Shown here piece by piece: positions 1 through 64,000 of a stretch of DNA of 64,000 nucleotides (position 1 is its first letter; every line of letters starts with the position of its first letter). The stretch is from positions 492,207-556,206 of the forward strand of contig NZ_LMFH01000001.1 in the NCBI RefSeq assembly GCF_001427225.1. Reading direction: 5' to 3'. Origin of the DNA: Lysobacter sp. Root494. Lineage in GTDB: Bacteria > Pseudomonadota > Gammaproteobacteria > Xanthomonadales > Xanthomonadaceae. A program made the translations under genes and the position numbers. Below the pieces are notes generated by a model, which saw only the letters and a program-made list of their open reading frames with translations, made no database searches and had not been told where the DNA came from.

Positions 1-1
1 C

Positions 2-622
2 CAGCCGTATGAACCGGTGTGGCGCGCGATGCAGCGTTTCACCGACACCCGCACCGACGACATGCCCGACGAGCTGTGGCTGGTCGAGCACGATCCTGTC
101 TTCACCCTCGGCCAGGCGGGCAAGGACGAACACGTGCTGTTTCCCGGCGACATCCCGGTGCTGCACGTCGATCGCGGCGGCCAGGTGACCTACCACGGTC
201 CCGGGCAGATCGTGCTGTATCCGCTGCTCGACCTGAAGCGGTTGAAGGTCGGCGTGAAGGACTACGTCTGCCGCATCGAGCAGGCGATGATCGACACGCT
301 AGCCGACTGGAACATCCACGCCCGGCGCCGCGAAGGCGCGCCGGGCGTCTATGTCAACGACGCGAAGATCGGCGCGCTCGGCATCCGCGTGCGCCGCGGC
401 TGCACCTTCCATGGACTCGCCTTCAACATCGCGATGGACCTGGAGCCGTTCCGCCGCATCAATCCCTGTGGTTACCAGGGGCTCGAAGTGACCTCGATGC
501 TAGACTTGGGCGGCCCGTCCAGCCTGGACGCGGTCAAGCCGGTGCTGGTTGCGCATGTGGCCCGCCTGTTCGGATTTGACGTCGAATCCGCCGCTCCGCA
601 GCTGCCCGCTTTCACTGCCTGA
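2..622 (+). CDS. lipB: Octanoyltransferase LipB (5'-truncated by window edge)
   Basis: LipB moves the octanoyl group from acyl carrier protein to the lipoyl domains of 2-oxoacid dehydrogenases and GcvH, the first committed step of lipoate assembly in the cytoplasm. The frame is already open at the left edge and reads Q-P-Y-E-P-V-W, so the N-terminus lies outside; the GTG at 17 is an internal valine. Visible signatures are [12 protein letters not shown], the Lys of DAKIGALG (codon 365-367) and the Cys of NPCGYQG (codon 467-469), which match the catalytic Lys/Cys pair of the family. lipA begins 25 bases after the stop, so the two steps of lipoylation are probably co-transcribed. Confidence 0.97.
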
Positions 623-647
623 TCCCGATTCCCTGCGACCCCACGCC

Positions 648-1658
648 ATGACCGAGCCTGCCTCCAAGACCATTCCGCTCGCGGTGGTGAACGCCAACGC
701 GCCCGCGTCGCTGCAGCCGGGGGTGAAGCAGGTCGCCGGCGACAAGATCAGCCGCTCGCCGGTGCAGTTCGCTGAGGCGCCAGTGCTGCGCAAGCCGTCG
801 TGGATCCGTGTGCGAATTCCCAGCGACAACTCGGTGGCGCGCCTCAAGGCCAAGCTGCGCGAGAACCGCCTGGTCACGGTATGCGAGGAAGCCAGCTGCC
901 CGAACATCCACGAGTGCTTCAGCCACGGCACCGCGACCTTCATGATCCTTGGCGAGGTGTGCACGCGCCGCTGCAGCTTCTGCGACGTCGCCCATGGCCG
1001 CCCGAAGCCGCCGGACCCGAATGAACCGCTGAGCCTGGCGACGACCGTCGCCGACATGGGCCTGAAGTACGTCGTCGTCACCAGCGTGGACCGCGACGAC
1101 CTGCGCGACGGTGGTGCCCAGCACTTCGTCGACTGCATCCGCGCGATCCGCGAGCACAGCCCGAAGACCAAGATCGAAACGCTCACACCCGACTTCCGCG
1201 GCAAGGGCCGCATGGAACGCGCGCTGGAAATCTTCCGCGCCGATCCGCCGGACGTGTTCAACCACAACATCGAAACCGTGCCGGACCTGTACACCAACGT
1301 GCGTCCCGGCGCCGACTATCAGTGGTCGCTGACCCTGCTGCAGAAGTTCAAGGCGCAGCATCCGGAGGTCGCGAGCAAGAGCGGCATCATGCTCGGGCTG
1401 GGCGAAACCATGGAGCAGGTGCAGGCCACGCTGCGCGACCTGCGCGCGCACGACGTCGACATGGTCACCATCGGCCAGTACCTGCAGCCGTCCCCGCATC
1501 ACCATCCGGTGATGCGTTACTGGACGCCGGACGAGTTCAAGCAGCTGGAAACCTACGGCTACGGACTCGGCTTCACCCACGTCGCCTCGGGCCCATTGGT
1601 GCGTTCCTCGTATCACGCCGACCGCTCGGCGATCGAAGCGGGCTTCGCGGAAGCCTGA
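648..1658 (+). CDS. lipA: Lipoyl synthase LipA (radical SAM)
   Basis: LipA inserts two sulfur atoms into protein-bound octanoyl chains, using one [4Fe-4S] cluster for radical SAM chemistry and a second as sulfur donor. The radical SAM motif CxxxCxxC is at residues 105-112 (C105, C109, C112). The auxiliary cluster cysteines C79, C84 and C90 sit in [13 protein letters not shown] chose ATG 648 because it starts the expected [10 protein letters not shown]-type N-terminus and gives 336 residues, the normal length; the frame stays open further upstream only inside lipB. It lies directly behind lipB, the enzyme that supplies its substrate. All key residues are present. Confidence 0.97.
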
Positions 1659-1937
1659 TTCGCCTCCATACCCGCATACCTGCGGTTGCCGCGCCGATTC
1701 ATGAAATCCGTGTGGCGCCGCCGCGGCGCGCACCATCTCCGGACGGCTCGTGAGGCGACAGTCACCAAACTGAACCTTCCCCGCACTGGCCTCGCCAATG
1801 AAGCGAAAAGGCCGTTAATTGGGATGCTTTGGCGCGCTGCGCGCAGTCGACAGGGACTGCAACTTCCGGCACTGTGGACCGGTCGAATCCCGCGACATCC
1901 TTGACCTCGGGCCATGCCGGTCCGCGAAGACTCCGCG

Positions 1938-4187
1938 ATGAAAATGCTTCCCCGCGTCACCACACTGCTGGTCGCCTCCCTGCTCACCGCTCCGGTCGCA
2001 CTGCTCGCTGCAGACGGCAACAAGACCGCGCAACTGCCCACGCCGCCGCAAAGCGACAAGGCCCTGCTGAAGTCGGTCGATGCGAAGACGCTGCCGAACG
2101 CGCCGACCACCGACCAGACCACCGCGGCCAAGCTCGTCTACGGCCTGCTGTCGGACAGCCGTTATGCCTATCGTCCGCGTGCGCTCGACGACACGCTGTC
2201 GGCCGACATGTACAAGCGCTATCTCGAATCGCTCGACGGCGGCAAGCAGTTCTTCAGCGCGCAGGACATCGCGAAGTTCGATGCGTACAAGCTGAAGTTC
2301 GACGACGCCATCAAGTCGGGCGATCTGTCGCCGGCGTACGCGATGTTCGCGACCTACCGCCAGCGCTTCGACGCGCGCGTCGCGTACGCGCGCAACCTGC
2401 TCAAGCAGGACATCTTCGACTTTACCGGCAGCGACCGCTTCGAATACGACCGCGAGGACGCGCCGTGGGTCGCCGATGAAGCCGCCCTCGATGCATTGTG
2501 GAAGCAGACCGTGCGCAACGACTGGCTGCGCCTCAAGCTCGCCGGCAAAAAGCCTGACGACATCCGCAAGACGCTCGACAAGCGTTACCTCAACATGGCC
2601 AAGGGCGTGGCCGAGCTGAAGGGCGAGGATGTGTTCCAGACCTTCCTCAACAGCTACGCCAACGCGATCGATCCGCACACCGATTACTTCACCCCGCGCA
2701 CGGCCGACAACTTCAACATGACGATGTCGCTCTCGCTCGAGGGCATCGGTGCCGTGTTGCAGAAGCAGGACGACGTGGTTGCGATCCGCGAGATCGTGCC
2801 CGGCGGTCCCGCCGGCAAGTCGCAGAAGCTCAAGCCCGGCGATCGCATCGTCGCCGTGGGCCAGGGCGATAGCGGACTGATGGAAGACGTGATCGGCTGG
2901 CGCATCGATGATGTCGTCGCCAAGATCCGCGGCGCGAAGGGCACCAAGGTCCGCCTCGACGTGATTCCGGCCGAAGCCGGTCTCGACAGCGCGCCCAAGC
3001 GCCTCGTGCTCGTGCGCGACAAGGTGCGCCTGGAAGACCAGGCGGCGAAGTCGGAAATCATTACCCTGCCCGGCGTGAACGGCGCACCGGCGCGCCGCGT
3101 CGGCGTGATCAAGCTGCCTGGCTTCTACCAGGACTTCGAAGGCCGCCGCCGCAACGATGGCGACTACGCTTCGGCCACGCGCGACGTCGCGAAATTGCTG
3201 ACCAAGCTGCGCGGCGAGAAGGTGGAAGGGGTTGTGCTTGACCTGCGCAACAACGGCGGCGGTTCCCTCGATGAAGCCATCGATCTCACCGGCCTATTCA
3301 TCGATCGTGGCCCGGTCGTGCAACAGCGCGAATCTGGCGGCCGCGTGCAGGTGTACGGCGACGAGGATTCAGGCATCGCTTGGGACGGCCCGCTCGCGGT
3401 GCTGATCAACCGTGGTTCGGCTTCGGCGTCGGAAATCTTTGCCGGCGCGATCCAGGACTACGGCCGCGGTCTCGTCATCGGCGAAACCACCTTCGGCAAG
3501 GGCACGGTGCAGAACCTGGTTGACCTCGACCGCTGGCCGGCGAACGAAACCGCGCGTTTCGGACAGGTGAAGCTGACCATCGCGCAGTTCTTCCGCGTCA
3601 GCGGCGGCAGCACGCAGAACAAGGGCGTGGTGCCGGACATCGCGTTCCCGGTGTCGGTGGACGCGACCGAGTTCGGTGAGAGCACCTACGACAACGCGCT
3701 GCCGTGGACCCGTATTGCCGCCGTGCAACACACGCGCTACGGCAACTTCGCGCCGCTGCTGCCTAAGCTGCAGTCGATGCACCTCGCGCGCATCGCCAAG
3801 GACAAGGAATTCCAGTGGTGGAGTGAAGACGTCGCCGAGTTCCGCGAGGAGCGCGCCAAGAAGTCGGTGTCCTTGAACGAAGCGGAACGCCGTGCCGAAC
3901 GCGCGCACGACGAAGCCAAATTCAAGCAGCGCCAGGAAGAACGCAAGGCGCTGGGCCTGGCCCTTGATCCGCTGGCGGAAGAACGTACCGACGACGGCCT
4001 GGCTTCGAGCGAACGCGACATCGCCAAGGACGCCGCGCGCGAGAAGCTGGCCGAGCAGAGTCCCGATGCACTGCTGCGTGAATCGGCCGCGATCCTCGCC
4101 GACGCGGTGCAACTGCTCAACGCCGACAAGAAGCTGTCCGCGCAGGTGTTGCCGCAGGCAGCGACACCGGGCCATTGGGCGGATTGA
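1938..4187 (+). CDS. prc: Tail-specific (C-terminal processing) protease Prc
   Basis: Periplasmic S41 endopeptidase that degrades or trims proteins from hydrophobic C-termini, with roles in murein-hydrolase turnover in relatives. ATG 1938 starts a clear signal peptide (MKMLPRVTTLLVASLL...A-LLA); a start at 1914 would put charged residues before it. The order is an N-terminal helical region, a PDZ domain at roughly 250-330, and the S41 core with Ser496 (in GSASASEIFAG) and Lys521 (in TFGKGTVQ). These are 25 residues apart, as in the Ser/Lys dyad of E. coli Prc. A C-terminal helical extension of about 140 residues is rich in E, R and A. At 749 residues it is somewhat longer than the E. coli protein. 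About 280 bases separate it from lipA, so it probably has its own promoter. Confidence 0.96.
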   Translation: MKMLPRVTTLLVASLLTAPVALLAADGNKTAQLPTPPQSDKALLKSVDAKTLPNAPTTDQTTAAKLVYGLLSDSRYAYRPRALDDTLSADMYKRYLESLDGGKQFFSAQDIAKFDAYKLKFDDAIKSGDLSPAYAMFATYRQRFDARVAYARNLLKQDIFDFTGSDRFEYDREDAPWVADEAALDALWKQTVRNDWLRLKLAGKKPDDIRKTLDKRYLNMAKGVAELKGEDVFQTFLNSYANAIDPHTDYFTPRTADNFNMTMSLSLEGIGAVLQKQDDVVAIREIVPGGPAGKSQKLKPGDRIVAVGQGDSGLMEDVIGWRIDDVVAKIRGAKGTKVRLDVIPAEAGLDSAPKRLVLVRDKVRLEDQAAKSEIITLPGVNGAPARRVGVIKLPGFYQDFEGRRRNDGDYASATRDVAKLLTKLRGEKVEGVVLDLRNNGGGSLDEAIDLTGLFIDRGPVVQQRESGGRVQVYGDEDSGIAWDGPLAVLINRGSASASEIFAGAIQDYGRGLVIGETTFGKGTVQNLVDLDRWPANETARFGQVKLTIAQFFRVSGGSTQNKGVVPDIAFPVSVDATEFGESTYDNALPWTRIAAVQHTRYGNFAPLLPKLQSMHLARIAKDKEFQWWSEDVAEFREERAKKSVSLNEAERRAERAHDEAKFKQRQEERKALGLALDPLAEERTDDGLASSERDIAKDAAREKLAEQSPDALLRESAAILADAVQLLNADKKLSAQVLPQAATPGHWAD

Positions 4188-4219
4188 TCGCGCATGGCAT
4201 GCACGGGCTGCCCTTCCCA

Positions 4220-4370
4220 GCCCCCTGAGTCAGGGGGCGACTCGCGCCGCAGGCGCGAATGGGGGTGCGGCAGCGCGTGGCGCGGCCCGAAGTTTGCGCA
4301 GCAAACTTTGGGGTTTCCCAGGCGCAGCCTGGGGAACAAGAATCGGATAGCGGGCACCTTCGGGTGCCCG
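4220..4370. repeat. Chain of five perfect hairpins upstream of the Ada-type gene
   Basis: Five inverted repeats follow one another. 4220-4238 is a GCCCCCTGA/TCAGGGGGC dyad. 4242-4258 is TCGCGCC-GCA-GGCGCGA. 4290-4308 is AAGTTTGC-GCA-GCAAACTT. 4317-4333 is CCCAGGC-GCA-GCCTGGG. 4351-4370 is CGGGCACC-TTCG-GGTGCCCG. Three loops are the same GCA triplet and the last is a stable UUCG-type tetraloop. The final hairpin ends 14 bases before the start codon of the next gene. The arrangement could be a composite intergenic repeat, a terminator/attenuator region for prc, or a structured leader. The 4242-4258 module recurs at 31493-31507. Confidence 0.85.
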
Positions 4371-4384
4371 TTACGCTTCGGGCC

Positions 4385-5239
4385 ATGAACGCCATGGTCA
4401 AGAAAATTCCAACGCCAGCCAACGAATCGCATGACAGGCTCGAGCGCGCACGCGCGCTGCTCGACGCGGGCGAGCCATCGCTCAGCGAGCTGGCGGCGAT
4501 CGTGAAGCTGAGTCCGTCGCACCTGCAGCGCAGTTTCACCGCGCGCTTCGGCATCAGCCCGGCCGAGTACCTCGCACAACGCAAGCTCGGCACGTTGAAG
4601 TCGGCCCTGCGGGAAGGCCGCGACGTCAGCGCCGCGCTGTACGACGCCGGTTACGGTTCGCCTTCGCGTGTGTACGAACAGGGCGCGGCGAAGCTGGGCA
4701 TGACTCCCGCGCGTTATCGTGCCGGCGGCGAAGGCGAGCAGATCCGCTGGAGCCTGCTCGACACCGCGCTCGGCACGGCGCTGGTGGCGACCACGCAGCG
4801 CGGCATCTGCATGATCGAGCTCGGCGACGATGCGACGGCGCTGGAATCGAAGCTGCGCAACGAATTTCCGCGCGCGACGCTAGAACGCGTCGACGCCGGC
4901 CGCGACGAGTTCCTCGCGCCGCGTCTGCATGCCGTTGCCGAAGCACTGGCGGGCCGGCAGTCGCAGGTCGATATCGACCTGCTCGGCACAGCGTTCCAGA
5001 GGAAGGTGTGGGATGCGTTGATGCGGATTCCCGCAGGTGAAACCCGCAGTTACGCGGAGATCGCCGCGCAGCTCGGCGCACCTCGTGCGGCACGCGCCGT
5101 GGCGAGCGCCTGCGCGCACAACCGGGTCGCGATCGTGGTGCCGTGCCATCGCGTCGTGCGCGGCGATGGTTCGCTCGGCGGTTACCGCTGGGGCCTGCCG
5201 CTAAAGCAGCAGGTGCTGCAGCGTGAACGCGCGGCTTGA
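4385..5239 (+). CDS. AraC-type HTH fused to O6-methylguanine-DNA methyltransferase (Ada-like)
   Basis: Repairs O6-methylguanine by transferring the methyl group to a cysteine of its own. Residues about 18-112 form an AraC-family helix-turn-helix (LSELAAIVKLSPSHLQRSF and a second helix pair ending GMTPARYR). Residues about 120-284 are the Ada-like N-terminal ribonuclease-H fold followed by the methyltransferase core, with acceptor Cys254 in VVPCHRVV. The zinc-binding phosphotriester methyl-acceptor domain of classical Ada is absent, so the usual methylation switch for transcription activation is missing. ATG 4385 gives 284 residues and starts after the hairpin chain; an in-frame GTG at 4259 is inside those hairpins and is unlikely. 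Called Ada-like rather than Ada for that reason. Confidence 0.92.
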   Translation: MNAMVKKIPTPANESHDRLERARALLDAGEPSLSELAAIVKLSPSHLQRSFTARFGISPAEYLAQRKLGTLKSALREGRDVSAALYDAGYGSPSRVYEQGAAKLGMTPARYRAGGEGEQIRWSLLDTALGTALVATTQRGICMIELGDDATALESKLRNEFPRATLERVDAGRDEFLAPRLHAVAEALAGRQSQVDIDLLGTAFQRKVWDALMRIPAGETRSYAEIAAQLGAPRAARAVASACAHNRVAIVVPCHRVVRGDGSLGGYRWGLPLKQQVLQRERAA

Positions 5240-5362
5240 GCTGCGTCGGGGCGACCCGCGAATGAATCGCCCACCGATGTCGATTTCCAGCTCCCTGGTT
5301 CGTCTTGAAGATAGAAGCGCGCAATCCGCCGCGCATCTGCTTCAAACACAAGGAGACACCCG

Positions 5363-5710
5363 ATGAAGAAGTACATGGCCGTTTTTACCGGCAGTCCCGA
5401 CGCAATGGCCGGATGGCAGGCACTGGATGCAACCGAACGCCAGCGGCGCGAAGCCGAGGGCATGCAGGCGTGGAAGCGCTGGGTTGAGGACAACGCCCAA
5501 GCGATCGTCGACAACGGCGCTCCGTTGGGCAAGACCAAGCGCGTCACGAAGGACGGCATCGGCGATGCGCGCAATAACCTCGCGGCTTACACAGTGGTGC
5601 AGGCCGCGTCGCAGGAAGCGGCGGCGCGCCTGTTTGAAGGCCACCCGCATTTCACGATCTTCCCGGGCGATGGCGTCGAGATCATGGAGTGCTTGCCGAT
5701 GCCGCAGTAA
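5363..5710 (+). CDS. YCII-related (YciI-like) domain protein
   Basis: A 115-residue protein of the YCII/DGPF type (dimeric alpha-beta fold). It begins MKKYMAVFTGSP, the usual first strand, and ends in a strand with HPHFTIFPGDGVEIMECLP, where family members carry His and Glu near the presumed active site. Members of this family have been linked to chloro-compound metabolism or sigma-factor neighbourhoods, but no reaction can be assigned here. The start is supported by AAGGAG at 5350-5355, seven bases before the ATG. It seems to be a single-gene unit followed by a GTAG repeat pair. Confidence 0.85.
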   Translation: MKKYMAVFTGSPDAMAGWQALDATERQRREAEGMQAWKRWVEDNAQAIVDNGAPLGKTKRVTKDGIGDARNNLAAYTVVQAASQEAAARLFEGHPHFTIFPGDGVEIMECLPMPQ

Positions 5711-5734
5711 CAGAGGCGAACGCGGTAGCGTTGC

Positions 5735-5786
5735 CCCGCGCGGTGCAAACGTGCAGGAGCCCCGCACCGCGCAGGCGCGGCGCTAC
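5735..5786. repeat. GTAG REP doublet (head-to-head palindromic repeats)
   Basis: Two inverted GTAG-headed palindromes separated by a few bases: 5735-5756 on the plus strand, and 5764-5786, whose reverse complement starts GTAGCGCCGCGCCTGCGCGG. The second is identical over 23 bases to the element at 16647-16669. This matches the REP/SMAG type (GTAG tetranucleotide plus imperfect hairpin) known in Stenotrophomonas and relatives. It sits between convergent genes. Confidence 0.85.
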
Positions 5787-5804
5787 GAAACGATTTGGAA
5801 GCCA

Positions 5805-6314
5805 CTAGCGCTTGCGTCGCCCCGGTGGCCTGGTAGGCAAGGCAAGCCCCTGCTTCACCGGCTCGAACACCATCCGCGTCTCATAGCGCTTGAGGTTGTC
5901 GTCGCCACCGAACAGCCGCTCGGCGACTTCGCGCGTGTGGGCGAGGCCCGTGGTAGCGAGGATGACCAGGTAATCCCATTCACCGGCCAACACGTAGCAC
6001 TGCTGCACTTCGGGCGCCGCGCGCAGCCGCGCGTGCAGCGCGACATGGTGGCGCGCGGATTCGCGTTCCAGCGCGACCAGCACGGTGGCGAGGGTGACGT
6101 TGCCCAGCTGCGAGGGATTGAGCACTGCGACGGTGCGCATCAATCCACTTTCGCGGTAGCGCTTGATCCGTCGCTGCACGGCGCTGGCCGACAGGCCGAC
6201 GGCTTCCCCCAACGCGGTCAGCGTGGTCGCGGCGTCGCGCTGCAGGAGATCGAGCAGGCGATGGTCGAATTCGTCGAGGGCGAGCGCAGTGGCCACGCAA
6301 AAATATTGCGCCAT
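5805..6314 (-). CDS. Lrp/AsnC-family transcriptional regulator
   Basis: A 169-residue feast/famine regulator. Residues about 14-60 are the DNA-binding helix-turn-helix (DEFDHRLLDLLQRD...LSASAVQRRIKR). Residues about 75-150 form the RAM ligand-binding domain with the typical VQQCYVLAGEWDYLV strand. The start at 6314 (ATG) gives a normal N-terminus; the frame remains open upstream only because it runs antisense into the divergent gene. It is transcribed away from the LysE-family exporter at 6388 with 73 bases between the starts. That is the classical arrangement in which the regulator controls an amino-acid exporter and itself, so this exporter is the likely target (inference). Confidence 0.93.
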   Translation of the reverse strand: MAQYFCVATALALDEFDHRLLDLLQRDAATTLTALGEAVGLSASAVQRRIKRYRESGLMRTVAVLNPSQLGNVTLATVLVALERESARHHVALHARLRAAPEVQQCYVLAGEWDYLVILATTGLAHTREVAERLFGGDDNLKRYETRMVFEPVKQGLALPTRPPGRRKR

Positions 6315-6387
6315 GGCGCACGTATTTTCAAACGCGATGCTTGCCGGGCCGATACGCTGGTTCGCATCCCACGTTGGCCTGCCACCC

Positions 6388-7026
6388 ATGATCCCGATCG
6401 AGCAACTGCTGTTGTTCGCCGCCACCGCGTTGGTGATGGTGCTGACGCCCGGGCCGAACATGATCTACCTGGTCTCGCGTTCGGTCAGCCAGGGCCCGCG
6501 CGCGGGCGTGGTGTCGCTGCTCGGCGTGGTGTGCGCGTTCCTGGTGCACATGACCGCGGCGGCGGCCGGCCTCACCGCCTTGTTCGTGGCGGTGCCGCTG
6601 GCGTACGACGCGCTGAAGATCGCCGGCGCCGCGTACCTGCTGTATCTCGCATGGCAGGCGGTGAAGCCGGGCGCGCGGTCGCCACTGCAACCGGCGCTGC
6701 TGCCGCCGGATTCACCGGCGAAGCTGTTCCGCATGGGCTTTCTGACCTGCCTGCTGAATCCGAAGGCCGCAGTGCTCTATCTCTCGATCCTGCCGCAGTT
6801 CGTCGATCCGCACCGCGGCTCCGTGTTCGTACAGAGTGTTCTGCTGGGTACCCTGCAAATCGCGATCAGCTTCACCTTCAATCTGCTGATCGCGTTGTCG
6901 GCCGCCGGCCTCGCCGCCTGGTTCGCGCGCAAGCCGGCGTGGCTCGTGGCGCAGCGCTACCTGATGGGCACCGTGCTTGGCGGACTGGCCGTGCACATGG
7001 TGCTCGAACCACGCCGCCTGGCCTGA
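6388..7026 (+). CDS. LysE/RhtB-family amino-acid or metabolite exporter
   Basis: An inner-membrane exporter of 212 residues with about six membrane segments. The family signature TPGPNMIYLVSRS is at residues 20-32, and a second conserved stretch LLNPKAAVLYLSILPQF lies in the middle of the protein. LysE/RhtB proteins expel basic, branched or homoserine-like amino acids. The substrate here is unknown, but the divergent Lrp-type regulator fits amino-acid export. ATG 6388 is used because it begins the first hydrophobic segment directly. The stop overlaps a possible ATG of the next gene (TGATG at 7024-7028). Confidence 0.93.
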   Translation: MIPIEQLLLFAATALVMVLTPGPNMIYLVSRSVSQGPRAGVVSLLGVVCAFLVHMTAAAAGLTALFVAVPLAYDALKIAGAAYLLYLAWQAVKPGARSPLQPALLPPDSPAKLFRMGFLTCLLNPKAAVLYLSILPQFVDPHRGSVFVQSVLLGTLQIAISFTFNLLIALSAAGLAAWFARKPAWLVAQRYLMGTVLGGLAVHMVLEPRRLA

Positions 7027-7037
7027 TGGAGAAGGCG

Positions 7038-7541
7038 ATGAACGAAGCAACCTTCCAGGCACTCGCCAACTTCCCGCAGCAGCTGGAAGCGCATTACGCC
7101 GCCGTGCCTGCAGGCTACGAACACTGGATGCCGGCGTCGTGGGACGGCGTGCCGAGCGAACGCTTCACCGCCATCGAACAGGTGCTGCATGTCCGCGACA
7201 TCGAGACCGAGGGCTACCACGTCCGCTTCCACCGCAGCCTGCACGAGGACAATGCGCTGCTCGCCGACATCGACAGCTACGCGCTGGCGCGCGAGCGCGG
7301 TTATGCCGAAGCGACCGACGCACGAGCCGCATTGGCCGACTTCCGCAACGCACGCGCACGCACGGTGGAACTGCTGTCGTCGCTGCAGCCGCATGATTTC
7401 GCGCGCACTGCGGCGTTCGACGGCTATGGTCCGGTCACCGTGCGCGGCCTGATGCATTACCTGTGCAGCCATGACCAGCAGCATCTCGCCGGACTCCAAT
7501 GGTTGCTGGGCAAGATCGAAGCCGCGCGATCGTCGCCATGA
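7038..7541 (+). CDS. DinB-family (YfiT-like) putative metal-dependent protein
   Basis: A 167-residue four-helix-bundle protein of the DinB/YfiT superfamily. Conserved histidines are in IEQVLHVRDIE and in the C-terminal HDQQHLAGLQWLL helix, the positions that bind a divalent metal in this fold. Many members are thiol-dependent transferases or hydrolases, but the reaction is not predictable. ATG 7038 has GGAG six bases upstream. An alternative ATG at 7026 overlaps the preceding stop and would add four residues. It is probably translated in the same unit as the LysE-type exporter. Confidence 0.85.
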   Translation: MNEATFQALANFPQQLEAHYAAVPAGYEHWMPASWDGVPSERFTAIEQVLHVRDIETEGYHVRFHRSLHEDNALLADIDSYALARERGYAEATDARAALADFRNARARTVELLSSLQPHDFARTAAFDGYGPVTVRGLMHYLCSHDQQHLAGLQWLLGKIEAARSSP

Positions 7542-7578
7542 ACTACCAACGTCTCCCATCCTTCCAGGTTGTCCTCCC

Positions 7579-8511
7579 ATGAATGCCGTCGCGCCCTCCG
7601 CTTCCCGTGAAATACCTGCGCTGGCCGTGGCGCTGGCCCTGGCCGCGGTGTACCTCATCTGGGGTTCTACTTACCTGGCGATCCGGTTCGCGCTGGAAGG
7701 CGGACTGCCGCCGCTGCTGATGGCGGGCTCGCGCTTCGTCATTGCCGGCGGGCTGATGTTCGTCGTGCTGCGCCTGCGCGGAGAAGGCGCGCCCACGCGC
7801 ACGCAATGGCGCAACGCCGCGGTGATGGGTGCGTTGCTGCTCGGCCTGGGCAACGGCCTGGTGACGATCGCGCAGCAGTGGGTGTCGTCCGGACTGGCGG
7901 CGGTGGCCGTGGCTTCCGCGCCGCTGTGGATGGGATTGTTCGCGATGATGCGCGGCCAGCATCCCAACCGGCTCGAGTGGATTGGCTTGGCGATCGGTTT
8001 CGTCGGCGTGCTCTGGCTCAACGCGGGCGGCACGCTTGGGGGGCAGCCGATGGGACTGGTGGCGTTACTGATCGCGGCGGTGGCGTGGTCGTTCGGTTCG
8101 ATCTGGAGCCGTGGGCGCGATCTGCCATCGCCTTTCATGACCGCTGCGGCGCAGATGCTGTGCGGCGGCGTGCTGATGCTGGCCGTCGGCTTCGCGCTGG
8201 GCGAACGCTTCGAAACCTGGCCGACGACCAAGGGCCTGGCCGCCGTCGCCTACCTGATCGTGTTCGGATCCATCATCGGCTTCTCCGCCTATATCTGGCT
8301 GTTGCACCACGTGCGCCCGGCGCTTGCCGGCAGCTACGCCTACGTCAATCCCGCGATCGCGGTGATGCTCGGTGGCTGGCTGGCCGGCGAGCACTTCAGC
8401 ACTACCGATATCGCGGCGATGGCCGTGATCCTCGCCGGCGTCGTGGCCATCACCCTGGCCAAGGCGCGTGCTTCGAACAAGCCCGCGCCGGCGAAGGAAT
8501 CGCAGGCATGA
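7579..8511 (+). CDS. EamA-family drug/metabolite transporter (YedA-like)
   Basis: A 310-residue inner-membrane protein with ten predicted segments in two EamA repeats. The first repeat opens with VYLIWGSTYLAIRFALEG and the second contains AAVAWSFGSIWSRG. This layout is typical of the YedA/RhaT side of the DMT superfamily, whose members export metabolites or toxic compounds. The substrate is unknown. Its last codons overlap the start of rarD (ATGA, 8508-8511), so translation of the two is coupled. ATG 7579 starts just before the first membrane helix. Confidence 0.92.
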   Translation: MNAVAPSASREIPALAVALALAAVYLIWGSTYLAIRFALEGGLPPLLMAGSRFVIAGGLMFVVLRLRGEGAPTRTQWRNAAVMGALLLGLGNGLVTIAQQWVSSGLAAVAVASAPLWMGLFAMMRGQHPNRLEWIGLAIGFVGVLWLNAGGTLGGQPMGLVALLIAAVAWSFGSIWSRGRDLPSPFMTAAAQMLCGGVLMLAVGFALGERFETWPTTKGLAAVAYLIVFGSIIGFSAYIWLLHHVRPALAGSYAYVNPAIAVMLGGWLAGEHFSTTDIAAMAVILAGVVAITLAKARASNKPAPAKESQA

Positions 8512-9434
8512 ATCCGATGCCGTCCGCCGAGCGTCGTGGCCTGTGGGTCGCGATCGCCTCGTTCGTGCTGTGGGGCTTGATGCCGTTGTACTGGCATCTG
8601 CTGAAGACAGTGCCGTCGCTGCAGATCGTCGCCCACCGCGTGGTGTGGAGCACGCTGCTCGTCGTCGCATGGCTGCTGTGGAAGAACGGCCGCGGCTGGC
8701 TGCGTGCGGCCCTCGCGCGCCCGCGCGCGGCGTGGATGCTCGCGTTGAGCGGCGCGCTGATCGGCTTCAACTGGAGCCTGTACATCTGGGCGGTGAATGC
8801 CGGCCACGTGGTCGAAAGCAGCCTGGGCTACTTCATCAATCCGCTGTTGAACGTGGTGCTCGGCGTCGTCTTCCTGCACGAGCGCCTGAGCCGGGTGAAG
8901 TGGCTCGCGGTTGCGTTTGCGGCGGCGGGTGTGGCGTGGCTCACGGTGCAGTTCGGCCAGCCGCCGTGGATCGCGATCTGCCTGGCGCTGTCGTTCGCGT
9001 TGTACGGACTGCTGCGCAAGCTGCTCGCCATCGATGCAGTCGCAGGTCTCGGTGTCGAAAGCGTGTACCTCTTCCTGCCGGCAATTGCCGTGGTCGCGTG
9101 GGGCGAGCTGCACGGGCAGGGCGGATTCCTGCCCCTGAACGGAGTGGATGCGTGGGGCGCGGGGGCGGATGCGCTGTTGATCTTCGGCGGCGCGCTCACC
9201 GCATTGCCGCTGATCGGCTTCGCCTTCGCCGTGCGACGCGTGCCGCTTTCCGTGGTCGGCCTGCTGCAGTACATCGCGCCGACGCTGCAGTTCCTCACCG
9301 GCGTGTTCGTGTTCCATGAAGCGTTCGACCAGCAGCGGCTGGTCGGATTCGTCTTCATCTGGGTCGGACTGGCGATCTTCGCCAGCGAGAGCGTGTGGCG
9401 CGCGCGGCGCCAGGCGGCGTTGTCGGCCGCATAG
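8508..9434 (+). CDS. rarD: RarD-type EamA permease
   Basis: A 308-residue, ten-segment permease of the RarD subfamily. The N-terminus GLWVAIASFVLWGLMPLYWHLLKTVPSLQIVAHRVVWS is diagnostic in content, as is the later VESSLGYFINPLLNVVLGVVFLHERLS. RarD proteins lack an assigned substrate and were linked to chloramphenicol sensitivity in Pseudomonas. The ATG overlaps the stop of the preceding EamA gene by four bases, indicating translational coupling; the two may act together or merely be co-expressed. It converges with the ABC transporter genes on the other strand. Confidence 0.94.
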   Translation: MNPMPSAERRGLWVAIASFVLWGLMPLYWHLLKTVPSLQIVAHRVVWSTLLVVAWLLWKNGRGWLRAALARPRAAWMLALSGALIGFNWSLYIWAVNAGHVVESSLGYFINPLLNVVLGVVFLHERLSRVKWLAVAFAAAGVAWLTVQFGQPPWIAICLALSFALYGLLRKLLAIDAVAGLGVESVYLFLPAIAVVAWGELHGQGGFLPLNGVDAWGAGADALLIFGGALTALPLIGFAFAVRRVPLSVVGLLQYIAPTLQFLTGVFVFHEAFDQQRLVGFVFIWVGLAIFASESVWRARRQAALSAA

Positions 9435-9454
9435 GTATTCCCGACAAAAAACAA

Positions 9455-9476
9455 AACGGGCGGTTTTCCGCCCGTT
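9455..9476 (-). terminator. Rho-independent terminator of the ABC transporter unit
   Basis: A nine-base stem AACGGGCGG / CCGCCCGTT with a four-base loop. Read on the minus strand it is followed by TTGTTTTTTG, a good U-tract. On the plus strand no T-run follows, so it mainly ends the minus-strand transcript of the efflux genes at 9501-14194. Confidence 0.8.
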
Positions 9477-9500
9477 CTGCTATGCGCGAACAACACCTGC

Positions 9501-10817
9501 TTACGCCGCGCGCAACGCCTCGGTCACCGGCAGGCGTGCAGCACGCAGTGCGGGAAACAGCCCGCCGACCAGGCCGATGCCCAGCGCCCACTTCAATCCC
9601 GTCCACAACAGCGCGGGCGAAACGCGGAACTGGAACACGACCTGGCTGAAGTTGTTGCCCAGCGTCGACACGGTGTGGCCGTTGAACATCAGCCACGCGA
9701 GCAATGCACCAAGCGCGCCACCGACCAGCGCGAGCAGCATGGTCTCCAGCATCACCGCGGTCACCACCGGCAGGCCGCGGAACCCGATCGCGCGCATCGT
9801 CGCGATTTCGCGCGCGCGTCCGGCGACGGCGGCGTACATCGAGTTGAGTGCGCCGAATACTGCGCCGATCGCCATGATCGCGCCGATGATCGAACCCAAT
9901 GCCTTGATCAGCTTCGTCAGGCCTTCGGACTGCTTGGCGTAGTAGTCGTGCGTGGTCGACACATCGAGCTTTAGCCGCGGATCGGCGGCGAGCGCCGCCT
10001 TCAGGCGCTTGAAGCCGTCCTTGCCGTCGAGCTTCACCGTCACCGACTGGTAGGCCTGCCGTTGGTAGGCAGGACCGAGCACGTCGACATCGGCCCACAG
10101 TTCCGAATCATGCGAATCGCCGGATTCGAACACACCGACCACGGTCCACATCTGGCTGGCGAGCTTGAGCTGCCTGCCGACCTCGAGCCCGCGGAACTGC
10201 CGTTGCGCACCGCGTCCAACGACGATCTCGCGCAGGCCAGCGCCGAACTTGCGGCCTTCGACGATCTTGAGATTGGGTCTCAGCGCCCACGCCGCGGGAC
10301 CGACACCGCGGAATTGCACGTTCGAATCGGTGCCGTCGGCCATGCTCGGCAGGTTCACCACCTGCGACAGTTCGGGCGAGATCACCGGGCGTCCGTCTTC
10401 GCCGCGCGCGATGCCGGCGAGCGCCGAAATCAGCGGTGCCTGGTCGCGGGTGATCACCGAATTGGTTTCCGCCTGCGAACCGCCGCGCAGGATGATCGCG
10501 GTGTCGTCGCCACCGGTGCTGTCGAGCGTGGCCTTGAAGCCTTCACCCATCGCCAGCATCGCGACCAATACACCGACCACGCCGGCGATGCCGATCACGA
10601 TCACCGACGAGGCGCCCCAGCGTTGCGGCAATCCAGCAATGCCGATACGCGTGGCGGTAAGGGCGAGGCGGCCGCTGCGGGTAAAGGCGAGCCATAGCGC
10701 AACGATGACGGCGATGGCGAGCACGCCGGTCCACGGCAGCATCATCCAGGCCACCAGGCCTGCGATCAGCAACAGGATCACGCCGAGGTTGCCGAAGAAG
10801 CGTTTGATGCGATTCAT
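9501..10817 (-). CDS. ABC transporter permease, MacB/FtsX type (second permease)
   Basis: A 438-residue permease with two extra N-terminal membrane segments (VILLLIAGLVAWMM and VLAIAVIVALWLAF), a large periplasmic MacB-like domain, and a FtsX domain near the C-terminus (residues about 310-430, three membrane helices). Its motif AREIATMRAIGFRGLPV is the family's coupling helix. It should pair with the permease at 10831-11991 as a heterodimer driven by the ATPase at 12010-12699 and the HlyD-like adaptor at 12926. The start at 10817 begins MNRIKRFFG; it lies 13 bases behind the stop of the upstream permease gene. Confidence 0.92.
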   Translation of the reverse strand: MNRIKRFFGNLGVILLLIAGLVAWMMLPWTGVLAIAVIVALWLAFTRSGRLALTATRIGIAGLPQRWGASSVIVIGIAGVVGVLVAMLAMGEGFKATLDSTGGDDTAIILRGGSQAETNSVITRDQAPLISALAGIARGEDGRPVISPELSQVVNLPSMADGTDSNVQFRGVGPAAWALRPNLKIVEGRKFGAGLREIVVGRGAQRQFRGLEVGRQLKLASQMWTVVGVFESGDSHDSELWADVDVLGPAYQRQAYQSVTVKLDGKDGFKRLKAALAADPRLKLDVSTTHDYYAKQSEGLTKLIKALGSIIGAIMAIGAVFGALNSMYAAVAGRAREIATMRAIGFRGLPVVTAVMLETMLLALVGGALGALLAWLMFNGHTVSTLGNNFSQVVFQFRVSPALLWTGLKWALGIGLVGGLFPALRAARLPVTEALRAA

Positions 10818-10830
10818 GTCATGTCCTCGG

Positions 10831-11991
10831 TCAGCGTCCGGCCAGTGCATCGACGATGTTCAGCCGCATCGCGCGCAGCGCGGGCAGCGCCCCGGCGAGC
10901 ACGCCGAAGGCGAGCATCAGCACCAGGCCGGTGATCCAGCTTTCGGGCGGCAGGTTCGACGGCAACTGGATGAAGCCGCCGCTCATCTTCGTCGCCGCGG
11001 TCATCGCGATCGGCGCCAGCAGCAATCCGAGCAATCCGCCGATCACGACCAGCAGCACCGCTTCGCCCAGCACCAGGCCGAGCACACTGCGGTTGGAGAA
11101 GCCGATCGTCTTCAGCACCGCGAGTTCCGGAATGCGTTCGCGCACCGCCTGCGCCATCGTGTTGCCGGTGAGCAGCAGCAGGGTGAAGAACACCGCACCC
11201 ATGATCGCAGTGACGATCAGGCCGATGTCGCCGATCTGCTTGGCGAAGGACTGGTTGAACGCCTCTTCGGTCTGGGTCTTGGTCTCGTGATCCGAGTTGG
11301 CGGAGAGCGCATCGATCGCCTTCGCGACGCGGTCGGCGGAACCCGCATTGTCGAGCTGGATGATGTACCAGCCGACGCGTCCCTTGACGTAGTCGTTGGC
11401 CTCGTCGAAATAGTTCCAGTGGAACAGCAGCATCTGCTCCTGGCCTTTCCGCTTTTCGTCGTCGATGCGGAAGATGCCGTCGAGCTTGTAGGTCCAGTCG
11501 TTGCTGCCCTTGGTCGGGAAGATCGTCGCCTGCAGCGGGATCGTGTCGCCGACCTTCCAGCCGAACTTCTTCGCCAGCGATTCGCCGACGATCGCGCCCT
11601 GGCGATCGGCCTCCCATGCCTTGCGCTGCGCGTCCGGCAGCTTGAATTCCGGGTACAGGTCGAGATAGCCCGGGCCGACGGAGAAGTTCGGGAAGAAGTT
11701 CTTCGGGTCCTGGTAGATGCCGCCGAACCAGGCCGCGTACGAGGAGCGTTTCACGCCACCGATCGATGCGATCTGCGGCGACAGGCTGTACGGCAGCATC
11801 TGCGTGATCGACAGGCGCGAGGCCACGACCATGCGGTTGGCGCCGGTGACGTCGCCGCCGGAATTGAAGGCGACACGAACCGAGTCGAGCATGCCGAACA
11901 GGAAGAACGCGGCGGTCACCGACAGCAGCGTCAGCAACGTGCGCGTCTTGCTGCGGAACAGTGCGGCCCAGATGAGGTGCAGGTATTTCAT
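10831..11991 (-). CDS. ABC transporter permease, MacB/FtsX type (first permease)
   Basis: A 386-residue permease. One N-terminal membrane helix ([20 protein letters not shown]) is followed by a periplasmic domain of about 240 residues, then three C-terminal helices with the coupling motif [20 protein letters not shown]. This is the mechanotransmission topology of MacB and LolC/E, which move substrates from the periplasm or outer leaflet rather than across the inner membrane. It lies between its ATPase gene (19 bases upstream) and a second permease gene. The substrate is unknown; with a HlyD adaptor, peptide or antibiotic export is more likely than lipoprotein release. Confidence 0.92.
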
Positions 11992-12009
11992 GGTCTGCTC
12001 CTGTGTGGA

Positions 12010-12699
<690 letters not shown>

Positions 12700-12772
12700 G
12701 CGGGGCTCCGTGGGTCGGTTGTGCGTTTGCTTGTCGCAGTGGTACTGGCGTACTGGCTCATGTTCCACGCTC

Positions 12773-12918
12773 GTCATTCCCGCGAAGGCGGGAATCCAGC
12801 GACTTTGCTTCTACTCGTTGTGTTCTCGCCCGTCATTCCCGCCCAGGCGTAAATCCAGTGACTTTGTCTTCAACGCGAACAGCGAAAGTCACTGGATCCC
12901 TGCTTTCGCAGGGATGAC
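12773..12918. repeat. Cluster of three GTCATTCCCGC-type palindromic repeats
   Basis: Copies at 12773-12799 (stem ATTCCCGC/GCGGGAAT), 12832-12858 (degenerate) and, inverted, 12892-12918. The second and third are joined by a larger dyad, ATCCAGTGACTTT at 12853-12865 against AAAGTCACTGGAT at 12885-12897. The cluster fills the spacer between the HlyD-like adaptor gene and the ABC ATPase gene, so it lies inside a probable operon and could reduce or stabilise downstream mRNA. Confidence 0.85.
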
Positions 12919-12925
12919 GAACAAA

Positions 12926-14194
12926 CTACTTGTTGTTCTCGCTATCGTCCGACTCCTCGCGCGCCACCTGCACGCGCGCGCCATCGGCCAGCTTCGCCGG
13001 CGGCTCGACCACCACGGTCTCGCCACCGCCCAAACCTTCCAGCACTTCGCGGTCGTCGCCCAACGTCCGCCCGAGCCTGAGTTCGCGCTGCCGCGCAAGA
13101 CCCCCGCCGTCCTTCAGGTCGGCGACGACGAACGCCACGTCCTTGCCGTCACGCTGCACGATCGCATCGGATGGCGCCAGCACGCCAGGCCGTGTCGCCG
13201 CGACGGGCTTGGCTGCTTCGAGGAAACTTACCCGCACGCCCATGTCGGGAACGATGCGCGGATCCTTCTGCTTCAGCGCGACGCGCACCTTCACGGTGGC
13301 CTTGCCGCGATCGGCGGCGGGAATGATCGCGATCACTTCGGCCGGGATCTTCCAGTCCGGATACGCGTTGAGCGTCGCTTCCACCGGCATCTTCGGCTGC
13401 ACGCGCCCGATGAAGGCTTCGCCGACCTCGACTTCGACTTCCAGCGAATCCATGTCGACGATCGTGCCGATGCCGGTGCGGGTGAAGCCGCCGCCCGCGG
13501 ACAGCGGCGACACGATCTCGCCTGGCTGCGCCGCCTTGGCGATCACCACGCCGGCGAAGGGCGCGCGCACGATCGTGTTGTCCACGCCCTGCGCGGCGAT
13601 CCGCAGGCCGCCGCTGGCCACCTGGGCGTTGCGCTGCGCGGTGGAGAGCTGCGCGCGCAATGCGTCGCGCTGCGCGATCGCCTGGTCGTACTGCGCTTTC
13701 GATACCAGCTGCTGCTGCGCGAGGCCGGCTAGGCGCACGGCATTCGCCTCGGCTTCCTTGAGTTGCGCCTGCACGCTGCCGATCTGGCTGCGCGCGGCGG
13801 CGAGCTGCGACGCGGCGAGGTCGCGTTGCGCGTCGGCATCGATCGGGTCGAGCGTGGCCATCACCTGGCCGGCTTCAACGCGTTGGCCTTCCTCGATCAG
13901 CACTTCGCGCACCTTGCCGGTGATCTTCGCGGACACCGTGGCCATGCGGCGAGCAACGACATAGCCGGTCGCATCGAGCACCGAGGCATTGCCGCCGCCG
14001 TTGCCGATCGCGGTGACTTCCGCGGTGCGCACTTCGATGCCCTTGTCGCGTCCAAACAGTGCCCAGCCCGCGACAGCGAGCACGAACACGATGGCGGCCG
14101 CGGCCAAGCCGATCCACAGCGTGCGGCGCGGGGCCGGCGGTGGCGGCGCGCTGCGGTCGATGCGGAGTTCCCTGAGCAGGTCCGACTGGTTCAT
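12926..14194 (-). CDS. HlyD/RND-type periplasmic adaptor of an ABC efflux pump
   Basis: A 422-residue membrane-fusion protein. It has a short cytoplasmic tail (MNQSDLLRELRID), one membrane anchor at about residues 28-46 (TLWIGLAAAAIVFVLAVAGW), a split lipoyl/barrel-sandwich region (ATVSAKITGKVREVLIEEGQRVEAGQV), and an alpha-helical hairpin of about 80 residues rich in A, Q and R. The beta-barrel and membrane-proximal domains follow. Such adaptors link inner-membrane MacB pumps to a TolC-like duct. The ATPase and two permeases follow on the same strand after a repeat cluster; no outer-membrane factor gene is in the window. The start at 14194 was preferred over 14206 because no clear ribosome site favours the latter. 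Confidence 0.92.
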   Translation of the reverse strand: MNQSDLLRELRIDRSAPPPPAPRRTLWIGLAAAAIVFVLAVAGWALFGRDKGIEVRTAEVTAIGNGGGNASVLDATGYVVARRMATVSAKITGKVREVLIEEGQRVEAGQVMATLDPIDADAQRDLAASQLAAARSQIGSVQAQLKEAEANAVRLAGLAQQQLVSKAQYDQAIAQRDALRAQLSTAQRNAQVASGGLRIAAQGVDNTIVRAPFAGVVIAKAAQPGEIVSPLSAGGGFTRTGIGTIVDMDSLEVEVEVGEAFIGRVQPKMPVEATLNAYPDWKIPAEVIAIIPAADRGKATVKVRVALKQKDPRIVPDMGVRVSFLEAAKPVAATRPGVLAPSDAIVQRDGKDVAFVVADLKDGGGLARQRELRLGRTLGDDREVLEGLGGGETVVVEPPAKLADGARVQVAREESDDSENNK

Positions 14195-14453
14195 CCGTAA
14201 CTTCATCCTGAAATCTGCGCGGCCCATGCGGCCGCATGTCGATACGACGAACGGGCAGGAGCGGTTTCGACCGATCCTGCAAAGCGGCGACAGTGTGAGT
14301 GACGGCGCCACTGGCGCCAACCTGCCGGAAGTCAGTTTCTTCGGTCGGCCAGGGATGGGGCCCGCCAGTGTGGCGCGTTGCCCACGGCGCCGCCAGCTCA
14401 CGCAAGGCGAGGTTTTGCCGGCCGGTGCCGTCCATTCCCCGTGCTGAAACGGA

Positions 14454-14470
14454 GGCGGGCATCGCCCGCC
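14454..14470 (-). terminator. Possible terminator after the M17 aminopeptidase gene
   Basis: A perfect seven-base stem GGCGGGC / GCCCGCC with a three-base loop, 17 bases downstream of the minus-strand stop codon. Only a short T-stretch (GTTTC) follows on the minus strand, so termination strength is uncertain. Confidence 0.5.
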
Positions 14471-14486
14471 CTCGTGGCTGCTGCGC

Positions 14487-15860
14487 TCAGCCGGCGCGCG
14501 CCTTCAACATCGCGTACGCGGCGCGCAGGCCTTGTGCTTCGCCGCCGGCGGGCTTGCCGGGACGATCGCTGTCGTTCCAGGAATAAACGTCCAGGTGCGC
14601 CCACTTCTGCTGCTGCGGAACGAAGCGTTCGAGGTACAGCGCCGCGGTGATGCTGCCAGCCATCTTCGAGGGCCCGCCGTTGGCGATGTCGGCGATCGTG
14701 CTCGTGAGGTAGCGCCAGTACGGGCGCCACAACGGCATGCGCCACAACGGGTCGCGCAGCTGCACGCCGGCTTCGAGCCATGCGCCAGCGACAGCTTCAT
14801 CGTTGGCGTACAGCGCGGGGAGGTCGGGACCGAGCGCGACGCGCGCGGCGCCGGTGAGCGTGGCGAAATCGAGCAGCAGTTCGGGCTTCTGCTCGGCGGC
14901 GAAGGTGAGCGCGTCGCACAGCACGACGCGGCCTTCGGCATCGGTGTTGTCGATCTCGACGCTGAGCCCGGCACGCGTGTCGATGACCTCGCCCGGGCGG
15001 AACGCGTTCGGGCCGATCGAATTTTCGACCGCGGGAATGTACAGGCTGATGCGCAGCGGCAGCTCGCGCGACATGATCAGTTCGGCGAGCGCGATCGCGT
15101 GCGCGGCGCCGCCCATGTCCTTCTTCATGTTGCGCATGCCGTCGGCGGGCTTCAGGTCGAGGCCGCCGGTGTCGAAGCACACGCCCTTGCCGCAGATCGC
15201 GATGTGCGGATGCGCGTCGCTGCCCCAGGTGAGCGTGATCAGGCGGGGGGCACGGTGGGAGGCGCGGCCGACGGCATGGATCGCGGGGAAGTTCCTGGTG
15301 AGCAGGTCGTCGCCACTGACGACTTCGATGTGCGCGCCGAAGCGCTCGGCAATTTCGCAGCACACCTGTTCGAGCTGGTCGGGGCCCATGTGCTCGGTGG
15401 GCGTGTTCACCAGGTCGCGCACGCGGATGCACGCGGCGAGTTCGGCGAGCACGTCGTCGGCGTCGCCTTCGATCAGCAGCGAGCCCGGCACGCGCAGCGG
15501 TGGCCGGTAACGGCTGAAGCGATAGCTGCCCAGGCCCCACCCGAGTTGCAATGCGGCGGTTTCGGCCGGGTCGAGCGTGTCGACGAGGCGCCACGTACGC
15601 GCGGGCAACGCCAGCGACGCATGGCCGTAAGCGGCGGGGTCGAGGCGGTCGCCGACGCCGATGACGCCGGCGGCGATGCTGCCGTCGGTATCGGGCACCA
15701 GGATCGCGGTGTAGGCACTGCCATCGAAACCCTGCGCATCGAGCCACGTGCCGACCGCCGCAGGCTGTGCGCCGCGCCATTCGGCATAGTCCGGGCGCGT
15801 GACGACATGCAGCGGCAAGGCGTTGGTGGAGTCGCGGGTGAGTCCGGCGGGCAGGGTCAT
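14487..15860 (-). CDS. M17-family leucyl aminopeptidase
   Basis: A cytoplasmic zinc/manganese aminopeptidase, 457 residues. The metal-binding core is intact: Lys225 in ICGKGVCFDTGG, Asp230, Asp248 in KKDMGG, and NTDAEGR at 305-311, which carries the Asp/Glu ligands and the catalytic Arg. The N-terminal 130 residues form the less conserved regulatory domain. It differs from classical PepA in length and in the N-domain and is closer to the second M17 paralogue common in proteobacteria. Its ATG overlaps the stop of the upstream HAD gene by ATGA, so the two are translationally coupled. Confidence 0.95.
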   Translation of the reverse strand: MTLPAGLTRDSTNALPLHVVTRPDYAEWRGAQPAAVGTWLDAQGFDGSAYTAILVPDTDGSIAAGVIGVGDRLDPAAYGHASLALPARTWRLVDTLDPAETAALQLGWGLGSYRFSRYRPPLRVPGSLLIEGDADDVLAELAACIRVRDLVNTPTEHMGPDQLEQVCCEIAERFGAHIEVVSGDDLLTRNFPAIHAVGRASHRAPRLITLTWGSDAHPHIAICGKGVCFDTGGLDLKPADGMRNMKKDMGGAAHAIALAELIMSRELPLRISLYIPAVENSIGPNAFRPGEVIDTRAGLSVEIDNTDAEGRVVLCDALTFAAEQKPELLLDFATLTGAARVALGPDLPALYANDEAVAGAWLEAGVQLRDPLWRMPLWRPYWRYLTSTIADIANGGPSKMAGSITAALYLERFVPQQQKWAHLDVYSWNDSDRPGKPAGGEAQGLRAAYAMLKARAG

Positions 15861-16579
15861 GCGGCGGCTTCTTCTTGTGCGTTGGACGACTGCGCATCCA
15901 GCCAGTCGGCCAGTGCGGTGAGGGAGGTGACATGCAGGTCGGGATGCACGTCGGCATGCGGCCATGTCGCGCCCTCGCGATTGAGCCAGCACGTGCGCAG
16001 GCCGGCGCGCGCGGCACCGACGACGTCCATTCCGATGTCGTCGCCAACGTGCAGCACTTCGCGCGGCGGCACGCCGAGGCGTTCGCAGGCGGCGTGGAAG
16101 ATGCTTGCGGCGGGCTTCGCCGCGCCGTGTTCGCGTGCACCCAGCTGGAAGCGGAAATGCGCGTCGATGCCGATCGCGGCAAGATCGGCGTTGCCATTGC
16201 TCACCGCGGCGACGGGCACGCGCGCGGCGATGCGGCGCAGGGCATCGGGCGCATCGGGATAGAAGTCGACGCGGGTGCGCTCGGTGAAGAAGATCGCGTA
16301 CGCGGCTTCGGCGAGCGCGACGTCGCCGCCGCTGTCGCGCAACGCGCGCTCGATGGTGAGGCGGCGCAGCAGGCTCAGGTCGTGCGCGTGCTGCGGGTAT
16401 TCGGCAACCACGCATTCACGCAGCGCGCGCATCGCCTCGATCGGGAAGCGCTGCGCCGTCTGCGGGCTGTGCATTTCCATCCATGCGTGCAGCTTGCGTT
16501 CGATCCGCGCCCCGATCGGCGGGAAGGGCCAGAGGGTGTCGTCGAGATCGAGGGTGATGGCGCGGACGGGGAAGTTCAC
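15857..16579 (-). CDS. HAD-superfamily hydrolase (YigB-like)
   Basis: A 240-residue phosphatase-like protein of the HAD superfamily. Motif I is DLDDT at residues 11-15 (nucleophile Asp11, acid/base Asp13), motif II lies around AAVSNGN, and motif IV is HVGDDIGMDVVGA near the C-terminus. The helical cap between motifs I and II resembles YigB, a 5-amino-6-(5-phosphoribitylamino)uracil phosphatase of riboflavin synthesis, but substrate choice cannot be read from the sequence. No in-frame ATG precedes motif I closely, and GTG 16579 is the natural start. The stop overlaps the start of the aminopeptidase gene. Confidence 0.88.
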   Translation of the reverse strand: MNFPVRAITLDLDDTLWPFPPIGARIERKLHAWMEMHSPQTAQRFPIEAMRALRECVVAEYPQHAHDLSLLRRLTIERALRDSGGDVALAEAAYAIFFTERTRVDFYPDAPDALRRIAARVPVAAVSNGNADLAAIGIDAHFRFQLGAREHGAAKPAASIFHAACERLGVPPREVLHVGDDIGMDVVGAARAGLRTCWLNREGATWPHADVHPDLHVTSLTALADWLDAQSSNAQEEAAA

Positions 16580-16646
16580 CCGCGCATTGTAGCGGTCCGG
16601 CGTATGCGCCAAATCAGTACGCGAGTCGCCGCTTCGAAGGGGGCAT

Positions 16647-16727
16647 GTAGCGCCGCGCCTGCGCGGTGCGAACGTCCTGCGACGCGATGTTTCCCGGCGT
16701 TCGGTACCGCGCAGGCGCGGCGCTCCC
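16647..16727. repeat. GTAG REP doublet (inverted pair)
   Basis: 16647-16669 carries GTAGCGCCGCGCCTGCGCGG followed by TGC. A diverged inverted partner ends at about 16727. The first unit is the exact reverse complement of 5764-5786. It lies between the HAD gene promoter side and the 3' end of the AI-2E-type gene, two bases before that gene's stop codon. Confidence 0.85.
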
Positions 16728-16728
16728 G

Positions 16729-17862
16729 TCACTCCAGCAGCCGCGCCCAGCCGTCCATGCCCTCGGTGCGCTCCAGGATCAGCTTCACGCACACCAGCAG
16801 CGGCACGGCGAGCAGCAGGCCGATGATGCCCCACAACGAACCGAAGACCATCAGCCCGAGGATCAGCACCAGGGGCGACAGCCGCATGCGCCGGCCCAGC
16901 ACGATCGGCGTCACCAGCTGGCCTTCCAGCGTGTGCAGCAGCAGGTAGATGCCCGCGGGAAGCAGCGCTTTCGCGCCGTCGAATTCGGTCATGCCGATCA
17001 GCAGCATCACCGCGATGCCAATCAGCGGGCCGACATACGGCGCGTAGTTGAGCAGCGCGGCCATCGTGCCCCACAGCAACGCTTCCGGAAGCGACAGGCC
17101 GAGGTACTGCAGCGCTCCGGCGAACACCAGTCCGACAATCACGTTGATCACGCTGATGGTCAGCACGTAGCGCGAGAGCTCATCCTCGATCGACTGCAGG
17201 ATCTCGACCGTGAGCTTCTTCTGCTGCCGGCTGTGCAACAGCGCGATCGCGTTGCGCTGCAGGTTCTCGCCATAGACCATGAAGAAGAACGTCAGCAGCA
17301 CCACGGCGAGCACCGAGGCAAGCATGCGCGGCGTCGTGGTCAATGCCTTGTACGGCTCGTTGACTTCGGTGAAGACGATCTGCGGCGGCCTGGATTCGCC
17401 ACCGGCGGCGCGCGCGAAACTTTCCGCGGCGCGGTTCGCTTCCTGCACGGGCTTGGTCATCGCGCGCAGTTTCGGCGCGAGTTCCTTCAGTTCCTTCGGC
17501 GCCTGCTTCATCCATTCGCCGGCGGGTTCGACCAGCTGGTTGCCGAGCGCGCCGGCGAGGAACAGCCCGCCGACGATCACCAGCAGAGCACCGAGGAAAC
17601 GCGGAATCCACAGGCGCCGCAACACGCGGATGATCGGGTTGCCGATCAATGCGAAGAACATCGACAGCAGCACCGGCAGGATCAGTCCCTGCGCGAGCCA
17701 CAGCACGGCGCCGACCGCGATCGTCGCGAGCACGACCATCGCAACGGACGAACGCGGCCGCGGCGTGGAGGGCGGGGCGTTGGGAATCTCGTCGGCCGGA
17801 GTCGCGCCTGCCGGATCGGATTCGGACGACTCGGATTCGGACGCGGATGCGGGAAGCGACAC
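16729..17862 (-). CDS. AI-2E/PerM-family membrane transporter
   Basis: A 377-residue inner-membrane protein. A charged, Ser-rich cytoplasmic tail of about 40 residues precedes two hydrophobic segments, a soluble helical region (about 105-170), and a C-terminal set of five or six segments with the family motif LLNYAPYVGPLIGIAVMLLI. Members include a proposed autoinducer-2 exporter, a sodium/proton antiporter and PerM, so the substrate is open. It is the last gene of a minus-strand group of small envelope proteins starting at 19699. The upstream gene ends only three bases before its start. Confidence 0.9.
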   Translation of the reverse strand: MSLPASASESESSESDPAGATPADEIPNAPPSTPRPRSSVAMVVLATIAVGAVLWLAQGLILPVLLSMFFALIGNPIIRVLRRLWIPRFLGALLVIVGGLFLAGALGNQLVEPAGEWMKQAPKELKELAPKLRAMTKPVQEANRAAESFARAAGGESRPPQIVFTEVNEPYKALTTTPRMLASVLAVVLLTFFFMVYGENLQRNAIALLHSRQQKKLTVEILQSIEDELSRYVLTISVINVIVGLVFAGALQYLGLSLPEALLWGTMAALLNYAPYVGPLIGIAVMLLIGMTEFDGAKALLPAGIYLLLHTLEGQLVTPIVLGRRMRLSPLVLILGLMVFGSLWGIIGLLLAVPLLVCVKLILERTEGMDGWARLLE

Positions 17863-17865
17863 GGC

Positions 17866-18252
17866 TCAGGGCCCGGTGGTGGAGGAAACATCCTGCGGTG
17901 GCGCAGCTTGCGATGAAGCCGCTTCCGGCGCCACTGCTTCGGCGACGTTTTCCGCGGTATCGGCGGCGTGCCCGGCTTCTTCCGCCGCGACCTTGGCGGT
18001 GCCGCCAGCAAACAGTCCCGACAGCATCGTCACCAGTTGCATGAACTGCCCGCTGCGCGCGACCGTGCGCAAGGGCTGCGCGCGGCCGACCAGGAAGCCG
18101 CTGACCAGGCCCGCGATGATGATGCGTGCCGGCGTCCACGTTTCCTTCCATGTGCGCTTGAGATGCCGCCAGTCGTCGGCGACGAGGCGCTCGCGCGTTT
18201 CCAGCGCGGCTTCGGCCTGCTGCACCTTGGTGAGGAGTTGCCTGAAGCCCAT
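17866..18252 (-). CDS. Small conserved Xanthomonad protein with one membrane segment
   Basis: A 128-residue protein of unknown function. The first half is a charged amphipathic helix (VQQAEAALETRERLVADDWRH). A short hydrophobic stretch follows at about 42-56 (RIIIAGLVSGFLVG), and the C-terminus is Ala/Glu-rich and low in complexity. From memory, related Xanthomonas genes carry the name 'sip-5', but I cannot confirm this. Spacing of three bases to the AI-2E-type gene and five to the upstream gene shows a tight operon. The start at 18252 gives MGFRQLL. Confidence 0.7.
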   Translation of the reverse strand: MGFRQLLTKVQQAEAALETRERLVADDWRHLKRTWKETWTPARIIIAGLVSGFLVGRAQPLRTVARSGQFMQLVTMLSGLFAGGTAKVAAEEAGHAADTAENVAEAVAPEAASSQAAPPQDVSSTTGP

Positions 18253-18257
18253 GTCGG

Positions 18258-18584
18258 CTACGTTGCCATGCCGAAGGCGGCGCTGGGTGAGGTGAGCATG
18301 TCGTCGTGCAGGCCGAACACGTCGTTGTCGTCGACGCCCGGATCGCCGAGTGCGTACAACGTGCCGAACACTGCTTCGTACGCGGTGAGCTGCGTGATCA
18401 GGCACAGGTCGCCCGGCGAGACACCGGCGGCTAGCACGCGTTCGATCGCCGGTCCTGCGGCCGCGAAGCCCTCGTCCGGCGCGCGCCGACAGTTGGCGAT
18501 CACGTTGTCCATCCAGCGCGGATCGCGTAGCGGATTGATGACCGTCTGCCAGAGATGTTCGACCAGTTTTTCCCGTGTTCCCAC
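18258..18584 (-). CDS. Conserved hypothetical protein (108 aa)
   Basis: A small soluble protein with no recognised domain. It is predicted to be mainly helical, with a conserved-looking core WQTVINPLRDPRWMDNVIANCRR and a second block AYEAVFGTLYALGDPGVDD. GTG 18584 is preferred as start because GGAGG lies five bases upstream on the minus strand; the ATG at 18611 has no such site. It sits inside the envelope-protein operon between the 128-residue protein and the YqjE-like protein, so it may help an inner-membrane stress or cell-surface function. The role is unknown. Confidence 0.7.
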   Translation of the reverse strand: MGTREKLVEHLWQTVINPLRDPRWMDNVIANCRRAPDEGFAAAGPAIERVLAAGVSPGDLCLITQLTAYEAVFGTLYALGDPGVDDNDVFGLHDDMLTSPSAAFGMAT

Positions 18585-18629
18585 GCCGTCCTCCCGTGTT
18601 CGCCGTGCCATGCATGGAGCGTCGCGCAC

Positions 18630-19196
18630 TCAGGGCGGCGTGACGTCGACACCCATGCCCTTCTTCACCGGCGTGTCTTCGGTCGCCTCGGCCACGCGCT
18701 CGGCTGCGTTGCGCGTGGACTCGCTCGATGCGGGATCGGGCATGAAGTCGGCCAGTTCGCCGATGCCCAGCCGTGCCAGTTGCCGGCGCGTCGCCTGCAT
18801 GCGCGTGTGTTCGAAGTAATGGATCGCGCGCCACACGCCCAGGCCGGTGACGATCAGGCTCAGCAGCGCGCACACGCCGAGCGACAACGTCCATGACCAG
18901 TCGAGCGCGTCATGCAGCACCGCGGTGAGCGCAGCCATCAGCAGCATCCACGCCGAACCGCCGAAGGCGATTGCAACAGCGGTGAACGCCAGCGCTCGCC
19001 CGAACGCGCTGCGCGCCAGCGAGAGGTCCGCACTGATGAGGATGCGGAGCGCCTTGGCCGCCTCGCCGGCGGCGCCCAGGCCGGCACGTCCCGCGGCGCC
19101 GATCTGGCGCAGGGATTCGGCCAGGTCTGGTGCCGAAGCCGCGTCCGGTTTGCCGGCATCGGGAGAGGAGTTCGTATCGGTGCGCGGTTCGTCCAT
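18630..19196 (-). CDS. YqjE-like (phage-holin-superfamily) inner-membrane protein
   Basis: A 188-residue protein with two membrane helices at about 75-95 (ALAFTAVAIAFGGSAWMLLMAA) and 108-128 (TLSLGVCALLSLIVTGLGVW). The flanking helices are acidic and Ala-rich. This is the layout of the YqjE/holin III group, which in enterobacteria is encoded next to yqjD, as here. These proteins are stationary-phase or stress-linked membrane components with no defined reaction. ATG 19196 was chosen; the codons upstream have no ribosome site. Confidence 0.8.
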   Translation of the reverse strand: MDEPRTDTNSSPDAGKPDAASAPDLAESLRQIGAAGRAGLGAAGEAAKALRILISADLSLARSAFGRALAFTAVAIAFGGSAWMLLMAALTAVLHDALDWSWTLSLGVCALLSLIVTGLGVWRAIHYFEHTRMQATRRQLARLGIGELADFMPDPASSESTRNAAERVAEATEDTPVKKGMGVDVTPP

Positions 19197-19336
19197 CGCG
19201 TGCCCGCCGGTGCCTGTCGGCTGTGCAGTGAGAGTAGCCCGGCAGGTCGGTTCGCCGAAGTGGCTCCTGCGAGAAATGCCCGGCAACGCTTCGGCAGCAC
19301 GCCGCCAGCCGGTCGGTGGCTACATTCGCCGGATGC

Positions 19337-19699
19337 CTACTTGTCGCCGCTGCGCGCGAGCTTGGCGATGATCCATCCGGCGGCGAACGCGACGCCGAAC
19401 GAAGCCAGGGGCCGCTCGCGGATCAGTTCCGCCGCGCTGTCGATCAGGTCGCGGCCCTTGTCCATCAGCACGTCCATCTGTTCCTTCGCCGCGCCTCCGG
19501 CCTGCTCGGCCGCGGTGAGGCCCGCGAAGGCGCCGTCGGCGAGATCGGCCTTCACGTTGGCCTTGCCCAGCCGCAGTTCGTCGGCCGCCGCGCCCGCGGC
19601 ATTGCGCAGTGCGTCGCCGGTATCGACTGCAGCCTGCTTGAGGTGGCTGCCGGCTTCGCCGAGATGGGACTTCATGCCGTCGGTGTTGGTGGGGGACAT
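19337..19699 (-). CDS. YqjD/ElaB-family (DUF883) C-tail-anchored protein
   Basis: A 120-residue helical protein ending in a single membrane segment within RERPLASFGVAFAAGWIIAKLA, the family hallmark. The preceding 90 residues form an Ala/Gly-rich amphipathic helix. In E. coli, YqjD-type proteins anchor to the inner membrane and can bind ribosomes in stationary phase. It is the first gene of the group running to 16729 and is followed by the YqjE-like gene, preserving the yqjD-yqjE order. The spacer of about 140 bases after it suggests partial independence. Confidence 0.88.
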   Translation of the reverse strand: MSPTNTDGMKSHLGEAGSHLKQAAVDTGDALRNAAGAAADELRLGKANVKADLADGAFAGLTAAEQAGGAAKEQMDVLMDKGRDLIDSAAELIRERPLASFGVAFAAGWIIAKLARSGDK

Positions 19700-19737
19700 G
19701 GGCGTTCTCCTGAGTGGGCGAAGCAGTGGCGAAACGC

Positions 19738-21168
19738 TTACAGCACCTCGATGGGTCCGCGCGCACCGCCACGGAAGACATTGAAGATCAACCTTGCCGG
19801 GGCCCGCGTGAAGCTGGCGCGGAAACCGGGCAGGTCGTCGAACTCGCCCGTGGTGGCGCCGGTGATGATGTCACCCTTCTGCAGCCCGCTGCGCGCCGCA
19901 CGACTGCCGCGCTCGACGCTCTCGACCAGCACACCGCCGGCACCGGACTGGCGCAGCGAAGCTGGCAGTTCGGCGAAGGTGACGCCGCTCAGGCGCGGAT
20001 CGAGCTCGGCGCCCGCCACCGCGCGCGGCTGTTCGCGCAGGCTGGCGCTGAGCTGCAGCGGCTTGCCGTCGCGGAGCACGTCGAGGGTGACCCGGCTTCC
20101 CACCGATTGCAGGCCTTCGAAGTTGCGCAGCGAGTTGCGGTCGTCGATGTGTTGACCGTTGGCGCCGACGATCACATCGCCCGCCTTCAGCCCGGCCGCC
20201 GCCGCCGCGGAGTTCGGGAACACGCGCGTGACCACCGCGCCGCGTGTTTCGTTCAGGCCCAGCGCCTGTGCAATGCGCGCATCGACATCCTGCACTTCCA
20301 GCCCCAGCGTGCCGCGGCGCACTTCGCCGGTGGCCACCAGCTGGTTCATCACACTGCGCGCGATGCTGGTGGGAATCGCGAAGCCCAGGCCGATGTTGCC
20401 CGCCATCGAGCCGCGCGGATTGAAGCTCGCGGTGTTGATGCCGACCAGCTCGCCATTGAGATTGACGAGCGCGCCGCCGGAATTGCCCGGATTGATCGAA
20501 GCGTCGGTCTGGATGAAGTTCTGGTAGCCCAGCCCGCGCAGGCCGCTGCGCCCTACCGCGGAGACGATGCCGGAGGTGACCGTCTGGCCGATGCCGAACG
20601 GATTGCCCACTGCGACGACGAAGTCGCCGACCTTCAGCTGGCTCGAATCCGCCAGCGGCACGGCCTGCAGGTTGGACGCCTTGATCCGCATCACCGCGAC
20701 GTCGGTGTCCGGATCGGAGCCGACGAATTCGGCGGCGAACGTGCGGCCGTCGTCCAACGTCACCGAGACTTCGTCCGCGCCTTCGATCACGTGGTGGTTG
20801 GTGACGATGAGCCCGCGCGCGGCATCGACGATCACCCCCGAACCCAGCGACTCGGCGATCCGCTCCTGGGTGAGTTGCGGAAACATGCGCCGGAACATCG
20901 GATCGTCGCCGAACGGGCTCACCTGCACGCGCTGCTTGGTGTGCACGCTGACCACCGCGGGCGTGACCCGGGCAAGCATCGGCGCGAGCGAGGGCAGCGG
21001 CGTGGTGCCGACGGCGGCGGGCAGGGCGGCGGCGGTGGGCACGGCCGGCAACGCGGCGGGCGCGGCCAGTGCCGGAACTTCGATCGCATCGCGCATCGCG
21101 GTCGCGGCGAAGCCGCCGAAAGCCGCGGCGGCGGTAAGGGCGAGCAGGGTCTTGCTGGAGGTCTTCAT
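19738..21168 (-). CDS. DegP/DegQ-type periplasmic serine protease (HtrA)
   Basis: A 476-residue S1C protease and chaperone of the periplasm. A signal or anchor segment lies at about 5-25, and an Ala/Pro-rich linker extends to about 62. The trypsin-like domain has the triad His126 (TNHHV), Asp156 (PDTDVAV) and Ser230 (GNSGG). Two PDZ domains follow (about 255-340 and 370-470), ending in FNVFRGGARGPIEVL. The LA loop (FGDDPMFRRMFPQ) is shorter than in DegP, which points to the DegQ side. The start at 21168 opens the signal peptide. It lies next to envelope genes and probably belongs to a cell-envelope stress regulon. Confidence 0.95.
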   Translation of the reverse strand: MKTSSKTLLALTAAAAFGGFAATAMRDAIEVPALAAPAALPAVPTAAALPAAVGTTPLPSLAPMLARVTPAVVSVHTKQRVQVSPFGDDPMFRRMFPQLTQERIAESLGSGVIVDAARGLIVTNHHVIEGADEVSVTLDDGRTFAAEFVGSDPDTDVAVMRIKASNLQAVPLADSSQLKVGDFVVAVGNPFGIGQTVTSGIVSAVGRSGLRGLGYQNFIQTDASINPGNSGGALVNLNGELVGINTASFNPRGSMAGNIGLGFAIPTSIARSVMNQLVATGEVRRGTLGLEVQDVDARIAQALGLNETRGAVVTRVFPNSAAAAAGLKAGDVIVGANGQHIDDRNSLRNFEGLQSVGSRVTLDVLRDGKPLQLSASLREQPRAVAGAELDPRLSGVTFAELPASLRQSGAGGVLVESVERGSRAARSGLQKGDIITGATTGEFDDLPGFRASFTRAPARLIFNVFRGGARGPIEVL

Positions 21169-21345
21169 GCGGAAAGCAGCGCCTGGGAACCGAATGGGTT
21201 CAGTTTCGGTGCAAATCGTGCAATCGATCCTGAAGGCGATCAATGCATCGAGGGGCCACGAAGGCCCGCAACGGGCCGGATTTGCGCCGTTCCGCTGCGG
21301 ATGCGGGCGATCACCGGCGGTTTCAACCGCGGTCCCGAATGGATT

Positions 21346-21888
21346 TCAGGGAATCGTCCGCGCCCGGCCCGGGCTCTTCATCACGTCGGTCCTGCCCGGA
21401 TCCTTGCAGGCGCCGGCGCCCCCGTTGAGGCAAGCCAACACCATCCATCTCACGGGCTTGCCGTCGGGTAGCGGCCTGGCTGCCACGACCGGCAACCGCT
21501 GCATGCGGTCCAGCGGCACCGGAGTTGTCGGCGACAGGTGGCAGTGGGTCACCTGGCTCCCCGGCCGTATCCAGCAGGCCTTGGCTTCATCGCTTCGCGC
21601 CGGGCGCAGGCAGTAGCCGTAGCTTCCGGGGAAATGAGTATCGCCGGAGCAGTCGCTGTCCGCAGTGCAGCCTTGGCCACCGATGCCGCTCGCGCGCAGA
21701 TCGGCGACCAGGCAGGCGCCGCCGGTGCCGATGGATTCGATTCCATCGGCCGACTTCCTGACCTTGAACGTGCCGGTGACGCTATCGGCGTGTTTCGTCA
21801 CCGGATAGGCGACGATTTCGAGCCGGTGCTGCGCATGCGCGATTGGCACAGCGCAGGCCAGCGCGATTGCGGCCAGGAACCTGTTCAT
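21346..21888 (-). CDS. Secreted Cys-containing hypothetical protein (180 aa)
   Basis: No known domain recognised. A signal peptide is clear (MNRFLAAIALACAVPIAHA, cleavage before QHR). The mature part has eight cysteines, with a cluster GGQGCTADSDCSGD that could hold disulfides or a metal. Absence of further hydrophobic stretches suggests a periplasmic or exported protein. It is encoded downstream of the autotransporter on the same strand, with a 63-base gap, and may share its transcript. Confidence 0.7.
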   Translation of the reverse strand: MNRFLAAIALACAVPIAHAQHRLEIVAYPVTKHADSVTGTFKVRKSADGIESIGTGGACLVADLRASGIGGQGCTADSDCSGDTHFPGSYGYCLRPARSDEAKACWIRPGSQVTHCHLSPTTPVPLDRMQRLPVVAARPLPDGKPVRWMVLACLNGGAGACKDPGRTDVMKSPGRARTIP

Positions 21889-21951
21889 GGCAACTCCTTT
21901 GTCGACGGCAGCTTCAACGTCAAAGGGCGGGTCGCTGCGGACGCGACCTGC

Positions 21952-23886
21952 TCAGAAATCGCGGCGCAGGCCGACGAACACATCGGTGCCTGCGAGACTG
22001 CGGCCGAGCCGCCGTTCGTAGTCGAGCGTCCACAACCAGTTGCGATGGAAGCCTCCGCTGAGGCCGAGCGCCATGGTTGCCGATGCGGGTGGCTGCCATG
22101 CGCCGACGTCGAAAGTCACGTCCGGCGTGCCCGCGAACGCCGCCTGCATCGCGCCATTCGCGCCGTCGATGCGCCTGCGGTATCGCGCGTCCAGGTCCAG
22201 GCGCAGCCATCCGCCATCGCCGAAGTTCCAGTCCTGCGCGAAGCGCAAGCCCATCGACGCCGACAGCTGCGACTGGTTCGACGATTGCGCGATCAGTTCC
22301 AGCCCGGTGACGCCCCGCTCGAGGAATCGTCCGCCATGGCGTTGTTCGTACGCGACGCCGATGAAGGGCCTGAATTCACCCTGGCCGAAATCCGCGCGCC
22401 GTCCGATTTCGCCTTCGACACGCGCCTGCGAGAGGTGCCGCAGCGATTGCGCTTCGTGCACGCCCGCCGAACCGAGATCGATCGGTCGCCGCATCTGCAG
22501 CGTGGTGCTCGCGGCACCGACCACGCCCGTCGCATACCAGTCCGCTGCGCGGCGATGCGCGTAGGCGTAGGCCGCCGGTGTCCGTGCGCTTGCCTGGCCG
22601 CCTGCGCGATCCAGCTGCATCGTCGAGCGGCTGCTGGCGATCGCGCCACCCACGAGCAGGCCGGGCGAGATCCATTTGTCGTAGCCGGTGGCGATGCCGT
22701 CGCTCGCGTACGTGCCGTGCTGACGACCCGTGTCGGTGAAGCTTTCCGTCCACGAAAGGCCATCGGTTGCCGCAGTGCGTGCACCGACGCGATCGCGCAG
22801 CCGCATGGCGCCGGCGGCGAACTGTTCGTCCACCATCTGCGACGCGGATGCATGCGCCTGTCCGCCGAGACTGTCGAGCGTGCGTTCCGCCTGTGCGAGG
22901 TCGCCGATGTGCTGGATCGATGCCGCCGATGCGAGGAATGCGCGTTGCGGATCGCTGAGGGTTTCCGGCGATTGCAATGCGAAACCATCCGCATCCTCGA
23001 ACGCGCGGTCCAGCCGCCCGGCGACGTCGAGGCTCTGCGCAGTGATCGCGGCAGATTGCGCCATGGCGGCGTGCAAAGAGATTCGCGTGGCATCCAGGTA
23101 AACGTCGTTGGGCGCGTAGCGCAAAGCACCCTCAACGAAAACGCCCATGCCGGTCCAGTTACGGAAGGTCCCGGAGACTCCGCCACCGGCATGCAGGATA
23201 TGCAGCGATGTATTCGTTGAGGGCAGCAGGTATTGCATGCCCGCAAGGCGTTGCGCATACAGCTGTAGCGTGCCATCCAGGCCCGCACGGCCGGTGATTT
23301 CCAGGGTCCACCCGAGGACCGCATTCATCGTCGCGAAGCTGCCCTGCTGGTAATCGCCTTCGATGCGCGCGCGCATGTCGGGATTGCAGGCCCCTCCTGG
23401 AGAGCACGCCGTTTCCCAGGAAAACACCCCGTTGTTGATCACGTCGCCGCGCACCGTGCCAATCAGCCACAGCTTGCCGCCGGCTGAAAAGGAGGTGTCG
23501 TAGATTTCGACGTCCGATTCGAGCGTGTCCCACACGATGAGGTTGCCCGCCACGATGGTGCCGTCGCCGAACCGGTAAGTGCCATTGCGGAGATTGAGCC
23601 ATCCGCGACCGTCTCCCGTGACGACGAGTTTGTGATCGCTCTGCCGTCCGCCTTCCATGCCGATTTCATCGTAGGTCAGCGTGTACGGCGGATCGATCCA
23701 GCAATCGACAGTCACCGGTTCCGGACACAGGACTACCTGCGCAGGGGGAGGTGGCGGCGGCGGCGGAGGTGGCACGGCCGCGGGCGCAATGCTTTCGCGC
23801 ACGCCACCACCGCCCGCGCATGCGGACAACAACAGCAGCGTTCCGATGCAGGCAGCCAATGCCGAGATTTTCGGAAGTGTGTTCAT
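21952..23886 (-). CDS. Autotransporter (type Va) with an N-terminal lipobox
   Basis: A 644-residue surface protein. The N-terminus MNTLPKISALAACIGTLLLLSAC has a lipobox ending at Cys23, followed by Gly-rich and ten-proline stretches (about 39-48). A beta-helix-like passenger (about 55-340) has repeated short strands, such as NGTYRFGDGTIVAGNLIVWD. The last 270 residues form a beta-barrel domain with alternating aromatic strands and a final Phe (FVGLRRDF), as in autotransporter translocators. A lipidated N-terminus is known for a few autotransporters such as NalP and SphB1. No protease triad is seen here, so an adhesin or enzyme of unknown type is more likely. A small secreted protein is encoded 59 bases upstream. 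Confidence 0.85.
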   Translation of the reverse strand: MNTLPKISALAACIGTLLLLSACAGGGGVRESIAPAAVPPPPPPPPPPAQVVLCPEPVTVDCWIDPPYTLTYDEIGMEGGRQSDHKLVVTGDGRGWLNLRNGTYRFGDGTIVAGNLIVWDTLESDVEIYDTSFSAGGKLWLIGTVRGDVINNGVFSWETACSPGGACNPDMRARIEGDYQQGSFATMNAVLGWTLEITGRAGLDGTLQLYAQRLAGMQYLLPSTNTSLHILHAGGGVSGTFRNWTGMGVFVEGALRYAPNDVYLDATRISLHAAMAQSAAITAQSLDVAGRLDRAFEDADGFALQSPETLSDPQRAFLASAASIQHIGDLAQAERTLDSLGGQAHASASQMVDEQFAAGAMRLRDRVGARTAATDGLSWTESFTDTGRQHGTYASDGIATGYDKWISPGLLVGGAIASSRSTMQLDRAGGQASARTPAAYAYAHRRAADWYATGVVGAASTTLQMRRPIDLGSAGVHEAQSLRHLSQARVEGEIGRRADFGQGEFRPFIGVAYEQRHGGRFLERGVTGLELIAQSSNQSQLSASMGLRFAQDWNFGDGGWLRLDLDARYRRRIDGANGAMQAAFAGTPDVTFDVGAWQPPASATMALGLSGGFHRNWLWTLDYERRLGRSLAGTDVFVGLRRDF

Positions 23887-23945
23887 GGGAAGTCCTCGAG
23901 GCGGCTGCGCCCGCAGCCACCTCCATGGGAATGCATGGGAATGTC

Positions 23946-24431
23946 CTAGCGACGCACTGCGGTGACTTCGCCGCACACGGCGAACAGCAGGTTGTCGTTG
24001 ACGCCATAGAAGCTCGCCTGGACCGGTCCATGGGTGCTCTCGCCGTCCGCGCTCACGATGAAGTCGCGGTCGACCAGCGTGCGCCCGGCGTAGCTGCCGT
24101 CGCTGTTGAACCGGTAGAACTCCAGGTGTTGCCGGTGCTGGCTCGTGGGGGGATCGTAGGACCAGGTTCCGAGGCCAATGGTGCGGGCGATCGTCGGGGT
24201 GCGCGGGTTCTCGACCAGGGTGCCGCCGGGCTGGAACACGACCGTGGCGACCACCTGGATGGTCGGGCCCGGGCCGCCGTTGCATGGGGTGAGGGTGCCG
24301 CTGGATTCCCACATTCCCACGACGCGGTTGGCGGGCACGGACAGCGCGCCGGTGGTTTCCGGCCCGGCTTGGACGGCGCCCGCTACGGCCAGCAATAGGG
24401 CGGGTACGATGCAGGGTGTCTTCAGTTTCAT
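23946..24431 (-). CDS. Small secreted protein encoded with the autotransporter
   Basis: A 161-residue protein with a signal peptide (MKLKTPCIVPALLLAVAGAVQAG). The mature part looks like a compact beta-sandwich (VVGMWESSGTLTPCNGG...TIQVVATVVFQPGGTLVE...LGTWSYD...LEFYRFNSDGSYAGRTLVDRDFIVSADG), a pattern resembling lipocalin-like proteins that start with a 'G-W' strand. Two Cys could form a disulfide. It stands 59 bases before the autotransporter gene on the same strand and is divergent from the CadC-like regulator at 24547. It is probably regulated by that protein. No function can be given. Confidence 0.75.
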   Translation of the reverse strand: MKLKTPCIVPALLLAVAGAVQAGPETTGALSVPANRVVGMWESSGTLTPCNGGPGPTIQVVATVVFQPGGTLVENPRTPTIARTIGLGTWSYDPPTSQHRQHLEFYRFNSDGSYAGRTLVDRDFIVSADGESTHGPVQASFYGVNDNLLFAVCGEVTAVRR

Positions 24432-24546
24432 GGCGAATCTCCGGTTGGGTGGGGGCCCGACTGGACCCGCGGCCAACCTTCGGCTCGCCTGTCCGGAAAT
24501 TCCTTCGTATTTCGCTGAAACAATCTGAAAACAACTGAAGAAAACC

Positions 24547-26430
24547 ATGGCCAGCGCCCGGCACTACCGCTTCGGCAGCTTCAGGCTCGATACGCAAACC
24601 CGCGAGTTGCGCGACGGCGACGGCCCGCCGATCGCGCTGACCGCGAAGGCGTTCGATACGCTGTGCACGCTGATCGCCCATCGCGACCGCATCGTCACCA
24701 AGGACGAACTGCTGGAAGCAGTCTGGGCCGGGCGCGTGGTCGAGGAAAACAACCTCACCCAGGCCGTCGCCGCGCTGCGGCGCGCGCTGGGCACCAACGC
24801 GGGCGAGCACCGCTACATCCTCACCGTGCCCGGGCACGGCTATCGCTTCGTTGCCGAAGTGCGCGACGACGCCGAAGCCGTGCCGCCGGCCGCCCAGGCA
24901 ACACGGCCGGCCCGGCCCGGTGCGATCGTGTTCGGCGCGATGTTGTTTGCGCTGGCACTCGCCGGCGTTGCCGCCTGGCAACTGCGCAAACCGGCGCCCG
25001 CTCCCGCGCACGCGCAGGCTGCCGCGCTCGCCGTGCTGCCGTTCCGTCCGCTCTCGACGGGTCCACGCGACGAGCTGCTCGAGCTCGGCATGGCCGACAC
25101 GCTCATCACGCGCATCAGCAGCTCCACCCACCTGCGCGTGCGCTCGCTGGCGTCCAGCCAGCAGTTCGCCGGCTTGAAGCAGGATCCGCTGGAAGCCGGC
25201 CGCGATCTTGGCGCGGATTACATCGTCGAAGGCACGATCCAGCGCAACGGTGGGCGGGTGCGCATCACCTCGCGGCTGTTGTCGGTGCGCGACGGCATGG
25301 CGCTGTGGTCCGGTACCTTCGACGAAACGCCGGACAGGATCTTCACCCTCCAGGACAGCATCGCCGAGTCGATGACGAAAGCGTTGCAGCTCAACGCGAA
25401 CATGCGCGCCAGCCGTGCCAGCCCCTGCGACGGTGCCGACGCCGAGGCCTATCGCGCCTACCTGGCCGGGCGCTACCAACTCGATCGTCCTTCGCGCTCG
25501 CGCATGCGCGCATCGATCGCCGCTTTCCAGCGCGCGATCGACCGTGATCCGACCTGCGCGCGCGCGTACGCCGGCATGGCATACGCCTATCGCGCGCTGG
25601 CGATTACCGGCGATGAGGCGCCGCGCAAAGCTTTTCCGCTCGCGAAGGCCGCGGTGCAGCGCGCGCTGGCGATCGACCCCGAACTGGCCGAAGCCCACTC
25701 GTCGCTAGGCTTCATCCGCTTCTGGTACGACTGGGACTGGGCTGGTTCGGAAGCATCGTTCAAGCGCGCCATCGAGCTCAATCCGAGCCTCGCCGAGGCG
25801 CGAATCGGCTACGCCCACCTGCTCTACAACATCGGCCGCGACGATGAAGCAGCACGGCAGGCGAGGCAGGCCATGGCCCTGGATCCGTTGTCGCCGCTGA
25901 TCAACACGCTGGGATCGAGCTTCATCGCCGCCGCTGGCCAGGTCGAGGAAGCCCGGCAGGCGCTGGAAAAGGCATTCGAGGTCGAGCCGGACTTCTGGGT
26001 CGCGCTGCTCGGCCGTGCCATTGGCAAGCTGCAACACAAGGATTCCAAGGGCGCAATCGCGGACCTGGAACGCGCGCGCGTGCTGTCCGAAAACAGCAGC
26101 CAGATCCTCGCGGTCCTCGGGATGGCGTACGCCCGCGCCGGCGACCGTGCCGCAGCCGAACAGATCCTGCGTGACATGGAGGACCTGCGCGCACGCAGCG
26201 GCTACATGCCGGGAACGAGCCTGGCGAAGGTGGCATTGGCACTCGGCGATACCGAAGGCGCGATGGACCTGCTCGAGCGTGCCTACGAGGATCGCGACAT
26301 CCGGCTCACGTTTTTGCAGGTGGACACCGCCTGGGAGAAGCTGCGTTCGCACCCGGGATTCCAGGCATTGATGGAGCGCATGCATTTCCCGGCGAATCCA
26401 GCCGCCGGGCGCCCTGCGACATCGCAATGA
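24547..26430 (+). CDS. CadC-like membrane transcription regulator with FlgO-like and TPR regions
   Basis: A 627-residue one-component signalling protein. Residues 1-105 are an OmpR/CadC winged helix (ending TVPGHGYRFVAEV). A single membrane helix lies at about 125-145. Residues about 155-290 resemble the FlgO/TolB-N-type domain (AVLPFRPLSTGPRDELLELGMADTLITRIS...GADYIVEGTIQRNGGRVRITSRLL). About eight TPR units follow to residue 600. The DNA-binding part would be cytoplasmic and the sensor part periplasmic. It is divergent from the secreted protein/autotransporter pair with 115 bases between the starts, so those are likely targets. It converges with the TonB-dependent receptor. Similar architectures are common in Xanthomonads, but their signals are unknown. 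Confidence 0.9.
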   Translation: MASARHYRFGSFRLDTQTRELRDGDGPPIALTAKAFDTLCTLIAHRDRIVTKDELLEAVWAGRVVEENNLTQAVAALRRALGTNAGEHRYILTVPGHGYRFVAEVRDDAEAVPPAAQATRPARPGAIVFGAMLFALALAGVAAWQLRKPAPAPAHAQAAALAVLPFRPLSTGPRDELLELGMADTLITRISSSTHLRVRSLASSQQFAGLKQDPLEAGRDLGADYIVEGTIQRNGGRVRITSRLLSVRDGMALWSGTFDETPDRIFTLQDSIAESMTKALQLNANMRASRASPCDGADAEAYRAYLAGRYQLDRPSRSRMRASIAAFQRAIDRDPTCARAYAGMAYAYRALAITGDEAPRKAFPLAKAAVQRALAIDPELAEAHSSLGFIRFWYDWDWAGSEASFKRAIELNPSLAEARIGYAHLLYNIGRDDEAARQARQAMALDPLSPLINTLGSSFIAAAGQVEEARQALEKAFEVEPDFWVALLGRAIGKLQHKDSKGAIADLERARVLSENSSQILAVLGMAYARAGDRAAAEQILRDMEDLRARSGYMPGTSLAKVALALGDTEGAMDLLERAYEDRDIRLTFLQVDTAWEKLRSHPGFQALMERMHFPANPAAGRPATSQ

Positions 26431-26462
26431 GCCGTTGACACGAAGTACGCGCACTCCCGCTT

Positions 26463-28661
26463 TCAGAAGTCACGACCCACTGTCACTGCCACCGTGCGCG
26501 GCGGCCCGTAGTAGCCGGTCAGGACGCCCAGCGTCGGAAAACTGAAGCCCGTCGTGCGATACGCCTTGTCGCCGAGGTTCTGCCCAACCAGCGCCACGTC
26601 CCAGCGCCTGCCGGGCGAGTGCCACGCGAGCGACGCATTCCAGAGCGAATACCCGGCCTGCGCGATGGTTTCGTTGAGGTCCGTGGTCGGATACACCTTG
26701 CTCTGGTAGCGGCCATCCACGCGTGCCGTGAGGCTGGCGCCGGAGGCGAACGGAACGTCGGCGATGACACTGGCGCCGCCGGTCCACCGCGGTGCGTTCG
26801 CGAAGCGCTTGCGGTCGGCGACGTCCACGCCGCGGTCGATGTACCGGTCGTAGCGCGCATCGAGGTAACCCGCATTGCCGGTCCAGCGCAGCCATCGGCC
26901 GGTGCGCGCCGCGAACTCGATCTCGCCACCGCGGATGGTGCCTTCGCCGGCGTTGCGGAAATCGCCGAAGAGCGCGTCATCCACCCCGTCGCCGTTGGAG
27001 TCGTAGGTCGTGAAGACGCTGAGCTGGATATCCCGGTAATCGTTCCGGAATACCGCCGCCTCCAGCGTGAGCCGTCCATCGAACCATTGCGTCTTCGCGC
27101 CGGCCTCGTAGGAGGTGACCGATTCGTCCCGCAACGGCAATGCGGATTCCGGTACCACCGCAGGCACCGCGCGGATGTTGTAGCTGCCGCTCTTGAAGCC
27201 GCGGCTACCCTGGACGTACAGGAGCATTTCGTCGTTCGGTCGCCACGACACATTGAGACGCGGTGACAGTGCGTTGAAGGTCGTCGCGTCGCCGAAGTCG
27301 GCACTCACCTGTCCCGTGGGTGTCGTGTAGGTGCGATCCGTGTAGCTGCGGTTGAAGACGTCCACGCCCTTGCGTTCGCGCGTGTAGCGCAGCCCGGCCT
27401 CGATGCTCCAGCGGTCGTCGAACGCGTGCGTCACGTCGCCGTATGCCGCGGCGCTGCGCGTGTCGATCGCGCCTTCGGTCTTGCCGAACGCCTGGTTGAA
27501 GCTGTTGTTGTAGCCAGCCCCGCCGGCTTCGCCATCGAACCAGTACAGCCCCACGACCGCATGGTCGTTTCGCCCGCTCCAGTGCAGCTGGAATTCCTGC
27601 GTCGCCTGCGAATCGTGGAACACGCGGGTCAGCGTGTTGATGGTCACCGGAAGCATGTCGAAGTCGGTGTAGCCGATCGAATCGCCCTTCCGGTACGCCG
27701 TGATCGACTTGAAGCGCCAGTGTTCGTTCAACTCCCAGTCGACGGTAGCCGAGCCGCCCTGCGCATCCACTTCGTCGATATCGGGAGCATCGCTGCGCAC
27801 GTCGAAATTGCCCGGATCGGGTGGTGTGCGCTGCGGATCGAAGGGGTTGACCGCGAGACGCTTCGCTCCACGCACGCCGGAGCGGTCGCGGATGCGATCC
27901 CAGGACAGGGTGACGTCGAGGTAATCGCTGGGCAGCCACTGCGCCGTGAAGCGCGCCACGCCGACGTCCCTGACGGACACGTCTTCACCCGTCACCAGGT
28001 TCCGGCCGAAGCCGTCGCGGCTGAAGCTGCCGATCGCCATGCGCGTGCGGAAACGCTCGCCCAGCGGCATGTTGAGCACCGCCTTCGCATCGCGCCGCGA
28101 ATACGTGCCGGCGGTCAGCGCCACCCGGCCGGCAAAGGCGTCACCGGGCCGGCGACTCACGAACTTGATCGCACCGCCGATCGTGTTCTTGCCGTACAGC
28201 GTGCCCTGCGGTCCGCGCAGCACTTCGACGCGTTCGACATCGAGGATTTCCAGCAGCGCGCCCTGTGGCCGCGCCAGGTACACGTCGTCGACGTACACGG
28301 CTACGCCCGGCTCCACGCCCCACACCGGATCCGCCTGGCCGACGCCGCGGATGTACGCGGTGAGCGTGCCGGTGAATGCACGCGCCGGGTAGAGGGTCAG
28401 GTTGGGCGTCGTTCCGCCCAGGTCACCCAGGTCCTGGGCGCCGCGGCTTTCCAGTTCGTCCGCATCCAGCGCGGTAACCGACAGCGGCACGTCGCGGGCG
28501 GCTTCCTCGCGTCGGCGCGCCGTAACGATCACGTCCGGCACCTGCACCGGACTTCTCTCCTCCGTTTTTCCCGATGCGGGCTTTTCCCCGGCCGCCGCCG
28601 CAGGCGCGAGCGATGCCGACGCGCAAAGCAGCAGGGTCACCGTGGCCGTGCGATTCCGCAT
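26463..28661 (-). CDS. TonB-dependent outer-membrane receptor
   Basis: A 732-residue importer. It has a signal peptide (RNRTATVTLLLCASASLAPAAAAG), a TonB-box-like VIVTARRR at about 44-51, a plug domain to about residue 170 (VPLSVTALDADELESRGAQDLGDL...GVAVYVDDVYLARPQGALLEILDVERVEVLRGPQGTLYGKNTIGGAIKFVSRRP), and a 22-strand barrel ending in Phe (VTVGRDF). The plug style matches the 'IroN/sphingomonad-type' receptors that take up siderophores, plant-derived compounds or vitamins. No ligand can be named. The gene converges with the CadC/TPR regulator 32 bases away. Confidence 0.95.
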   Translation of the reverse strand: MRNRTATVTLLLCASASLAPAAAAGEKPASGKTEERSPVQVPDVIVTARRREEAARDVPLSVTALDADELESRGAQDLGDLGGTTPNLTLYPARAFTGTLTAYIRGVGQADPVWGVEPGVAVYVDDVYLARPQGALLEILDVERVEVLRGPQGTLYGKNTIGGAIKFVSRRPGDAFAGRVALTAGTYSRRDAKAVLNMPLGERFRTRMAIGSFSRDGFGRNLVTGEDVSVRDVGVARFTAQWLPSDYLDVTLSWDRIRDRSGVRGAKRLAVNPFDPQRTPPDPGNFDVRSDAPDIDEVDAQGGSATVDWELNEHWRFKSITAYRKGDSIGYTDFDMLPVTINTLTRVFHDSQATQEFQLHWSGRNDHAVVGLYWFDGEAGGAGYNNSFNQAFGKTEGAIDTRSAAAYGDVTHAFDDRWSIEAGLRYTRERKGVDVFNRSYTDRTYTTPTGQVSADFGDATTFNALSPRLNVSWRPNDEMLLYVQGSRGFKSGSYNIRAVPAVVPESALPLRDESVTSYEAGAKTQWFDGRLTLEAAVFRNDYRDIQLSVFTTYDSNGDGVDDALFGDFRNAGEGTIRGGEIEFAARTGRWLRWTGNAGYLDARYDRYIDRGVDVADRKRFANAPRWTGGASVIADVPFASGASLTARVDGRYQSKVYPTTDLNETIAQAGYSLWNASLAWHSPGRRWDVALVGQNLGDKAYRTTGFSFPTLGVLTGYYGPPRTVAVTVGRDF

Positions 28662-28894
28662 TTCGATCCCCGGTGTGCTGGCGTTGTCAGGAGGCCGCCC
28701 CTGGCAGGTCGCGGCAGTGAAGCAAACGGATACGGACCCCTGCCGAGGCCGTCCGGGTCGTGAGCACGCCCGACTGTCGCATGCCGCGCGCCGCATGCTG
28801 GAGCCTTTGCCGTGCAACGAAAGCAAGCCTTGCCGCGTCTGTCCGCATGGGCCGCGGTGAGTGTTTTTCCCTGAGCGCAGTCATGAAAAAACGG

Positions 28895-29262
28895 TTGACT
28901 TGGCCTAGGGGCAGGTTTAGGTTTGATCCCCGTTCGGCCACTACATCTTGTGGTTGGCCTGGCGGAAGGAGCCCAAGCTTAGGGGTGAGCTTGGAAGGCA
29001 ACGCTAAGGCCGGAAGACGCGGGGGAGCGGCGGACGGCAGGAGCAAAACAGGGTCTGCGCCGGCTTCGGGCGCAGCCCAGACGACCCACAAACCAACGGC
29101 AACGCGGCGCTTACCTGCAATCTCCATCGGAGTAGTCAGTCATGCGATCGCGCGCCACGCCGTCGGCGTTCCGGGTCAATGTGACGCGCAACACACAACC
29201 ATAAGAACAGCATGGGCGGCCGGCCCCGACCTGCCACCCGATAGAAAGGAGACAGGACAGGC
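28895..29262 (+). promoter_or_regulatory. Promoter and structured leader RNA of nrdJ (candidate nrdJ RNA motif)
   Basis: A promoter-like pair TTGACT (28895-28900) and TAGGTT (28918-28923), 17 bases apart, precedes about 340 untranslated bases. Stable hairpins include CCAAGCT/AGCTTGG (28973-28979 with 28988-28994) and CTGCGCC/GGCGCAG (29055-29061 with 29069-29075), separated by a purine-rich AACGCTAAGGCCGGAAGACG stretch that looks like a conserved single-stranded or internal-loop region. From memory, a structured 'nrdJ RNA' is known upstream of B12-dependent reductase genes in proteobacteria; this is the right place for it. No cobalamin-riboswitch core was recognised. The ribosome site GAAAGGAGACAGG precedes ATG 29263. 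Confidence 0.6.
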
Positions 29263-31416
29263 ATGAGCACGGTGCGCCTCGAAGCGGTCAAAACGAAGAT
29301 GGCCGACAAGGAAATCCCCATGCAGCCCGCGTCCCAGGACATCTGGGACAAGAAGTACCGGCTGAAGACCAAGACGGGCGAGGCGGTGGACGCGGACATC
29401 GACGCGACCTACCAGCGCGTCGCCAAGGCCCTGGCGGAAGCCGAGCCCAATTCCGAGAAGCAGGCCTACTGGTACGAGCGTTTCGTCTGGGCGCTGCGCC
29501 GCGGTGCGATCCCCGCCGGCCGCATCACCTCGAACGCCGGCGCGCTGGAACACAAGCCCGCGACCTCGACGATCAACTGCACCGTGTCTGGCACCATCGA
29601 GGACTCGATGGACGGCATCCTCGAAAAGGTCCACGAAGCGGGCCTGACCCTGAAGGCCGGCTGCGGCATCGGCTACGAGTTCTCGACCCTGCGTCCGCGC
29701 GGCGCGTTCGTCGCCGGCGCCGGCGCGTACACGTCGGGCCCGATGTCCTTCATGGATATCTACGACAAGATGTGCTTCACCGTGTCCTCGGCCGGTGGCC
29801 GCCGTGGCGCGCAGATGGGCACCTTCGACGTGTCGCATCCGGACGTGAAGGACTTCATCCGCGCCAAGCGCGAAGACGGCCGCCTGCGCCAGTTCAACCT
29901 CTCGCTGCTGATCACCGACGGCTTCATGGACGCGGTGAACGGCGACAAGGACTGGCCGCTCGTCTTCCCGATCAACATCAAGGAAGCTGGCGACGTCGAC
30001 GTGAACAACGCCGCTGACGTCGTCTGGCGCGAATGGCCGACCCACAAGAACTACATCGTCCGCGACGACGGCCTGGTCGCCTGCAAGATCTACGGCCACA
30101 TCCGCGCGCGGCACCTGTGGGACATGATCATGGTCTCGACGTACGACTACGCCGAGCCGGGCTTCATCCTGATCGATCGCGTCAACGAGATGAACAACAA
30201 CTGGTGGTGCGAGAACATCCGCGCGACCAATCCCTGCGGCGAGCAGCCGCTGCCCGCTTATGGCGCCTGCCTGCTGGGCTCGGTCAACCTCACCAAGTTC
30301 GTGCGCAAGCCGTTCACCGATGAAGCGAGCTTCGACTGGGACGAATACAAGGAAGTCGTGCGCGTCTTCACCCGCATGCTCGACAACGTCGTCGAAGTGA
30401 ACGGCCTGCCGCTGCCGCAACAGCGCGCCGAGATCATGCGCAAGCGCCGCCACGGCATGGGCTTCCTCGGCCTGGGTTCGACCGTGACCATGCTGCAGAT
30501 GAAGTACGGCTCGAAGGAGTCGTGCGAATTCACCGAGCGCATCGCCCGCGAAATGGCCGTGGCCGGCTGGGAAATGGGCCTCGCCCTCGCCAAGGAAAAG
30601 GGCGCCGCCCCGATCATGGAAGAGCGTTTCCCGGTCACCGCCGAGATGCTGCGCAAGCGCCCGGAAATGGTGAAGGACGGCTGGAAGATCGGCCAGGAGA
30701 TCGAAGGCAAGACCCTGCACGCGCGCTACTCGCGCTACATGCAGCGCGTCGCCTCGGTCGCGCCGGAACTGGTGGATGAACTCGCCGAAGTCGGTGCGCG
30801 CTTCACCCACCACAGCTCGATCGCCCCCACCGGCACCATCTCGCTGTCGCTGGCCAACAACGCCTCCAACGGCATCGAGCCGTCGTTCGCGCACCACTAC
30901 AGCCGCAACGTGATCCGCGAAGGCAAGAAGTCGAAGGAAAAGGTCGATGTCTGGTCGTTCGAACTGCTCGCCTACCGCGAGCTGGTCAATGCCAAGGCGA
31001 TGCCGTTCAGTGAAGAAGCCGAAGCGAAGCTGCCCGACTACTTCATCTCCGCCGACGACATCTCCCCGAAGGAACACGTCGACGTCCAGGCCGCCGCGCA
31101 GAAATGGGTCGATTCGTCGATCTCCAAGACCGCGAACGTCCCGACCGACTATCCGTACGAGGACTTCAAGGACATCTACCGCTACGCCCACCAGCAGGGC
31201 CTCAAGGGCTGCACCACGTTCCGCTTCAACCCTGCCGCCTTCCAGGGCGTGCTGGTGAAGGAAGCCGACCTGGAGAACACCACCTACCGCTTCGAGCTTG
31301 AAGATGGCAGCGTGGTCGAGGTCAAGGGCAACGAGCAGATCGAATACGACGGCGAGATGCACACCGCCGCGAACCTCTTCGACGCGCTCAAAGAGGGTTA
31401 CTACGGGAAGTTCTGA
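29263..31416 (+). CDS. nrdJ: Adenosylcobalamin-dependent ribonucleotide reductase, large part (class II, NrdJa-type)
   Basis: Reduces ribonucleotides to deoxyribonucleotides using a cobalamin-derived thiyl radical, independent of oxygen. It has 717 residues. It contains Cys106 (STINCTVSG) and the thiyl-radical loop NPCGE with Cys325. The class II core is continuous to KGCTTFRFNPAAFQG. The C-terminal redox-active CxxC tail needed to re-reduce the active site is absent here and is found on the separate protein at 32534. This split corresponds to the NrdJa/NrdJb arrangement of Pseudomonas. The gene is preceded by a structured leader and followed by a palindromic repeat and an H1-like gene. Confidence 0.95.
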   Translation: MSTVRLEAVKTKMADKEIPMQPASQDIWDKKYRLKTKTGEAVDADIDATYQRVAKALAEAEPNSEKQAYWYERFVWALRRGAIPAGRITSNAGALEHKPATSTINCTVSGTIEDSMDGILEKVHEAGLTLKAGCGIGYEFSTLRPRGAFVAGAGAYTSGPMSFMDIYDKMCFTVSSAGGRRGAQMGTFDVSHPDVKDFIRAKREDGRLRQFNLSLLITDGFMDAVNGDKDWPLVFPINIKEAGDVDVNNAADVVWREWPTHKNYIVRDDGLVACKIYGHIRARHLWDMIMVSTYDYAEPGFILIDRVNEMNNNWWCENIRATNPCGEQPLPAYGACLLGSVNLTKFVRKPFTDEASFDWDEYKEVVRVFTRMLDNVVEVNGLPLPQQRAEIMRKRRHGMGFLGLGSTVTMLQMKYGSKESCEFTERIAREMAVAGWEMGLALAKEKGAAPIMEERFPVTAEMLRKRPEMVKDGWKIGQEIEGKTLHARYSRYMQRVASVAPELVDELAEVGARFTHHSSIAPTGTISLSLANNASNGIEPSFAHHYSRNVIREGKKSKEKVDVWSFELLAYRELVNAKAMPFSEEAEAKLPDYFISADDISPKEHVDVQAAAQKWVDSSISKTANVPTDYPYEDFKDIYRYAHQQGLKGCTTFRFNPAAFQGVLVKEADLENTTYRFELEDGSVVEVKGNEQIEYDGEMHTAANLFDALKEGYYGKF

Positions 31417-31445
31417 CGATCTCCCCGCCGCCCATGCGGTTTCTT

Positions 31446-31507
31446 TCTCCCCGCAAAGCGGGGAGAAGGTGCCCGAAGGGCGGATGAGGGGCGCGCCGCA
31501 GGCGCGA
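31446..31507. repeat. Composite palindromic intergenic repeat
   Basis: Three hairpins in a row: TTCTCCCCGC-AAA-GCGGGGAGAA (31446-31468), GCCC-GAA-GGGC (31472-31482) and CGCGCC-GCA-GGCGCG (31493-31507). A relative of the first two units sits inside the coding region of the DUF763 gene (50489-50536), and the third recurs upstream of the Ada-like gene (4242-4258). It lies 29 bases after nrdJ and may act as a 3' hairpin, but no T-tract follows. Confidence 0.85.
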
Positions 31508-31697
31508 GATGCTTTACCGCCAAACCTGAAAAACGATTCAGCCTTCGCCCCACCCAATCACGATGCTTTCGAAGCCGCACGGGTATAGCATCGAATCGCA
31601 ACATGTTTTCCAGTTGCATGCTTCCACTTGCAGTACCAGTTCCAATTGTTTGTCCCCGATAAAAACCAGCAAGGCATAGCGCCCGCGAGGAGGGCAC

Positions 31698-32252
31698 ATG
31701 AGCAACGGGAATGGAGTGACGGCGACCTTGTCGCAGGCTGCCGAGACGGTGAAGGAAACCGCGTCCAACGTCGGCACCGCCATCGCCAGCACGGCGGAAG
31801 GTGCGGTCAAGGCGGTGAAGAAGCGCGCGACCAAGGCGAGGAAGGCAGCAGGCAAGGCGGTGACCAAGGCGAAGAAGACGCTGGCATCCGCTTCGGCCGC
31901 CGCGAAGAAGGAAGCCACGGCGCTTAGGGCCAAGGTCACCGGCAAGAAGAAGACGGCGAAGAAGGCAGCCAAGAAAGCGACGAAGAAGGTCGCGAAGAAA
32001 GCCGCCGGCGCCAGGAAGGCGGTCCGCAAGGTAGCGAAGAAGGCCACCAGGAAAACCACCAAGAAGACCGCACGCAAGGCGACGAAGAAGGCCGCCACGC
32101 GCAAGTCACCCGCCAGGAAGGCGGCGAAGAAGACCGTCCGCAAGGCGGCGCCCAGGAAGGCAGCTGCAAAGAAGGCCGCTGCAAAGAAGGCCACCAGGAA
32201 GACGGCACGCCGACCGGCCAAGAAGGCCGCGAAGAAGACCGCTCGCAGGTAA
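31698..32252 (+). CDS. Lysine/alanine-rich histone H1-like protein
   Basis: A 184-residue protein. The first 70 residues are a helical Ala/Thr/Lys segment (SQAAETVKETASNVGTAIAS). The remaining part is a run of degenerate KKAAKKA/RKATKKA repeats with almost no acidic residues, similar to AlgP, HctB and the C-tail of eukaryotic H1. Such proteins bind DNA or RNA through charge. It is encoded between the two halves of the class II ribonucleotide reductase, on the same strand, with AGGAGGG (31689-31695) just before the ATG. A nucleoid-associated role is likely; why it sits between nrdJ parts is not evident. Confidence 0.9.
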   Translation: MSNGNGVTATLSQAAETVKETASNVGTAIASTAEGAVKAVKKRATKARKAAGKAVTKAKKTLASASAAAKKEATALRAKVTGKKKTAKKAAKKATKKVAKKAAGARKAVRKVAKKATRKTTKKTARKATKKAATRKSPARKAAKKTVRKAAPRKAAAKKAAAKKATRKTARRPAKKAAKKTARR

Positions 32253-32355
32253 CAAGTTGAGAGTGAACCGTCCTGGGCGTAGCGGCGAAGCCGCGAAGTC
32301 GAAGGACCATGCAAGACAGGCCATAAGCAACAACCAAGAACAGAAAGCCCCGATT

Positions 32356-32386
32356 GGTCACCGCGCCCCACGCGGGCGCGGTGACC
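32356..32386. repeat. Perfect 13-bp inverted repeat upstream of the NrdJb-type gene
   Basis: GGTCACCGCGCCC (32356-32368) and its exact complement (32374-32386) enclose a five-base loop. The surrounding 280-base spacer also has three related stretches of the form GCGAAGCCGAAGGACC (about 32290, 32430 and 32490). No T-tract follows. It could be an attenuator or a processing site lowering or adjusting nrdJb expression. Confidence 0.75.
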
Positions 32387-32533
32387 GCACTAAACCCAGA
32401 TTCCCGCTCGTCTTGGGGCAACGCGCCAAAGCGCGAAGCCGAAGGACCCGCAGAGCACCACTTCCACCCCGCTGGTCCGCGCACCGCCACAGGCGCGAAG
32501 CCGACTGACCAGCAGCAACACCAGGACAGCACG

Positions 32534-33334
32534 ATGACCGTCAAGATCAACAAGAAAATCAAGGGCTACACCGTCGTCAGCGCCGACGACAAGGCCCGCG
32601 AAGCCATCAAGGCCGAGTCCGTCTCGCGCGCCGCCGCCGAAGCCGAGCTGCCCAAGAGCGCCGACGTCATCCAGATGCACGAGCGCGTCGAGCGCCCCGA
32701 AGTGCTGATCGGCTCCACCTACAAGATCAAGACGCCGCTGGTCGAGCACGCCATGTACGTGACGATCAACGACATCGTCCTCAACCCGGGCACCGAGCAC
32801 GAACTGCGCCGCCCGTTCGAGGTCTTCATCAACTCCAAGAACATGGACCACTTCCAGTGGATCGTGGCCCTGACCCGCATCATGTCCGCCGTGTTCCGCA
32901 AGGGCGGCGACGTCACCTTCCTGGTCGACGAGATGAAGGCCGTGTTCGACCCCAAGGGCGGCTACTTCAAGGCCGGCGGCGTGTACATGCCCTCGCTGGT
33001 CGCCGAGATCGGCGCCGTCGTCGAGGAACACCTCAAGTCCATCGGCCTGATGCACGACCCCGAGATGAGCGACGCCACCCGCGCCCTCATCGCCGAGAAG
33101 CGCAAGGCGTTCGAAGAACGCTCAAAAAAAAACACTGAAGTAAGCACCGCCGGTGAAATGGGCGGCGCGATGAGCGACGTCGACGCCCGCACCGAAGAAG
33201 TCATCGAAGTCACCGGCGAAGGCGCGTCCTTCCCGCCGTCCGCGACCATGTGCCACAAGTGCAACACCAAGGCCGTGGTGATCATGGACGGGTGTGCGAC
33301 TTGTTTGAATTGTGGGTATAGCAAATGCGGTTAG
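32534..33334 (+). CDS. Class II ribonucleotide reductase accessory subunit (NrdJb-type) with C-terminal CxxC tail
   Basis: A 266-residue partner of the split B12-dependent reductase. The N-terminal part (INKKIKGYTVVSADD...) and the middle (RPFEVFINSKNMDHFQWIVALTRIMSAVFRKGGDVTFLVDEM) match the C-terminal domain of unsplit NrdJ enzymes. The end has five cysteines, CHKCNTK...GCATCLNCGYSKCG, which form the redox shuttle or a zinc ribbon. It must act together with the protein at 29263. A run of nine A residues (33124-33132) codes for Lys-Lys-Asn, unusual for this GC-rich gene. The start ATG 32534 has no strong ribosome site (ACACCAGGACAGC precedes it). Confidence 0.92.
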   Translation: MTVKINKKIKGYTVVSADDKAREAIKAESVSRAAAEAELPKSADVIQMHERVERPEVLIGSTYKIKTPLVEHAMYVTINDIVLNPGTEHELRRPFEVFINSKNMDHFQWIVALTRIMSAVFRKGGDVTFLVDEMKAVFDPKGGYFKAGGVYMPSLVAEIGAVVEEHLKSIGLMHDPEMSDATRALIAEKRKAFEERSKKNTEVSTAGEMGGAMSDVDARTEEVIEVTGEGASFPPSATMCHKCNTKAVVIMDGCATCLNCGYSKCG

Positions 33335-34163
33335 ACGTCTGAAATTTGACATTAAGAATGTAATCTCGATGGCCGCTCCGTATGGAGTGGTCATTGCCGT
33401 CCTGTACTTAAAGGGCTACTGGGATACATTCGATGTCAATGCATTGCAGTATGTGAGTCTTAGTGACTTGCTCAGTGCTGCCATTTTTCCCATGGTTGTG
33501 TTTGTTGCCCTGATGCCACTGGCAGCGTTGATTGGGACTGCCGCAGGCGGGTGGTTGCGTTCGCTTCACAAGACAAGCGACGCCGTAGGTACTAGTAGTA
33601 CTGCTAATGCAGAAAGGGAGCCAAAAAATGTGCGCAACGGGCGCCTAATCGCTGTCTGTTCGGCGCCGTGCGTTCTGTTGGCGTTTTTCTTTATCCCCGC
33701 GCCTATCAAATGGGCATTCATTGCACTTTTTTCGGCGATGGCCGTCGCGCCAATCGTCAATAACGCGCTGTTCGAAAGGCTTGTGCCGAATACGCATGTT
33801 CGTTTGGTCTTGCTGCTGCTCACGGTTAGTACTCCTATCTTGGTTTATTACCGAGGGAGTATCGATGCAACGAGAAGTACCGAAGCTAAGCGAGAGCGTG
33901 TTGTAGACGTGGCTCGTTCGAAGCTGCCCGTTTCCACTCACGGCAAGGTGCTTTACCTTGGCCTTCTGGGTGATACCCATTTCTTGCTGGAGCGGGACAG
34001 TGGGTCGGTCATCCTTCTGGCTAAGTCGGATGATCAGTTGATTGTTTTCACCCCTTCCAAGGCTCCCAATCCGATTGTTGGCTTGCCGTTTCGAGGGAAG
34101 GGAGGGGCGCATATACCGACGGCGCCTGTGCCTCAACACGAGGACAAAGGGAGCAGTAAATAA
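33312..34163 (+). CDS. Hypothetical membrane protein of low GC (accessory)
   Basis: Unrecognised, up to 283 residues. Four hydrophobic segments are at about residues 17-33, 52-77, 110-126 and 130-147, with a further one at about 162-178 (HVRLVLLLLTVSTPILVYY). A soluble C-terminal domain of about 100 residues follows, with strand-like GKVLYLGLLGDTHFLLERDSGSVILLAKSDDQLIVF. GTG 33312 overlaps the preceding gene by 23 bases; ATG 33369 is the alternative and would drop 19 residues. Base composition is clearly less GC-rich than in its neighbours, a sign of recent acquisition. It opens the repeat-bearing island. The overall plan (membrane plus sensor-like domain) would fit a stress or defence component, but nothing identifies one. 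Confidence 0.7.
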   Translation: MGIANAVRRLKFDIKNVISMAAPYGVVIAVLYLKGYWDTFDVNALQYVSLSDLLSAAIFPMVVFVALMPLAALIGTAAGGWLRSLHKTSDAVGTSSTANAEREPKNVRNGRLIAVCSAPCVLLAFFFIPAPIKWAFIALFSAMAVAPIVNNALFERLVPNTHVRLVLLLLTVSTPILVYYRGSIDATRSTEAKRERVVDVARSKLPVSTHGKVLYLGLLGDTHFLLERDSGSVILLAKSDDQLIVFTPSKAPNPIVGLPFRGKGGAHIPTAPVPQHEDKGSSK

Positions 34164-34229
34164 GACCCCCGTAGGGTGCGAAGGGCATCGCGCCGTTATC
34201 CATCCGGAGACGGCAAGAGATCAGCCAGC

Positions 34230-34570
34230 GTAGCCCGGGTGAGCGCAGCGCACCCGGGTGCTCTTCGTGATGCGGCGAGATTCTCCCAGGTGCGGTCTTC
34301 GGCTTGCCCGGCTACATGAGAGCTGTCTGGAGATTACCGAAGCCATGTTTTTCACAATGCGCCACTTGGCGGCAAGTGCACGGTCATGGTCCTGGCTTGT
34401 TGCAGCCAAACACAATCCGCATAAGGCGGGCTTGAGCCCGCCCTACGATCTGTGATCACTGTGGACGCGTAGGGTGGGCCCTGGCCCACCGATGCCCAGA
34501 TCTCGTAGGGCGCAATAACATTGCGCCGACTGTGCTTCCGGCGCATTAGCCTTCGGCTAATGCGCCCTAC
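34230..34570. repeat. Cluster of five GTAG-type palindromic repeats
   Basis: 34230-34258: GTAG followed by CCCGGGTG/CACCCGGG. 34425-34446: GGCGGGC/GCCCGCC ending in CTAC. 34469-34490: GTAG followed by GGTGGGCC/GGCCCACC. 34505-34527: GTAG followed by GGCGCAAT/ATTGCGCC. 34541-34570: GCGCATTAGC/GCTAATGCGC ending in CTAC. The last two form a 66-base GTAG...CTAC dyad whose left 31 bases (34498-34528) recur exactly at 35769-35799. The stem sequences differ between units, so several REP subfamilies are mixed. They occupy the gap before the methyltransferase gene. Confidence 0.85.
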
Positions 34571-34641
34571 TGACTACCACGGTGAGCGGTTGTAGTAGAC
34601 CTTGGTTCAATCTCGTTTTGCGGGATCTACACGGCTCAAGC

Positions 34642-35391
34642 ATGCAAACGAACACGCGGCAGTCCCCATCGACCTCCGATAACGCGGCTGATTTCGTCTG
34701 GCAGCACGACGACGTCTTCGGTCGAGTCGCATCACGTTATGACCTGCTTTGTGATGTCTTCAGCCTCGGCATTCATCGGCTTTGGAAGCGCCGGGTCGCG
34801 CGTCGCATCGCAAGCGAGAAGTGGTCTGTGCTGCTCGACGGAGCAACCGGTACTGGCGATATCGTTTTGCGGGTGTTGGAACACGACGCTACTGACGGAC
34901 GGACCGTCATCGCCGCCGATATCAGCGAGAAGATGCTGGCGGTCGCCAGGCGCCGCCTTGGCGCGCGAGCGGAGAACGTGCATTTGCGGCACATGGACGC
35001 CGAAGCGATGCCAACGATTCCGGATGCGAGCGTGGACGCCTATTCGATGTCGCTCGTCATGAAGATTTGCGACCGGCGGCGTGCGCTGGATGAAGCATTC
35101 CGGATCCTGCGGCCAGGTGGGCGCCTGGTAATCCTCGAGGCGTCGAACATCCGTTGGGTTCTTTTGCACCGGCTGTATCTCGCATACATGGCGACCTGCA
35201 TGCCTGTACTCGGCTGGCTGGCAACGGGTGGCGACACGTCGGCGTACAAGTACTTGTTGCATGGCATACATGGATTTCCCTCCGCCGAGTCTTTCGCCGA
35301 TGAGCTCATGACCCACGGTTTCGAGGACGTGGCCTTCGAACGGCTCTCGCTTGGCATCGTCGCGATCCACACCGCCCGTAGGCCGGGGTAA
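34642..35391 (+). CDS. UbiE/MenG-like SAM-dependent methyltransferase
   Basis: A 249-residue class I methyltransferase. The N-terminal helix FVWQHDDVFGRVASRYDLLCDVFSLGIHRLWKRR resembles the UbiE/MenG signature. SAM motif I is LLDGATGTGDI (residues about 64-74), followed by AADISEKMLAVARRR and AFRILRPGGRLVILEAS. UbiE methylates the ubiquinone or menaquinone ring; this copy is probably a paralogue with another substrate, given its island location between GTAG repeat dyads and its divergent sequence. ATG 34642 follows the repeat cluster. The C-terminal half with Tyr-rich YKYLLHGIHGFPSAE is typical of quinone methylases. Confidence 0.85.
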   Translation: MQTNTRQSPSTSDNAADFVWQHDDVFGRVASRYDLLCDVFSLGIHRLWKRRVARRIASEKWSVLLDGATGTGDIVLRVLEHDATDGRTVIAADISEKMLAVARRRLGARAENVHLRHMDAEAMPTIPDASVDAYSMSLVMKICDRRRALDEAFRILRPGGRLVILEASNIRWVLLHRLYLAYMATCMPVLGWLATGGDTSAYKYLLHGIHGFPSAESFADELMTHGFEDVAFERLSLGIVAIHTARRPG

Positions 35392-35476
35392 AGAGAGCAA
35401 CTTGCCGGCGAACCTCCGGGCCTCGTATCGTGCGCCTGGGCCAATCGGGCTCAGGGAAAAGGACGAAGGGGGAACA

Positions 35477-35767
35477 ATGGATGCAATCAAAACAGTCGCA
35501 GCACTCTCGCTATTGTTGCTGTCAGCGTGCACAGGCACGGCTGGCTCCGACTCTCGCGACGTGACCGCCGAAGAATGCCGCGCATATTACGAATACACGT
35601 ACCGTCTCGATGGAATGGATGCGCGCCAGGTCCTCGGCGAGGAACAGCTTGCGAAGGATTCGGCCACGTGTGCCGATACCGGCATGGTGACGAGACGCCA
35701 CTACGATTGCGCCATGGCAGCCCAGTCGGTTGATGCGTTGCAGGCCTGTGGTTTGCCGAATACCTGA
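35477..35767 (+). CDS. Small lipoprotein (96 aa)
   Basis: MDAIKTVAALSLLLLSACTG is a lipoprotein signal with lipobox LSAC (Cys18). The mature part has six cysteines (AEECRAYYEY, SATCADTG, HYDCAMAAQ, QACGLPN), a spacing seen in small secreted proteins whose cysteines form disulfides. No family recognised. GGGGGA (35468-35473) four bases before ATG 35477 supports the start. The gene is directly followed by a GTAG repeat dyad and belongs to the island of small cargo genes. Confidence 0.75.
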   Translation: MDAIKTVAALSLLLLSACTGTAGSDSRDVTAEECRAYYEYTYRLDGMDARQVLGEEQLAKDSATCADTGMVTRRHYDCAMAAQSVDALQACGLPNT

Positions 35768-35768
35768 T

Positions 35769-35839
35769 AGATCTCGTAGGGCGCAATAACATTGCGCCGC
35801 ATGCGCTGGCGCATTACGCCTGCGGCTAATGCGCCCTAC
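35769..35839. repeat. GTAG...CTAC palindromic dyad (copy of 34498-34570)
   Basis: The first 31 bases are identical to 34498-34528. The inner hairpin is GGCGCAAT/ATTGCGCC, and the second half carries GGCGCATTA/TAATGCGCC ending in CTAC (35836-35839), with a few changes from the earlier copy. A third, diverged copy of the left part is at 37704-37734. Starts two bases after the stop of the small lipoprotein gene. Confidence 0.88.
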
Positions 35840-35941
35840 GTGCTGGGGCCGTGCAGGAAGTCTTTGAGTCGACGTATTTCCGTCGGCAAGGTGTTCAAGC
35901 TGGTAGGCGTGGTTCTGCTTTTCTCATTCGGGGGAGAGTTC

Positions 35942-36394
35942 ATGAAGGGGATGTTGTTTCGATATCTGTCGGTCGTTACCTTGCTTGTCGGTTTGGGAGG
36001 GTGCGCTTCGGGGCTGGAATACGCCGAGGTGCCGGCTCCAGTCGTCACGGACAAGGCGACCGTAGTGGTCTATCGCGTCTTCTCCATGCAGGGCGCGGCC
36101 TGGACGCATGGTGTCTTCGTGGATGGACGCCACATTGCCAATCTCAGGAACGATGGCTTTACACGATTCCTGGTGAGGCCTGGCCTTCATAAGGTCAGCG
36201 TCGGTACGAAATCCAAGCTGACCCGACATGCGGAGCCGGTGGAGATGGCAGCCGGAGAAACCTATTACTTCGGTGAACCTCCGAGCATGATGCCGTACGC
36301 GCCTATCGATTTCGTGCGCGTAGAAGAGGACAAGGCGCAGAAGTGGTTGCGCGGCAAGAAGTACCAGCCGCCTTTGATCGCAGACGTCGAGTAA
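35942..36394 (+). CDS. DUF2846-type lipoprotein
   Basis: A 150-residue lipoprotein with signal MKGMLFRYLSVVTLLVGLGGC (lipobox LGGC, Cys21). The mature part ATVVVYRVFSMQGAAWTHGVFVDGRHIANLRNDGFTRFLVRPGLHKVSV follows the DUF2846 pattern (a beta-sandwich domain with a 'vyvDg..vg.L..g.y....v.pG.H.v' core). GGGGAGAG (35930-35937) lies four bases before ATG 35942. The function is unknown; relatives are often in outer-membrane or lipid-related neighbourhoods. The segment just upstream is a GTAG repeat. Confidence 0.8.
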   Translation: MKGMLFRYLSVVTLLVGLGGCASGLEYAEVPAPVVTDKATVVVYRVFSMQGAAWTHGVFVDGRHIANLRNDGFTRFLVRPGLHKVSVGTKSKLTRHAEPVEMAAGETYYFGEPPSMMPYAPIDFVRVEEDKAQKWLRGKKYQPPLIADVE

Positions 36395-36463
36395 ATGTCG
36401 GGGCCGTAGTCTGGGTCGGGAAAACGGTGTCAGAGTGCCATCGGGTGTCAGAAAAGAGGACGC

Positions 36464-36913
36464 ATGAATCCAACCCTCGTACTCACCGCCCTCCTTGTCC
36501 TTCTCGCGGGGGGAATGATCGCGCTGCAGGCGCCGACCAATGTCATGCTGGCCAAAGCGGGCGGCTCGCCCGTGCTTGCTGCGCTCATTTCCTTCGCCGT
36601 CGGCACCGCTGTGCTGTTCGCCGTCTGGCTGGCGAGCGGGAATCGGCCGGGCGTGGCGCCGTTCGGCGCATTGCCCTGGTATGCATGGGTCGGCGGTGTC
36701 TACGGTGCGGTGTATGTCGCCATCGCCGCTTATGCCGCACCGCGGCTCGGGCTCGCGTCGTTGATCACGATCGGCATCGCAGGGCAGATCCTGATGGCGC
36801 TATGGCTCGATCACATCGGCGCACTCGGATTGATGCGTCAGCCTGTCAGCGCCATGCGCGTGGTTGGCGCGTTGCTCGTGGTGGCGGGTGTCGTTCTGGT
36901 GCGTCGGGGCTGA
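36464..36913 (+). CDS. YdcZ-like (DUF606) DMT-superfamily membrane protein
   Basis: A 149-residue protein with five predicted membrane segments, beginning LTALLVLLAGGMIALQAPTNVMLAKAGGSPVLAALISFAVGTAVL, the family's typical first two helices. It is a half-size member of the drug/metabolite transporter superfamily and likely works as a dimer. The substrate is unknown. The ATG at 36464 is close behind GAAAAGAGG. Confidence 0.9.
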   Translation: MNPTLVLTALLVLLAGGMIALQAPTNVMLAKAGGSPVLAALISFAVGTAVLFAVWLASGNRPGVAPFGALPWYAWVGGVYGAVYVAIAAYAAPRLGLASLITIGIAGQILMALWLDHIGALGLMRQPVSAMRVVGALLVVAGVVLVRRG

Positions 36914-36971
36914 TCGGATCCAAGACCTCGTAGCCTCGTATGGCTCAAGGTCCATTATCGGGAGGCAGGAT

Positions 36972-37667
36972 ATGTGGAAGTCCGCATTCTTTCTGATCGC
37001 GTCATCGGCTTCGTCATTCGCGTTCGCGGCAGATGACGGGGCCAAGGCGGTGTTCTTCACCGCTCGCGTATCAGTCGCAGCCGATGGCCATGCGACAGTG
37101 AGTGATCTCGTCGGCCCCAAGGGAGCGCTTGCACAGGTTGTGGTGAGCCGGCTCGCCAAAATCCGGTTCGTTCCGGCCAGGCGGAACGGCATGCCTGTCG
37201 CGGCAGAGGCCCCACTCCACGGGCGCATTGTCCTCACGCCTGTCGGCACGGACGACTTCGATGTTTCCGTGCGAGACGTGACTACCCGGCCCGTCTGGGA
37301 AAAAGCGCAGCCGCCCAACTATCCTCCCGATCGAATCAGGGTGGGCCAGCCAGGTGCGGTGGAGATGCGGGTCCGGATCGATGCGCAAGGGCGTGTCAGC
37401 GATGCCGTCATGTTGTCGAGCACCGACGCATCGTTCGAACACGCTGTTCGTCGCGTTGCCACCCAATGGCGCTTTGCCCCACAACTCGTTGAAACCACGG
37501 TTGTGGTCCCCGTCGTCTTCAGGGACCAATCTAAGGCGGCTGCCGCCTTCAAGCCCCAGTTCCTGTGCCTGCCCGACGAGACACGGCCGAATGTGGAAGG
37601 CGATACCGGATGCACAGATCGTCTCGAGGTTTTCGGGGCACGGGTAAGGCGCGAGGTCACGATTTAA
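36972..37667 (+). CDS. Secreted protein with two TonB-C-like domains
   Basis: A 231-residue protein with a signal peptide (MWKSAFFLIASSASSFAFAAD). The second half matches a TonB C-terminal fold (GAVEMRVRIDAQGRVSDAVMLSSTDASFEHAVRRVATQWRFAP). The first half has a weaker copy (ARVSVAADGHATVSDLVGPKGALAQVVVSRLAKIRFVPARRNG). There is no N-terminal anchor or proline linker as in TonB, so it is not an ExbB/D-linked TonB. The paralogous protein at 39020 has the same two-part plan. Such domains might act in periplasmic protein binding. GGGAGGCAGG lies shortly before ATG 36972. Confidence 0.78.
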   Translation: MWKSAFFLIASSASSFAFAADDGAKAVFFTARVSVAADGHATVSDLVGPKGALAQVVVSRLAKIRFVPARRNGMPVAAEAPLHGRIVLTPVGTDDFDVSVRDVTTRPVWEKAQPPNYPPDRIRVGQPGAVEMRVRIDAQGRVSDAVMLSSTDASFEHAVRRVATQWRFAPQLVETTVVVPVVFRDQSKAAAAFKPQFLCLPDETRPNVEGDTGCTDRLEVFGARVRREVTI

Positions 37668-37671
37668 GTGT

Positions 37672-37734
37672 GTAGGCTGGCTTGGCTCATCAACCCAGCC
37701 TGCAGATCTCGTGCGGCGAAATAGCATCGCGCCG
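37672..37734. repeat. Degraded GTAG-type repeat
   Basis: GTAG with the stem GGCTGG/CCAGCC spans 37672-37700. A relative of the 31-base GTAG core follows at 37704-37734, with five differences from the copies at 34498 and 35769. Further downstream (to about 37790) are GCGC-rich remnants without clear stems. Confidence 0.7.
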
Positions 37735-37927
37735 CACCATAGGACACGGCGCAGCACGTCCGGCGCACCATTGGACTCAGGCGCAGAACACTGCCCTATC
37801 GGATCGGGAATGGAAAATCCCGTGTGCTGTCGTATGTTCCTGATCGTGCCCAGGAATGAGCATCGATCTGCTGGCACGCACCGACACCGTTGCGCGGGCA
37901 ATGACACCCAAACGGGATGCGAGAGCA

Positions 37928-38839
37928 ATGACCGACAGACGTGCCTGTTTCGACTTCGAGGTCGACTTTTCCAATGGAGGAGGCATCCAGGGCCAGGGAT
38001 TCCGCCTGGACATCGACGGCGACGATATCGGTGACGATGCGCTGGCGGCCTACATCATCCAGGACCTGCGCCTGTTGATGGTCGGCGAGGTGCGCATCCT
38101 CAACAAACGGATCGTCGAGGAGCGACACAAGCGGGCAACCAGCGTCGCCGACGCCGATGAAGCCAGCGATCACGCCGAGCTGATCGACCTGAGCCACACG
38201 ATCGAAGACGGCATGATCACCTACAAGGGCTTGCCCGCCCCGCTGATCTGCGATCACCTTTCGCGCGAAAAATCCCGCACGGTCTATGCGGAGGGCACCG
38301 AGTTCCAGATCGGGCGCATCAACATGGTCGCCAACACCGGCACCTATATCGACACGCCGTTCCACCGCTACGCGCATGGCCATGACCTGGCCGGCCTGCC
38401 ACTGGTGAAAGCGTCAGATCTGCCCGGCGTCGTAGTGCGGCTCGAGGGATTCGAGGGACGCGCAATCGACTGGCACGCGTTCGCGGCGACCGACGTCAAG
38501 GGCAAGGCCGTGCTCGTGCAGACCGGATGGGACCGTCACTGGCGCACCGATGCCTACTTCGAAGGACACCCCTTCCTCACGGAGAAGGCAGCACTGCATC
38601 TACGGGACAATGGCGCGGAACTGGTGGGCATCGATTCCTTCAACATCGATGACGTTTCCGGTGGCGAGCGTCCGGTGCATTCGGTGCTGCTGGGCGCCGG
38701 CATCCCGATCGTCGAACACATGACCGGGTTATCGAGGCTGCCAGTTCACGGGTTCCGCTTCTGGGCCGTTCCGCCGAAGGTCGTCGGCATGGGCACGTTT
38801 CCGGTGCGTGCGCATGTGAGGATCAGCAAAAGTAAGTAA
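37928..38839 (+). CDS. Cyclase-family protein with extra N-terminal domain and altered metal motif
   Basis: A 303-residue protein of the putative cyclase/kynurenine formamidase fold (residues about 84-300). The usual HxGTHxDxPxH metal signature reads N136-T-G-T-Y140-I-D142-T-P-F-H146: two histidines are replaced by Asn and Tyr, while Asp142 and His146 remain. The first 70 residues (FDFEVDFSNGGGIQGQGFRLDIDGDDIGDDALAAYIIQDLRLLM...ILNKRIVEERH) are a separate small domain that I have the impression also occurs alone. ATG 37928 was chosen because it starts this domain; 37856 would add 24 residues through a less coding-like stretch. An amide or cyclic-ester hydrolase with a non-standard metal site is possible. 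Confidence 0.8.
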   Translation: MTDRRACFDFEVDFSNGGGIQGQGFRLDIDGDDIGDDALAAYIIQDLRLLMVGEVRILNKRIVEERHKRATSVADADEASDHAELIDLSHTIEDGMITYKGLPAPLICDHLSREKSRTVYAEGTEFQIGRINMVANTGTYIDTPFHRYAHGHDLAGLPLVKASDLPGVVVRLEGFEGRAIDWHAFAATDVKGKAVLVQTGWDRHWRTDAYFEGHPFLTEKAALHLRDNGAELVGIDSFNIDDVSGGERPVHSVLLGAGIPIVEHMTGLSRLPVHGFRFWAVPPKVVGMGTFPVRAHVRISKSK

Positions 38840-39019
38840 GGACCGTACCCTGGTTTGATTCCATCAGCTCCGTCTGTGCTGTACCACCGGCGGCGCGTGT
38901 CGTGCGTTATCCACCGCGGACGTCGCGGCACCATCCTCCAGGGAAAGTGAATCTTGAACTGGATGCAGTCTCACCTTGCCGCAGCTACGATGTTTCTCGG
39001 ATCAAGGGGAGGGGCGGGA

Positions 39020-39757
39020 ATGAGGGCAGTTGTTGTTTTTCTGATGCTGGCGGGGTTTGTTTGGAGTGCATCCGCGGAAGCGCCTGAAAAATCGCCGGAG
39101 GACGCGGTGGTCCGGCTTACGGCGGCGGTCGACATCGATACAGATGGCAACGTAGCGGCACTCAAGTGGCTAAATGAAAAGCCGGCGCTGAAGATCTTCA
39201 CAAACGCCGTGACATCTGAAGTCACGCAATGGAAGTTCGAGCCCGGCACGCTAAACGGCGCACCGGCAGCTACGCGCACCTACCTTGCGCTCGCGATACT
39301 GGCCAGGCCGAACGAGGCTGGTGGAATTTCGCTCACCGTAAAAGCTGCGTCCACGGGGATGAACCTGAGCAACCCCGTCGTGCCAAGCTATCCGACGGCT
39401 GGAGTCGTCAACGGCGTCAATGCAACGGTCAGGGCGATAGTCGACTTCGACGTGAACGGCAAAGGCACCATCAGGTCCACGGAATACACAGCCAGTCGCA
39501 GTCGGTACGACAAGCATTTCCTGAAAGCGGTGGCTGCAGCCGTCGACGCATGGCGTGTCGAGCCCGAGACAGTTGGAGGCCGTCCGGTTGCGGGCACGAT
39601 AAGCATTCCCTTCGTTTTCTGCGTGCAGGTCGAGTGGTGTGCAAAGCGCCGCGCCGGGGCCAAGGGCGAAGACAACACCACACCGGTGGCTCTGGGCAGT
39701 GCCACCAAGTTGCGTAGCGAGGTCGAAGGACTGTCGATCGGCAGCATCGCTTCCTAG
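39020..39757 (+). CDS. Secreted protein with two TonB-C-like domains (paralogue)
   Basis: A 245-residue protein with signal MRAVVVFLMLAGFVWSASAEA. The first domain (VVRLTAAVDIDTDGNVAALKWLN...TNAVTSEVTQWKFEPGTLNGAPA) and the second (NATVRAIVDFDVNGKGTIRSTEYTASRSRYDKHFLKAVAAAVDAWRVEPETVGGRPV) share a TonB-C-like pattern of strand, 'D.G.v', a helix with A-V, and 'W+.eP'. It has the same two-domain plan as the protein at 36972, about 1.3 kb upstream, and is likely a paralogue. GGGGAGGGGCGGG precedes ATG 39020 and supports the start. Function unknown. Confidence 0.75.
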   Translation: MRAVVVFLMLAGFVWSASAEAPEKSPEDAVVRLTAAVDIDTDGNVAALKWLNEKPALKIFTNAVTSEVTQWKFEPGTLNGAPAATRTYLALAILARPNEAGGISLTVKAASTGMNLSNPVVPSYPTAGVVNGVNATVRAIVDFDVNGKGTIRSTEYTASRSRYDKHFLKAVAAAVDAWRVEPETVGGRPVAGTISIPFVFCVQVEWCAKRRAGAKGEDNTTPVALGSATKLRSEVEGLSIGSIAS

Positions 39758-39860
39758 GGGTGGCTCACCGTTCTGTCGGTGAATTGGAGCGGATAGGAAA
39801 TCAGGTTCAGTTCCATCGACGGTGATCGATGCCGCAGCCACCGCGTGTTAGCATCGACGT

Positions 39861-39969
39861 CGAAGGGGAGTAGCTCCCGATCGCTGTTGCCGTCAATACG
39901 AGCGTTTGCTCCGGTGCAGTGGCAGGTCCAGAGGCCTGCGAGCAAGACCTTCGCCGATCCACGGCGAAG
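39861..39969 (+). promoter_or_regulatory. yybP-ykoY manganese riboswitch of the TerC-family gene
   Basis: It has the conserved start GGGGAGTAG (39865-39873), a central CGTCAATACGAGC block, and the 3' element GCAAGACCTTCGCC (39942-39955) typical of this Mn2+-sensing family. The P1 helix can form from CGAAGG (39861-39866) with CCTTCG (39948-39953). The same 3' strand is also the left arm of a hairpin CTTCGCCG/CGGCGAAG (39949-39956 with 39962-39969), so the two are mutually exclusive. This gives a simple switching platform. The start codon is 92 bases after the hairpin, so control may act on transcription or on mRNA structure further down. TerC/Alx proteins and MntP are known riboswitch partners. 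Confidence 0.88.
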
Positions 39970-40060
39970 ATGCGTCCATTCGATGCTTCCTGGCCATGGT
40001 CCCGCCCCGGCGCCGTTGTGGCGCGCGGACTTTCTGCAGCCTTATCGAAGAGACACCACC

Positions 40061-40825
40061 ATGGACGTCCTAGCGAATCCCGAAATCTGGATCGCCCTTG
40101 CCACGTTGACCGCACTGGAACTCGTGCTGGGCATCGACAACATCATTTTCATCTCGATCCTCGCGGGCAAGTTGCCCCCGGAGCAGCGCGATCGCGCCCG
40201 CAAGACGGGCATTGCGCTCGCGGCGATTACGCGGCTTGCGTTATTGCTCGCGATCGCCTGGATCATCGGCCTGACCGCGCCGCTGTTCTCCGTAGCCGGC
40301 CATGCGTTTTCCTGGCGCGACCTCATCCTGATCGGCGGCGGCCTGTTCCTGATCGGCAAGGCGACGCATGAGATCCACCAGAAGCTGGAGGGCGCGACGC
40401 AGCAGGTCACGGTCGGCACGGCGGCGGCCACGTTCGGCAGCGTCATCGTCCAGATCATGCTGCTCGACATCGTGTTCTCGCTCGACTCGATCATCACTGC
40501 CGTGGGCATGGTCGACGAACGCTGGGTCATGGTCACCGCGATCGTGGTGTCGATCGGTTTCATGCTGCTGTTCGCCAGGCCGATCGGCGATTTCGTCGAG
40601 CGCCATCCCACGGTCAAGGTGCTCGCCCTGAGCTTCCTGATCATGATCGGCCTGGTCCTGGTCGCCGACGGCTTCGGCCAGCACATTCCGAAGGGCTATA
40701 TCTACACGGCGATGGCGTTCTCGGTGTTCGTGGAACTGATCAACCTGTGGATCCGCAAGCGATCGAAGACGCAGGTCGCGCCGGTGGCGTTGCACGAGAA
40801 GTACTCGGACGACGGATCCGCATGA
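40061..40825 (+). CDS. TerC-family membrane protein (Alx-like, probable Mn2+ exporter)
   Basis: A 254-residue protein with about seven segments. TerC signatures are ELVLGIDNIIFISIL (about 19-33) and LLDIVFSLDSIITAVGM (about 133-149); both have the acidic residues thought to bind the ion. Alx/TerC proteins move Mn2+ and may also protect metalloenzymes on the periplasmic side. It is preceded by a yybP-ykoY Mn2+ riboswitch, which supports manganese as substrate. The MntP gene at 62281 gives a second exporter. The C-terminus NLWIRKRSKTQVAPVALHEKY is typical. Confidence 0.93.
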   Translation: MDVLANPEIWIALATLTALELVLGIDNIIFISILAGKLPPEQRDRARKTGIALAAITRLALLLAIAWIIGLTAPLFSVAGHAFSWRDLILIGGGLFLIGKATHEIHQKLEGATQQVTVGTAAATFGSVIVQIMLLDIVFSLDSIITAVGMVDERWVMVTAIVVSIGFMLLFARPIGDFVERHPTVKVLALSFLIMIGLVLVADGFGQHIPKGYIYTAMAFSVFVELINLWIRKRSKTQVAPVALHEKYSDDGSA

Positions 40826-41041
40826 TCGGAACGAGAGGTGATCGCGAGGAGTGGTTGACCGCGTAGACGACATCCGGTCCGCATCCCTCGTCACGCGCAA
40901 TGGAATTGCGTCGTATGCGAAGCCAGCGCATTGCCCCATGCGCTGCGCTTCTTTCTCGCCCTCTGCGCCGCAAGGTTCGGCAAGACCGCAAAGAAGAAGG
41001 CCCGCTTGCGCGGACCTTCTGCATGCGTGCACGAAGCCGGA

Positions 41042-41425
41042 CTACTTCTTCTCGACTTCTTCAGCGGACTTGTCGGCCTTGTCCGCGACGTTTTCGGCGG
41101 CATCGGCGGTCTTCTGCGCCGCGGTAGCGGTGGCGTCCGCCGCTTTCGCCGAGGCCTCGGCAGCCGCAGCCCTGGCGGATTCGGTCGCCTGATCGATCGC
41201 GGCACCTGCCTCGGTCGCCGCTTCACCCGTCGCGGCCGCCGCGGCTTCGACGCCCTGTTGCGCGGCCTGGCCGGTGGCCTGCGCCGCTTCGGTCGCTGCC
41301 TGGCCCGCCTGGTCGGCGGCGGTTCGCGCTTCCGCGGCTTCGTTCTGGGCTGTCGGAGTTTCGTTCTGACAGGCCGACAGGACCAGGACGGCCGTCGCGA
41401 GGAACACGGCGAGCTTGGTGTTCAT
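41042..41425 (-). CDS. Alanine-rich coiled-coil lipoprotein
   Basis: A 127-residue lipoprotein with signal MNTKLAVFLATAVLVLSAC (Cys19). The mature part is over one-third alanine, with acidic and Gln/Thr spacing such as ATEAAQATGQAAQQGVEAAAAATGEAA, in approximate 11-residue periods. It is likely an extended helix, similar in look to Lpp or LEA-type proteins. No Lys at the C-terminus is specifically placed for murein linkage, but the protein ends EEVEKK. It is encoded by itself on the minus strand; an imperfect hairpin at about 40995-41025 on its 3' side could terminate it. Confidence 0.8.
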   Translation of the reverse strand: MNTKLAVFLATAVLVLSACQNETPTAQNEAAEARTAADQAGQAATEAAQATGQAAQQGVEAAAAATGEAATEAGAAIDQATESARAAAAEASAKAADATATAAQKTADAAENVADKADKSAEEVEKK

Positions 41426-41725
41426 GGGTCATCTCCAGAAGGAGGGAGCCTGAACATAGCGCTCTTCGTGCAAACGCCGGATCAATTGCATCAGGCAACG
41501 CCGGACTGCAGGTGCCTGGCCATTTTCGTAGCGTTGCGAAACCGCATCCGTGCGCGGCGAACGAGTGCGCGCGTTCAAACGCGGCATCAGTTCGCAGCGC
41601 GTCATGTCCACGAAAACGAGTCAGGTAAATGAATCCTGCCTTGGCACGACGGCCTTCGCGAAAGCGATCCGCCAAGGCGACATTCCTGTCCTATGATCAA
41701 GCCGAGCTCTTGCCAGGAGGCCGGC
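41426..41725. other. Non-coding spacer
   Basis: About 300 bases between divergent genes. No hairpin or convincing extra gene seen. It probably holds promoters for the minus-strand lipoprotein and the plus-strand 121-residue protein. Confidence 0.5.
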
Positions 41726-42091
41726 ATGATTCGAGACATCCGAGTCTTTCCGGAAGCGCGGCGACTGGAAATGAAGTTCATGGGCGGCGTCAGCATCCAG
41801 GATCGCCTGGATACGCTGGCCCTGGTGGCGCCTCTGATCGCAGACCAGAAACTCAACCGGATCCTGGTGAACTTCAGCGCGGCCTGGCATGAACCGCCCC
41901 TGGAAACAGGCGGCGTTCCGTTCGAGGAAACGTTGCAACAGTCTGGCGGGTACGCCGGTACCCGCATCGCATTCGTCAGCCGGCCCCACAGCTTTGTCCC
42001 GCCGGAGGGCGACGCCGCTCCGGCGCTGGGGTTCGAGTTCCGCTGCTTTACCGGACGCCATGCCGCATCCATCTGGCTGGACGGCCCATAA
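41726..42091 (+). CDS. Conserved hypothetical protein (121 aa), STAS-like shape
   Basis: Unrecognised. The sequence MIRDIRVFPEARRLEMKFMGGVSIQDRLDTLALVAPLIADQKLNRILVNFSAAW alternates strands and helices in a way that resembles STAS or SpoIIAA-like folds (Walker-type domains without catalytic residues). GGAGG at 41716-41720, five bases before ATG 41726, settles the start; an ATG 33 bases earlier has no such site. It converges with the thioredoxin gene five bases downstream. No operon partner. Confidence 0.7.
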   Translation: MIRDIRVFPEARRLEMKFMGGVSIQDRLDTLALVAPLIADQKLNRILVNFSAAWHEPPLETGGVPFEETLQQSGGYAGTRIAFVSRPHSFVPPEGDAAPALGFEFRCFTGRHAASIWLDGP

Positions 42092-42096
42092 CGTTC

Positions 42097-42423
42097 TCAG
42101 CCGAACGCCATAGCCAACGATTGCAAGTCGCGCAACCCGCGCGGGCGAACGACGCGGGCGATCTCGCGACCATCGCGCAGCAGCACCAGCGTTGGCCAGA
42201 GTTTGACGCGGTAGGTGCGGCCAAGCTTGCGGCCGGGACCGTCTTCCACGCGCACGAGATCGACGTCGGCATGCGCGTCGAGCCACGCATCCACCGGTCC
42301 GCGCGCCGTGGTGCAGTGCCCGCACCAGTTGGTGCCGAAGTCGAGCAGGACCAGGCCCGTCATCGCCTCGATCTCCGCAGGATCCGGGGCGTGGATCTGA
42401 TAGGTCGCGTCGCGTCGGGTCAT
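42097..42423 (-). CDS. Thioredoxin-family protein
   Basis: A 108-residue thioredoxin fold. The active site is WCGHC (Cys34, Cys37) after the usual strand LVLLDFGTNW. The cis-proline motif is in LWPTLVLLRDG. The CGHC dipeptide is closer to protein-disulfide isomerases than to the CGPC of TrxA, so its redox potential may differ. No signal peptide from ATG 42423, so it is probably cytoplasmic. It ends five bases from the convergent 121-residue gene. Confidence 0.9.
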   Translation of the reverse strand: MTRRDATYQIHAPDPAEIEAMTGLVLLDFGTNWCGHCTTARGPVDAWLDAHADVDLVRVEDGPGRKLGRTYRVKLWPTLVLLRDGREIARVVRPRGLRDLQSLAMAFG

Positions 42424-42584
42424 GGCGATCCGTGAGTGGCGAAGCCAGCGCGCCCACCCTGCGCCGCAGGCTGTCCATGCGGCGTCGAAGCCGCAGCAAG
42501 GCTGCAGCACGACCGGACCGGCCCGGAAGCATTCGCTGCACGCCGCTACACTGCCTTCGTCAGCAGCGTTTTCGCGGAGTGCAC

Positions 42585-43169
42585 ATGGGCAAGAGCCGGC
42601 TTGAGGCCTTCAGCGATGGCGTGATCGCCATCATCATCACCATCATGGTGCTCGAGATGAAGGTGCCGCATGGCGAATCGCCGGAATCGCTGCGCCCGTT
42701 GTTGCCGGTGTTCCTGAGCTACGTGCTCAGTTTCGTCTACGTCGGCATCTACTGGAACAACCATCACCACATGTTGCATGTCTCCAGGCAGGTATCCGGG
42801 CGCGTGCTGTGGGCGAACCTGCACCTGCTGTTCTGGCTGTCGCTGTTTCCCTTCGCCACGGGATGGATGGGCGAGAACCATTTCGCGGCGTGGCCGAGCG
42901 CGTTGTATGGCGGTGTCCTGTTGATGGCGGCCATCGCTTACTGGTTGCTGCAGCAGGCCATCATCGCCGCGGAGGGTTCCGATTCCCTGCTCAAGGTGGC
43001 TCTCGGCAGGGACTGGAAGGGCCGGATTTCGCCGCTGCTTTATCTGCTCGGCATCGCATCGAGCTTCTGGCTGCCGTGGGCCGCGATGCTGGTCTACGTG
43101 GTGGTCGCGCTGATGTGGCTGGTGCCGGATCGGCGCATCGAGCACGTCGTGCACGACGGCGGGCACTGA
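42585..43169 (+). CDS. TMEM175-family (DUF1211) potassium-channel-like membrane protein
   Basis: A 194-residue membrane protein with six predicted segments. The hallmark is the first helix RLEAFSDGVIAIIITIMVLEMKVP, where the FSD motif is nearly invariant and the following Ile/Leu form the pore constriction in TMEM175. WNNHHHMLH follows after the second helix, as in relatives. Bacterial members assemble as tetramers and pass potassium leakily. ATG 42585 starts directly at this motif (MGKSRLEAFSD), so it is well supported. Confidence 0.92.
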   Translation: MGKSRLEAFSDGVIAIIITIMVLEMKVPHGESPESLRPLLPVFLSYVLSFVYVGIYWNNHHHMLHVSRQVSGRVLWANLHLLFWLSLFPFATGWMGENHFAAWPSALYGGVLLMAAIAYWLLQQAIIAAEGSDSLLKVALGRDWKGRISPLLYLLGIASSFWLPWAAMLVYVVVALMWLVPDRRIEHVVHDGGH

Positions 43170-43352
43170 CGCGCAAGGCAGGCTTCGGAATTTCGCGGGC
43201 TGCGCAGATCCCTAACGCGCAATAAGCGAAACGCATCGCGCCGGCTTCCCGATGCCGTGAAGGCGATCGCATCGGTGAAGCAAGCTGGCTTTGTAAGACA
43301 CCGCGTCCGCGAGTGCCCGGAACGGTATCGACGACGCTGGTCGCCGTGACCA

Positions 43353-43626
43353 GAACCGATTGCCCGCAAGCAGATTCCGGTCGTGCACGACCGCAGCGCG
43401 GTTGCGTTCAACCGGAAAACGCTCGATCGCAGGCAGAAACCGGTTGTCCACGACTGCAAAACGGTTGTCTAACGAGCGGAGAACGGTCGCCCAAGACCGC
43501 CCGACGCCCGACTGCGACCACAAACCGATCGTGCGCAACCGCAAAACGGTCGGCGGCGAGCAGACAATGCTCGCGGACAACCGCGAATCAGTCGTGCGCC
43601 GCGCGAAACCGGCTGCCGGCGACCGC
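43353..43626. repeat. Array of about thirteen degenerate 20-22-bp tandem repeats
   Basis: The segment splits without gaps into units of 20, 21 or 22 bases (13 units, 274 bases). The rough consensus is GAAACCGGTTGTCCACGACYG. The best pair is GAAACCGGTTGTCCACGACTGC and AAAACGGTTGTCTAACGAGCG at 43436-43478. Because 21 is divisible by three, several frames are open and the minus strand reads as heptads with NRF (NRFAVVD, NRFLPAI, ERFPVER, NRAAVVH), but no start signal or neighbours support a gene. It lies between the TMEM175 gene and the S8 protease gene. The units are too variable for a CRISPR. Confidence 0.75.
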
Positions 43627-43833
43627 CGCCGAATCCCAACCGTTCAGCCCCGCCAGTCCCTCCGCTCACGCCGGCCGAACAACCGCGCGCGCATCGTCGG
43701 CGGCCCGGAAAAAACACCATGGCAAGGGCATTCCGCGAACCGATCCGGCCGGCCCGGGATTCGAATGGCGTTGGCTTCGGAGCAACACAGCCTTTCCGCG
43801 CCCGCCCGGCGGGCTCATCCCAGGAGGTCTCCC

Positions 43834-45213
43834 GTGATCAAGAGTGCTTTGAGCGTCCTCGCCGTTGCATGCCTGCTTCCCGCCGTTGCGCAAGCCGCCC
43901 CCGGTTCGCGCACCGTCGGCGTCAACGTGCTGCTCAATACCGATCCCTCGCCGTCAATCCTCGCGCAGCTGGGTGCCCACGGCACCGTGCGCGACGTGCT
44001 GGTGGAAATCGATGCCGTGGCTTTGCGCACGACGGAGAGCGAGCTGGCCGCGATCCGCGCGCTGCCCTTCGTCGTGGCCGCGAATCCGGATGCGGCGCGC
44101 AACGGCTCGCCGGTGGATACCGTGGCCGCCACCAGCTTCGCCAACGGCATCAGCACCTGGGACCAGGACGCCGTCGATGTCACGAGCCGCGAAACCGCCG
44201 GGCGCACCGTGGCCCAGGACGGCAACGGCATCTATGTTGCGGTGCTCGACACCGGGCTGCTGGACACGTGGCGCCAGTACTTCCCGCAGGAACGCATCGC
44301 CACGCAGTTCGCCAAGGCCTTCAACGGCGGCGGCGGCGAGCAGGGCAACGTGTCCGAGCCCACCAACAAGTGGGAGCACGACCAGAACTCGCACGGCAGC
44401 CACGTGACCAGCACGATCCTGGGTTACAGCCTGGGAGGTGTGCCCATCAACGGCACCGCGCCGAAGGCGACCGTCATTCCCGTCAAGGTGCTGAACCAGA
44501 ACGGTTCGGGCTGGTCGTCGGTGGTCGCGGCCGGCATCGTCTATGTGGCCGACCTCAAGGCCAGCGGCGCGCTCGGCGATGCGCCGGTGGTGATCAACAT
44601 GAGCCTGGGCGGATCGCAGCTGGATGCGATGGAGAAGGCCGCGATCGATTACGCGATCGGCGAGGGCGTGGTGATCGTCGCTTCGGCCGGCAACGAGGGC
44701 GAGGATGGCATGGGCTATCCCGGCGCCTACGCACCGGTCATTTCCGTTGCGGCGACCGGATGGAACAACCAGTGGAAGCCCGGCGGCGACGGCAATCCCA
44801 ACAATTGGTGGAACGCCGACAACGTGGCCGAACCCACTTCGGCGGCGGATTTCCACATTGCCGATTTCTCCAGCCGCGAGCTGGCCGGGCAGGATCTCGA
44901 CGTCGCGGCTCCGGGCTCGTGGGTCGTCGGTCCTTACCAGACGCAGAGCGGCAAGACTTCGTTCTTCTATCTCAGCGGCACCTCGATGGCATCGCCGCAC
45001 GTCGCGGGCATCGCCGCGCTGATGCTGCAGAAGAACCCGACCCTGCAACAGGCCGACGTGGAAGACATCCTCGAAACCGCCGCGCTGCCGATGGGCGCGG
45101 GCTGCGCGATGCTGTCGCAACCGTCGGGTCCGGCGCAGCAGACCTGCTGGGGCGCCGACGCGACCGGCTCGGGAATCATCACGGCGGCGAATGCGTTGGC
45201 CGCAACGCCGTAA
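43834..45213 (+). CDS. Secreted subtilisin-like serine protease (S8)
   Basis: A 459-residue protease with signal peptide (VIKSALSVLAVACLLPAVAQA) and propeptide to about residue 115. The catalytic triad is Asp139 (VAVLDTG), His187 (NSHGSHV) and Ser384 (GTSMASPHVAG), with the oxyanion Asn287 (SAGNEGEDG). GTG 43834 is used because GGAGG lies eight bases upstream and no ATG fits. The C-terminal end has three Cys (GCAMLSQ and QTCWG) and no PPC domain. S8 enzymes of this kind are common in Lysobacter-like predatory bacteria. A strong terminator follows. Confidence 0.93.
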   Translation: MIKSALSVLAVACLLPAVAQAAPGSRTVGVNVLLNTDPSPSILAQLGAHGTVRDVLVEIDAVALRTTESELAAIRALPFVVAANPDAARNGSPVDTVAATSFANGISTWDQDAVDVTSRETAGRTVAQDGNGIYVAVLDTGLLDTWRQYFPQERIATQFAKAFNGGGGEQGNVSEPTNKWEHDQNSHGSHVTSTILGYSLGGVPINGTAPKATVIPVKVLNQNGSGWSSVVAAGIVYVADLKASGALGDAPVVINMSLGGSQLDAMEKAAIDYAIGEGVVIVASAGNEGEDGMGYPGAYAPVISVAATGWNNQWKPGGDGNPNNWWNADNVAEPTSAADFHIADFSSRELAGQDLDVAAPGSWVVGPYQTQSGKTSFFYLSGTSMASPHVAGIAALMLQKNPTLQQADVEDILETAALPMGAGCAMLSQPSGPAQQTCWGADATGSGIITAANALAATP

Positions 45214-45239
45214 CGCGAAACCGGAAGGCAATGCACTTG

Positions 45240-45272
45240 GAAACCGCCGGTTATTACCGGCGGTTTCTTTTT
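45240..45272 (+). terminator. Rho-independent terminator of the S8 protease gene
   Basis: A perfect twelve-base stem GAAACCGCCGGT / ACCGGCGGTTTC with loop TATT, followed by TTTTT. It begins 26 bases after the protease stop. Textbook terminator. Confidence 0.95.
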
Positions 45273-45633
45273 GCCCGCCAGGAAGCGGGCGCTCCAACGG
45301 GATGCCCTACGCCGATGGGGCGTTTTCGTGAACGATGCAATTCGACGGCGACGTTGCGGACGACTGCACGGTTACACCCGAAGCGATCGCGGGCGACAGG
45401 CCGTCCGCGATCATTGAGCGCGGCCAGAACCGCGAACCAGTACGCCGTTGTTCCCGCCGGCGGCACCGTCCCGGTGCACGCCAGGCCCGCGCCGCTTCCG
45501 TAGCGGGGCCGGAAGCAGGTACCTTGCCGAAGCTGGCGGGGACCGGCGCGTATCGCCTGTTCGCCTTTGCCGCTGCGTTCGACCTCTCGCAATCAGACAA
45601 CCGGCAATACCGCTTGCCGTTCCGGGGAAAATC
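45273..45633. other. Spacer upstream of the sodium/solute symporter gene
   Basis: About 360 bases with no convincing gene. A minus-strand frame of about 110 codons runs across the terminator of the protease and is rejected. Pieces such as GGACGACTGCACGGTTAC (about 45359) resemble the 21-bp units at 43353, possibly remnants. No clear promoter is defined. Confidence 0.45.
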
Positions 45634-47196
45634 ATGAAGCTCGCAGCACTGGACCTCACCATCCTGTTCGTCTACCTGGCGGGCATCTTCATCCTCGCGC
45701 AGTGGGTCTCGCGCGAGAAAGCCGGCCACCAGAAGTCCGCGAGCGACTACTTCCTCGCCAGCAAGGCGCTGCCGTGGTGGGCGATCGGCGCGTCGCTGAT
45801 CGCGGCGAACATCTCGGCCGAACAGATCATCGGCATGTCGGGTTCCGGCTATGCGATCGGCCTGGCCATCGCGTCGTACGAATGGATGGCGGCGGCGACC
45901 TTGCTGATCGTCGGCAAGTTCTTCCTGCCGGTGTTCCTGCGCAACCGCATCTACACGATGCCGCAGTTCCTCGAGGAGCGTTACGGGCATCGCATCCGCA
46001 CATTGATGGCGGTGTTCTGGCTCGGCCTCTACATCTTCGTGAACCTCACCTCGATCCTGTGGCTCGGTTCGATCGCGGTGGCGCAGGTCGCCGGCATCGA
46101 CCAGATGCTCGCGCTGATCCTGCTGGGCGTCTTCGCGCTGGCCTACCAGCTGTACGGTGGCCTCAAGGCGGTGGCCCTGACCGACATCGTGCAGGTCACG
46201 CTGTTGGTGCTGGGTGGCCTGCTGGTCACCGCACTGACGCTGTCGAAAATCGGCGACGGCAGCGTCATCGCCGGTTACCGCACGCTGCTCGACGCGCACC
46301 CGGGCCACTTCGACATGATCCTTGGCAAGGACAATCCCTTCTACAAGGACCTGCCGGGCATCAGCGTGCTGATCGGCGGCATGTGGATCATGAATGTCAG
46401 CTACTGGGGCTTCAACCAGTACATCATCCAGCGCGCGCTGGCGGCGAAGGATCTCGGCGAGGCGCAGAAGGGCGTGATCTTCGCGGCCTTCCTCAAGCTG
46501 CTGATGCCGCTGGTCGTGGTGGTGCCGGGCATCGCCGCGGTGATGCTCGCGCCGGAACTCGCGCGTCCGGACCAGGCGTATCCGACCATGATGGCGTTGC
46601 TGCCGAGCGGCATCCTCGGCCTCGTGTTCGCGGCACTGGTCGCGGCGATCGTTGCGTCGCTCGCATCGAAGATCAATTCGATCGCCACCATCTTCACCCT
46701 CGACTTCTATGCGAAGGGCAAGGCGGAAGGCCGTGACCAGGCGCATCTCGTGCGCGTCGGCCGCATTGCCGCCGCTGCGGCGGTTGCGCTCGCGATCCTC
46801 ACCGCGCGGCCGCTGCTGGGCAGCTTCGACCAGGCCTTCCAGTACATCCAGGAATACACCGGCTTCTTCACCCCGGGCATCGTGGTGATCTTCGTGCTCG
46901 GCCTGTTCTGGAAGCGCGCCAACGAAGCCGGCGCGCTCGCCGCGGCGATCGGTTCGTTCGTGCTGTCGATCGCGCTGAAGCTGGCATGGCCGGCATTGCC
47001 GTTCATCGATCGCGTCGGCCTGGTGTTCCTGCTGGCGCTCGCGCTGGCGGTGGCGGTGTCGTTGCTCACACCGTCCGGCGCGGGTCGCGACCGCATCCGC
47101 ACGGATGATGTGGGCTACGGAACGCCGCTGTCGTTCAACGTGGCGGCACTGGCGGTGGCGGCGATTCTCACCGCGCTGTACGCGGCGTACTGGTGA
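45634..47196 (+). CDS. SSS-family sodium/solute symporter (SGLT-like)
   Basis: A 520-residue inner-membrane symporter with about 14 segments. Early motifs YFLASKALPWWAIGASLIAANISAEQIIGMSGSGYAIG and YEWMAAATLL are typical of SGLT-type members, and GGMWIMNVSYWGFNQYIIQRALAAKDLGEAQKG is the conserved sodium-site region. Members near this one carry sugars (glucose, galactose or N-acetyl sugars). No metabolic gene is adjacent, so the substrate is not named. ATG 45634 begins before the first helix (TILFVYLAGIFILAQWV). Confidence 0.93.
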   Translation: MKLAALDLTILFVYLAGIFILAQWVSREKAGHQKSASDYFLASKALPWWAIGASLIAANISAEQIIGMSGSGYAIGLAIASYEWMAAATLLIVGKFFLPVFLRNRIYTMPQFLEERYGHRIRTLMAVFWLGLYIFVNLTSILWLGSIAVAQVAGIDQMLALILLGVFALAYQLYGGLKAVALTDIVQVTLLVLGGLLVTALTLSKIGDGSVIAGYRTLLDAHPGHFDMILGKDNPFYKDLPGISVLIGGMWIMNVSYWGFNQYIIQRALAAKDLGEAQKGVIFAAFLKLLMPLVVVVPGIAAVMLAPELARPDQAYPTMMALLPSGILGLVFAALVAAIVASLASKINSIATIFTLDFYAKGKAEGRDQAHLVRVGRIAAAAAVALAILTARPLLGSFDQAFQYIQEYTGFFTPGIVVIFVLGLFWKRANEAGALAAAIGSFVLSIALKLAWPALPFIDRVGLVFLLALALAVAVSLLTPSGAGRDRIRTDDVGYGTPLSFNVAALAVAAILTALYAAYW

Positions 47197-47305
47197 TCCG
47201 GCGCTGCGGATAAACCGGTGCTCGCATGCGCAGGTTGCGCATGCGCTCCCACCTTGCATCGCGTTCCGTTCGCTCGCCATCGAAGCGCCCCGCTGGCAGC
47301 CGTGG

Positions 47306-47330
47306 GCTGGGTTGGCTTCACCAACCCAGC
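47306..47330. repeat. Intergenic hairpin repeat
   Basis: GCTGGGTTGG / CCAACCCAGC with a five-base loop, ten perfect pairs. A second palindromic stretch GCGCATGCGC-type lies near 47230-47255. Related to the GGCTGG/CCAGCC stem of the GTAG element at 37672. Located between the symporter and the convergent glycosylase gene. Confidence 0.75.
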
Positions 47331-47412
47331 GCTCCACGGGATGGACATCACCAGGCAGCAGCTTTCGTGAGGGCGGATGCCGGGTTAATGGAGCCAACCC
47401 GGCCCACGTTCC

Positions 47413-48153
47413 CTACGTTCTGCGCGCTTTCGCCGGTGGCGGGCCGGGCCGCGTCTTCGACACATGCACGTGTTCGGGAACGTGCCAGCGCCACAGGTGT
47501 TCGATGCCGTGGCGTATGCCGATGCGCGACGTCGCGATCGCATCCGCCGGTGGTGGCGTGCCATCGGAAACGATGCGCATGCCACGGTCGCCGGTGACGA
47601 GGTCCGCGCCATCGATCTCACGCGTGATGCCGAAGGCCTGCCCGAGACGGCCGGGACCGCTGCCGAGATCGCGCTCCCGCGCCGGATGACCGCGCGCTGC
47701 GCGCATCAGTTCGACGCCGGCGACGGGTTCGATCGCGCGCAGCAACACGCCGTAGCCTTCGCCGACTTCGCCGCACACCGCATTCGCGCACCAGTGCATG
47801 CCGTAGGTGAAGTAGACATACAGATGTCCCGCGGGACCGAACATCGTCGCGTTGCGTGCGGTCCTGCCGCGGAACGAATGCGCGGCAGGGTCCTCCGATC
47901 CGGCGTATGCCTCGACTTCGACGATGCGACCGGCGCGGCCGTCGTCGCGCACGAGCAGCTTGTTCAGGAGTTCGGGCGCGACTACGCGCGGGTCGCGCCG
48001 GTAGAACGCGCGGGGAAGCGTTTTCCAGCGTTTGACGGTTGATGCCGGAGTGCTCAATGCGGAACCCGGCAATCGCCCGGACGCCCGGTCGCGTGCAGCG
48101 CGAGCGAAGAGAGCGGGGTGGGCACGAGCAAGGGCATGGCCGGATTCTGCCAT
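47413..48153 (-). CDS. 3-methyladenine DNA glycosylase (AAG/MPG family)
   Basis: Excises alkylated and deaminated purines. The core from RAFYRRDPRVVAPELLNKLLV to the end matches AAG. The characteristic block SFRGRTARNATMFGPAGHLYVYFTYGMHWCANAV contains the intercalating Tyr region, and the catalytic Glu lies in RIVEVEAYAG. The start is uncertain: ATG 48153 gives 246 residues with an N-terminal tail of about 45 that is not typical; a TTG further in may be real. It is the only clear base-excision gene in the window, apart from the Ada-like methyltransferase. Confidence 0.88.
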   Translation of the reverse strand: MAESGHALARAHPALFARAARDRASGRLPGSALSTPASTVKRWKTLPRAFYRRDPRVVAPELLNKLLVRDDGRAGRIVEVEAYAGSEDPAAHSFRGRTARNATMFGPAGHLYVYFTYGMHWCANAVCGEVGEGYGVLLRAIEPVAGVELMRAARGHPARERDLGSGPGRLGQAFGITREIDGADLVTGDRGMRIVSDGTPPPADAIATSRIGIRHGIEHLWRWHVPEHVHVSKTRPGPPPAKARRT

Positions 48154-48297
48154 CGCGCCCGATGCCGGGCCGTGTACGTGCGCCAACCTTCACGAACGCC
48201 GCGAGGTCCAGGCCGTCGTGCATGCGGCGAATGGTGCGTGGCCTGCGGGAGGGTTAGGCTTCGGGACACATTGTCCAGCAGCGTTTCTCGAACACCG

Positions 48298-48543
48298 ATG
48301 CAATCGATCGATCCCATCCAGCGGCGCGCACAGACCTGGCTGCCGGCGTTTCTCGCCGTCAGCATGTCGGCCTTTGTCGCCGCCGTCGTCACCGTCATCA
48401 ACACCGGCATCGACGGTGGCCTTCCGTCGCGATGGCTGCTTGCCTGGAGCATCGCGTGCCCGGCGGCGATCGTCGCCGCGTATCTGTTCCGCCCGCTGGC
48501 ATGGCGCGCGGCGTGCCTGGTGTCACGGATGACGTTGCGTTGA
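48298..48543 (+). CDS. DUF2798-type small membrane protein
   Basis: An 81-residue protein with two membrane segments at about 15-38 (WLPAFLAVSMSAFVAAVVTVINTG) and 45-66 (RWLLAWSIACPAAIVAAYLF). The second ends in the RPLAWR... pattern usual in DUF2798 proteins, which often come as repeats of two helices. Function unknown. Confidence 0.8.
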   Translation: MQSIDPIQRRAQTWLPAFLAVSMSAFVAAVVTVINTGIDGGLPSRWLLAWSIACPAAIVAAYLFRPLAWRAACLVSRMTLR

Positions 48544-48586
48544 GCTGGGACCGCGGTTTGTCCGCGACCATTCGAGGGTGATCCGG

Positions 48587-49138
48587 ATGAAGAGCCGACT
48601 GTTTCCGATCCTTCTCCTGGTGCCGTTCGCCACCGCGCTCGCCGCACCACCCGACGCCGAACCGCCGCAGGCCCCGATCAACCTCACGCCTGGCGCGGCC
48701 ACGACGCCGGAGATGGTGAAGGCGCTGGAGGAGAAAGATCGCGCGCTGTTCGACGCGGTATTCGGCTGCAAGCCGGACCTGCTCGTGCCGATGGTGGCCG
48801 ACGACTTCGAGTTCCTTCACGACAAGCATGGGATGACCGCGACCTCCGGCGCGCAGTTCATCGCATCGATCCGTGACATGTGCGAAGGACAGAAGACCGG
48901 GCGTAACTTCCGCGCGCGCCGCGAACTGGTACCGGGCACGATGACCACGCACGCGCTGAACAACTATGGCGCGATGCAGACGGGGACGCATCGCTTCTAC
49001 GCGCTGCAACCGGGAAAGCCCGACCAGCTCACCGAAACGGGGCGCTTCATCGACGTGTGGAAGCTGGAGGATGGCGCGTGGAAGCTGGCACGCGTGATCA
49101 GTTACGACCACGTGCTGGCGCGGGATGAAGCGAAGTAA
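48587..49138 (+). CDS. Secreted NTF2-like (SnoaL/DUF4440-type) protein
   Basis: A 183-residue protein with a signal peptide (MKSRLFPILLLVPFATALAA) and a C-terminal NTF2-like fold. The N-terminal helix VKALEEKDRALFDAVFGCKPDLLVPMVADDFEFLHDKHG resembles DUF4440 proteins, and the conserved tail WKLEDGAWKLARVISYDH fits. These proteins bind small hydrophobic ligands or have unknown catalytic roles. ATG 48587 follows GAGGGTGATCCGG. An upstream in-frame GTG at 48578 is less likely. Confidence 0.82.
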   Translation: MKSRLFPILLLVPFATALAAPPDAEPPQAPINLTPGAATTPEMVKALEEKDRALFDAVFGCKPDLLVPMVADDFEFLHDKHGMTATSGAQFIASIRDMCEGQKTGRNFRARRELVPGTMTTHALNNYGAMQTGTHRFYALQPGKPDQLTETGRFIDVWKLEDGAWKLARVISYDHVLARDEAK

Positions 49139-49198
49139 CACGGTGCCTGGAATGGGTCATTCGAACGCGCAACCGGATGCGGCGCATTTCGCCAGCGA

Positions 49199-49540
49199 TC
49201 AGCAGTTCCCTGCGCGTTCCCACGCGCTGCCGACCTTGCGGTAACGCACGCCGCCTATGCAACGCTCGTTGGCCTCGAGGGCTTGCGCCTTGTTCCGCTC
49301 CGCACGGATGCGTTTCATCTCGGCACGGTAGTGGTCGTAGCCGGCCGGTTCGCGCGTCGGCCCGGTGTTGGCTTTCGTGCCTGGCAGTACAGCAGTTGCG
49401 GTCGCGACCGGGGCCGCTGGCGCCGCAATGGCGGCAGGCGTGGCGGGCAACGACGCGGGCGGCGTGCGCAGCAGCAGCGCGGCCGCTGCCACGCACGCAA
49501 GAACCAGAACGACAATGGCTGGCCAGAACCTGCTGATCAT
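49199..49540 (-). CDS. Hypothetical membrane-anchored protein (113 aa)
   Basis: A single N-terminal membrane helix (FWPAIVVLVLACVAAAALLL) is followed by an Ala/Pro linker and a C-terminal soluble part with ERCIGGVRYRKVGSAWERAGNC. The last motif (C-x-G-x-x-Y/F...W...C) occurs at the end of many small Xanthomonad proteins. GGAGG eight bases before ATG 49540 on the minus strand supports the start. No function can be proposed. Confidence 0.7.
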   Translation of the reverse strand: MISRFWPAIVVLVLACVAAAALLLRTPPASLPATPAAIAAPAAPVATATAVLPGTKANTGPTREPAGYDHYRAEMKRIRAERNKAQALEANERCIGGVRYRKVGSAWERAGNC

Positions 49541-49758
49541 GAACACGCCCTCCGTGAACCTCATTATGGCCTGCTGACGGGGGCGTCACCGGCACCGATC
49601 GCCAACCGGGTCGCATCGATGATGCGGCGCCCGTTCCATCGCCGCGCATCCGGATCCGAACGGCCGCAGCGTGAACAATTCATCCGCCCGTTGCGCAGTC
49701 GCACGGCGCGAGATGGATCGACGCGATCATTCTGTGCGATGAACTACGGACGACGCCC

Positions 49759-51138
49759 ATGACCCGCCGCTCCGGCAGCGCCGACCTCCCATTGCACGGC
49801 GGCCGCGTGCCGCGCTGGCTCGCCGATCGCATGACCCGGCTCGGCGCGGTGATAGTGGAAGCCATCGTGCTCGAATACGGACGCGACGAACTGCTGCGGC
49901 GGCTGGCGCATCCGTTCTGGTTCCAGTCCTTCGGCGCGGTGATGGGCATGGACTGGCATTCCTCGGGCATCACCACCAGTGTGATCGGCGCGCTCAAGCG
50001 CGGGCTCACGCCGCTGTCGCGCGAACTCGGCATCCATGTGTGCGGCGGACGCGGCAAGCATTCGCGCGCGACGCCGGGCGAGCTGGCCACGATCGGCGAA
50101 CGCGTCGGCTTCGACGGCAACGCGCTCGCACAGGCGAGCCGCATGGTGGCGAAGGTCGACAGCGCGGCGGTGCAGGACGGTTTCGATCTCTACCTGCACG
50201 GCTTCATCGTCACCGACGACGGCAAGTGGGTCGTCGTGCAGCAAGGCATGAACGGCGAACGCAAACAGGCGCGCCGCTATCACTGGCTGTCGGAAGGCCT
50301 GTCGAGTTTCCTCGACGATCCGCATGCGGCGGTGGATGGTCCGGGGCAGGGATGCATCATCAATCTTGCCGATGCGCGCGCGGCGAGGTCGCGTGCGGCG
50401 CAGGTCGCGATGCTGGCGGAGCTGTCGCCGGAAGCGATTGCGAAGGAATTCGTTCGCATCGAACGAAGCAAGGTCGCAGGCGCACCGGCCCCTCATCCGC
50501 CTTCGGCCCCTTCTCCTCGCAAGCGGGGAGAAGGGGAGCAGCGCGCGGATGCGATTGCGTCCGGCAGTGGCGTGCAGATGGAGCTGCTTCCCGCCGGGCC
50601 GCTGCCGCATCTCATCCTGCCCGATCACCACGACGTGCGCGCGAGCGACGTCATTGCACGCCGCCTGCACGGTGCGCTCGCGGCCGCCGCCGAATGCGGG
50701 CCGAAGGACTTCGCCGAGCTGCTGCAGGTGCCCGGCGTCGGCGCTCGCACGGTGCGCTCGCTCGCGCTGGTGGCGGAAGTGCTGCATGGCACGCCGTGCC
50801 GCTTCACCGATCCCGCGCGGTTCTCCCTCGCGCATGGCGGCAAGGACCGGCATCCGTTTCCGGTGCCGACGAAAGTGATGGACCACACCATCGGCGTACT
50901 CAAGTCCGCCGTGCGCAACGCGAAGCTGGGACGCGAGGAAGAACTCGCCGCGTTGCGCCGGCTCGACACACAGGCGCGCCGCCTGGAAAGCACCGCCGTC
51001 GGACCTTCCGTCGACGACTACATCGCCGACGAACGCCGGCATTCGCATGCATACGGCGGCCGCAGCATCTTCGGCTGGGAGCCGCCACCGGCCGAAGCGG
51101 CGCAGGACACCACCAGCAGGCGCCGGGCTCCCGGCTGA
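49759..51138 (+). CDS. DUF763 protein with an in-frame repeat insertion
   Basis: A 459-residue protein of the DUF763 family, found in many bacteria and archaea and of unknown function. It begins SGSADLPLHGGRVPRWL, the usual start, and its central domain has the HhH-like stretch LLQVPGVGARTVRSLALVAEVLHG, which suggests DNA binding. A Pro/Arg/Gly-rich stretch at about residues 244-260 (APHPPSAPSPRKRGEGEQ) is coded by an intergenic palindromic repeat (50489-50536). The neighbouring sequence on both sides stays family-like, so the insertion kept the frame. The ATG at 49759 fits relatives. Confidence 0.88.
   Translation: MTRRSGSADLPLHGGRVPRWLADRMTRLGAVIVEAIVLEYGRDELLRRLAHPFWFQSFGAVMGMDWHSSGITTSVIGALKRGLTPLSRELGIHVCGGRGKHSRATPGELATIGERVGFDGNALAQASRMVAKVDSAAVQDGFDLYLHGFIVTDDGKWVVVQQGMNGERKQARRYHWLSEGLSSFLDDPHAAVDGPGQGCIINLADARAARSRAAQVAMLAELSPEAIAKEFVRIERSKVAGAPAPHPPSAPSPRKRGEGEQRADAIASGSGVQMELLPAGPLPHLILPDHHDVRASDVIARRLHGALAAAAECGPKDFAELLQVPGVGARTVRSLALVAEVLHGTPCRFTDPARFSLAHGGKDRHPFPVPTKVMDHTIGVLKSAVRNAKLGREEELAALRRLDTQARRLESTAVGPSVDDYIADERRHSHAYGGRSIFGWEPPPAEAAQDTTSRRRAPG
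50489..50536. repeat. Palindromic intergenic-type repeat inside the DUF763 coding region
   Basis: CCCCTTCTCC-t-CGC and its partner GCGGGGAGAAGGGG (50507-50520 and 50523-50536) form 14-base arms with one mismatch, after CCCCTCATCCGCC (50489-50501). This is the same element, in the other orientation, as 31446-31495 behind nrdJ. Confidence 0.85.
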
Positions 51139-51547
51139 CGACGCACTTCCTGTGCGCTGCGCATTGGCGCCATCTGAGTGCGTAGAGCGCCTTCACCTCC
51201 CGCATGCATGCATGAAGGGTTAAGAACAGTCGTGTTCGCATAGGGGCGCCATACAGCTCGGCAGCAAGCGCCAGTTTTGTGCACGCGACGTTCACGCGCG
51301 CGAGCCGCAGACAGGCCTGTCCCGTCAAAAGCTGCAGTCAGCGGGATGAAAAGGCCGCGTGTACGTAGCGCAAGAAATTCATGAGCGGCCGGCAACGCGG
51401 TTTTCGTATTTGCTCATGCAGGCGTAACGAAAAATTTTGACCGTCCTGTGACACCCGTCGCGTTGTTCTATGCACTTGGGCGCGATCGGAAGCATGCGTC
51501 CCACGTGCACGGCTGGATGCCTGCCCTTCCCAAGTGAGGCTAGAGCC
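51139..51547. other. Leader region of the tyrosinase gene
   Basis: About 410 bases, less GC-rich near 51380-51470. A possible 19-codon frame at 51381-51440 (MSGRQRGFRICSCRRNEKF) has two cysteines but no good ribosome site, so it is only a weak candidate. TTGACC at 51437 and a TTCTAT at 51466 are possible promoter parts, but the spacing of 23 bases is poor. No hairpin stands out. Confidence 0.4.
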
Positions 51548-53023
51548 ATGACATCCCTGTCCCGTCGCAACTTCGTCCGTGGCCTGGCGATCATGCCGTT
51601 CAGCGTCTGGCTGGCGAGCAATGTCCGGGCGGATACCCCGTACATCCGCTATGACATCGCCACGCCCGAGGGTCAGGCGATGCTTGCCGTCTTCGCCGAT
51701 GGCTTCAGGCGGCTGCGGGCGCGTAGCGAGAAGGACCAGCGGAGCTGGCGCTGGCAGTGGTACACGCATTTCGTCAGTGGCGCGACCACCAAGTCGAACG
51801 AGATCACCCGGATGTTCGGCACGACGGTGAGCGACCAGAGCACGCTCGCCAACGACATGTGGAACACGTGCCAGGCGCATGCGGGGCAGAACGTCAACAA
51901 CTTCCTGCCGTGGCATCGCATGTTCGTGTTTTATCTCGAACAGATCGTGCGGCAGACCACCGGACGCATCGACTTCACGCTGCCGTACTGGAACTACACG
52001 TCCTTCGATCCCGCAAAGCGCGGTGTCGTTCCGCAGCAGTTCCGCATGTCGTCGGATCCCGTGTTCGGCCCGTTGTATCGCCCGGATCGCACCATCCTGG
52101 CGAATTCGGGACAGCCCATCCACAAGAACCAGCCGGGCGATGCGATGGAAATAGCCACCGCCATGGCGAAGACGAGTTACGTCAGCGTGTCGGGTGTGCA
52201 GGGCTTCTGCCGCGCGATCGATTCGGGCATCCACAGTCGCATCCATGTGCTGACCGGTACCGCGAAGAACATGGGTGCGGTGCCGTATGCGGGCCAGGAC
52301 GCGCTGTTCTGGGTGCATCACTCCAATATCGATCGCCTGTGGGCGAGCTGGAACCGCAACGGCGGTACCAACCCGGCGACGATCTCGTGGCTGAACACGA
52401 GCTTCGTCTTCGTCGACGGAACCGGCCAGCGCGTCAGCGCACGGATCGGGGATTTCCTCGACGCGTCATTGCTCGGCTATGGCTATGACACCTATGTCGG
52501 CCCCGATGGGCAGGAAATCATGACGACCAGCCCGGCAAGACTGCTCGCCGGTTCGGGCGCAACCGTCGGCACCGTGGCCGAGCGCATCGGCGACGCCGCT
52601 TCGGTGGAACTGGGCGAACGTCCGATCCGGACGAGCCTGAAACTCGGCGTCGGCAAGCCGCTCACCGCGCTGGACCCGAGCGGCCAGCGTCACACCTATC
52701 TCGTCGTCAAGGACCTGCACACCTGGTCGCAGCCGGAAGTGCTGTACCACCTGTATCTCACGCCGCGCGGCGGCGGGCCGAACCCCAAGACGTACATCGG
52801 CACCATCAACTTCTTCGACGCCGAGTTCCACGACCACGGCAACGGAGCGAAGGGCGATGTGCTGGGTGAGAACTTCTACAGCTTCGACGTTACCGAAGTG
52901 CTCAGGCGGCTGGTGCGCAGCGGCACCAGGCCGGGTGCGCTCGAAGTCACCTTCGTCCCAGGCGGACGGCCTACGCCAGGCGCGAAGCCGCTGGTCGGTT
53001 CGATCCAGCTGGTATGGCAGTAG
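51548..53023 (+). CDS. Tat-exported tyrosinase-like di-copper oxidase
   Basis: A 491-residue protein with a twin-arginine signal (SRRNFVRGLAIMPFSVWLAS). The type-3 copper sites are visible: CuA His74, His111 and His123 (in CQAH...NNFLPWHRM), with Cys108 placed for a possible thioether; CuB His229, His233 and His257/258 (HSRIHVL...FWVHHSNIDRLW). A C-terminal domain of about 200 residues could shield the active site, as in polyphenol oxidases. It may oxidise phenols or Tyr residues to quinones. The last bases overlap the start of an asparagine-synthetase-like gene, so the two are translationally coupled. Confidence 0.92.
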   Translation: MTSLSRRNFVRGLAIMPFSVWLASNVRADTPYIRYDIATPEGQAMLAVFADGFRRLRARSEKDQRSWRWQWYTHFVSGATTKSNEITRMFGTTVSDQSTLANDMWNTCQAHAGQNVNNFLPWHRMFVFYLEQIVRQTTGRIDFTLPYWNYTSFDPAKRGVVPQQFRMSSDPVFGPLYRPDRTILANSGQPIHKNQPGDAMEIATAMAKTSYVSVSGVQGFCRAIDSGIHSRIHVLTGTAKNMGAVPYAGQDALFWVHHSNIDRLWASWNRNGGTNPATISWLNTSFVFVDGTGQRVSARIGDFLDASLLGYGYDTYVGPDGQEIMTTSPARLLAGSGATVGTVAERIGDAASVELGERPIRTSLKLGVGKPLTALDPSGQRHTYLVVKDLHTWSQPEVLYHLYLTPRGGGPNPKTYIGTINFFDAEFHDHGNGAKGDVLGENFYSFDVTEVLRRLVRSGTRPGALEVTFVPGGRPTPGAKPLVGSIQLVWQ

Positions 53024-54558
53024 ATTTCGCGCGGATGACGACCCGTCACGCCGGCGAAGCCAACGCTGCCGTCCCGCCCATGGAGCGGACGCAGTTGCTG
53101 GTTTCGCCGTTCTACGGCACGCCCGATGTCTCGCATCTGCAGGTGCACAGTCCGTCGCTGGACGAAACATCGCTGGCTGATCTTTTGCGCAATGGCTTCG
53201 TCTATCCACCGTATTCGATCTACGAAAACGTGCGGTTGTTCAGTTGCGGCTTCGACCCGAGCCAGGACCTGTTCGAACAGGCGCATTACCAGCCGATCTT
53301 CCGCGACAGCCGGCATTCGCATGAGCATGCCGACGACCGCCACCACGACTGGGTTGGCGAATACCACGAGCGGCTGTGCGCGTCGCTGAGAACCGCAACC
53401 GAAAACATGCGCGCGCCGTGGCTGCTGCAAAGCGGCGGCAAGGATTCGACCTCGCTTGCGATTGCAGCGAGCGATGCGCGTCCCGACACGGCGTGCCTTA
53501 CGTACCTGGGCGGACAGGAGGAGAACGAAGTCGATTCGGCGCGCCAGGTCGCCACGCAACTCGGCCTTCGCCACGAGGCGCTGGTCTGCGACGTCGACCG
53601 CGCGTACGACCGCTATCTCGCGCTCGTGCCGCGGATGAAACTGCTGACCGCCGACTTCGCGCTGCTTTCGTACGCGGACCTGGCGACGGAAATCTCGCGC
53701 TGCGGTGGCGATGGCATCCTCGACGGCATGGGCTCGGACGTCTACCTGGGCGTGCCCGCGAACTGGGCCAAGCGCGCGCTGCGCATGCTCGCGATGAGCG
53801 TGCACCTGCCGGACTTCCTGCACGAGGCGGAATGGCTGGGTTCCAACTTCAAGCTCGCCTACCTGATCTCGACGCTGCAGATGAATCCGTTCGAGCGTGG
53901 CTTCCCCGGCTCGCGCTTCACCGACGCGGAGGTGGATGCGCTGTTCGGGCGCGAGATCGCCGGGCGTTCGAAGGAACGGCTGTCGCGCTTCATTCCTGCG
54001 TTCGCGCAGGCGTCCAATCTCGAGGAGCAGTTGTCGATCACGCTCGACATCATGTCGTGCGCCGGTGGCATGGCGAAGGGCCTGTACACGTCGGCAGCGC
54101 TTTCGTTGCCCGTGCGTTACCCGTATTGCGACCAGCCATTGCGCGACTGGCTGGCGTGGAAAGTGCCGCCGGAGCTGCGCATGGACACGCGCAAGGGCAT
54201 CAGCAAGGTGCTGGTACGCGAACACATCGGGCGGCGTTTCGCGAGCCTGCCGTATGTGCAGGCCAAGGGCAGCTTCCGCTTCAACCTGCGCGAGCTCGCG
54301 CGCCGTCGCTTCGAACACGTGTACGACTATTCGCTGCGCCTGCGCGACGTGCTGCCCGGTGCCCCGGCGTGGCTCGAGCGCCATCGCCAGCGGCTGGACA
54401 ACAAGTACGACGCATCGAAGTTCTACCTGCTCGCGGTCGTGCTGCCGTGGCTCGATCACCATTCCGCGCTGGCCGTTTCCATACGTGAGGAGCGAGTGGC
54501 AGCACAAGGCGGCGCGGGTTTTGTCGCCGACCCCGAGCGACAGGTGGCCGCCCGTTGA
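53014..54558 (+). CDS. Asparagine-synthetase-like ATP-dependent amide ligase without glutaminase domain
   Basis: A 514-residue protein. The PP-loop SGGKDS is at residues 140-145. Further AS motifs are GGQEENEVDSARQVATQLGLRHE and DGILDGMGSDVYLG (237-246). The N-terminal 120 residues hold a remnant-like region (LLRNGFVYPPYSIYENVRLFSCGFDP) but no N-terminal Cys of the Ntn glutaminase fold. It therefore should adenylate a carboxylate and pass it to an amine other than glutamine-derived ammonia, as do beta-lactam synthetases and lasso-peptide cyclases. ATG 53014 overlaps the tyrosinase stop by ten bases; a second ATG at 53035 is the alternative. It is most likely co-translated with the tyrosinase. 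Confidence 0.88.
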   Translation: MAVDFARMTTRHAGEANAAVPPMERTQLLVSPFYGTPDVSHLQVHSPSLDETSLADLLRNGFVYPPYSIYENVRLFSCGFDPSQDLFEQAHYQPIFRDSRHSHEHADDRHHDWVGEYHERLCASLRTATENMRAPWLLQSGGKDSTSLAIAASDARPDTACLTYLGGQEENEVDSARQVATQLGLRHEALVCDVDRAYDRYLALVPRMKLLTADFALLSYADLATEISRCGGDGILDGMGSDVYLGVPANWAKRALRMLAMSVHLPDFLHEAEWLGSNFKLAYLISTLQMNPFERGFPGSRFTDAEVDALFGREIAGRSKERLSRFIPAFAQASNLEEQLSITLDIMSCAGGMAKGLYTSAALSLPVRYPYCDQPLRDWLAWKVPPELRMDTRKGISKVLVREHIGRRFASLPYVQAKGSFRFNLRELARRRFEHVYDYSLRLRDVLPGAPAWLERHRQRLDNKYDASKFYLLAVVLPWLDHHSALAVSIREERVAAQGGAGFVADPERQVAAR

Positions 54559-54609
54559 GCCAATCCCCTATGCCGGCGATCATCGGCGCACGAGAGGGTT
54601 GCAAAACAC

Positions 54610-55089
54610 ATGGAACATCCAGGCAATGCGTCCACGCATTCACAGCCGGCCGGTCTCGGGCCCTACCGGGCGCTGCTGGGAATGACCGTGCTGTCGTACA
54701 TCGCGATGTACCTGCTGATGTACGCCATGGTCGATCGCTGGAACAACGTGTTCAACAACGTCAACCAGCTCTACATGGCGGGCCTGATGGCGTCGCCGAT
54801 GGCGTTGATCGAGCTCGTGCTCATGCGCGGCATGTATCGCAACCGCCTGCTCAATGCCGCGATAGCGATCACCGCGCTGCTGTTGATGCTGCTGTGCTGG
54901 ATCGGGATACGGACGCAGGCGGCAGTCACCGACCAGCAATTCGTGCGCTCGATGATTCCGCATCACGCCGGCGCCATCCTGATGTGCGGGAAGAACCGGC
55001 TGCGCGATCCTGACCTGCAGCAGCTTTGTCGCGAGATCGTGCAGTCGCAGCAGGCGGAGATCGAACGGATGGAGGCGGAGCTGCGATAG
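54610..55089 (+). CDS. Membrane DUF305 protein
   Basis: A 159-residue protein with three membrane segments (about residues 22-40, 57-75 and 78-97). A soluble tail follows with SMIPHHAGAILMCGKNRLRDPDL...EIVQSQQAEIERMEAEL. The HHAGAI...Q..EI..M pattern is the DUF305 motif, whose His and Met residues can bind metals. DUF305 proteins are often near copper-handling genes, which fits the copper-dependent tyrosinase two genes upstream on the same strand, 51 bases after the ligase gene. Could be a copper-binding partner (inference). Confidence 0.85.
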   Translation: MEHPGNASTHSQPAGLGPYRALLGMTVLSYIAMYLLMYAMVDRWNNVFNNVNQLYMAGLMASPMALIELVLMRGMYRNRLLNAAIAITALLLMLLCWIGIRTQAAVTDQQFVRSMIPHHAGAILMCGKNRLRDPDLQQLCREIVQSQQAEIERMEAELR

Positions 55090-55148
55090 CCCTGCTGGCG
55101 GTTCCGCGCGCCCGTGGACAGCGTGACCGCGAATGCACGCACAAATAA

Positions 55149-55178
55149 AAAGGGACGAAGCCATGGCTTCGTCCCTTT
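55149..55178 (-). terminator. Perfect 15-bp palindrome, terminator of ald
   Basis: AAAGGGACGAAGCCA / TGGCTTCGTCCCTTT without a loop. On the minus strand it is followed by TTATTTGTG. It lies 29 bases after the ald stop codon (55208). Also a possible end for the DUF305 unit on the plus strand (T-run TTTCG). Confidence 0.85.
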
Positions 55179-55207
55179 CGTGTTGCGCTGTAGCCGCGTG
55201 TGTTGGC

Positions 55208-56326
55208 TTACAGCCCGATCGCCTTCTCCGCCGGCACGTACGGCAGGTTGTGCGCCTGCGCGACGGGTTCGCAGGTGATCTGGCCTTCCGACACATTGAG
55301 GCCGTTGCGCAGGTGCACGTCCTGCGCCAGCGCCTTCTTCCAGCCGTTGTTGGCCAGCGCGAGGGTGAAGGGCAGGGTGACGCTGTTGAGCGCGAAGGTG
55401 GACGTGCGCGCAACCGCGCCCGGCATGTTCGCCACGCAGTAGTGCACGACGCCATCGACGACGTACGTCGGGTCGGCATGCGTGGTGGCGTGCGAGGTTT
55501 CCACGCAGCCGCCCTGGTCGATGGCGACGTCGACGATCACCGAGCCCGGCTTCATCGTGCGCACCATGTCGTGGGTCACCAGCTTCGGCGCGGCGGCGCC
55601 CGGGACCAGCACGGTGCCGATCAGCAGGTCGGCGCGGCGGACGAGTTCCTCGATCGCCGAGCGGGTGGAGAACACGGTCGAGATCGACGTGCCGAACTGC
55701 GCAGCCAGGCGCTTGAGTGCATCGGCCGAACGGTCGACGACCGTGACCTGCGCACCCATGCCCACGGCAATCGTGGCTGCATGCGTGCCGGACACGCCGC
55801 CGCCGAGGATCACGACTTCGGCAGCCGGTACGCCGGGAACGCCGCCCAGGAGGACGCCGCGGCCGCCCTGGGCCTTCTCCAGCGCGTGCGCACCGACCTG
55901 CGGGGCGAGGCGGCCGGCGACTTCGGACATCGGGGTGAGCAGCGGCAGCGAGCCGTTCGGCGCCGTGACGGTTTCGTACGCAATGCAGATGGCGCCCGAA
56001 TCGATCAGGTCGCGCGTCTGCGGCGCGTCGGGGGCGAGGTGCAGGTAGGTGAAGAGGATCTGGCCCTGGCGCAGCTTCCTGCGCTCCTCGGCCTGGGGTT
56101 CCTTCACCTTCACGACCATGTCGGCCTCGGCGAAGATCTGGTCGGCACTGTCGACCATCTTCGCGCCGGCAGCGACGTAGTCGGCGTCGGTCAGGCCCGC
56201 GCCGAGGCCGGCGCCGGTCTGGACCAGCACTTCATGGCCGTGGTGCACGAGTTCGAGCACGGACGACGGCACCAGGCCGACGCGGTACTCGTGGATCTTG
56301 ATTTCCTTCGGTACGCCGATACGCAT
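55208..56326 (-). CDS. ald: Alanine dehydrogenase
   Basis: Converts L-alanine to pyruvate and ammonia with NAD. It has 372 residues, the normal length. The substrate pocket residues are present: Arg15 (EYRVGL), Lys in VVKVKEPQ and His in LFTYLHLA. The NAD-binding fold starts at VVILGGGVSGTHAATIAVGMGA. Catalytic Asp in VDVAIDQGG is also present. It is divergent from an Lrp-type regulator (56480), the typical AldR/Lrp arrangement that induces ald by alanine. ATG 56326. Confidence 0.97.
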   Translation of the reverse strand: MRIGVPKEIKIHEYRVGLVPSSVLELVHHGHEVLVQTGAGLGAGLTDADYVAAGAKMVDSADQIFAEADMVVKVKEPQAEERRKLRQGQILFTYLHLAPDAPQTRDLIDSGAICIAYETVTAPNGSLPLLTPMSEVAGRLAPQVGAHALEKAQGGRGVLLGGVPGVPAAEVVILGGGVSGTHAATIAVGMGAQVTVVDRSADALKRLAAQFGTSISTVFSTRSAIEELVRRADLLIGTVLVPGAAAPKLVTHDMVRTMKPGSVIVDVAIDQGGCVETSHATTHADPTYVVDGVVHYCVANMPGAVARTSTFALNSVTLPFTLALANNGWKKALAQDVHLRNGLNVSEGQITCEPVAQAHNLPYVPAEKAIGL

Positions 56327-56479
56327 TGCTGGTTCTCCCCGGATGGTTGGCGTCGGCTTCCCGACGTTGTTCGGTGGGGCAGTATGGTTGAGGGATTGCG
56401 CACTTTGGCGCGAATTTTGTTGATGTGAAGGGCTGAATGTCGCATTGTTGTTCGCGTTTCAAGCCAATGACAGAACAAA

Positions 56480-56953
56480 ATGCGACTCTTGGATCCGGCC
56501 ATCGACGATCGCGACCGCGCCATCCTCCGCCTGCTCCAGCAGGACGGACGCCTGACCAACATGGAGCTGGCGCAGCGGATCAACTTATCGCCCTCGGCCT
56601 GTCTGCGCCGGGTCAAGCTGCTCGAGGAGCGCGGCCTGATTTCGCGCTACGTGATGCTGCTCGACGAGAAGGCGGCGGGGCTGCCGGGCACGGCCTTCGT
56701 GCTGGTCACGCTGGACCAGCAGGGGCGCGCGGCGCTGGATGCGTTCGAAGCCGAGATCCAGCGCCATCCGGAAGTGACCGAGTGCTGCCTGCTCGCCGGC
56801 ACCGCCGACTACATGGTGCGGGTGGCGTACGCGGACTCGGCCGACTTCGAGCGCATCCACACCGAGATCCTGACCCAGCTGCCCGGCGTGGTCCGCGTGC
56901 AGTCGACGCTGGCGCTGCGCACGGTGAAGAAGACGACGGCGTTGCCGGTGTGA
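56480..56953 (+). CDS. Lrp/AsnC-family regulator, probably controlling ald
   Basis: A 157-residue regulator. The N-terminal helix-turn-helix is DDRDRAILRLLQQDGRLTNMELAQRINLSPSACLRRVKLLEE. The RAM domain is at about 70-150 (TAFVLVTLDQQGRAALDAFE...CCLLAGTADYMVRV). It is divergent from ald with 153 bases between, so ald is the likely target. ATG 56480 begins MRLLDPAIDDRD. It differs from the first Lrp-type protein at 5805 in the ligand-binding domain. Confidence 0.93.
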   Translation: MRLLDPAIDDRDRAILRLLQQDGRLTNMELAQRINLSPSACLRRVKLLEERGLISRYVMLLDEKAAGLPGTAFVLVTLDQQGRAALDAFEAEIQRHPEVTECCLLAGTADYMVRVAYADSADFERIHTEILTQLPGVVRVQSTLALRTVKKTTALPV

Positions 56954-56992
56954 GTCGATGACGCCCCGGTGCCGTTGCGGGTTTGGAAAATG

Positions 56993-57023
56993 AAAAGGGC
57001 CGGCCTTCGCAGGCCAGCCCTTT
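56993..57023. terminator. Bidirectional terminator between convergent genes
   Basis: AAAGGGC-c-GGCC / GGCC-a-GCCCTTT around loop TTCGCA. It is preceded by AAAA and followed on the plus strand by TTT, and on the minus strand by TTTTCATTTT. It separates the Lrp gene (ends 56953) and the TPR gene (ends 57049). Confidence 0.88.
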
Positions 57024-57048
57024 GCGACGTGGCTCGTTAGCCGCGCCG

Positions 57049-57576
57049 TTACTTCATCGGCTGCACGCCCAGGTAGGCGCCGGCGATGCGTTCGGTGGTC
57101 CAGGGATCGTCACGCTCGATCTCGAACGCGCGATCGAACAGCTTTTCCGCTGTCGCGCGATCGCCGCGGAGCAGGTAATAACTGCCGACTTCGGCGAAGT
57201 CCTTGCCTTCTCCCGGATTCGCGGCGAGGTAGCGGTCGAACAGCGGCCTGGCCTTGTCCCACTCGCCCGCTTCTTCGTAGATGCGCGCGATGCGGTAGAT
57301 GTCGCTGTCTTCCGGTTTGCCGGACAGCACCGCATCGAAGATCGCCTGGCCTTCGGCCTTGAAGCCGCCGAGGTAATACACGCGGCCGGCGCCGATGCGT
57401 TCCCAGCTGCCATTCTTTCCGGCCTGCACCAGTGCGGCCTGCAATAGTCCCTGCGCGGCTTCCTTTGCGTCCTTGCCGCGATACATCGCGGACGAAGGTT
57501 GCATCTTCGCGGAATAGCCGGCGCCAATGCCCGCAACGAACAGGATCGCGGCGCCTGCCGCGATTTGAATCTTCAT
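57049..57576 (-). CDS. Membrane-anchored or secreted TPR protein
   Basis: A 175-residue protein with a short hydrophobic N-terminus (IQIAAGAAILFVAGIGAGY) and about three TPR-like repeats (WDKARPLFDRYLAANPGEGKDFAEVGSYYLLRGDRATAEKLFDRAFEI). It probably works as a periplasmic adaptor or scaffold. ATG 57576 has GGGAGAG upstream on the minus strand. No operon partner. Confidence 0.8.
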   Translation of the reverse strand: MKIQIAAGAAILFVAGIGAGYSAKMQPSSAMYRGKDAKEAAQGLLQAALVQAGKNGSWERIGAGRVYYLGGFKAEGQAIFDAVLSGKPEDSDIYRIARIYEEAGEWDKARPLFDRYLAANPGEGKDFAEVGSYYLLRGDRATAEKLFDRAFEIERDDPWTTERIAGAYLGVQPMK

Positions 57577-57765
57577 CGATGACTCTCCCTTTGGCATGCC
57601 CGACCGGATCTGCGCAACGCTCCCCATGCATGCGTGGCTTTTTCAGCCTGTGCGCGTGGTCGTGAAATGAGCCTAGCACGGGCTCTGGGGCGCCCTCATC
57701 CATGACGGGATGTGCACGGAAACATCGTCGTATGCTTCGCCCTCCCCGTAGCGAAAGGACATGTC

Positions 57766-58257
57766 ATGCGCAAGCTGATACTGGTGGCTTCGATGGTTGT
57801 GTTGTCTGCGTGCAAGCCCGCGCCTTCAACGACAGAACTGGCGACGGAATCCGCACCTTCCGCGACTTCGCCTGCTGCGGCTGAGCCCACGGCTTCACCT
57901 GCGCCTGCGCCTGCGCCCGCGCCCGCAGGCGATGCGGCGGAAGCTGCCAAGCCCGAGTTCGCAGGCAAGGTCTGGCGCGTGCAATCGTCTACTGCAGGCG
58001 AGCCCGGCAGCACGTACGCGTTTCTTGCCGACGGCACGCTCGTGATCGATTCGCCGCACGGTACGCCGATGTATGGGAAGTGGAGCTACGACGACGGCAA
58101 GCTGGTGATGACGGAAGAAGGCGTGGCCTATCCGACCGACATCGTCGCGCTCGATGCCGGCAGCTTCCAGATCCGCAGCCACAACCCGGGTGGCGTGGTC
58201 GACATCACCCTGGTGCCGGCACCGGATGCGCCATTGCCCAACGCGCCGGCGAAGTGA
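57766..58257 (+). CDS. Lipoprotein with Ala/Pro linker (163 aa)
   Basis: The signal MRKLILVASMVVLSAC has a lipobox with Cys16. Residues 17-65 are low-complexity Thr/Ala/Pro (SPAPAPAPAPAG), a probable wall-spanning linker. A compact beta domain follows (KVWRVQSSTAGEPGSTYAFLADGTLVIDSPHGTPMYGKWSYDDGKLVMTEEGVAYPTDIVAL) resembling small lipocalin-like or META-type domains. ATG 57766 is supported by GCGAAAGGAC upstream. Function unknown. Confidence 0.8.
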   Translation: MRKLILVASMVVLSACKPAPSTTELATESAPSATSPAAAEPTASPAPAPAPAPAGDAAEAAKPEFAGKVWRVQSSTAGEPGSTYAFLADGTLVIDSPHGTPMYGKWSYDDGKLVMTEEGVAYPTDIVALDAGSFQIRSHNPGGVVDITLVPAPDAPLPNAPAK

Positions 58258-58521
58258 GCTGGCGAAGTGAGCTGATCTGACGCGCCGTATTCGTGCGGCG
58301 CGTACCTCAACGCTGAGCGGACCTGCGCGCTGCGATGCAAGCACGCAGCGCTTCGGCCCTGAAGAAAAAGTGAAGGCAACGCAGCAGCGAAACGTTCGTC
58401 GGCATCACGCTTACGACTGTCCGCAATGCGGCATTCGCATCACGTCCGTATCACTGTCTTGCGGATTACATCTCCCTCCGGGTGGATCCGTGCCCACGGA
58501 CGTGGGCGAAAGGCAGAGGAC

Positions 58522-58653
58522 ATGAAACGTGCATTCCAGGCGCTGACCTTGGCAGCGGTGTGTGTGTTCGTGTTGGGTGGTTGCCCCAGGAAGCAGTGGG
58601 GTGGTGGAAGCAGGCCAAGCGCGCCGGGTTGTCCGGCGAATCCCTTGGGCTGA
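58522..58653 (+). CDS. Very small lipoprotein (43 aa)
   Basis: MKRAFQALTLAAVCVFVLGGC is a lipoprotein signal with lipobox LGGC (Cys21), followed by 22 residues PRKQWGGGSRPSAPGCPANPLG. GAGGA (58515-58519) just before ATG 58522 supports translation. No family recognised. It could be an entericidin-like small lipoprotein, but the low hydrophobicity of the tail does not fit closely. Confidence 0.6.
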   Translation: MKRAFQALTLAAVCVFVLGGCPRKQWGGGSRPSAPGCPANPLG

Positions 58654-58771
58654 CAGGTTCTTTCTCGCAACATCGGCTCGATTGCAGCGGGCACACCGCT
58701 GCAATCGGTGGTGCTTCGCGCGTACTGCTCCGGGTAGGGAAATTCGGCCCTGCCGGCGGTAAGGTGCGCGC

Positions 58772-59398
58772 GTGACGAAACCACGCGGCCGCCCCCGTTC
58801 CGACGACCTGCTCACGCCGGCCGAATGGCGCGTGCTCGAAGGCGTTCGTCACGGAATGACCAATCCCGAGATCGCCCGACGCCAGGACGTGAGCGTCGAT
58901 GCGGTGAAGTACCACGTCGCCAACGCACTGCAGAAGCTCGGGCTGTCCAACCGCGGCGAACTGCGCGTGTGGAATGGCGTCCGCCGCGACAGCGCCCTGC
59001 ACAGAAAGGCTCCCGCCATGAACAACGACATCACCCTGGGCCCGATCGGGCAGATATCGCGCACCGTGAAGGACATCGCCGCCGCGCGTTCGTGGTACGC
59101 GGACACGCTGGGACTCCATCACCTGTATTCGTTCGGCAATCTCGCGTTCTTCGATTGCGGTGGTTTGCGCCTGTTCCTGTCGGAAGGCGAAGGAGCTGCG
59201 GCGGATTCGATCCTCTACTTCCGCGTCGACGATATCCGCATCGCGCATGGCGCGCTTTCCGCGCGCGGCGTCGAGTTCACCCACGCCCCGCACCGCATCC
59301 ACACCCATGCCGACGGCACGGAAGAGTGGATGGCGTTCTTCAAGGACAACGAAGGGCGCCCGTTGGCGCTGATGTCGCAGGTCGCGCCGCAGGGCTGA
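58772..59398 (+). CDS. LuxR-type HTH fused to a glyoxalase/VOC domain
   Basis: A 208-residue protein. Residues about 12-68 are a LuxR/GerE helix-turn-helix (LLTPAEWRVLEGVRHGMTNPEIARRQDVSVDAVKYHVANALQKLG). Residues about 86-205 form a VOC domain (IGQISRTVKDIAAARSWYADTLGLHHLYSFGNLAFFDCGGLRLFLSEG...VDDIRIAHGALSARGVEF). The metal His/Glu of glyoxalases are only partly placed, so it may be a ligand sensor. GTG 58772 is the start. An internal ATG at 59018 has AGAAAGG eight bases upstream, so a VOC-only product may also be made. Confidence 0.85.
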   Translation: MTKPRGRPRSDDLLTPAEWRVLEGVRHGMTNPEIARRQDVSVDAVKYHVANALQKLGLSNRGELRVWNGVRRDSALHRKAPAMNNDITLGPIGQISRTVKDIAAARSWYADTLGLHHLYSFGNLAFFDCGGLRLFLSEGEGAAADSILYFRVDDIRIAHGALSARGVEFTHAPHRIHTHADGTEEWMAFFKDNEGRPLALMSQVAPQG

Positions 59399-59419
59399 CC
59401 AGAGCACGTTCGCGCAGGG

Positions 59420-59629
59420 TCACTCGTCGAGAGTGAATCCCACCTTCAGCGTCACCTGCCAGTAGGCGACCTTGGCGTTCTCGACATGGCCGCGCGTGGA
59501 GAGGACTTCGAACCACCGGATGTTGCGCATCGAAACGGAAGCGCGCTCGATGGCAGTGCGGATGGCGTCGTCGCTGCTGGTCTTCGACGAGCCGGTCAGT
59601 TCGAGGGACTTGTAGACATGGTCGGTCAT
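59420..59629 (-). CDS. Dodecin
   Basis: A 69-residue flavin-binding protein that forms dodecamers storing or buffering FMN/riboflavin. The pattern MTDHVYKSLELTGSSKTSSDDAIRTAIERASVSMRNIRWFEVLSTRGHVENAKVAYWQVTLKVGFTLDE is standard, including Trp in IRWFEV that stacks on the flavin and Gln in WQV. The start at 59629 gives the usual length; the codons upstream have no signal. Confidence 0.95.
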   Translation of the reverse strand: MTDHVYKSLELTGSSKTSSDDAIRTAIERASVSMRNIRWFEVLSTRGHVENAKVAYWQVTLKVGFTLDE

Positions 59630-59789
59630 GGCGGCGCTCCGTGGCAGGCACTTCAGCGAACGCGGTGTGTATTGCGTTCCGGTCATATTCCGGCATGGCC
59701 TGCGCTATGCCGGAATGAAATTCGCCGCCCATGCCACGGCTCGCCCATGAAAGCTCGCGCCCGTCGACGGTGCGCGAGCTCCTGCGCGA

Positions 59790-60611
59790 TCAGCCGCCGG
59801 TCGTAGCCTTCGCGCGTTCCATCGCGATCAGGTGATCGGCGATGCGAACCTTGTCCTCCCAGCCCTTGCCGCCGGTGACGCGGTACTTGCCGTCGATCAC
59901 GAGCGTGGGCGTGCTGGAGACCCCGCTGCGCATCATGAACTGCTTGCCACGATTCACCTTCGAGGCGACCGCGAAGCTGTTCATCGCGGCAAGGAATTGC
60001 GCGGCATTCGCCCCATAGCCGGCGTAGAAGTTCGCGATCTTCTGCTCGTCGGGCTTGTCGCCTTCGCCGGGCATGGCGTGGGTCACGTGGATCGCGTTGA
60101 TGAGTGCGTCATGCGTGCGCTTGACCAGCCCCATCGACTCGGCGACGTAGTAGCTCTTGGCGTACGGATTCCATTCCGGGCCGAACGGCGCCGGCACGTA
60201 GGTGAAGCGCACGTCGGCCGGCAGCTTCTTTTCCCAGTCGCTCACGACCGGATGGAAGCTGGCGCAGGCGGGGCACACGTAACCGAACACTTCCACCACC
60301 TCGATCTTGCCGTCGAGCGGCTGGTACGGCTGGCCACCGGCGATTTCCTCGTAGTCGGTACCCGCGACCGGGGCGGGGCCTTGCGGCGGGACGATCGGAT
60401 TGTTGTTGGGGGCCTCGGGTTCTGCAGTTACTGGAGCAGTGGCGGGTGCGGCCTCCGTGGCTGGCGCGGCAGCGGCGGTGCTGGCAGGAGCCGGCGTCGG
60501 GGTCGTGGCAGCTGGCGCAGCGGCGGGAGCTGCGGCTTCGGGAGCCTGTTGTTGCGAGCAGGCGGCCAGAGTCAGCAAAGCGAGAAGCAGTGAAGTCAGG
60601 CGCAAGTTCAT
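59790..60611 (-). CDS. DsbA-type thiol-disulfide oxidoreductase, lipoprotein form
   Basis: A 273-residue protein. The signal NLRLTSLLLALLTLAAC has a lipobox with Cys18. Residues 22-80 are an Ala/Pro/Thr linker. The DsbA/thioredoxin domain follows with active site Cys113-Pro-Ala-Cys116 (VFGYVCPACASFHPVV) and cis-Pro in STPTLVIDGKYRV. It would introduce disulfides in exported proteins while anchored to a membrane by lipid. Classical DsbA is soluble and short-linked, with CPHC; both the anchor and the CPAC site are deviations. The window has no dsbB. Confidence 0.92.
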   Translation of the reverse strand: MNLRLTSLLLALLTLAACSQQQAPEAAAPAAAPAATTPTPAPASTAAAAPATEAAPATAPVTAEPEAPNNNPIVPPQGPAPVAGTDYEEIAGGQPYQPLDGKIEVVEVFGYVCPACASFHPVVSDWEKKLPADVRFTYVPAPFGPEWNPYAKSYYVAESMGLVKRTHDALINAIHVTHAMPGEGDKPDEQKIANFYAGYGANAAQFLAAMNSFAVASKVNRGKQFMMRSGVSSTPTLVIDGKYRVTGGKGWEDKVRIADHLIAMERAKATTGG

Positions 60612-60790
60612 CGGGCGAAGTCTCTGCGGAGGAAGTGTGCGGCGCGATGCGCCGCGTGGACGGCAAGGATAGCCGCCGCGTTCGCGCCCCGGAAATGCAT
60701 TCGTCTGGCGGGGCCCGCCGCCTGGACGAAAAGAAAACGCCCGGCGGATGCCGGGCGATGCGATCAATGCGTACTTGGCAGTGCGCTGCT

Positions 60791-62113
60791 TCAGTACGGA
60801 CGCAGGTTGAGGATCGCCTGCAGCACCGAAGCGAGGATCACGTAGCTGCCGTCGTCGTAGCGGCCATAGCGGTAGCCGCGTCCGTAACCGTCTTCGTAAC
60901 CGCGCTGGAAGCCCTGGCGGAAGTAGTAGTTGTATTCGCCCTGGTTTACGTAATAGCCGTAGTAACCGTAATTCGCGTCCATGTAGGCAAAGTTGTTGCG
61001 GTAATCGTTGCGCCAGCCGTCGTAACGGTCGGCTTCACCGGCGCGGTAGCCCTGCTCGTAACCCTGCTGGACGGCCTGGCGCAGCAGGTCCGCCGCGTAG
61101 CGGTTCACTTCGTAATAGCGGCCGCCGCGCAGATAGCGATAGCTCGCCGGCGTGTAGTAGTACGGATCGTTGTAGTAGCTGTAGTTGCGCGAGTACCAGC
61201 GCTGCTGCAGTTCGCGCTGGCGCTGCCAGTAATGCTGCTGGTACTGGTACTGGCGCATGCGGCGATCGTGCTGCAGGGCAAGGATGCGCTGATGCTCCGC
61301 CGACCGGCGTGCGGCGGTTTCGCGCCGGTATTGCTCGGCACGCCGTTGCTGGATCGCGATGCGGCGCTGGCGCTCCTGCTCGGAGAGGCGCGCGCGATTT
61401 TCGCGGGCCTGCTCGACACGGGCTTGCTCGCGCCGATCATCATCGCGAAGCTCGTTGCGACGCCGGTCATCGAAACGGCGTGCCTGTTCGCGGCGCGCGT
61501 CGGCCTGCTGTTCGCGAGCGCGGCGTTGCACCGCTTCCATCGCGTTGCTGCGATCGCGGTTGCGGTCGAGATCGCGACGCTCGTCTTCGTGGCGGGCCAT
61601 TTGGCGCTGTTCGATCACGCGACGCTGCTGGTTCTCGCGCCATGCCTGTTCGCTGCGTTCGCGATCGCCGCGAACCTGGCGCTCGCGCGCGGCTTCGCGC
61701 ATGCGCTCCCGCTGCGCGCGCTGTTCGGATGCGCGCTGCATGGCCGCGTGGCGCTGCTCCGAGGCACGCGCCTGCGCGGCTTCGCTTTCGTTCCTGGCGC
61801 GATCGATCTGCGCACGCTGTTGTTGCTGGCGCTCGGCGTTTCGCGCCTGCACATCCTCGCGCTCGCGAACCTGCATTGCGCGGGCGTCGGGACGGGCCGG
61901 CGCGAAGCTCTCGTTGCGACGCTCGGGTGCGGCGCGTTGTGTTTCGTCGCGGGCCTTGCGCGCCTTGGCGCGGCCCTCGTCCTGGTGCTCCTGTTCGGTC
62001 TTGCGGTCGTGCTCGCGGGCAAACGCGGGGCTCGCCGTTCCGAGCGCCATCACCACGGCCATTGCGCTGCCCAGGACGCGTGTGCCCGGCAGCAGCCTCT
62101 TCATCGTCTTCAT
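60791..62113 (-). CDS. Arg/Gln-rich secreted helical protein with Tyr-rich tail
   Basis: A 440-residue protein with a signal peptide (VLGSAMAVVMALGTASPAFA). Residues about 40-280 are almost entirely R, E, Q, A and D (RASEQRHAAMQRASEQRAQRERMREAARERQ) and should form a long charged helix or coiled coil. Residues about 290-440 are rich in Tyr, Gly and Asn (YYNDPYYYTPASYRYLRGGRYYEVNRYAADLLRQAVQQGYEQGYRAG...YGYYGYYVNQGEYNYYFRQGFQRGYEDGYGRGYRYG) with a 'YxxGYxxG' repeat like that of poorly understood Xanthomonad/Burkholderia proteins. Possible periplasmic or outer-surface scaffold. ATG 62113 or 62104. Confidence 0.8.
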   Translation of the reverse strand: MKTMKRLLPGTRVLGSAMAVVMALGTASPAFAREHDRKTEQEHQDEGRAKARKARDETQRAAPERRNESFAPARPDARAMQVREREDVQARNAERQQQQRAQIDRARNESEAAQARASEQRHAAMQRASEQRAQRERMREAARERQVRGDRERSEQAWRENQQRRVIEQRQMARHEDERRDLDRNRDRSNAMEAVQRRAREQQADARREQARRFDDRRRNELRDDDRREQARVEQARENRARLSEQERQRRIAIQQRRAEQYRRETAARRSAEHQRILALQHDRRMRQYQYQQHYWQRQRELQQRWYSRNYSYYNDPYYYTPASYRYLRGGRYYEVNRYAADLLRQAVQQGYEQGYRAGEADRYDGWRNDYRNNFAYMDANYGYYGYYVNQGEYNYYFRQGFQRGYEDGYGRGYRYGRYDDGSYVILASVLQAILNLRPY

Positions 62114-62280
62114 TGCTTCCCACCTGCGGGTGCGACCCAACTGTCGCTGTGGGCAGTTAGCGACCGCGGCGCTTAATCCTTTCTGAGAATTCCGGGCGCG
62201 TGACGGGTGCGTTCAGCTGGGATAGGGCATGTCGCTCCGTGGTCGATCTCGACCTCGTACAGGCGCTGAAGCCGGATCGA

Positions 62281-62856
62281 TCAGGCAGCGCCGCTCAGGT
62301 GTTCGTACAGGATCACGCTGCCGACCACGATCAGGATCACGCCGCCGGCGATTTCCGCGCGCTTGCCGATGACCACGCCGAGCGCGCGGCCCAACATGAT
62401 GCCGAGTGTCACCATGGTGAAGGTGCACAGGCCGATCACGATCGCGACGACCGCGATGTGCACGTCGGCGAAGGCGAGGCCCACGCCGACCGCCATCGCA
62501 TCGATGCTGGTGGCCAGCCCGGCGAGGGCGAGCTTGAACACGCTGGCGTTTCCATCGCCGGCTTCGATCGCGTCAGCGTCTGCAGGCTGCAACGCCTGGT
62601 GAATCATGTGCAGCCCCAAGGCCACGAGCAGGCCGAAGGCGAGCCAGTGATCCCACGTTTCGATGAAGCGCGACGCCGCACTGCCCAGCAACCAGCCGAT
62701 CACCGGCGTGATCGCTTCGACCACGCCGAAAATAAGCCCCGCCCGGAGTGCCTGTGGCAGGCGCGGGCGCGTCATGGCCGCACCCTTGCCCACGGCGGCA
62801 GCGAAGGCGTCGGTCGACATGGCCAGACCGATGAGCAGGATCGAAAGCGGATTCAT
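62281..62856 (-). CDS. mntP: Manganese efflux pump MntP
   Basis: A 191-residue inner-membrane protein with six segments. Both conserved metal-binding motifs are present: [21 protein letters not shown] and [22 protein letters not shown] (Asp residues in helices 1 and 4). It exports Mn2+ from the cytoplasm. ATG 62856 is preceded by a TTG codon at 62859. No yybP-ykoY riboswitch was found in the 130 bases upstream, unlike the TerC-family gene at 40061. Confidence 0.95.
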
Positions 62857-62985
62857 CAAGGCGCAACGGGAGCAAAAGGGCGGCCATGATCGCGCAGTGG
62901 CCGCATCGGCGCGATGACCGACTCGGGCGGCAAGCCCGGGGAACCCGGAGCCGCTAGGATGTGCGCCCCACGACGAGCCGCTGCC

Positions 62986-63435
62986 ATGTCACGAAACTCC
63001 AAAGCCCGCCGCGACGCGCGCAAGAAAAAGCAACCCAAGCGCCCGATCCGCCGCCTCGGTTCGCCGATCCAGCCGCATGCACAGCTCGAACTTGCCGACG
63101 GCAACACCGTCGGTGGCGCCGGCTGGCGCGATGGCGAATGGCTCACCGTGCCGGGCAGCCAGGTGGTTGCGCGTACGCAGAGCGCGGCGATGACGCTGGC
63201 GGTGCTCCGCCACATCGTCGCGTTGCAGGAGCGGGCCGGGCACGCGGTCAAGCTGACCTATTCGCCGGCGATGGAAACCGTCGCCACGCGTGAAGCCGAA
63301 GCGGCCGGGAAATCGCTCGAGGAGTACTTGCTAATGCTCGAGCAGGAACGTGCCCAGCGCGCCGCGCTCGACGACGAAGCCGGTGACGAAGACATGCCGG
63401 CGGAAACGGAAGATCTGCCCGCAGATCGCGAGTGA
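62986..63435 (+). CDS. Conserved hypothetical protein with basic N-terminus (149 aa)
   Basis: The first 25 residues are strongly basic ([22 protein letters not shown]). The centre ([53 protein letters not shown]) has a small beta/alpha pattern. The end is acidic ([21 protein letters not shown]). Charge segregation suggests nucleic-acid contact or self-association. No known family. A terminator follows. Confidence 0.75.
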
Positions 63436-63459
63436 TTGTTTCGATTTGCAGCACTGAAT

Positions 63460-63493
63460 AAAAAAAGCCGCCGGCAGCACCGACGGCTTTTTT
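63460..63493. terminator. Bidirectional Rho-independent terminator
   Basis: GCCG-c-CGG / CCG-a-CGGC with loop CAGCA, preceded by AAAAAAA and followed by TTTTTT. It lies between the convergent hypothetical gene and pepQ and works in both directions. Confidence 0.93.
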
Positions 63494-63505
63494 GTGCGCC
63501 CGGGA

Positions 63506-64000
63506 TCAGACCGCCGCGAATTGCTCACGCGTGAGATTGATCGGATCGCCGTCGGTGCAGACCACGTCGTCCTCGATGCGGATTCCGCCGAAGGGCTTGA
63601 ACGCGGCGACACGGTCCCAGTTGACGCTCGGGCCCAGTCCCTTGTCCTTGAGTTCCTCGAGCAGCATGTCGATGAAGTAGAGGCCCGGTTCAATGGTGAC
63701 TGCCATGCCGGGTTCGAGCACGCGGGTCAGGCGCAGGTAGGGATGTCCGGCCGGCTTGGGAAGCGTGCCGCCACGATCGCTTTCGGCGAAGCCGGCAACG
63801 TCATGCACCTGCAAGCCGATGCCGTGGCCGATGCCGTGCGGGAAGAACGCACTGCTCACGCCGGTTTCCACCGCGACTTCCGGCGTGACATTGATCAGCC
63901 GGAAGTCGTGGAGGATGCGCGCGATTGCCAGGTGCGCGTCGAGGTGCAGCTGCCTGTAATCGAAGCCCGCGCGCACCTGCGCGCACATCGCCTGCTGCGC
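63506..64000 (-). CDS. pepQ: Xaa-Pro dipeptidase PepQ (M24), C-terminal part only
   Basis: The frame is still open at the right edge (reads A-Q-Q-A-M-C-A-Q-V before the first codons), so the N-terminal part is outside the window. Seen here are the metal-binding motifs of the pita-bread fold: FPHGIGHGIGLQVHDVAGF (His ligand), VTIEPGLYF (Glu ligand) and FGGIRIEDDVV (Glu ligand). The arrangement agrees with PepQ/prolidase rather than PepP. It cleaves Xaa-Pro dipeptides in the cytoplasm. Ends before a bidirectional terminator. Confidence 0.93.
   Translation of the reverse strand, partial: AQQAMCAQVRAGFDYRQLHLDAHLAIARILHDFRLINVTPEVAVETGVSSAFFPHGIGHGIGLQVHDVAGFAESDRGGTLPKPAGHPYLRLTRVLEPGMAVTIEPGLYFIDMLLEELKDKGLGPSVNWDRVAAFKPFGGIRIEDDVVCTDGDPINLTREQFAAV

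Follow-up and report, generated by a model that had tools for sequence, protein, structure and literature searches.

The window analysed here, a stretch of 64,000 nucleotides from Lysobacter sp. Root494, contains a gene for a putative exported tyrosinase, followed by a gene for an asparagine-synthetase-like ligase that has no glutaminase domain and a gene for a DUF305-type protein (Table 1). The locus raises the question of whether a copper oxidase and an amide-forming ligase have become partners in one pathway, and of which neighbouring genes belong with them. The original prediction was of a three-gene modification or natural-product system that might oxidise and cross-link a peptide or phenolic amine.

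Table 1. Features of the tyrosinase-ligase locus, in window coordinates.
Feature	Position	Strand	Basis
Tyrosinase / polyphenol oxidase, Tat-type, 491 aa, C-terminal extension	51548..53023	+	Pfam Tyrosinase, PPO1_DWL
Asn-synthetase-like ligase without glutaminase	53080..54558, longest frame from 53014	+	Pfam Asn_synthase; alignment of 16 relatives
Remnant of the part of AsnB that directly precedes its synthetase domain (ligase residues 48-80)	53155..53253	+	profile alignment
DUF305-type protein	54610..55089	+	Pfam DUF305, E 2.7e-12; 51 bases downstream of ligase
14-pair stem with T run	55148..55179	. (listed on -)	terminator scan, after the three genes

The tyrosinase and the ligase

The tyrosinase gene is a real gene that keeps the recognised motifs of its family, and phenol oxidation is its predicted activity. 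Its product has the central tyrosinase domain (Pfam Tyrosinase, E 1.5e-27) and PPO1_DWL (E 6.1e-08), and residues 49-475 match the structure 8b74 (E 2.5e-32). Six histidines that we take, from the order of the motifs, to be the copper ligands are present, five of them (H74, H123, H229, H233, H257) invariant in all 29 aligned tyrosinases and the sixth (H111) found in 26. A twin-arginine motif at the start (SRRNFVRG, read by eye from the sequence) agrees with the Tat export originally proposed. The residue following the first CuB histidine, Asn in Frateuria enzymes, is Ser in the window tyrosinase, which could signal weak monophenolase activity.

The ligase, 514 aa in its longest frame, has the PP-loop synthetase domain of the PF00733 superfamily (Asn_synthase, 54.5 bits against a cut-off of 21) and retains, as had been noted, the motifs SGGKDS (residues 140-145) and DGMGSDVYLG (residues 237-246). 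SGGKDS, D237, D242, K355, K398 and R402 are invariant in all 77 ligases compared. Leu, Met or Ile occupies position 239 in 76 of these, against Glu (GEG) in the AsnB of the same genome, so the catalysis of the ligase may differ from that of AsnB. The ten-base overlap with the tyrosinase stop, from which translational coupling had been proposed, exists for the longest frame only (ATG 53014), and this start is doubtful. Because further in-frame ATGs occur at 53035 and 53080, homology to relatives begins at residue 23 (ATG 53080), and the two genes are separated by about 100 bases and by at least about 157 bases at two other loci, translational coupling is neither established nor conserved.

The absence of a glutaminase domain is a property of the family: no glutaminase match was found in the ligase or in any of 17 relatives scanned (17/17), compared with GATase_7 at E 2.6e-45 in the AsnB of the same genome. 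In a profile alignment, the ligase from residue 48 on pairs with that AsnB from its residue 171 on. The ligase lacks the N-terminal glutaminase domain of AsnB and scores 41.5 bits against TIGR01536, below the cut-off of 267.1; two other genes in the genome exceed this cut-off, which sets the ligase apart from the ordinary AsnB. The proviso that it might be an AsnB damaged or deprived of its glutaminase by annotation or assembly error is rejected on account of these separate genes, the profile alignment and the uniform absence among relatives. One structural match, to 1ct9_D, spans chain residues 8-509, a range that states no more than where the aligned part starts and stops.

A predicted model of the ligase (pLDDT 80.8, pTM 0.83) matches TsnB9 (Z 21.2), human ASNS (19.1), carbapenam synthetase (18.4) and beta-lactam synthetase (18.1), in a VIA-align list that is a second look at Foldseek hits only. 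Beta-lactam and carbapenam synthetases retain an N-terminal glutaminase-like domain, which the ligase does not have; the model aligns to their chains only from residue ~85-133 onward, leaving ~85-130 extra N-terminal residues. The description of the ligase as having the design of lasso-peptide and beta-lactam-type cyclases is therefore inaccurate, as is the name B-protein used with it, the lasso-peptide cyclase being the C protein.

Distribution of the ligase family and its pairing with ring oxidases

The ligase protein alone found no relative as a query, and a loose first look at 321 genomes from the class, few of them Xanthomonadales, found only the window's own genome at E 1e-20. A profile search of genome contigs with an alignment of the family (A1) found 58 ligase loci. 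In a tree of 77 ligases, from which two truncated ones (L149, L151) were left out, 62 belong to exopolysaccharide-type clusters, nine of them assigned by hand because EpsG, GT1 or a ligase lies in front and there is no Wzc within 12 kb. The other 15 comprise three behind a tyrosinase, four behind a kynurenine 3-monooxygenase (KMO), including one (L138) whose KMO is visible at the locus but fell outside a 400-base limit used in the sorting, four behind a family-2 glycosyltransferase and four with nothing recognised. The family mostly sits in Wzc-type exopolysaccharide operons of Xanthomonadales, and the window genome itself holds two more copies in such operons.

The neighbourhood of tyrosinase and ligase is conserved, as predicted, in the form of a two-gene unit. 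It recurs in Vulcaniibacterium tengchongense and a Luteimonas MAG (three genomes in total), with order and strand the same in three genera at ~62-68% protein identity and with different flanks. The three paired ligases form one clade (SH-aLRT 100), and the paired tyrosinases share one supported clade with those of a genome (G070) in which three related tyrosinases occur without a ligase; the pairing looks like one evolutionary event. Of 12 genomes that carry a close tyrosinase, 11 have the ligase, versus 36/297 overall; this count leaves out two ligase-free genomes (G114, G188) whose tyrosinases are distant (31-33% identity), and becomes 11/14 with them. Counted by genus, the ligase is present in 6/7 tyrosinase genera versus 12/54 (p about 2e-4, or 9e-4 when the window's genus is left out). 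Nine other sample genomes have both genes, with the tyrosinases either on a different contig or at least about 230 kb from the ligase; in one of these, which was scanned, the tyrosinase is beside dnaK, dapB and carB. Two Frateuria species have a different Tat-type tyrosinase inside a ligase-holding cluster.

In Dyella, another clade of ligases is located behind a second KMO (five genomes). The four genomes with the pair in which KMO was counted all have two copies of it, versus one copy in both genomes without the pair (2/2); the fifth genome of the same genus also has the pair, and one of the five ligases of the clade (L147) has no KMO in front. This is an independent case, since these ligases lie elsewhere in the tree from the tyrosinase-paired clade and the KMO is an extra copy, and it shows that stray ligase copies joined an aromatic ring oxidase at least twice, independently. 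Clade-specific positions are uninformative, being three in the tyrosinase clade (153, 245, 340) and none in the KMO clade.

Neighbouring genes

The DUF305-type gene is present as predicted (47.4 bits against the Pfam cut-off of 27; CopM model of NCBIfam, 49.5 bits, below its cut-off of 90) and is possibly co-transcribed at this locus. It is absent from both other tyrosinase-ligase pairs, so it lies outside the conserved unit, and its supposed role as a partner of the pair is rejected. The stem that follows the three genes adjoins a convergent gene (55208-56326) and is one of four sites in the terminator scan, for which shuffles gave a mean of 2.9 (sd 1.9); the three remaining stems are 5-6 pairs long.

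Apart from the pair, the three tyrosinase loci have no gene in common over the stretches compared (only 7.3 kb at one locus, L097). The conserved short gene that had been suggested as a precursor did not emerge from a comparison of 72 short frames (15 codons or longer) in nine stretches of the three loci (best match E 0.017), and no leader peptidase was found among four window proteins scanned (DUF763, tyrosinase, ligase and DUF305). Among these immediate neighbours, the precursor gene and leader peptidase that accompany the cyclase of a lasso system are missing. A QueC-like PP-loop protein (c33), considered as a third component, is present in 34/36 ligase genomes of the family sample and 37/297 overall. 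It was rejected as a general partner on being found, in a search without its own positive control, in 0/17 further ligase-locus genomes (13 Rhodanobacteraceae, V. tengchongense, Luteimonas ES-bin-219, Lysobacter profundi and one Lysobacterales MAG), of which V. tengchongense and L. profundi are probably already negatives of the family sample. In G070, the c33 gene sits between two tyrosinases.

Possible functions of the pair

The reading preferred here, at a probability of roughly 0.35, is that tyrosinase and ligase form a functional unit of two genes by which an aromatic amide is made, exported and then oxidised outside the cytosol, a modified form of the predicted combination of copper oxidation and amide formation. 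The ligase would derive from the exopolysaccharide-operon family, itself descended from an AsnB-like enzyme by loss of the glutaminase domain. Most likely cytosolic, it would activate a carboxylate with ATP as an adenylate and, because it has no glutamine-hydrolysing domain, transfer a free amine or ammonia to it. In the window lineage, an aromatic amine (or acid) is the probable substrate. The resulting amide, borne by a small molecule or by a precursor of the polysaccharide, would be exported, and the tyrosinase may turn the phenol or catechol ring of the amide into a reactive quinone that yields pigment or cross-links. This reading is favoured by the retention of the pair in three genomes, the co-occurrence of the two genes, the KMO case, the Frateuria clusters and the precedent of WbpS/PGN_1234 for amidation of a sugar acid. 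Against it stand the single origin of the pairing, the ligase-free G070, the nine genomes with widely separated genes, L147, the changed residue at position 239, the Ser after the first CuB histidine and the lack of a sugar-acid-making enzyme among ten operon-type proteins scanned.

Several alternatives were weighed. It is a realistic possibility, though a doubtful one, that the ligase acts like WbpS, making a uronamide from an exopolysaccharide uronic acid and ammonia, and that the tyrosinase makes ordinary melanin, the adjacency of the two genes reflecting no more than a common role at the cell surface and joint expression. The exopolysaccharide context of 62/77 ligases fits this, as do a weak match to the XrtA/PEP-CTERM amidotransferase model TIGR03108 (E 4.4e-07; 29 bits against a cut-off of 816.9), the amidation of a sugar acid to a uronamide by the asparagine-synthetase-like WbpS/PGN_1234 in Porphyromonas, as far as the available text of PMC7468200 goes, and the influence of a Rubrivivax wbpS-like gene on growth mode and colony form (available part of PMC3684757). 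It leaves the second stray clade, behind KMO, unexplained, and no sugar-acid-making enzyme or nucleotide-sugar dehydrogenase was found among ten operon-type proteins scanned; the description of P. aeruginosa WbpS as a glutamine amidotransferase, in contrast to the glutaminase-less window family, also argues against it. There is a smaller chance that the pair makes a diffusible aromatic amide of catechol or aminophenol type, with no polysaccharide involved, which the tyrosinase would mature once it has left the cytosol, in the manner of the Tat-exported PvdP acting on pyoverdine. The tyrosinase- and KMO-paired ligases do lie outside exopolysaccharide operons, and a relative (SaHAT) of the best structural match, TsnB9, activates benzoic acid with ATP (in the accessible portion of PMC13418202), but four other stray ligases are behind a glycosyltransferase and the three tyrosinase loci share no further gene in the stretches compared.

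A passive neighbourhood, in which a stray exopolysaccharide ligase landed once behind a tyrosinase and stayed without shared function, would account for the single event, the unconserved intergenic gap and the tyrosinases of G070 that have no ligase; it is improbable given that order and strand are kept in three genera at that level of divergence while the flanks differ, and that a similar pairing arose separately with KMO. Very improbable indeed is a RiPP, lasso-type or beta-lactam-type system in which the peptide product of a neighbouring gene is cyclised or cross-linked by the ligase: the predicted fold is of the same family as beta-lactam and carbapenam synthetases and the macrolactam cyclase model NF033561 gives a weak hit (E 6.5e-04), but neither a conserved short frame nor a leader peptidase was found in the stretches and proteins scanned, and the nearest relatives point to exopolysaccharide operons and not RiPP clusters. 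Lasso- or beta-lactam-type cyclisation is thus unlikely.

The preferred reading of a two-gene unit extends, as a distinctly speculative proposal, to a general practice in Xanthomonadales of tethering aromatic amines by amide bonds to exported polysaccharide, which pairs with a ring oxidase would harden or pigment by quinone chemistry; the amines might be tyrosine- or dopamine-like here and 3-hydroxykynurenine-like in Dyella. Aromatic cross-linking of surface polymers is well known in animals and plants, and a search of open-licence literature found no bacterial example with this gene pair. If true, the proposal would be a bacterial counterpart of the sclerotisation of insect cuticle or mussel glue. 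The analysis also delimits a family of amide ligases that lack the glutaminase domain, found here in Xanthomonadales only; together with the independent pairings of stray members, this leads to a testable prediction of aromatic decoration and cross-linking on bacterial surface polymers.

Comparison with known systems

AsnB and human ASNS resemble the ligase in the synthetase domain, the SGGxDS loop and a Lys near the C-terminal end (K398 aligns with the K of EKYLLRR in the same-genome AsnB), and AsnB differs in its glutaminase domain and the GEG glutamate. Beta-lactam and carbapenam synthetases share the synthetase-domain fold with the predicted model, the difference being their additional N-terminal domain. 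TsnB9 (7ylz), a hydroxyamidotransferase, is the best match of the model over 388 residues, but at 17% identity, and belongs to an actinobacterial hydroxamate pathway according to the available text of PMC13418202. Enzymes of its type transfer a hydroxylamino group to a carboxylate and have amidooxygenase partner genes; the likeness of the ligase to them is structural. WbpS (PGN_1234) and TIGR03108 are like the window family in being asparagine-synthetase-like enzymes at polysaccharide loci; the P. aeruginosa WbpS differs in being described as a glutamine amidotransferase (accessible part of PMC3684757). HcTyr1 of Hahella (8B74) is the closest solved bacterial relative of the tyrosinase, nearly full length, and is active on L-tyrosine and L-DOPA; a ligase partner is not mentioned in the available text of PMC11609597. 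The Dyella protein before the sister ligase matches KMO (PDB 5fn0 and others; E 6e-129 to 5fn0); it is a flavin enzyme unrelated to tyrosinase and occurs in other species, but it is an aromatic ring hydroxylase in front of a member of the same ligase family.

The tyrosinase-ligase gene pair

A tyrosinase gene is followed on the same strand by the gene of an asparagine-synthetase-like amide ligase in three genomes, those of Lysobacter sp. Root494 (3.4 Mb), Vulcaniibacterium tengchongense (loci L146 and L036 of one contig) and Luteimonas ES-bin-219 (L097), and the two-gene core of the original prediction is thus real and modestly conserved. The flanking genes differ among the three: the DUF305-type protein that had been proposed as a third member is absent from the other two loci, where the pair is followed by a RecQ-type helicase gene on the opposite strand (Luteimonas) or by a DUF4124 gene (V. 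tengchongense). The three paired ligases form one clade (SH-aLRT 100 in a quick tree without bootstrap), and the paired tyrosinases share a clade (99/97) with those of G070, a genome that has no ligase; the pairing therefore seems to have arisen in a single ancient event and to have been lost or rearranged once.

The ten-base overlap from which translational coupling had been proposed exists if the ligase starts at ATG 53014, but the alignment of its relatives begins at residue 23, which is ATG 53080. In the other two pairs the gap between the frames is about 100 bases in one and at least about 157 in the other, and coupling is unproven. A promoter scan found no sigma-70-like site in this region, an absence that says little. 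The DUF763 gene (49759-51138) contains, with its frame unbroken, a 28-base stretch with complementary arms (50508-50535); a search of the window that allowed up to 3 mismatches gave this single occurrence.

Features of the window and of related loci
Feature	Location	Strand or orientation	Basis or context
Tyrosinase	51548-53023	+	Pfam
Asparagine-synthetase-like ligase	end 54558	+	Pfam Asn_synthase
DUF305-type protein	54610-55089	+	Pfam
Long stem terminator	55148-55179		terminator scan; downstream of DUF305-type gene, ahead of convergent gene
Convergent gene	55208-56326	opposite to three-gene run	
Two tandem exopolysaccharide-type ligases, Root494 (G000)	C5:924828-927696		adjoin Wzc and fused epimerase
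QueC-like PP-loop protein, about 270 aa	G000:C5:133628-134344 (L203:7596-8426); L083:10411-11229		
KMO (second copy), Dyella and G494	L138:7172-8629; L139:7490-8950; L140:7438-8895; L154:7232-8767; also L175		directly ahead of ligase
Divergent Tat-type tyrosinases, Frateuria terrea and F. flava	L142:10120-11628 and L153:16470-17921		

Tyrosinase and ligase tend to occur in the same genomes. In the 297-genome family sample, a tyrosinase was found at E 1e-20 in 14 genomes and a close one in 12, of which 11 have the ligase, versus 36/297 overall; both genomes with a distant tyrosinase lack it. Counted by genus, which corrects only partially for the inflation of genome-level co-occurrence by shared ancestry, the figures are 6/7 versus 12/54 (hypergeometric 2e-4, or 9e-4 minus the window's genus). 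In the remaining nine genomes with a tyrosinase and a ligase, the two are on separate contigs or at least about 230 kb distant from each other.

Properties of the two enzymes

The tyrosinase matches Pfam Tyrosinase and PPO1_DWL, and its N-terminal SRRNFVRG resembles a twin-arginine motif. Five copper histidines are kept in 29/29 aligned relatives and H111 in 26, the exceptions being three distant tyrosinases (L094, L142, L153) with different spacing.

The sole domain of the ligase above the Pfam cut-off is Asn_synthase, and none of 17 relatives scanned gave a glutaminase match. Residues 48-80 align with the same genome's AsnB, a class II asparagine synthetase, from residue 171, in the stretch preceding the synthetase domain, which suggests a family derived from an AsnB-like enzyme by loss of its first ~170 residues. 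That the ligase is simply the ordinary AsnB of Root494 was ruled out, since two further genes exceed the AsnB cut-off. SGGKDS, D237, D242, K355, K398 and R402 are invariant across 77 relatives; 76 of them carry Leu, Met or Ile at position 239, the equivalent of a Glu in AsnB. The closest structural match to an AlphaFold model (pLDDT 80.8, pTM 0.83) is the hydroxyamidotransferase TsnB9 (Z 21.2, rmsd 3.8 over 388), followed by the nearly tied human ASNS (Z 19.1, rmsd 4.5 over 321), carbapenam synthetase (Z 18.4, rmsd 3.9 over 308) and beta-lactam synthetase (Z 18.1, rmsd 4.3 over 327).

Genomic contexts of the ligase family

The ligase, found in 30/398 genomes sampled from the order with a Dyella query, was confined in a class sample of 321 genomes to the window's own. 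A named-genome scan gave 58 loci, all in Xanthomonadales save those of one MAG. This MAG (L123), which bears the label Eremiobacteraeota, carries two ligases that group within Rhodanobacteraceae, along with an exopolysaccharide cluster, and is perhaps mis-binned. Exopolysaccharide-type clusters hold 62 of the 77 ligases in the tree, 53 assigned by a neighbourhood rule and nine, with no Wzc within 12 kb, by hand from EpsG, GT1 or ligase neighbours. The cluster proteins scanned include a Wzc-type kinase, a fused glycosyltransferase/UDP-GlcNAc 2-epimerase, a low-molecular-weight phosphatase, beta-helix proteins, EpsG, two kinds of glycosyltransferase and a flippase-like protein slightly under the Pfam cut-off (27.7 vs 28.2 bits). 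In Lysobacter sp. M2-1 (L045:9060-12038; also L103) two tandem ligases are joined in one continuous 992-codon frame.

Outside these clusters, the ligase of four named Dyella genomes directly follows a kynurenine 3-monooxygenase (KMO; the L139 copy matches solved KMOs at E about 1e-129), and G494, of the same genus group, is a fifth genome with this pair. Each of these four has two KMOs, and two Dyella genomes without the pair have one; the KMO remote from the ligase has similar neighbours, judged by eye, in the five genomes compared. KMO-paired ligases form a clade that includes L147, which has no KMO ahead, and this pairing is independent of that with tyrosinase. The Frateuria tyrosinases have beta-helix genes around them and are only a few kilobases away from the ligase, and a family-2 glycosyltransferase precedes four more stray ligases.

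A QueC-like protein with a TGGWDST motif and a Cys cluster, slightly under the Pfam QueC cut-off, occurs in 34 of the 36 family-sample genomes that have the ligase versus 37/297 overall, and in none of 17 ligase-bearing genomes examined afterwards; in G070 its gene lies between two tyrosinases. Next to it in several genomes (L203:4663-7372) are a class-III aminotransferase and an iron-containing redox enzyme whose fold is haem-oxygenase-like (Haem_oxygenas_2, with a weak resemblance to BesC).

Possible functions

Kinship, motifs and pairing are observed, and the chemistry is inferred from them. Asn_synthase domains adenylate a carboxylate and then transfer nitrogen, and tyrosinases produce o-quinones. 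Lacking a glutaminase, the ligase would take its nitrogen from a free amine or ammonia, and the fact that it has paired more than once with enzymes that oxidise aromatic compounds points to an aromatic partner. The ligase would act in the cytosol and the tyrosinase after export. We give this reading a probability of roughly 0.35. A plain uronamide role beside an unconnected melanin enzyme, only slightly less probable, would suit the many ligases in exopolysaccharide clusters but leaves the KMO parallel unexplained. A small aromatic metabolite as the product, which the position of the tyrosinase- and KMO-paired ligases outside the exopolysaccharide operon would fit, is rather unlikely. Chance neighbourhood, to which the single pairing event and the ligase-free G070 might point, is improbable given the unchanged gene order and strand amid differing flanks. 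A RiPP-type system, suggested by the fold shared with beta-lactam synthetase, is very improbable, and both the DUF305 gene as a third member and the proposed peptide drop out.

No earlier description of the tyrosinase-ligase unit was found in the open-licence literature searched; new here are the KMO parallel and the ligase's connection with exopolysaccharide operons. Among solved bacterial structures that match the tyrosinase over nearly its full length, the best is HcTyr1 of Hahella (8b74), an enzyme that acts on L-tyrosine and L-DOPA (PMC11609597). WbpS, which is likewise asparagine-synthetase-like, converts a glycan sugar into its uronamide (PMC7468200).
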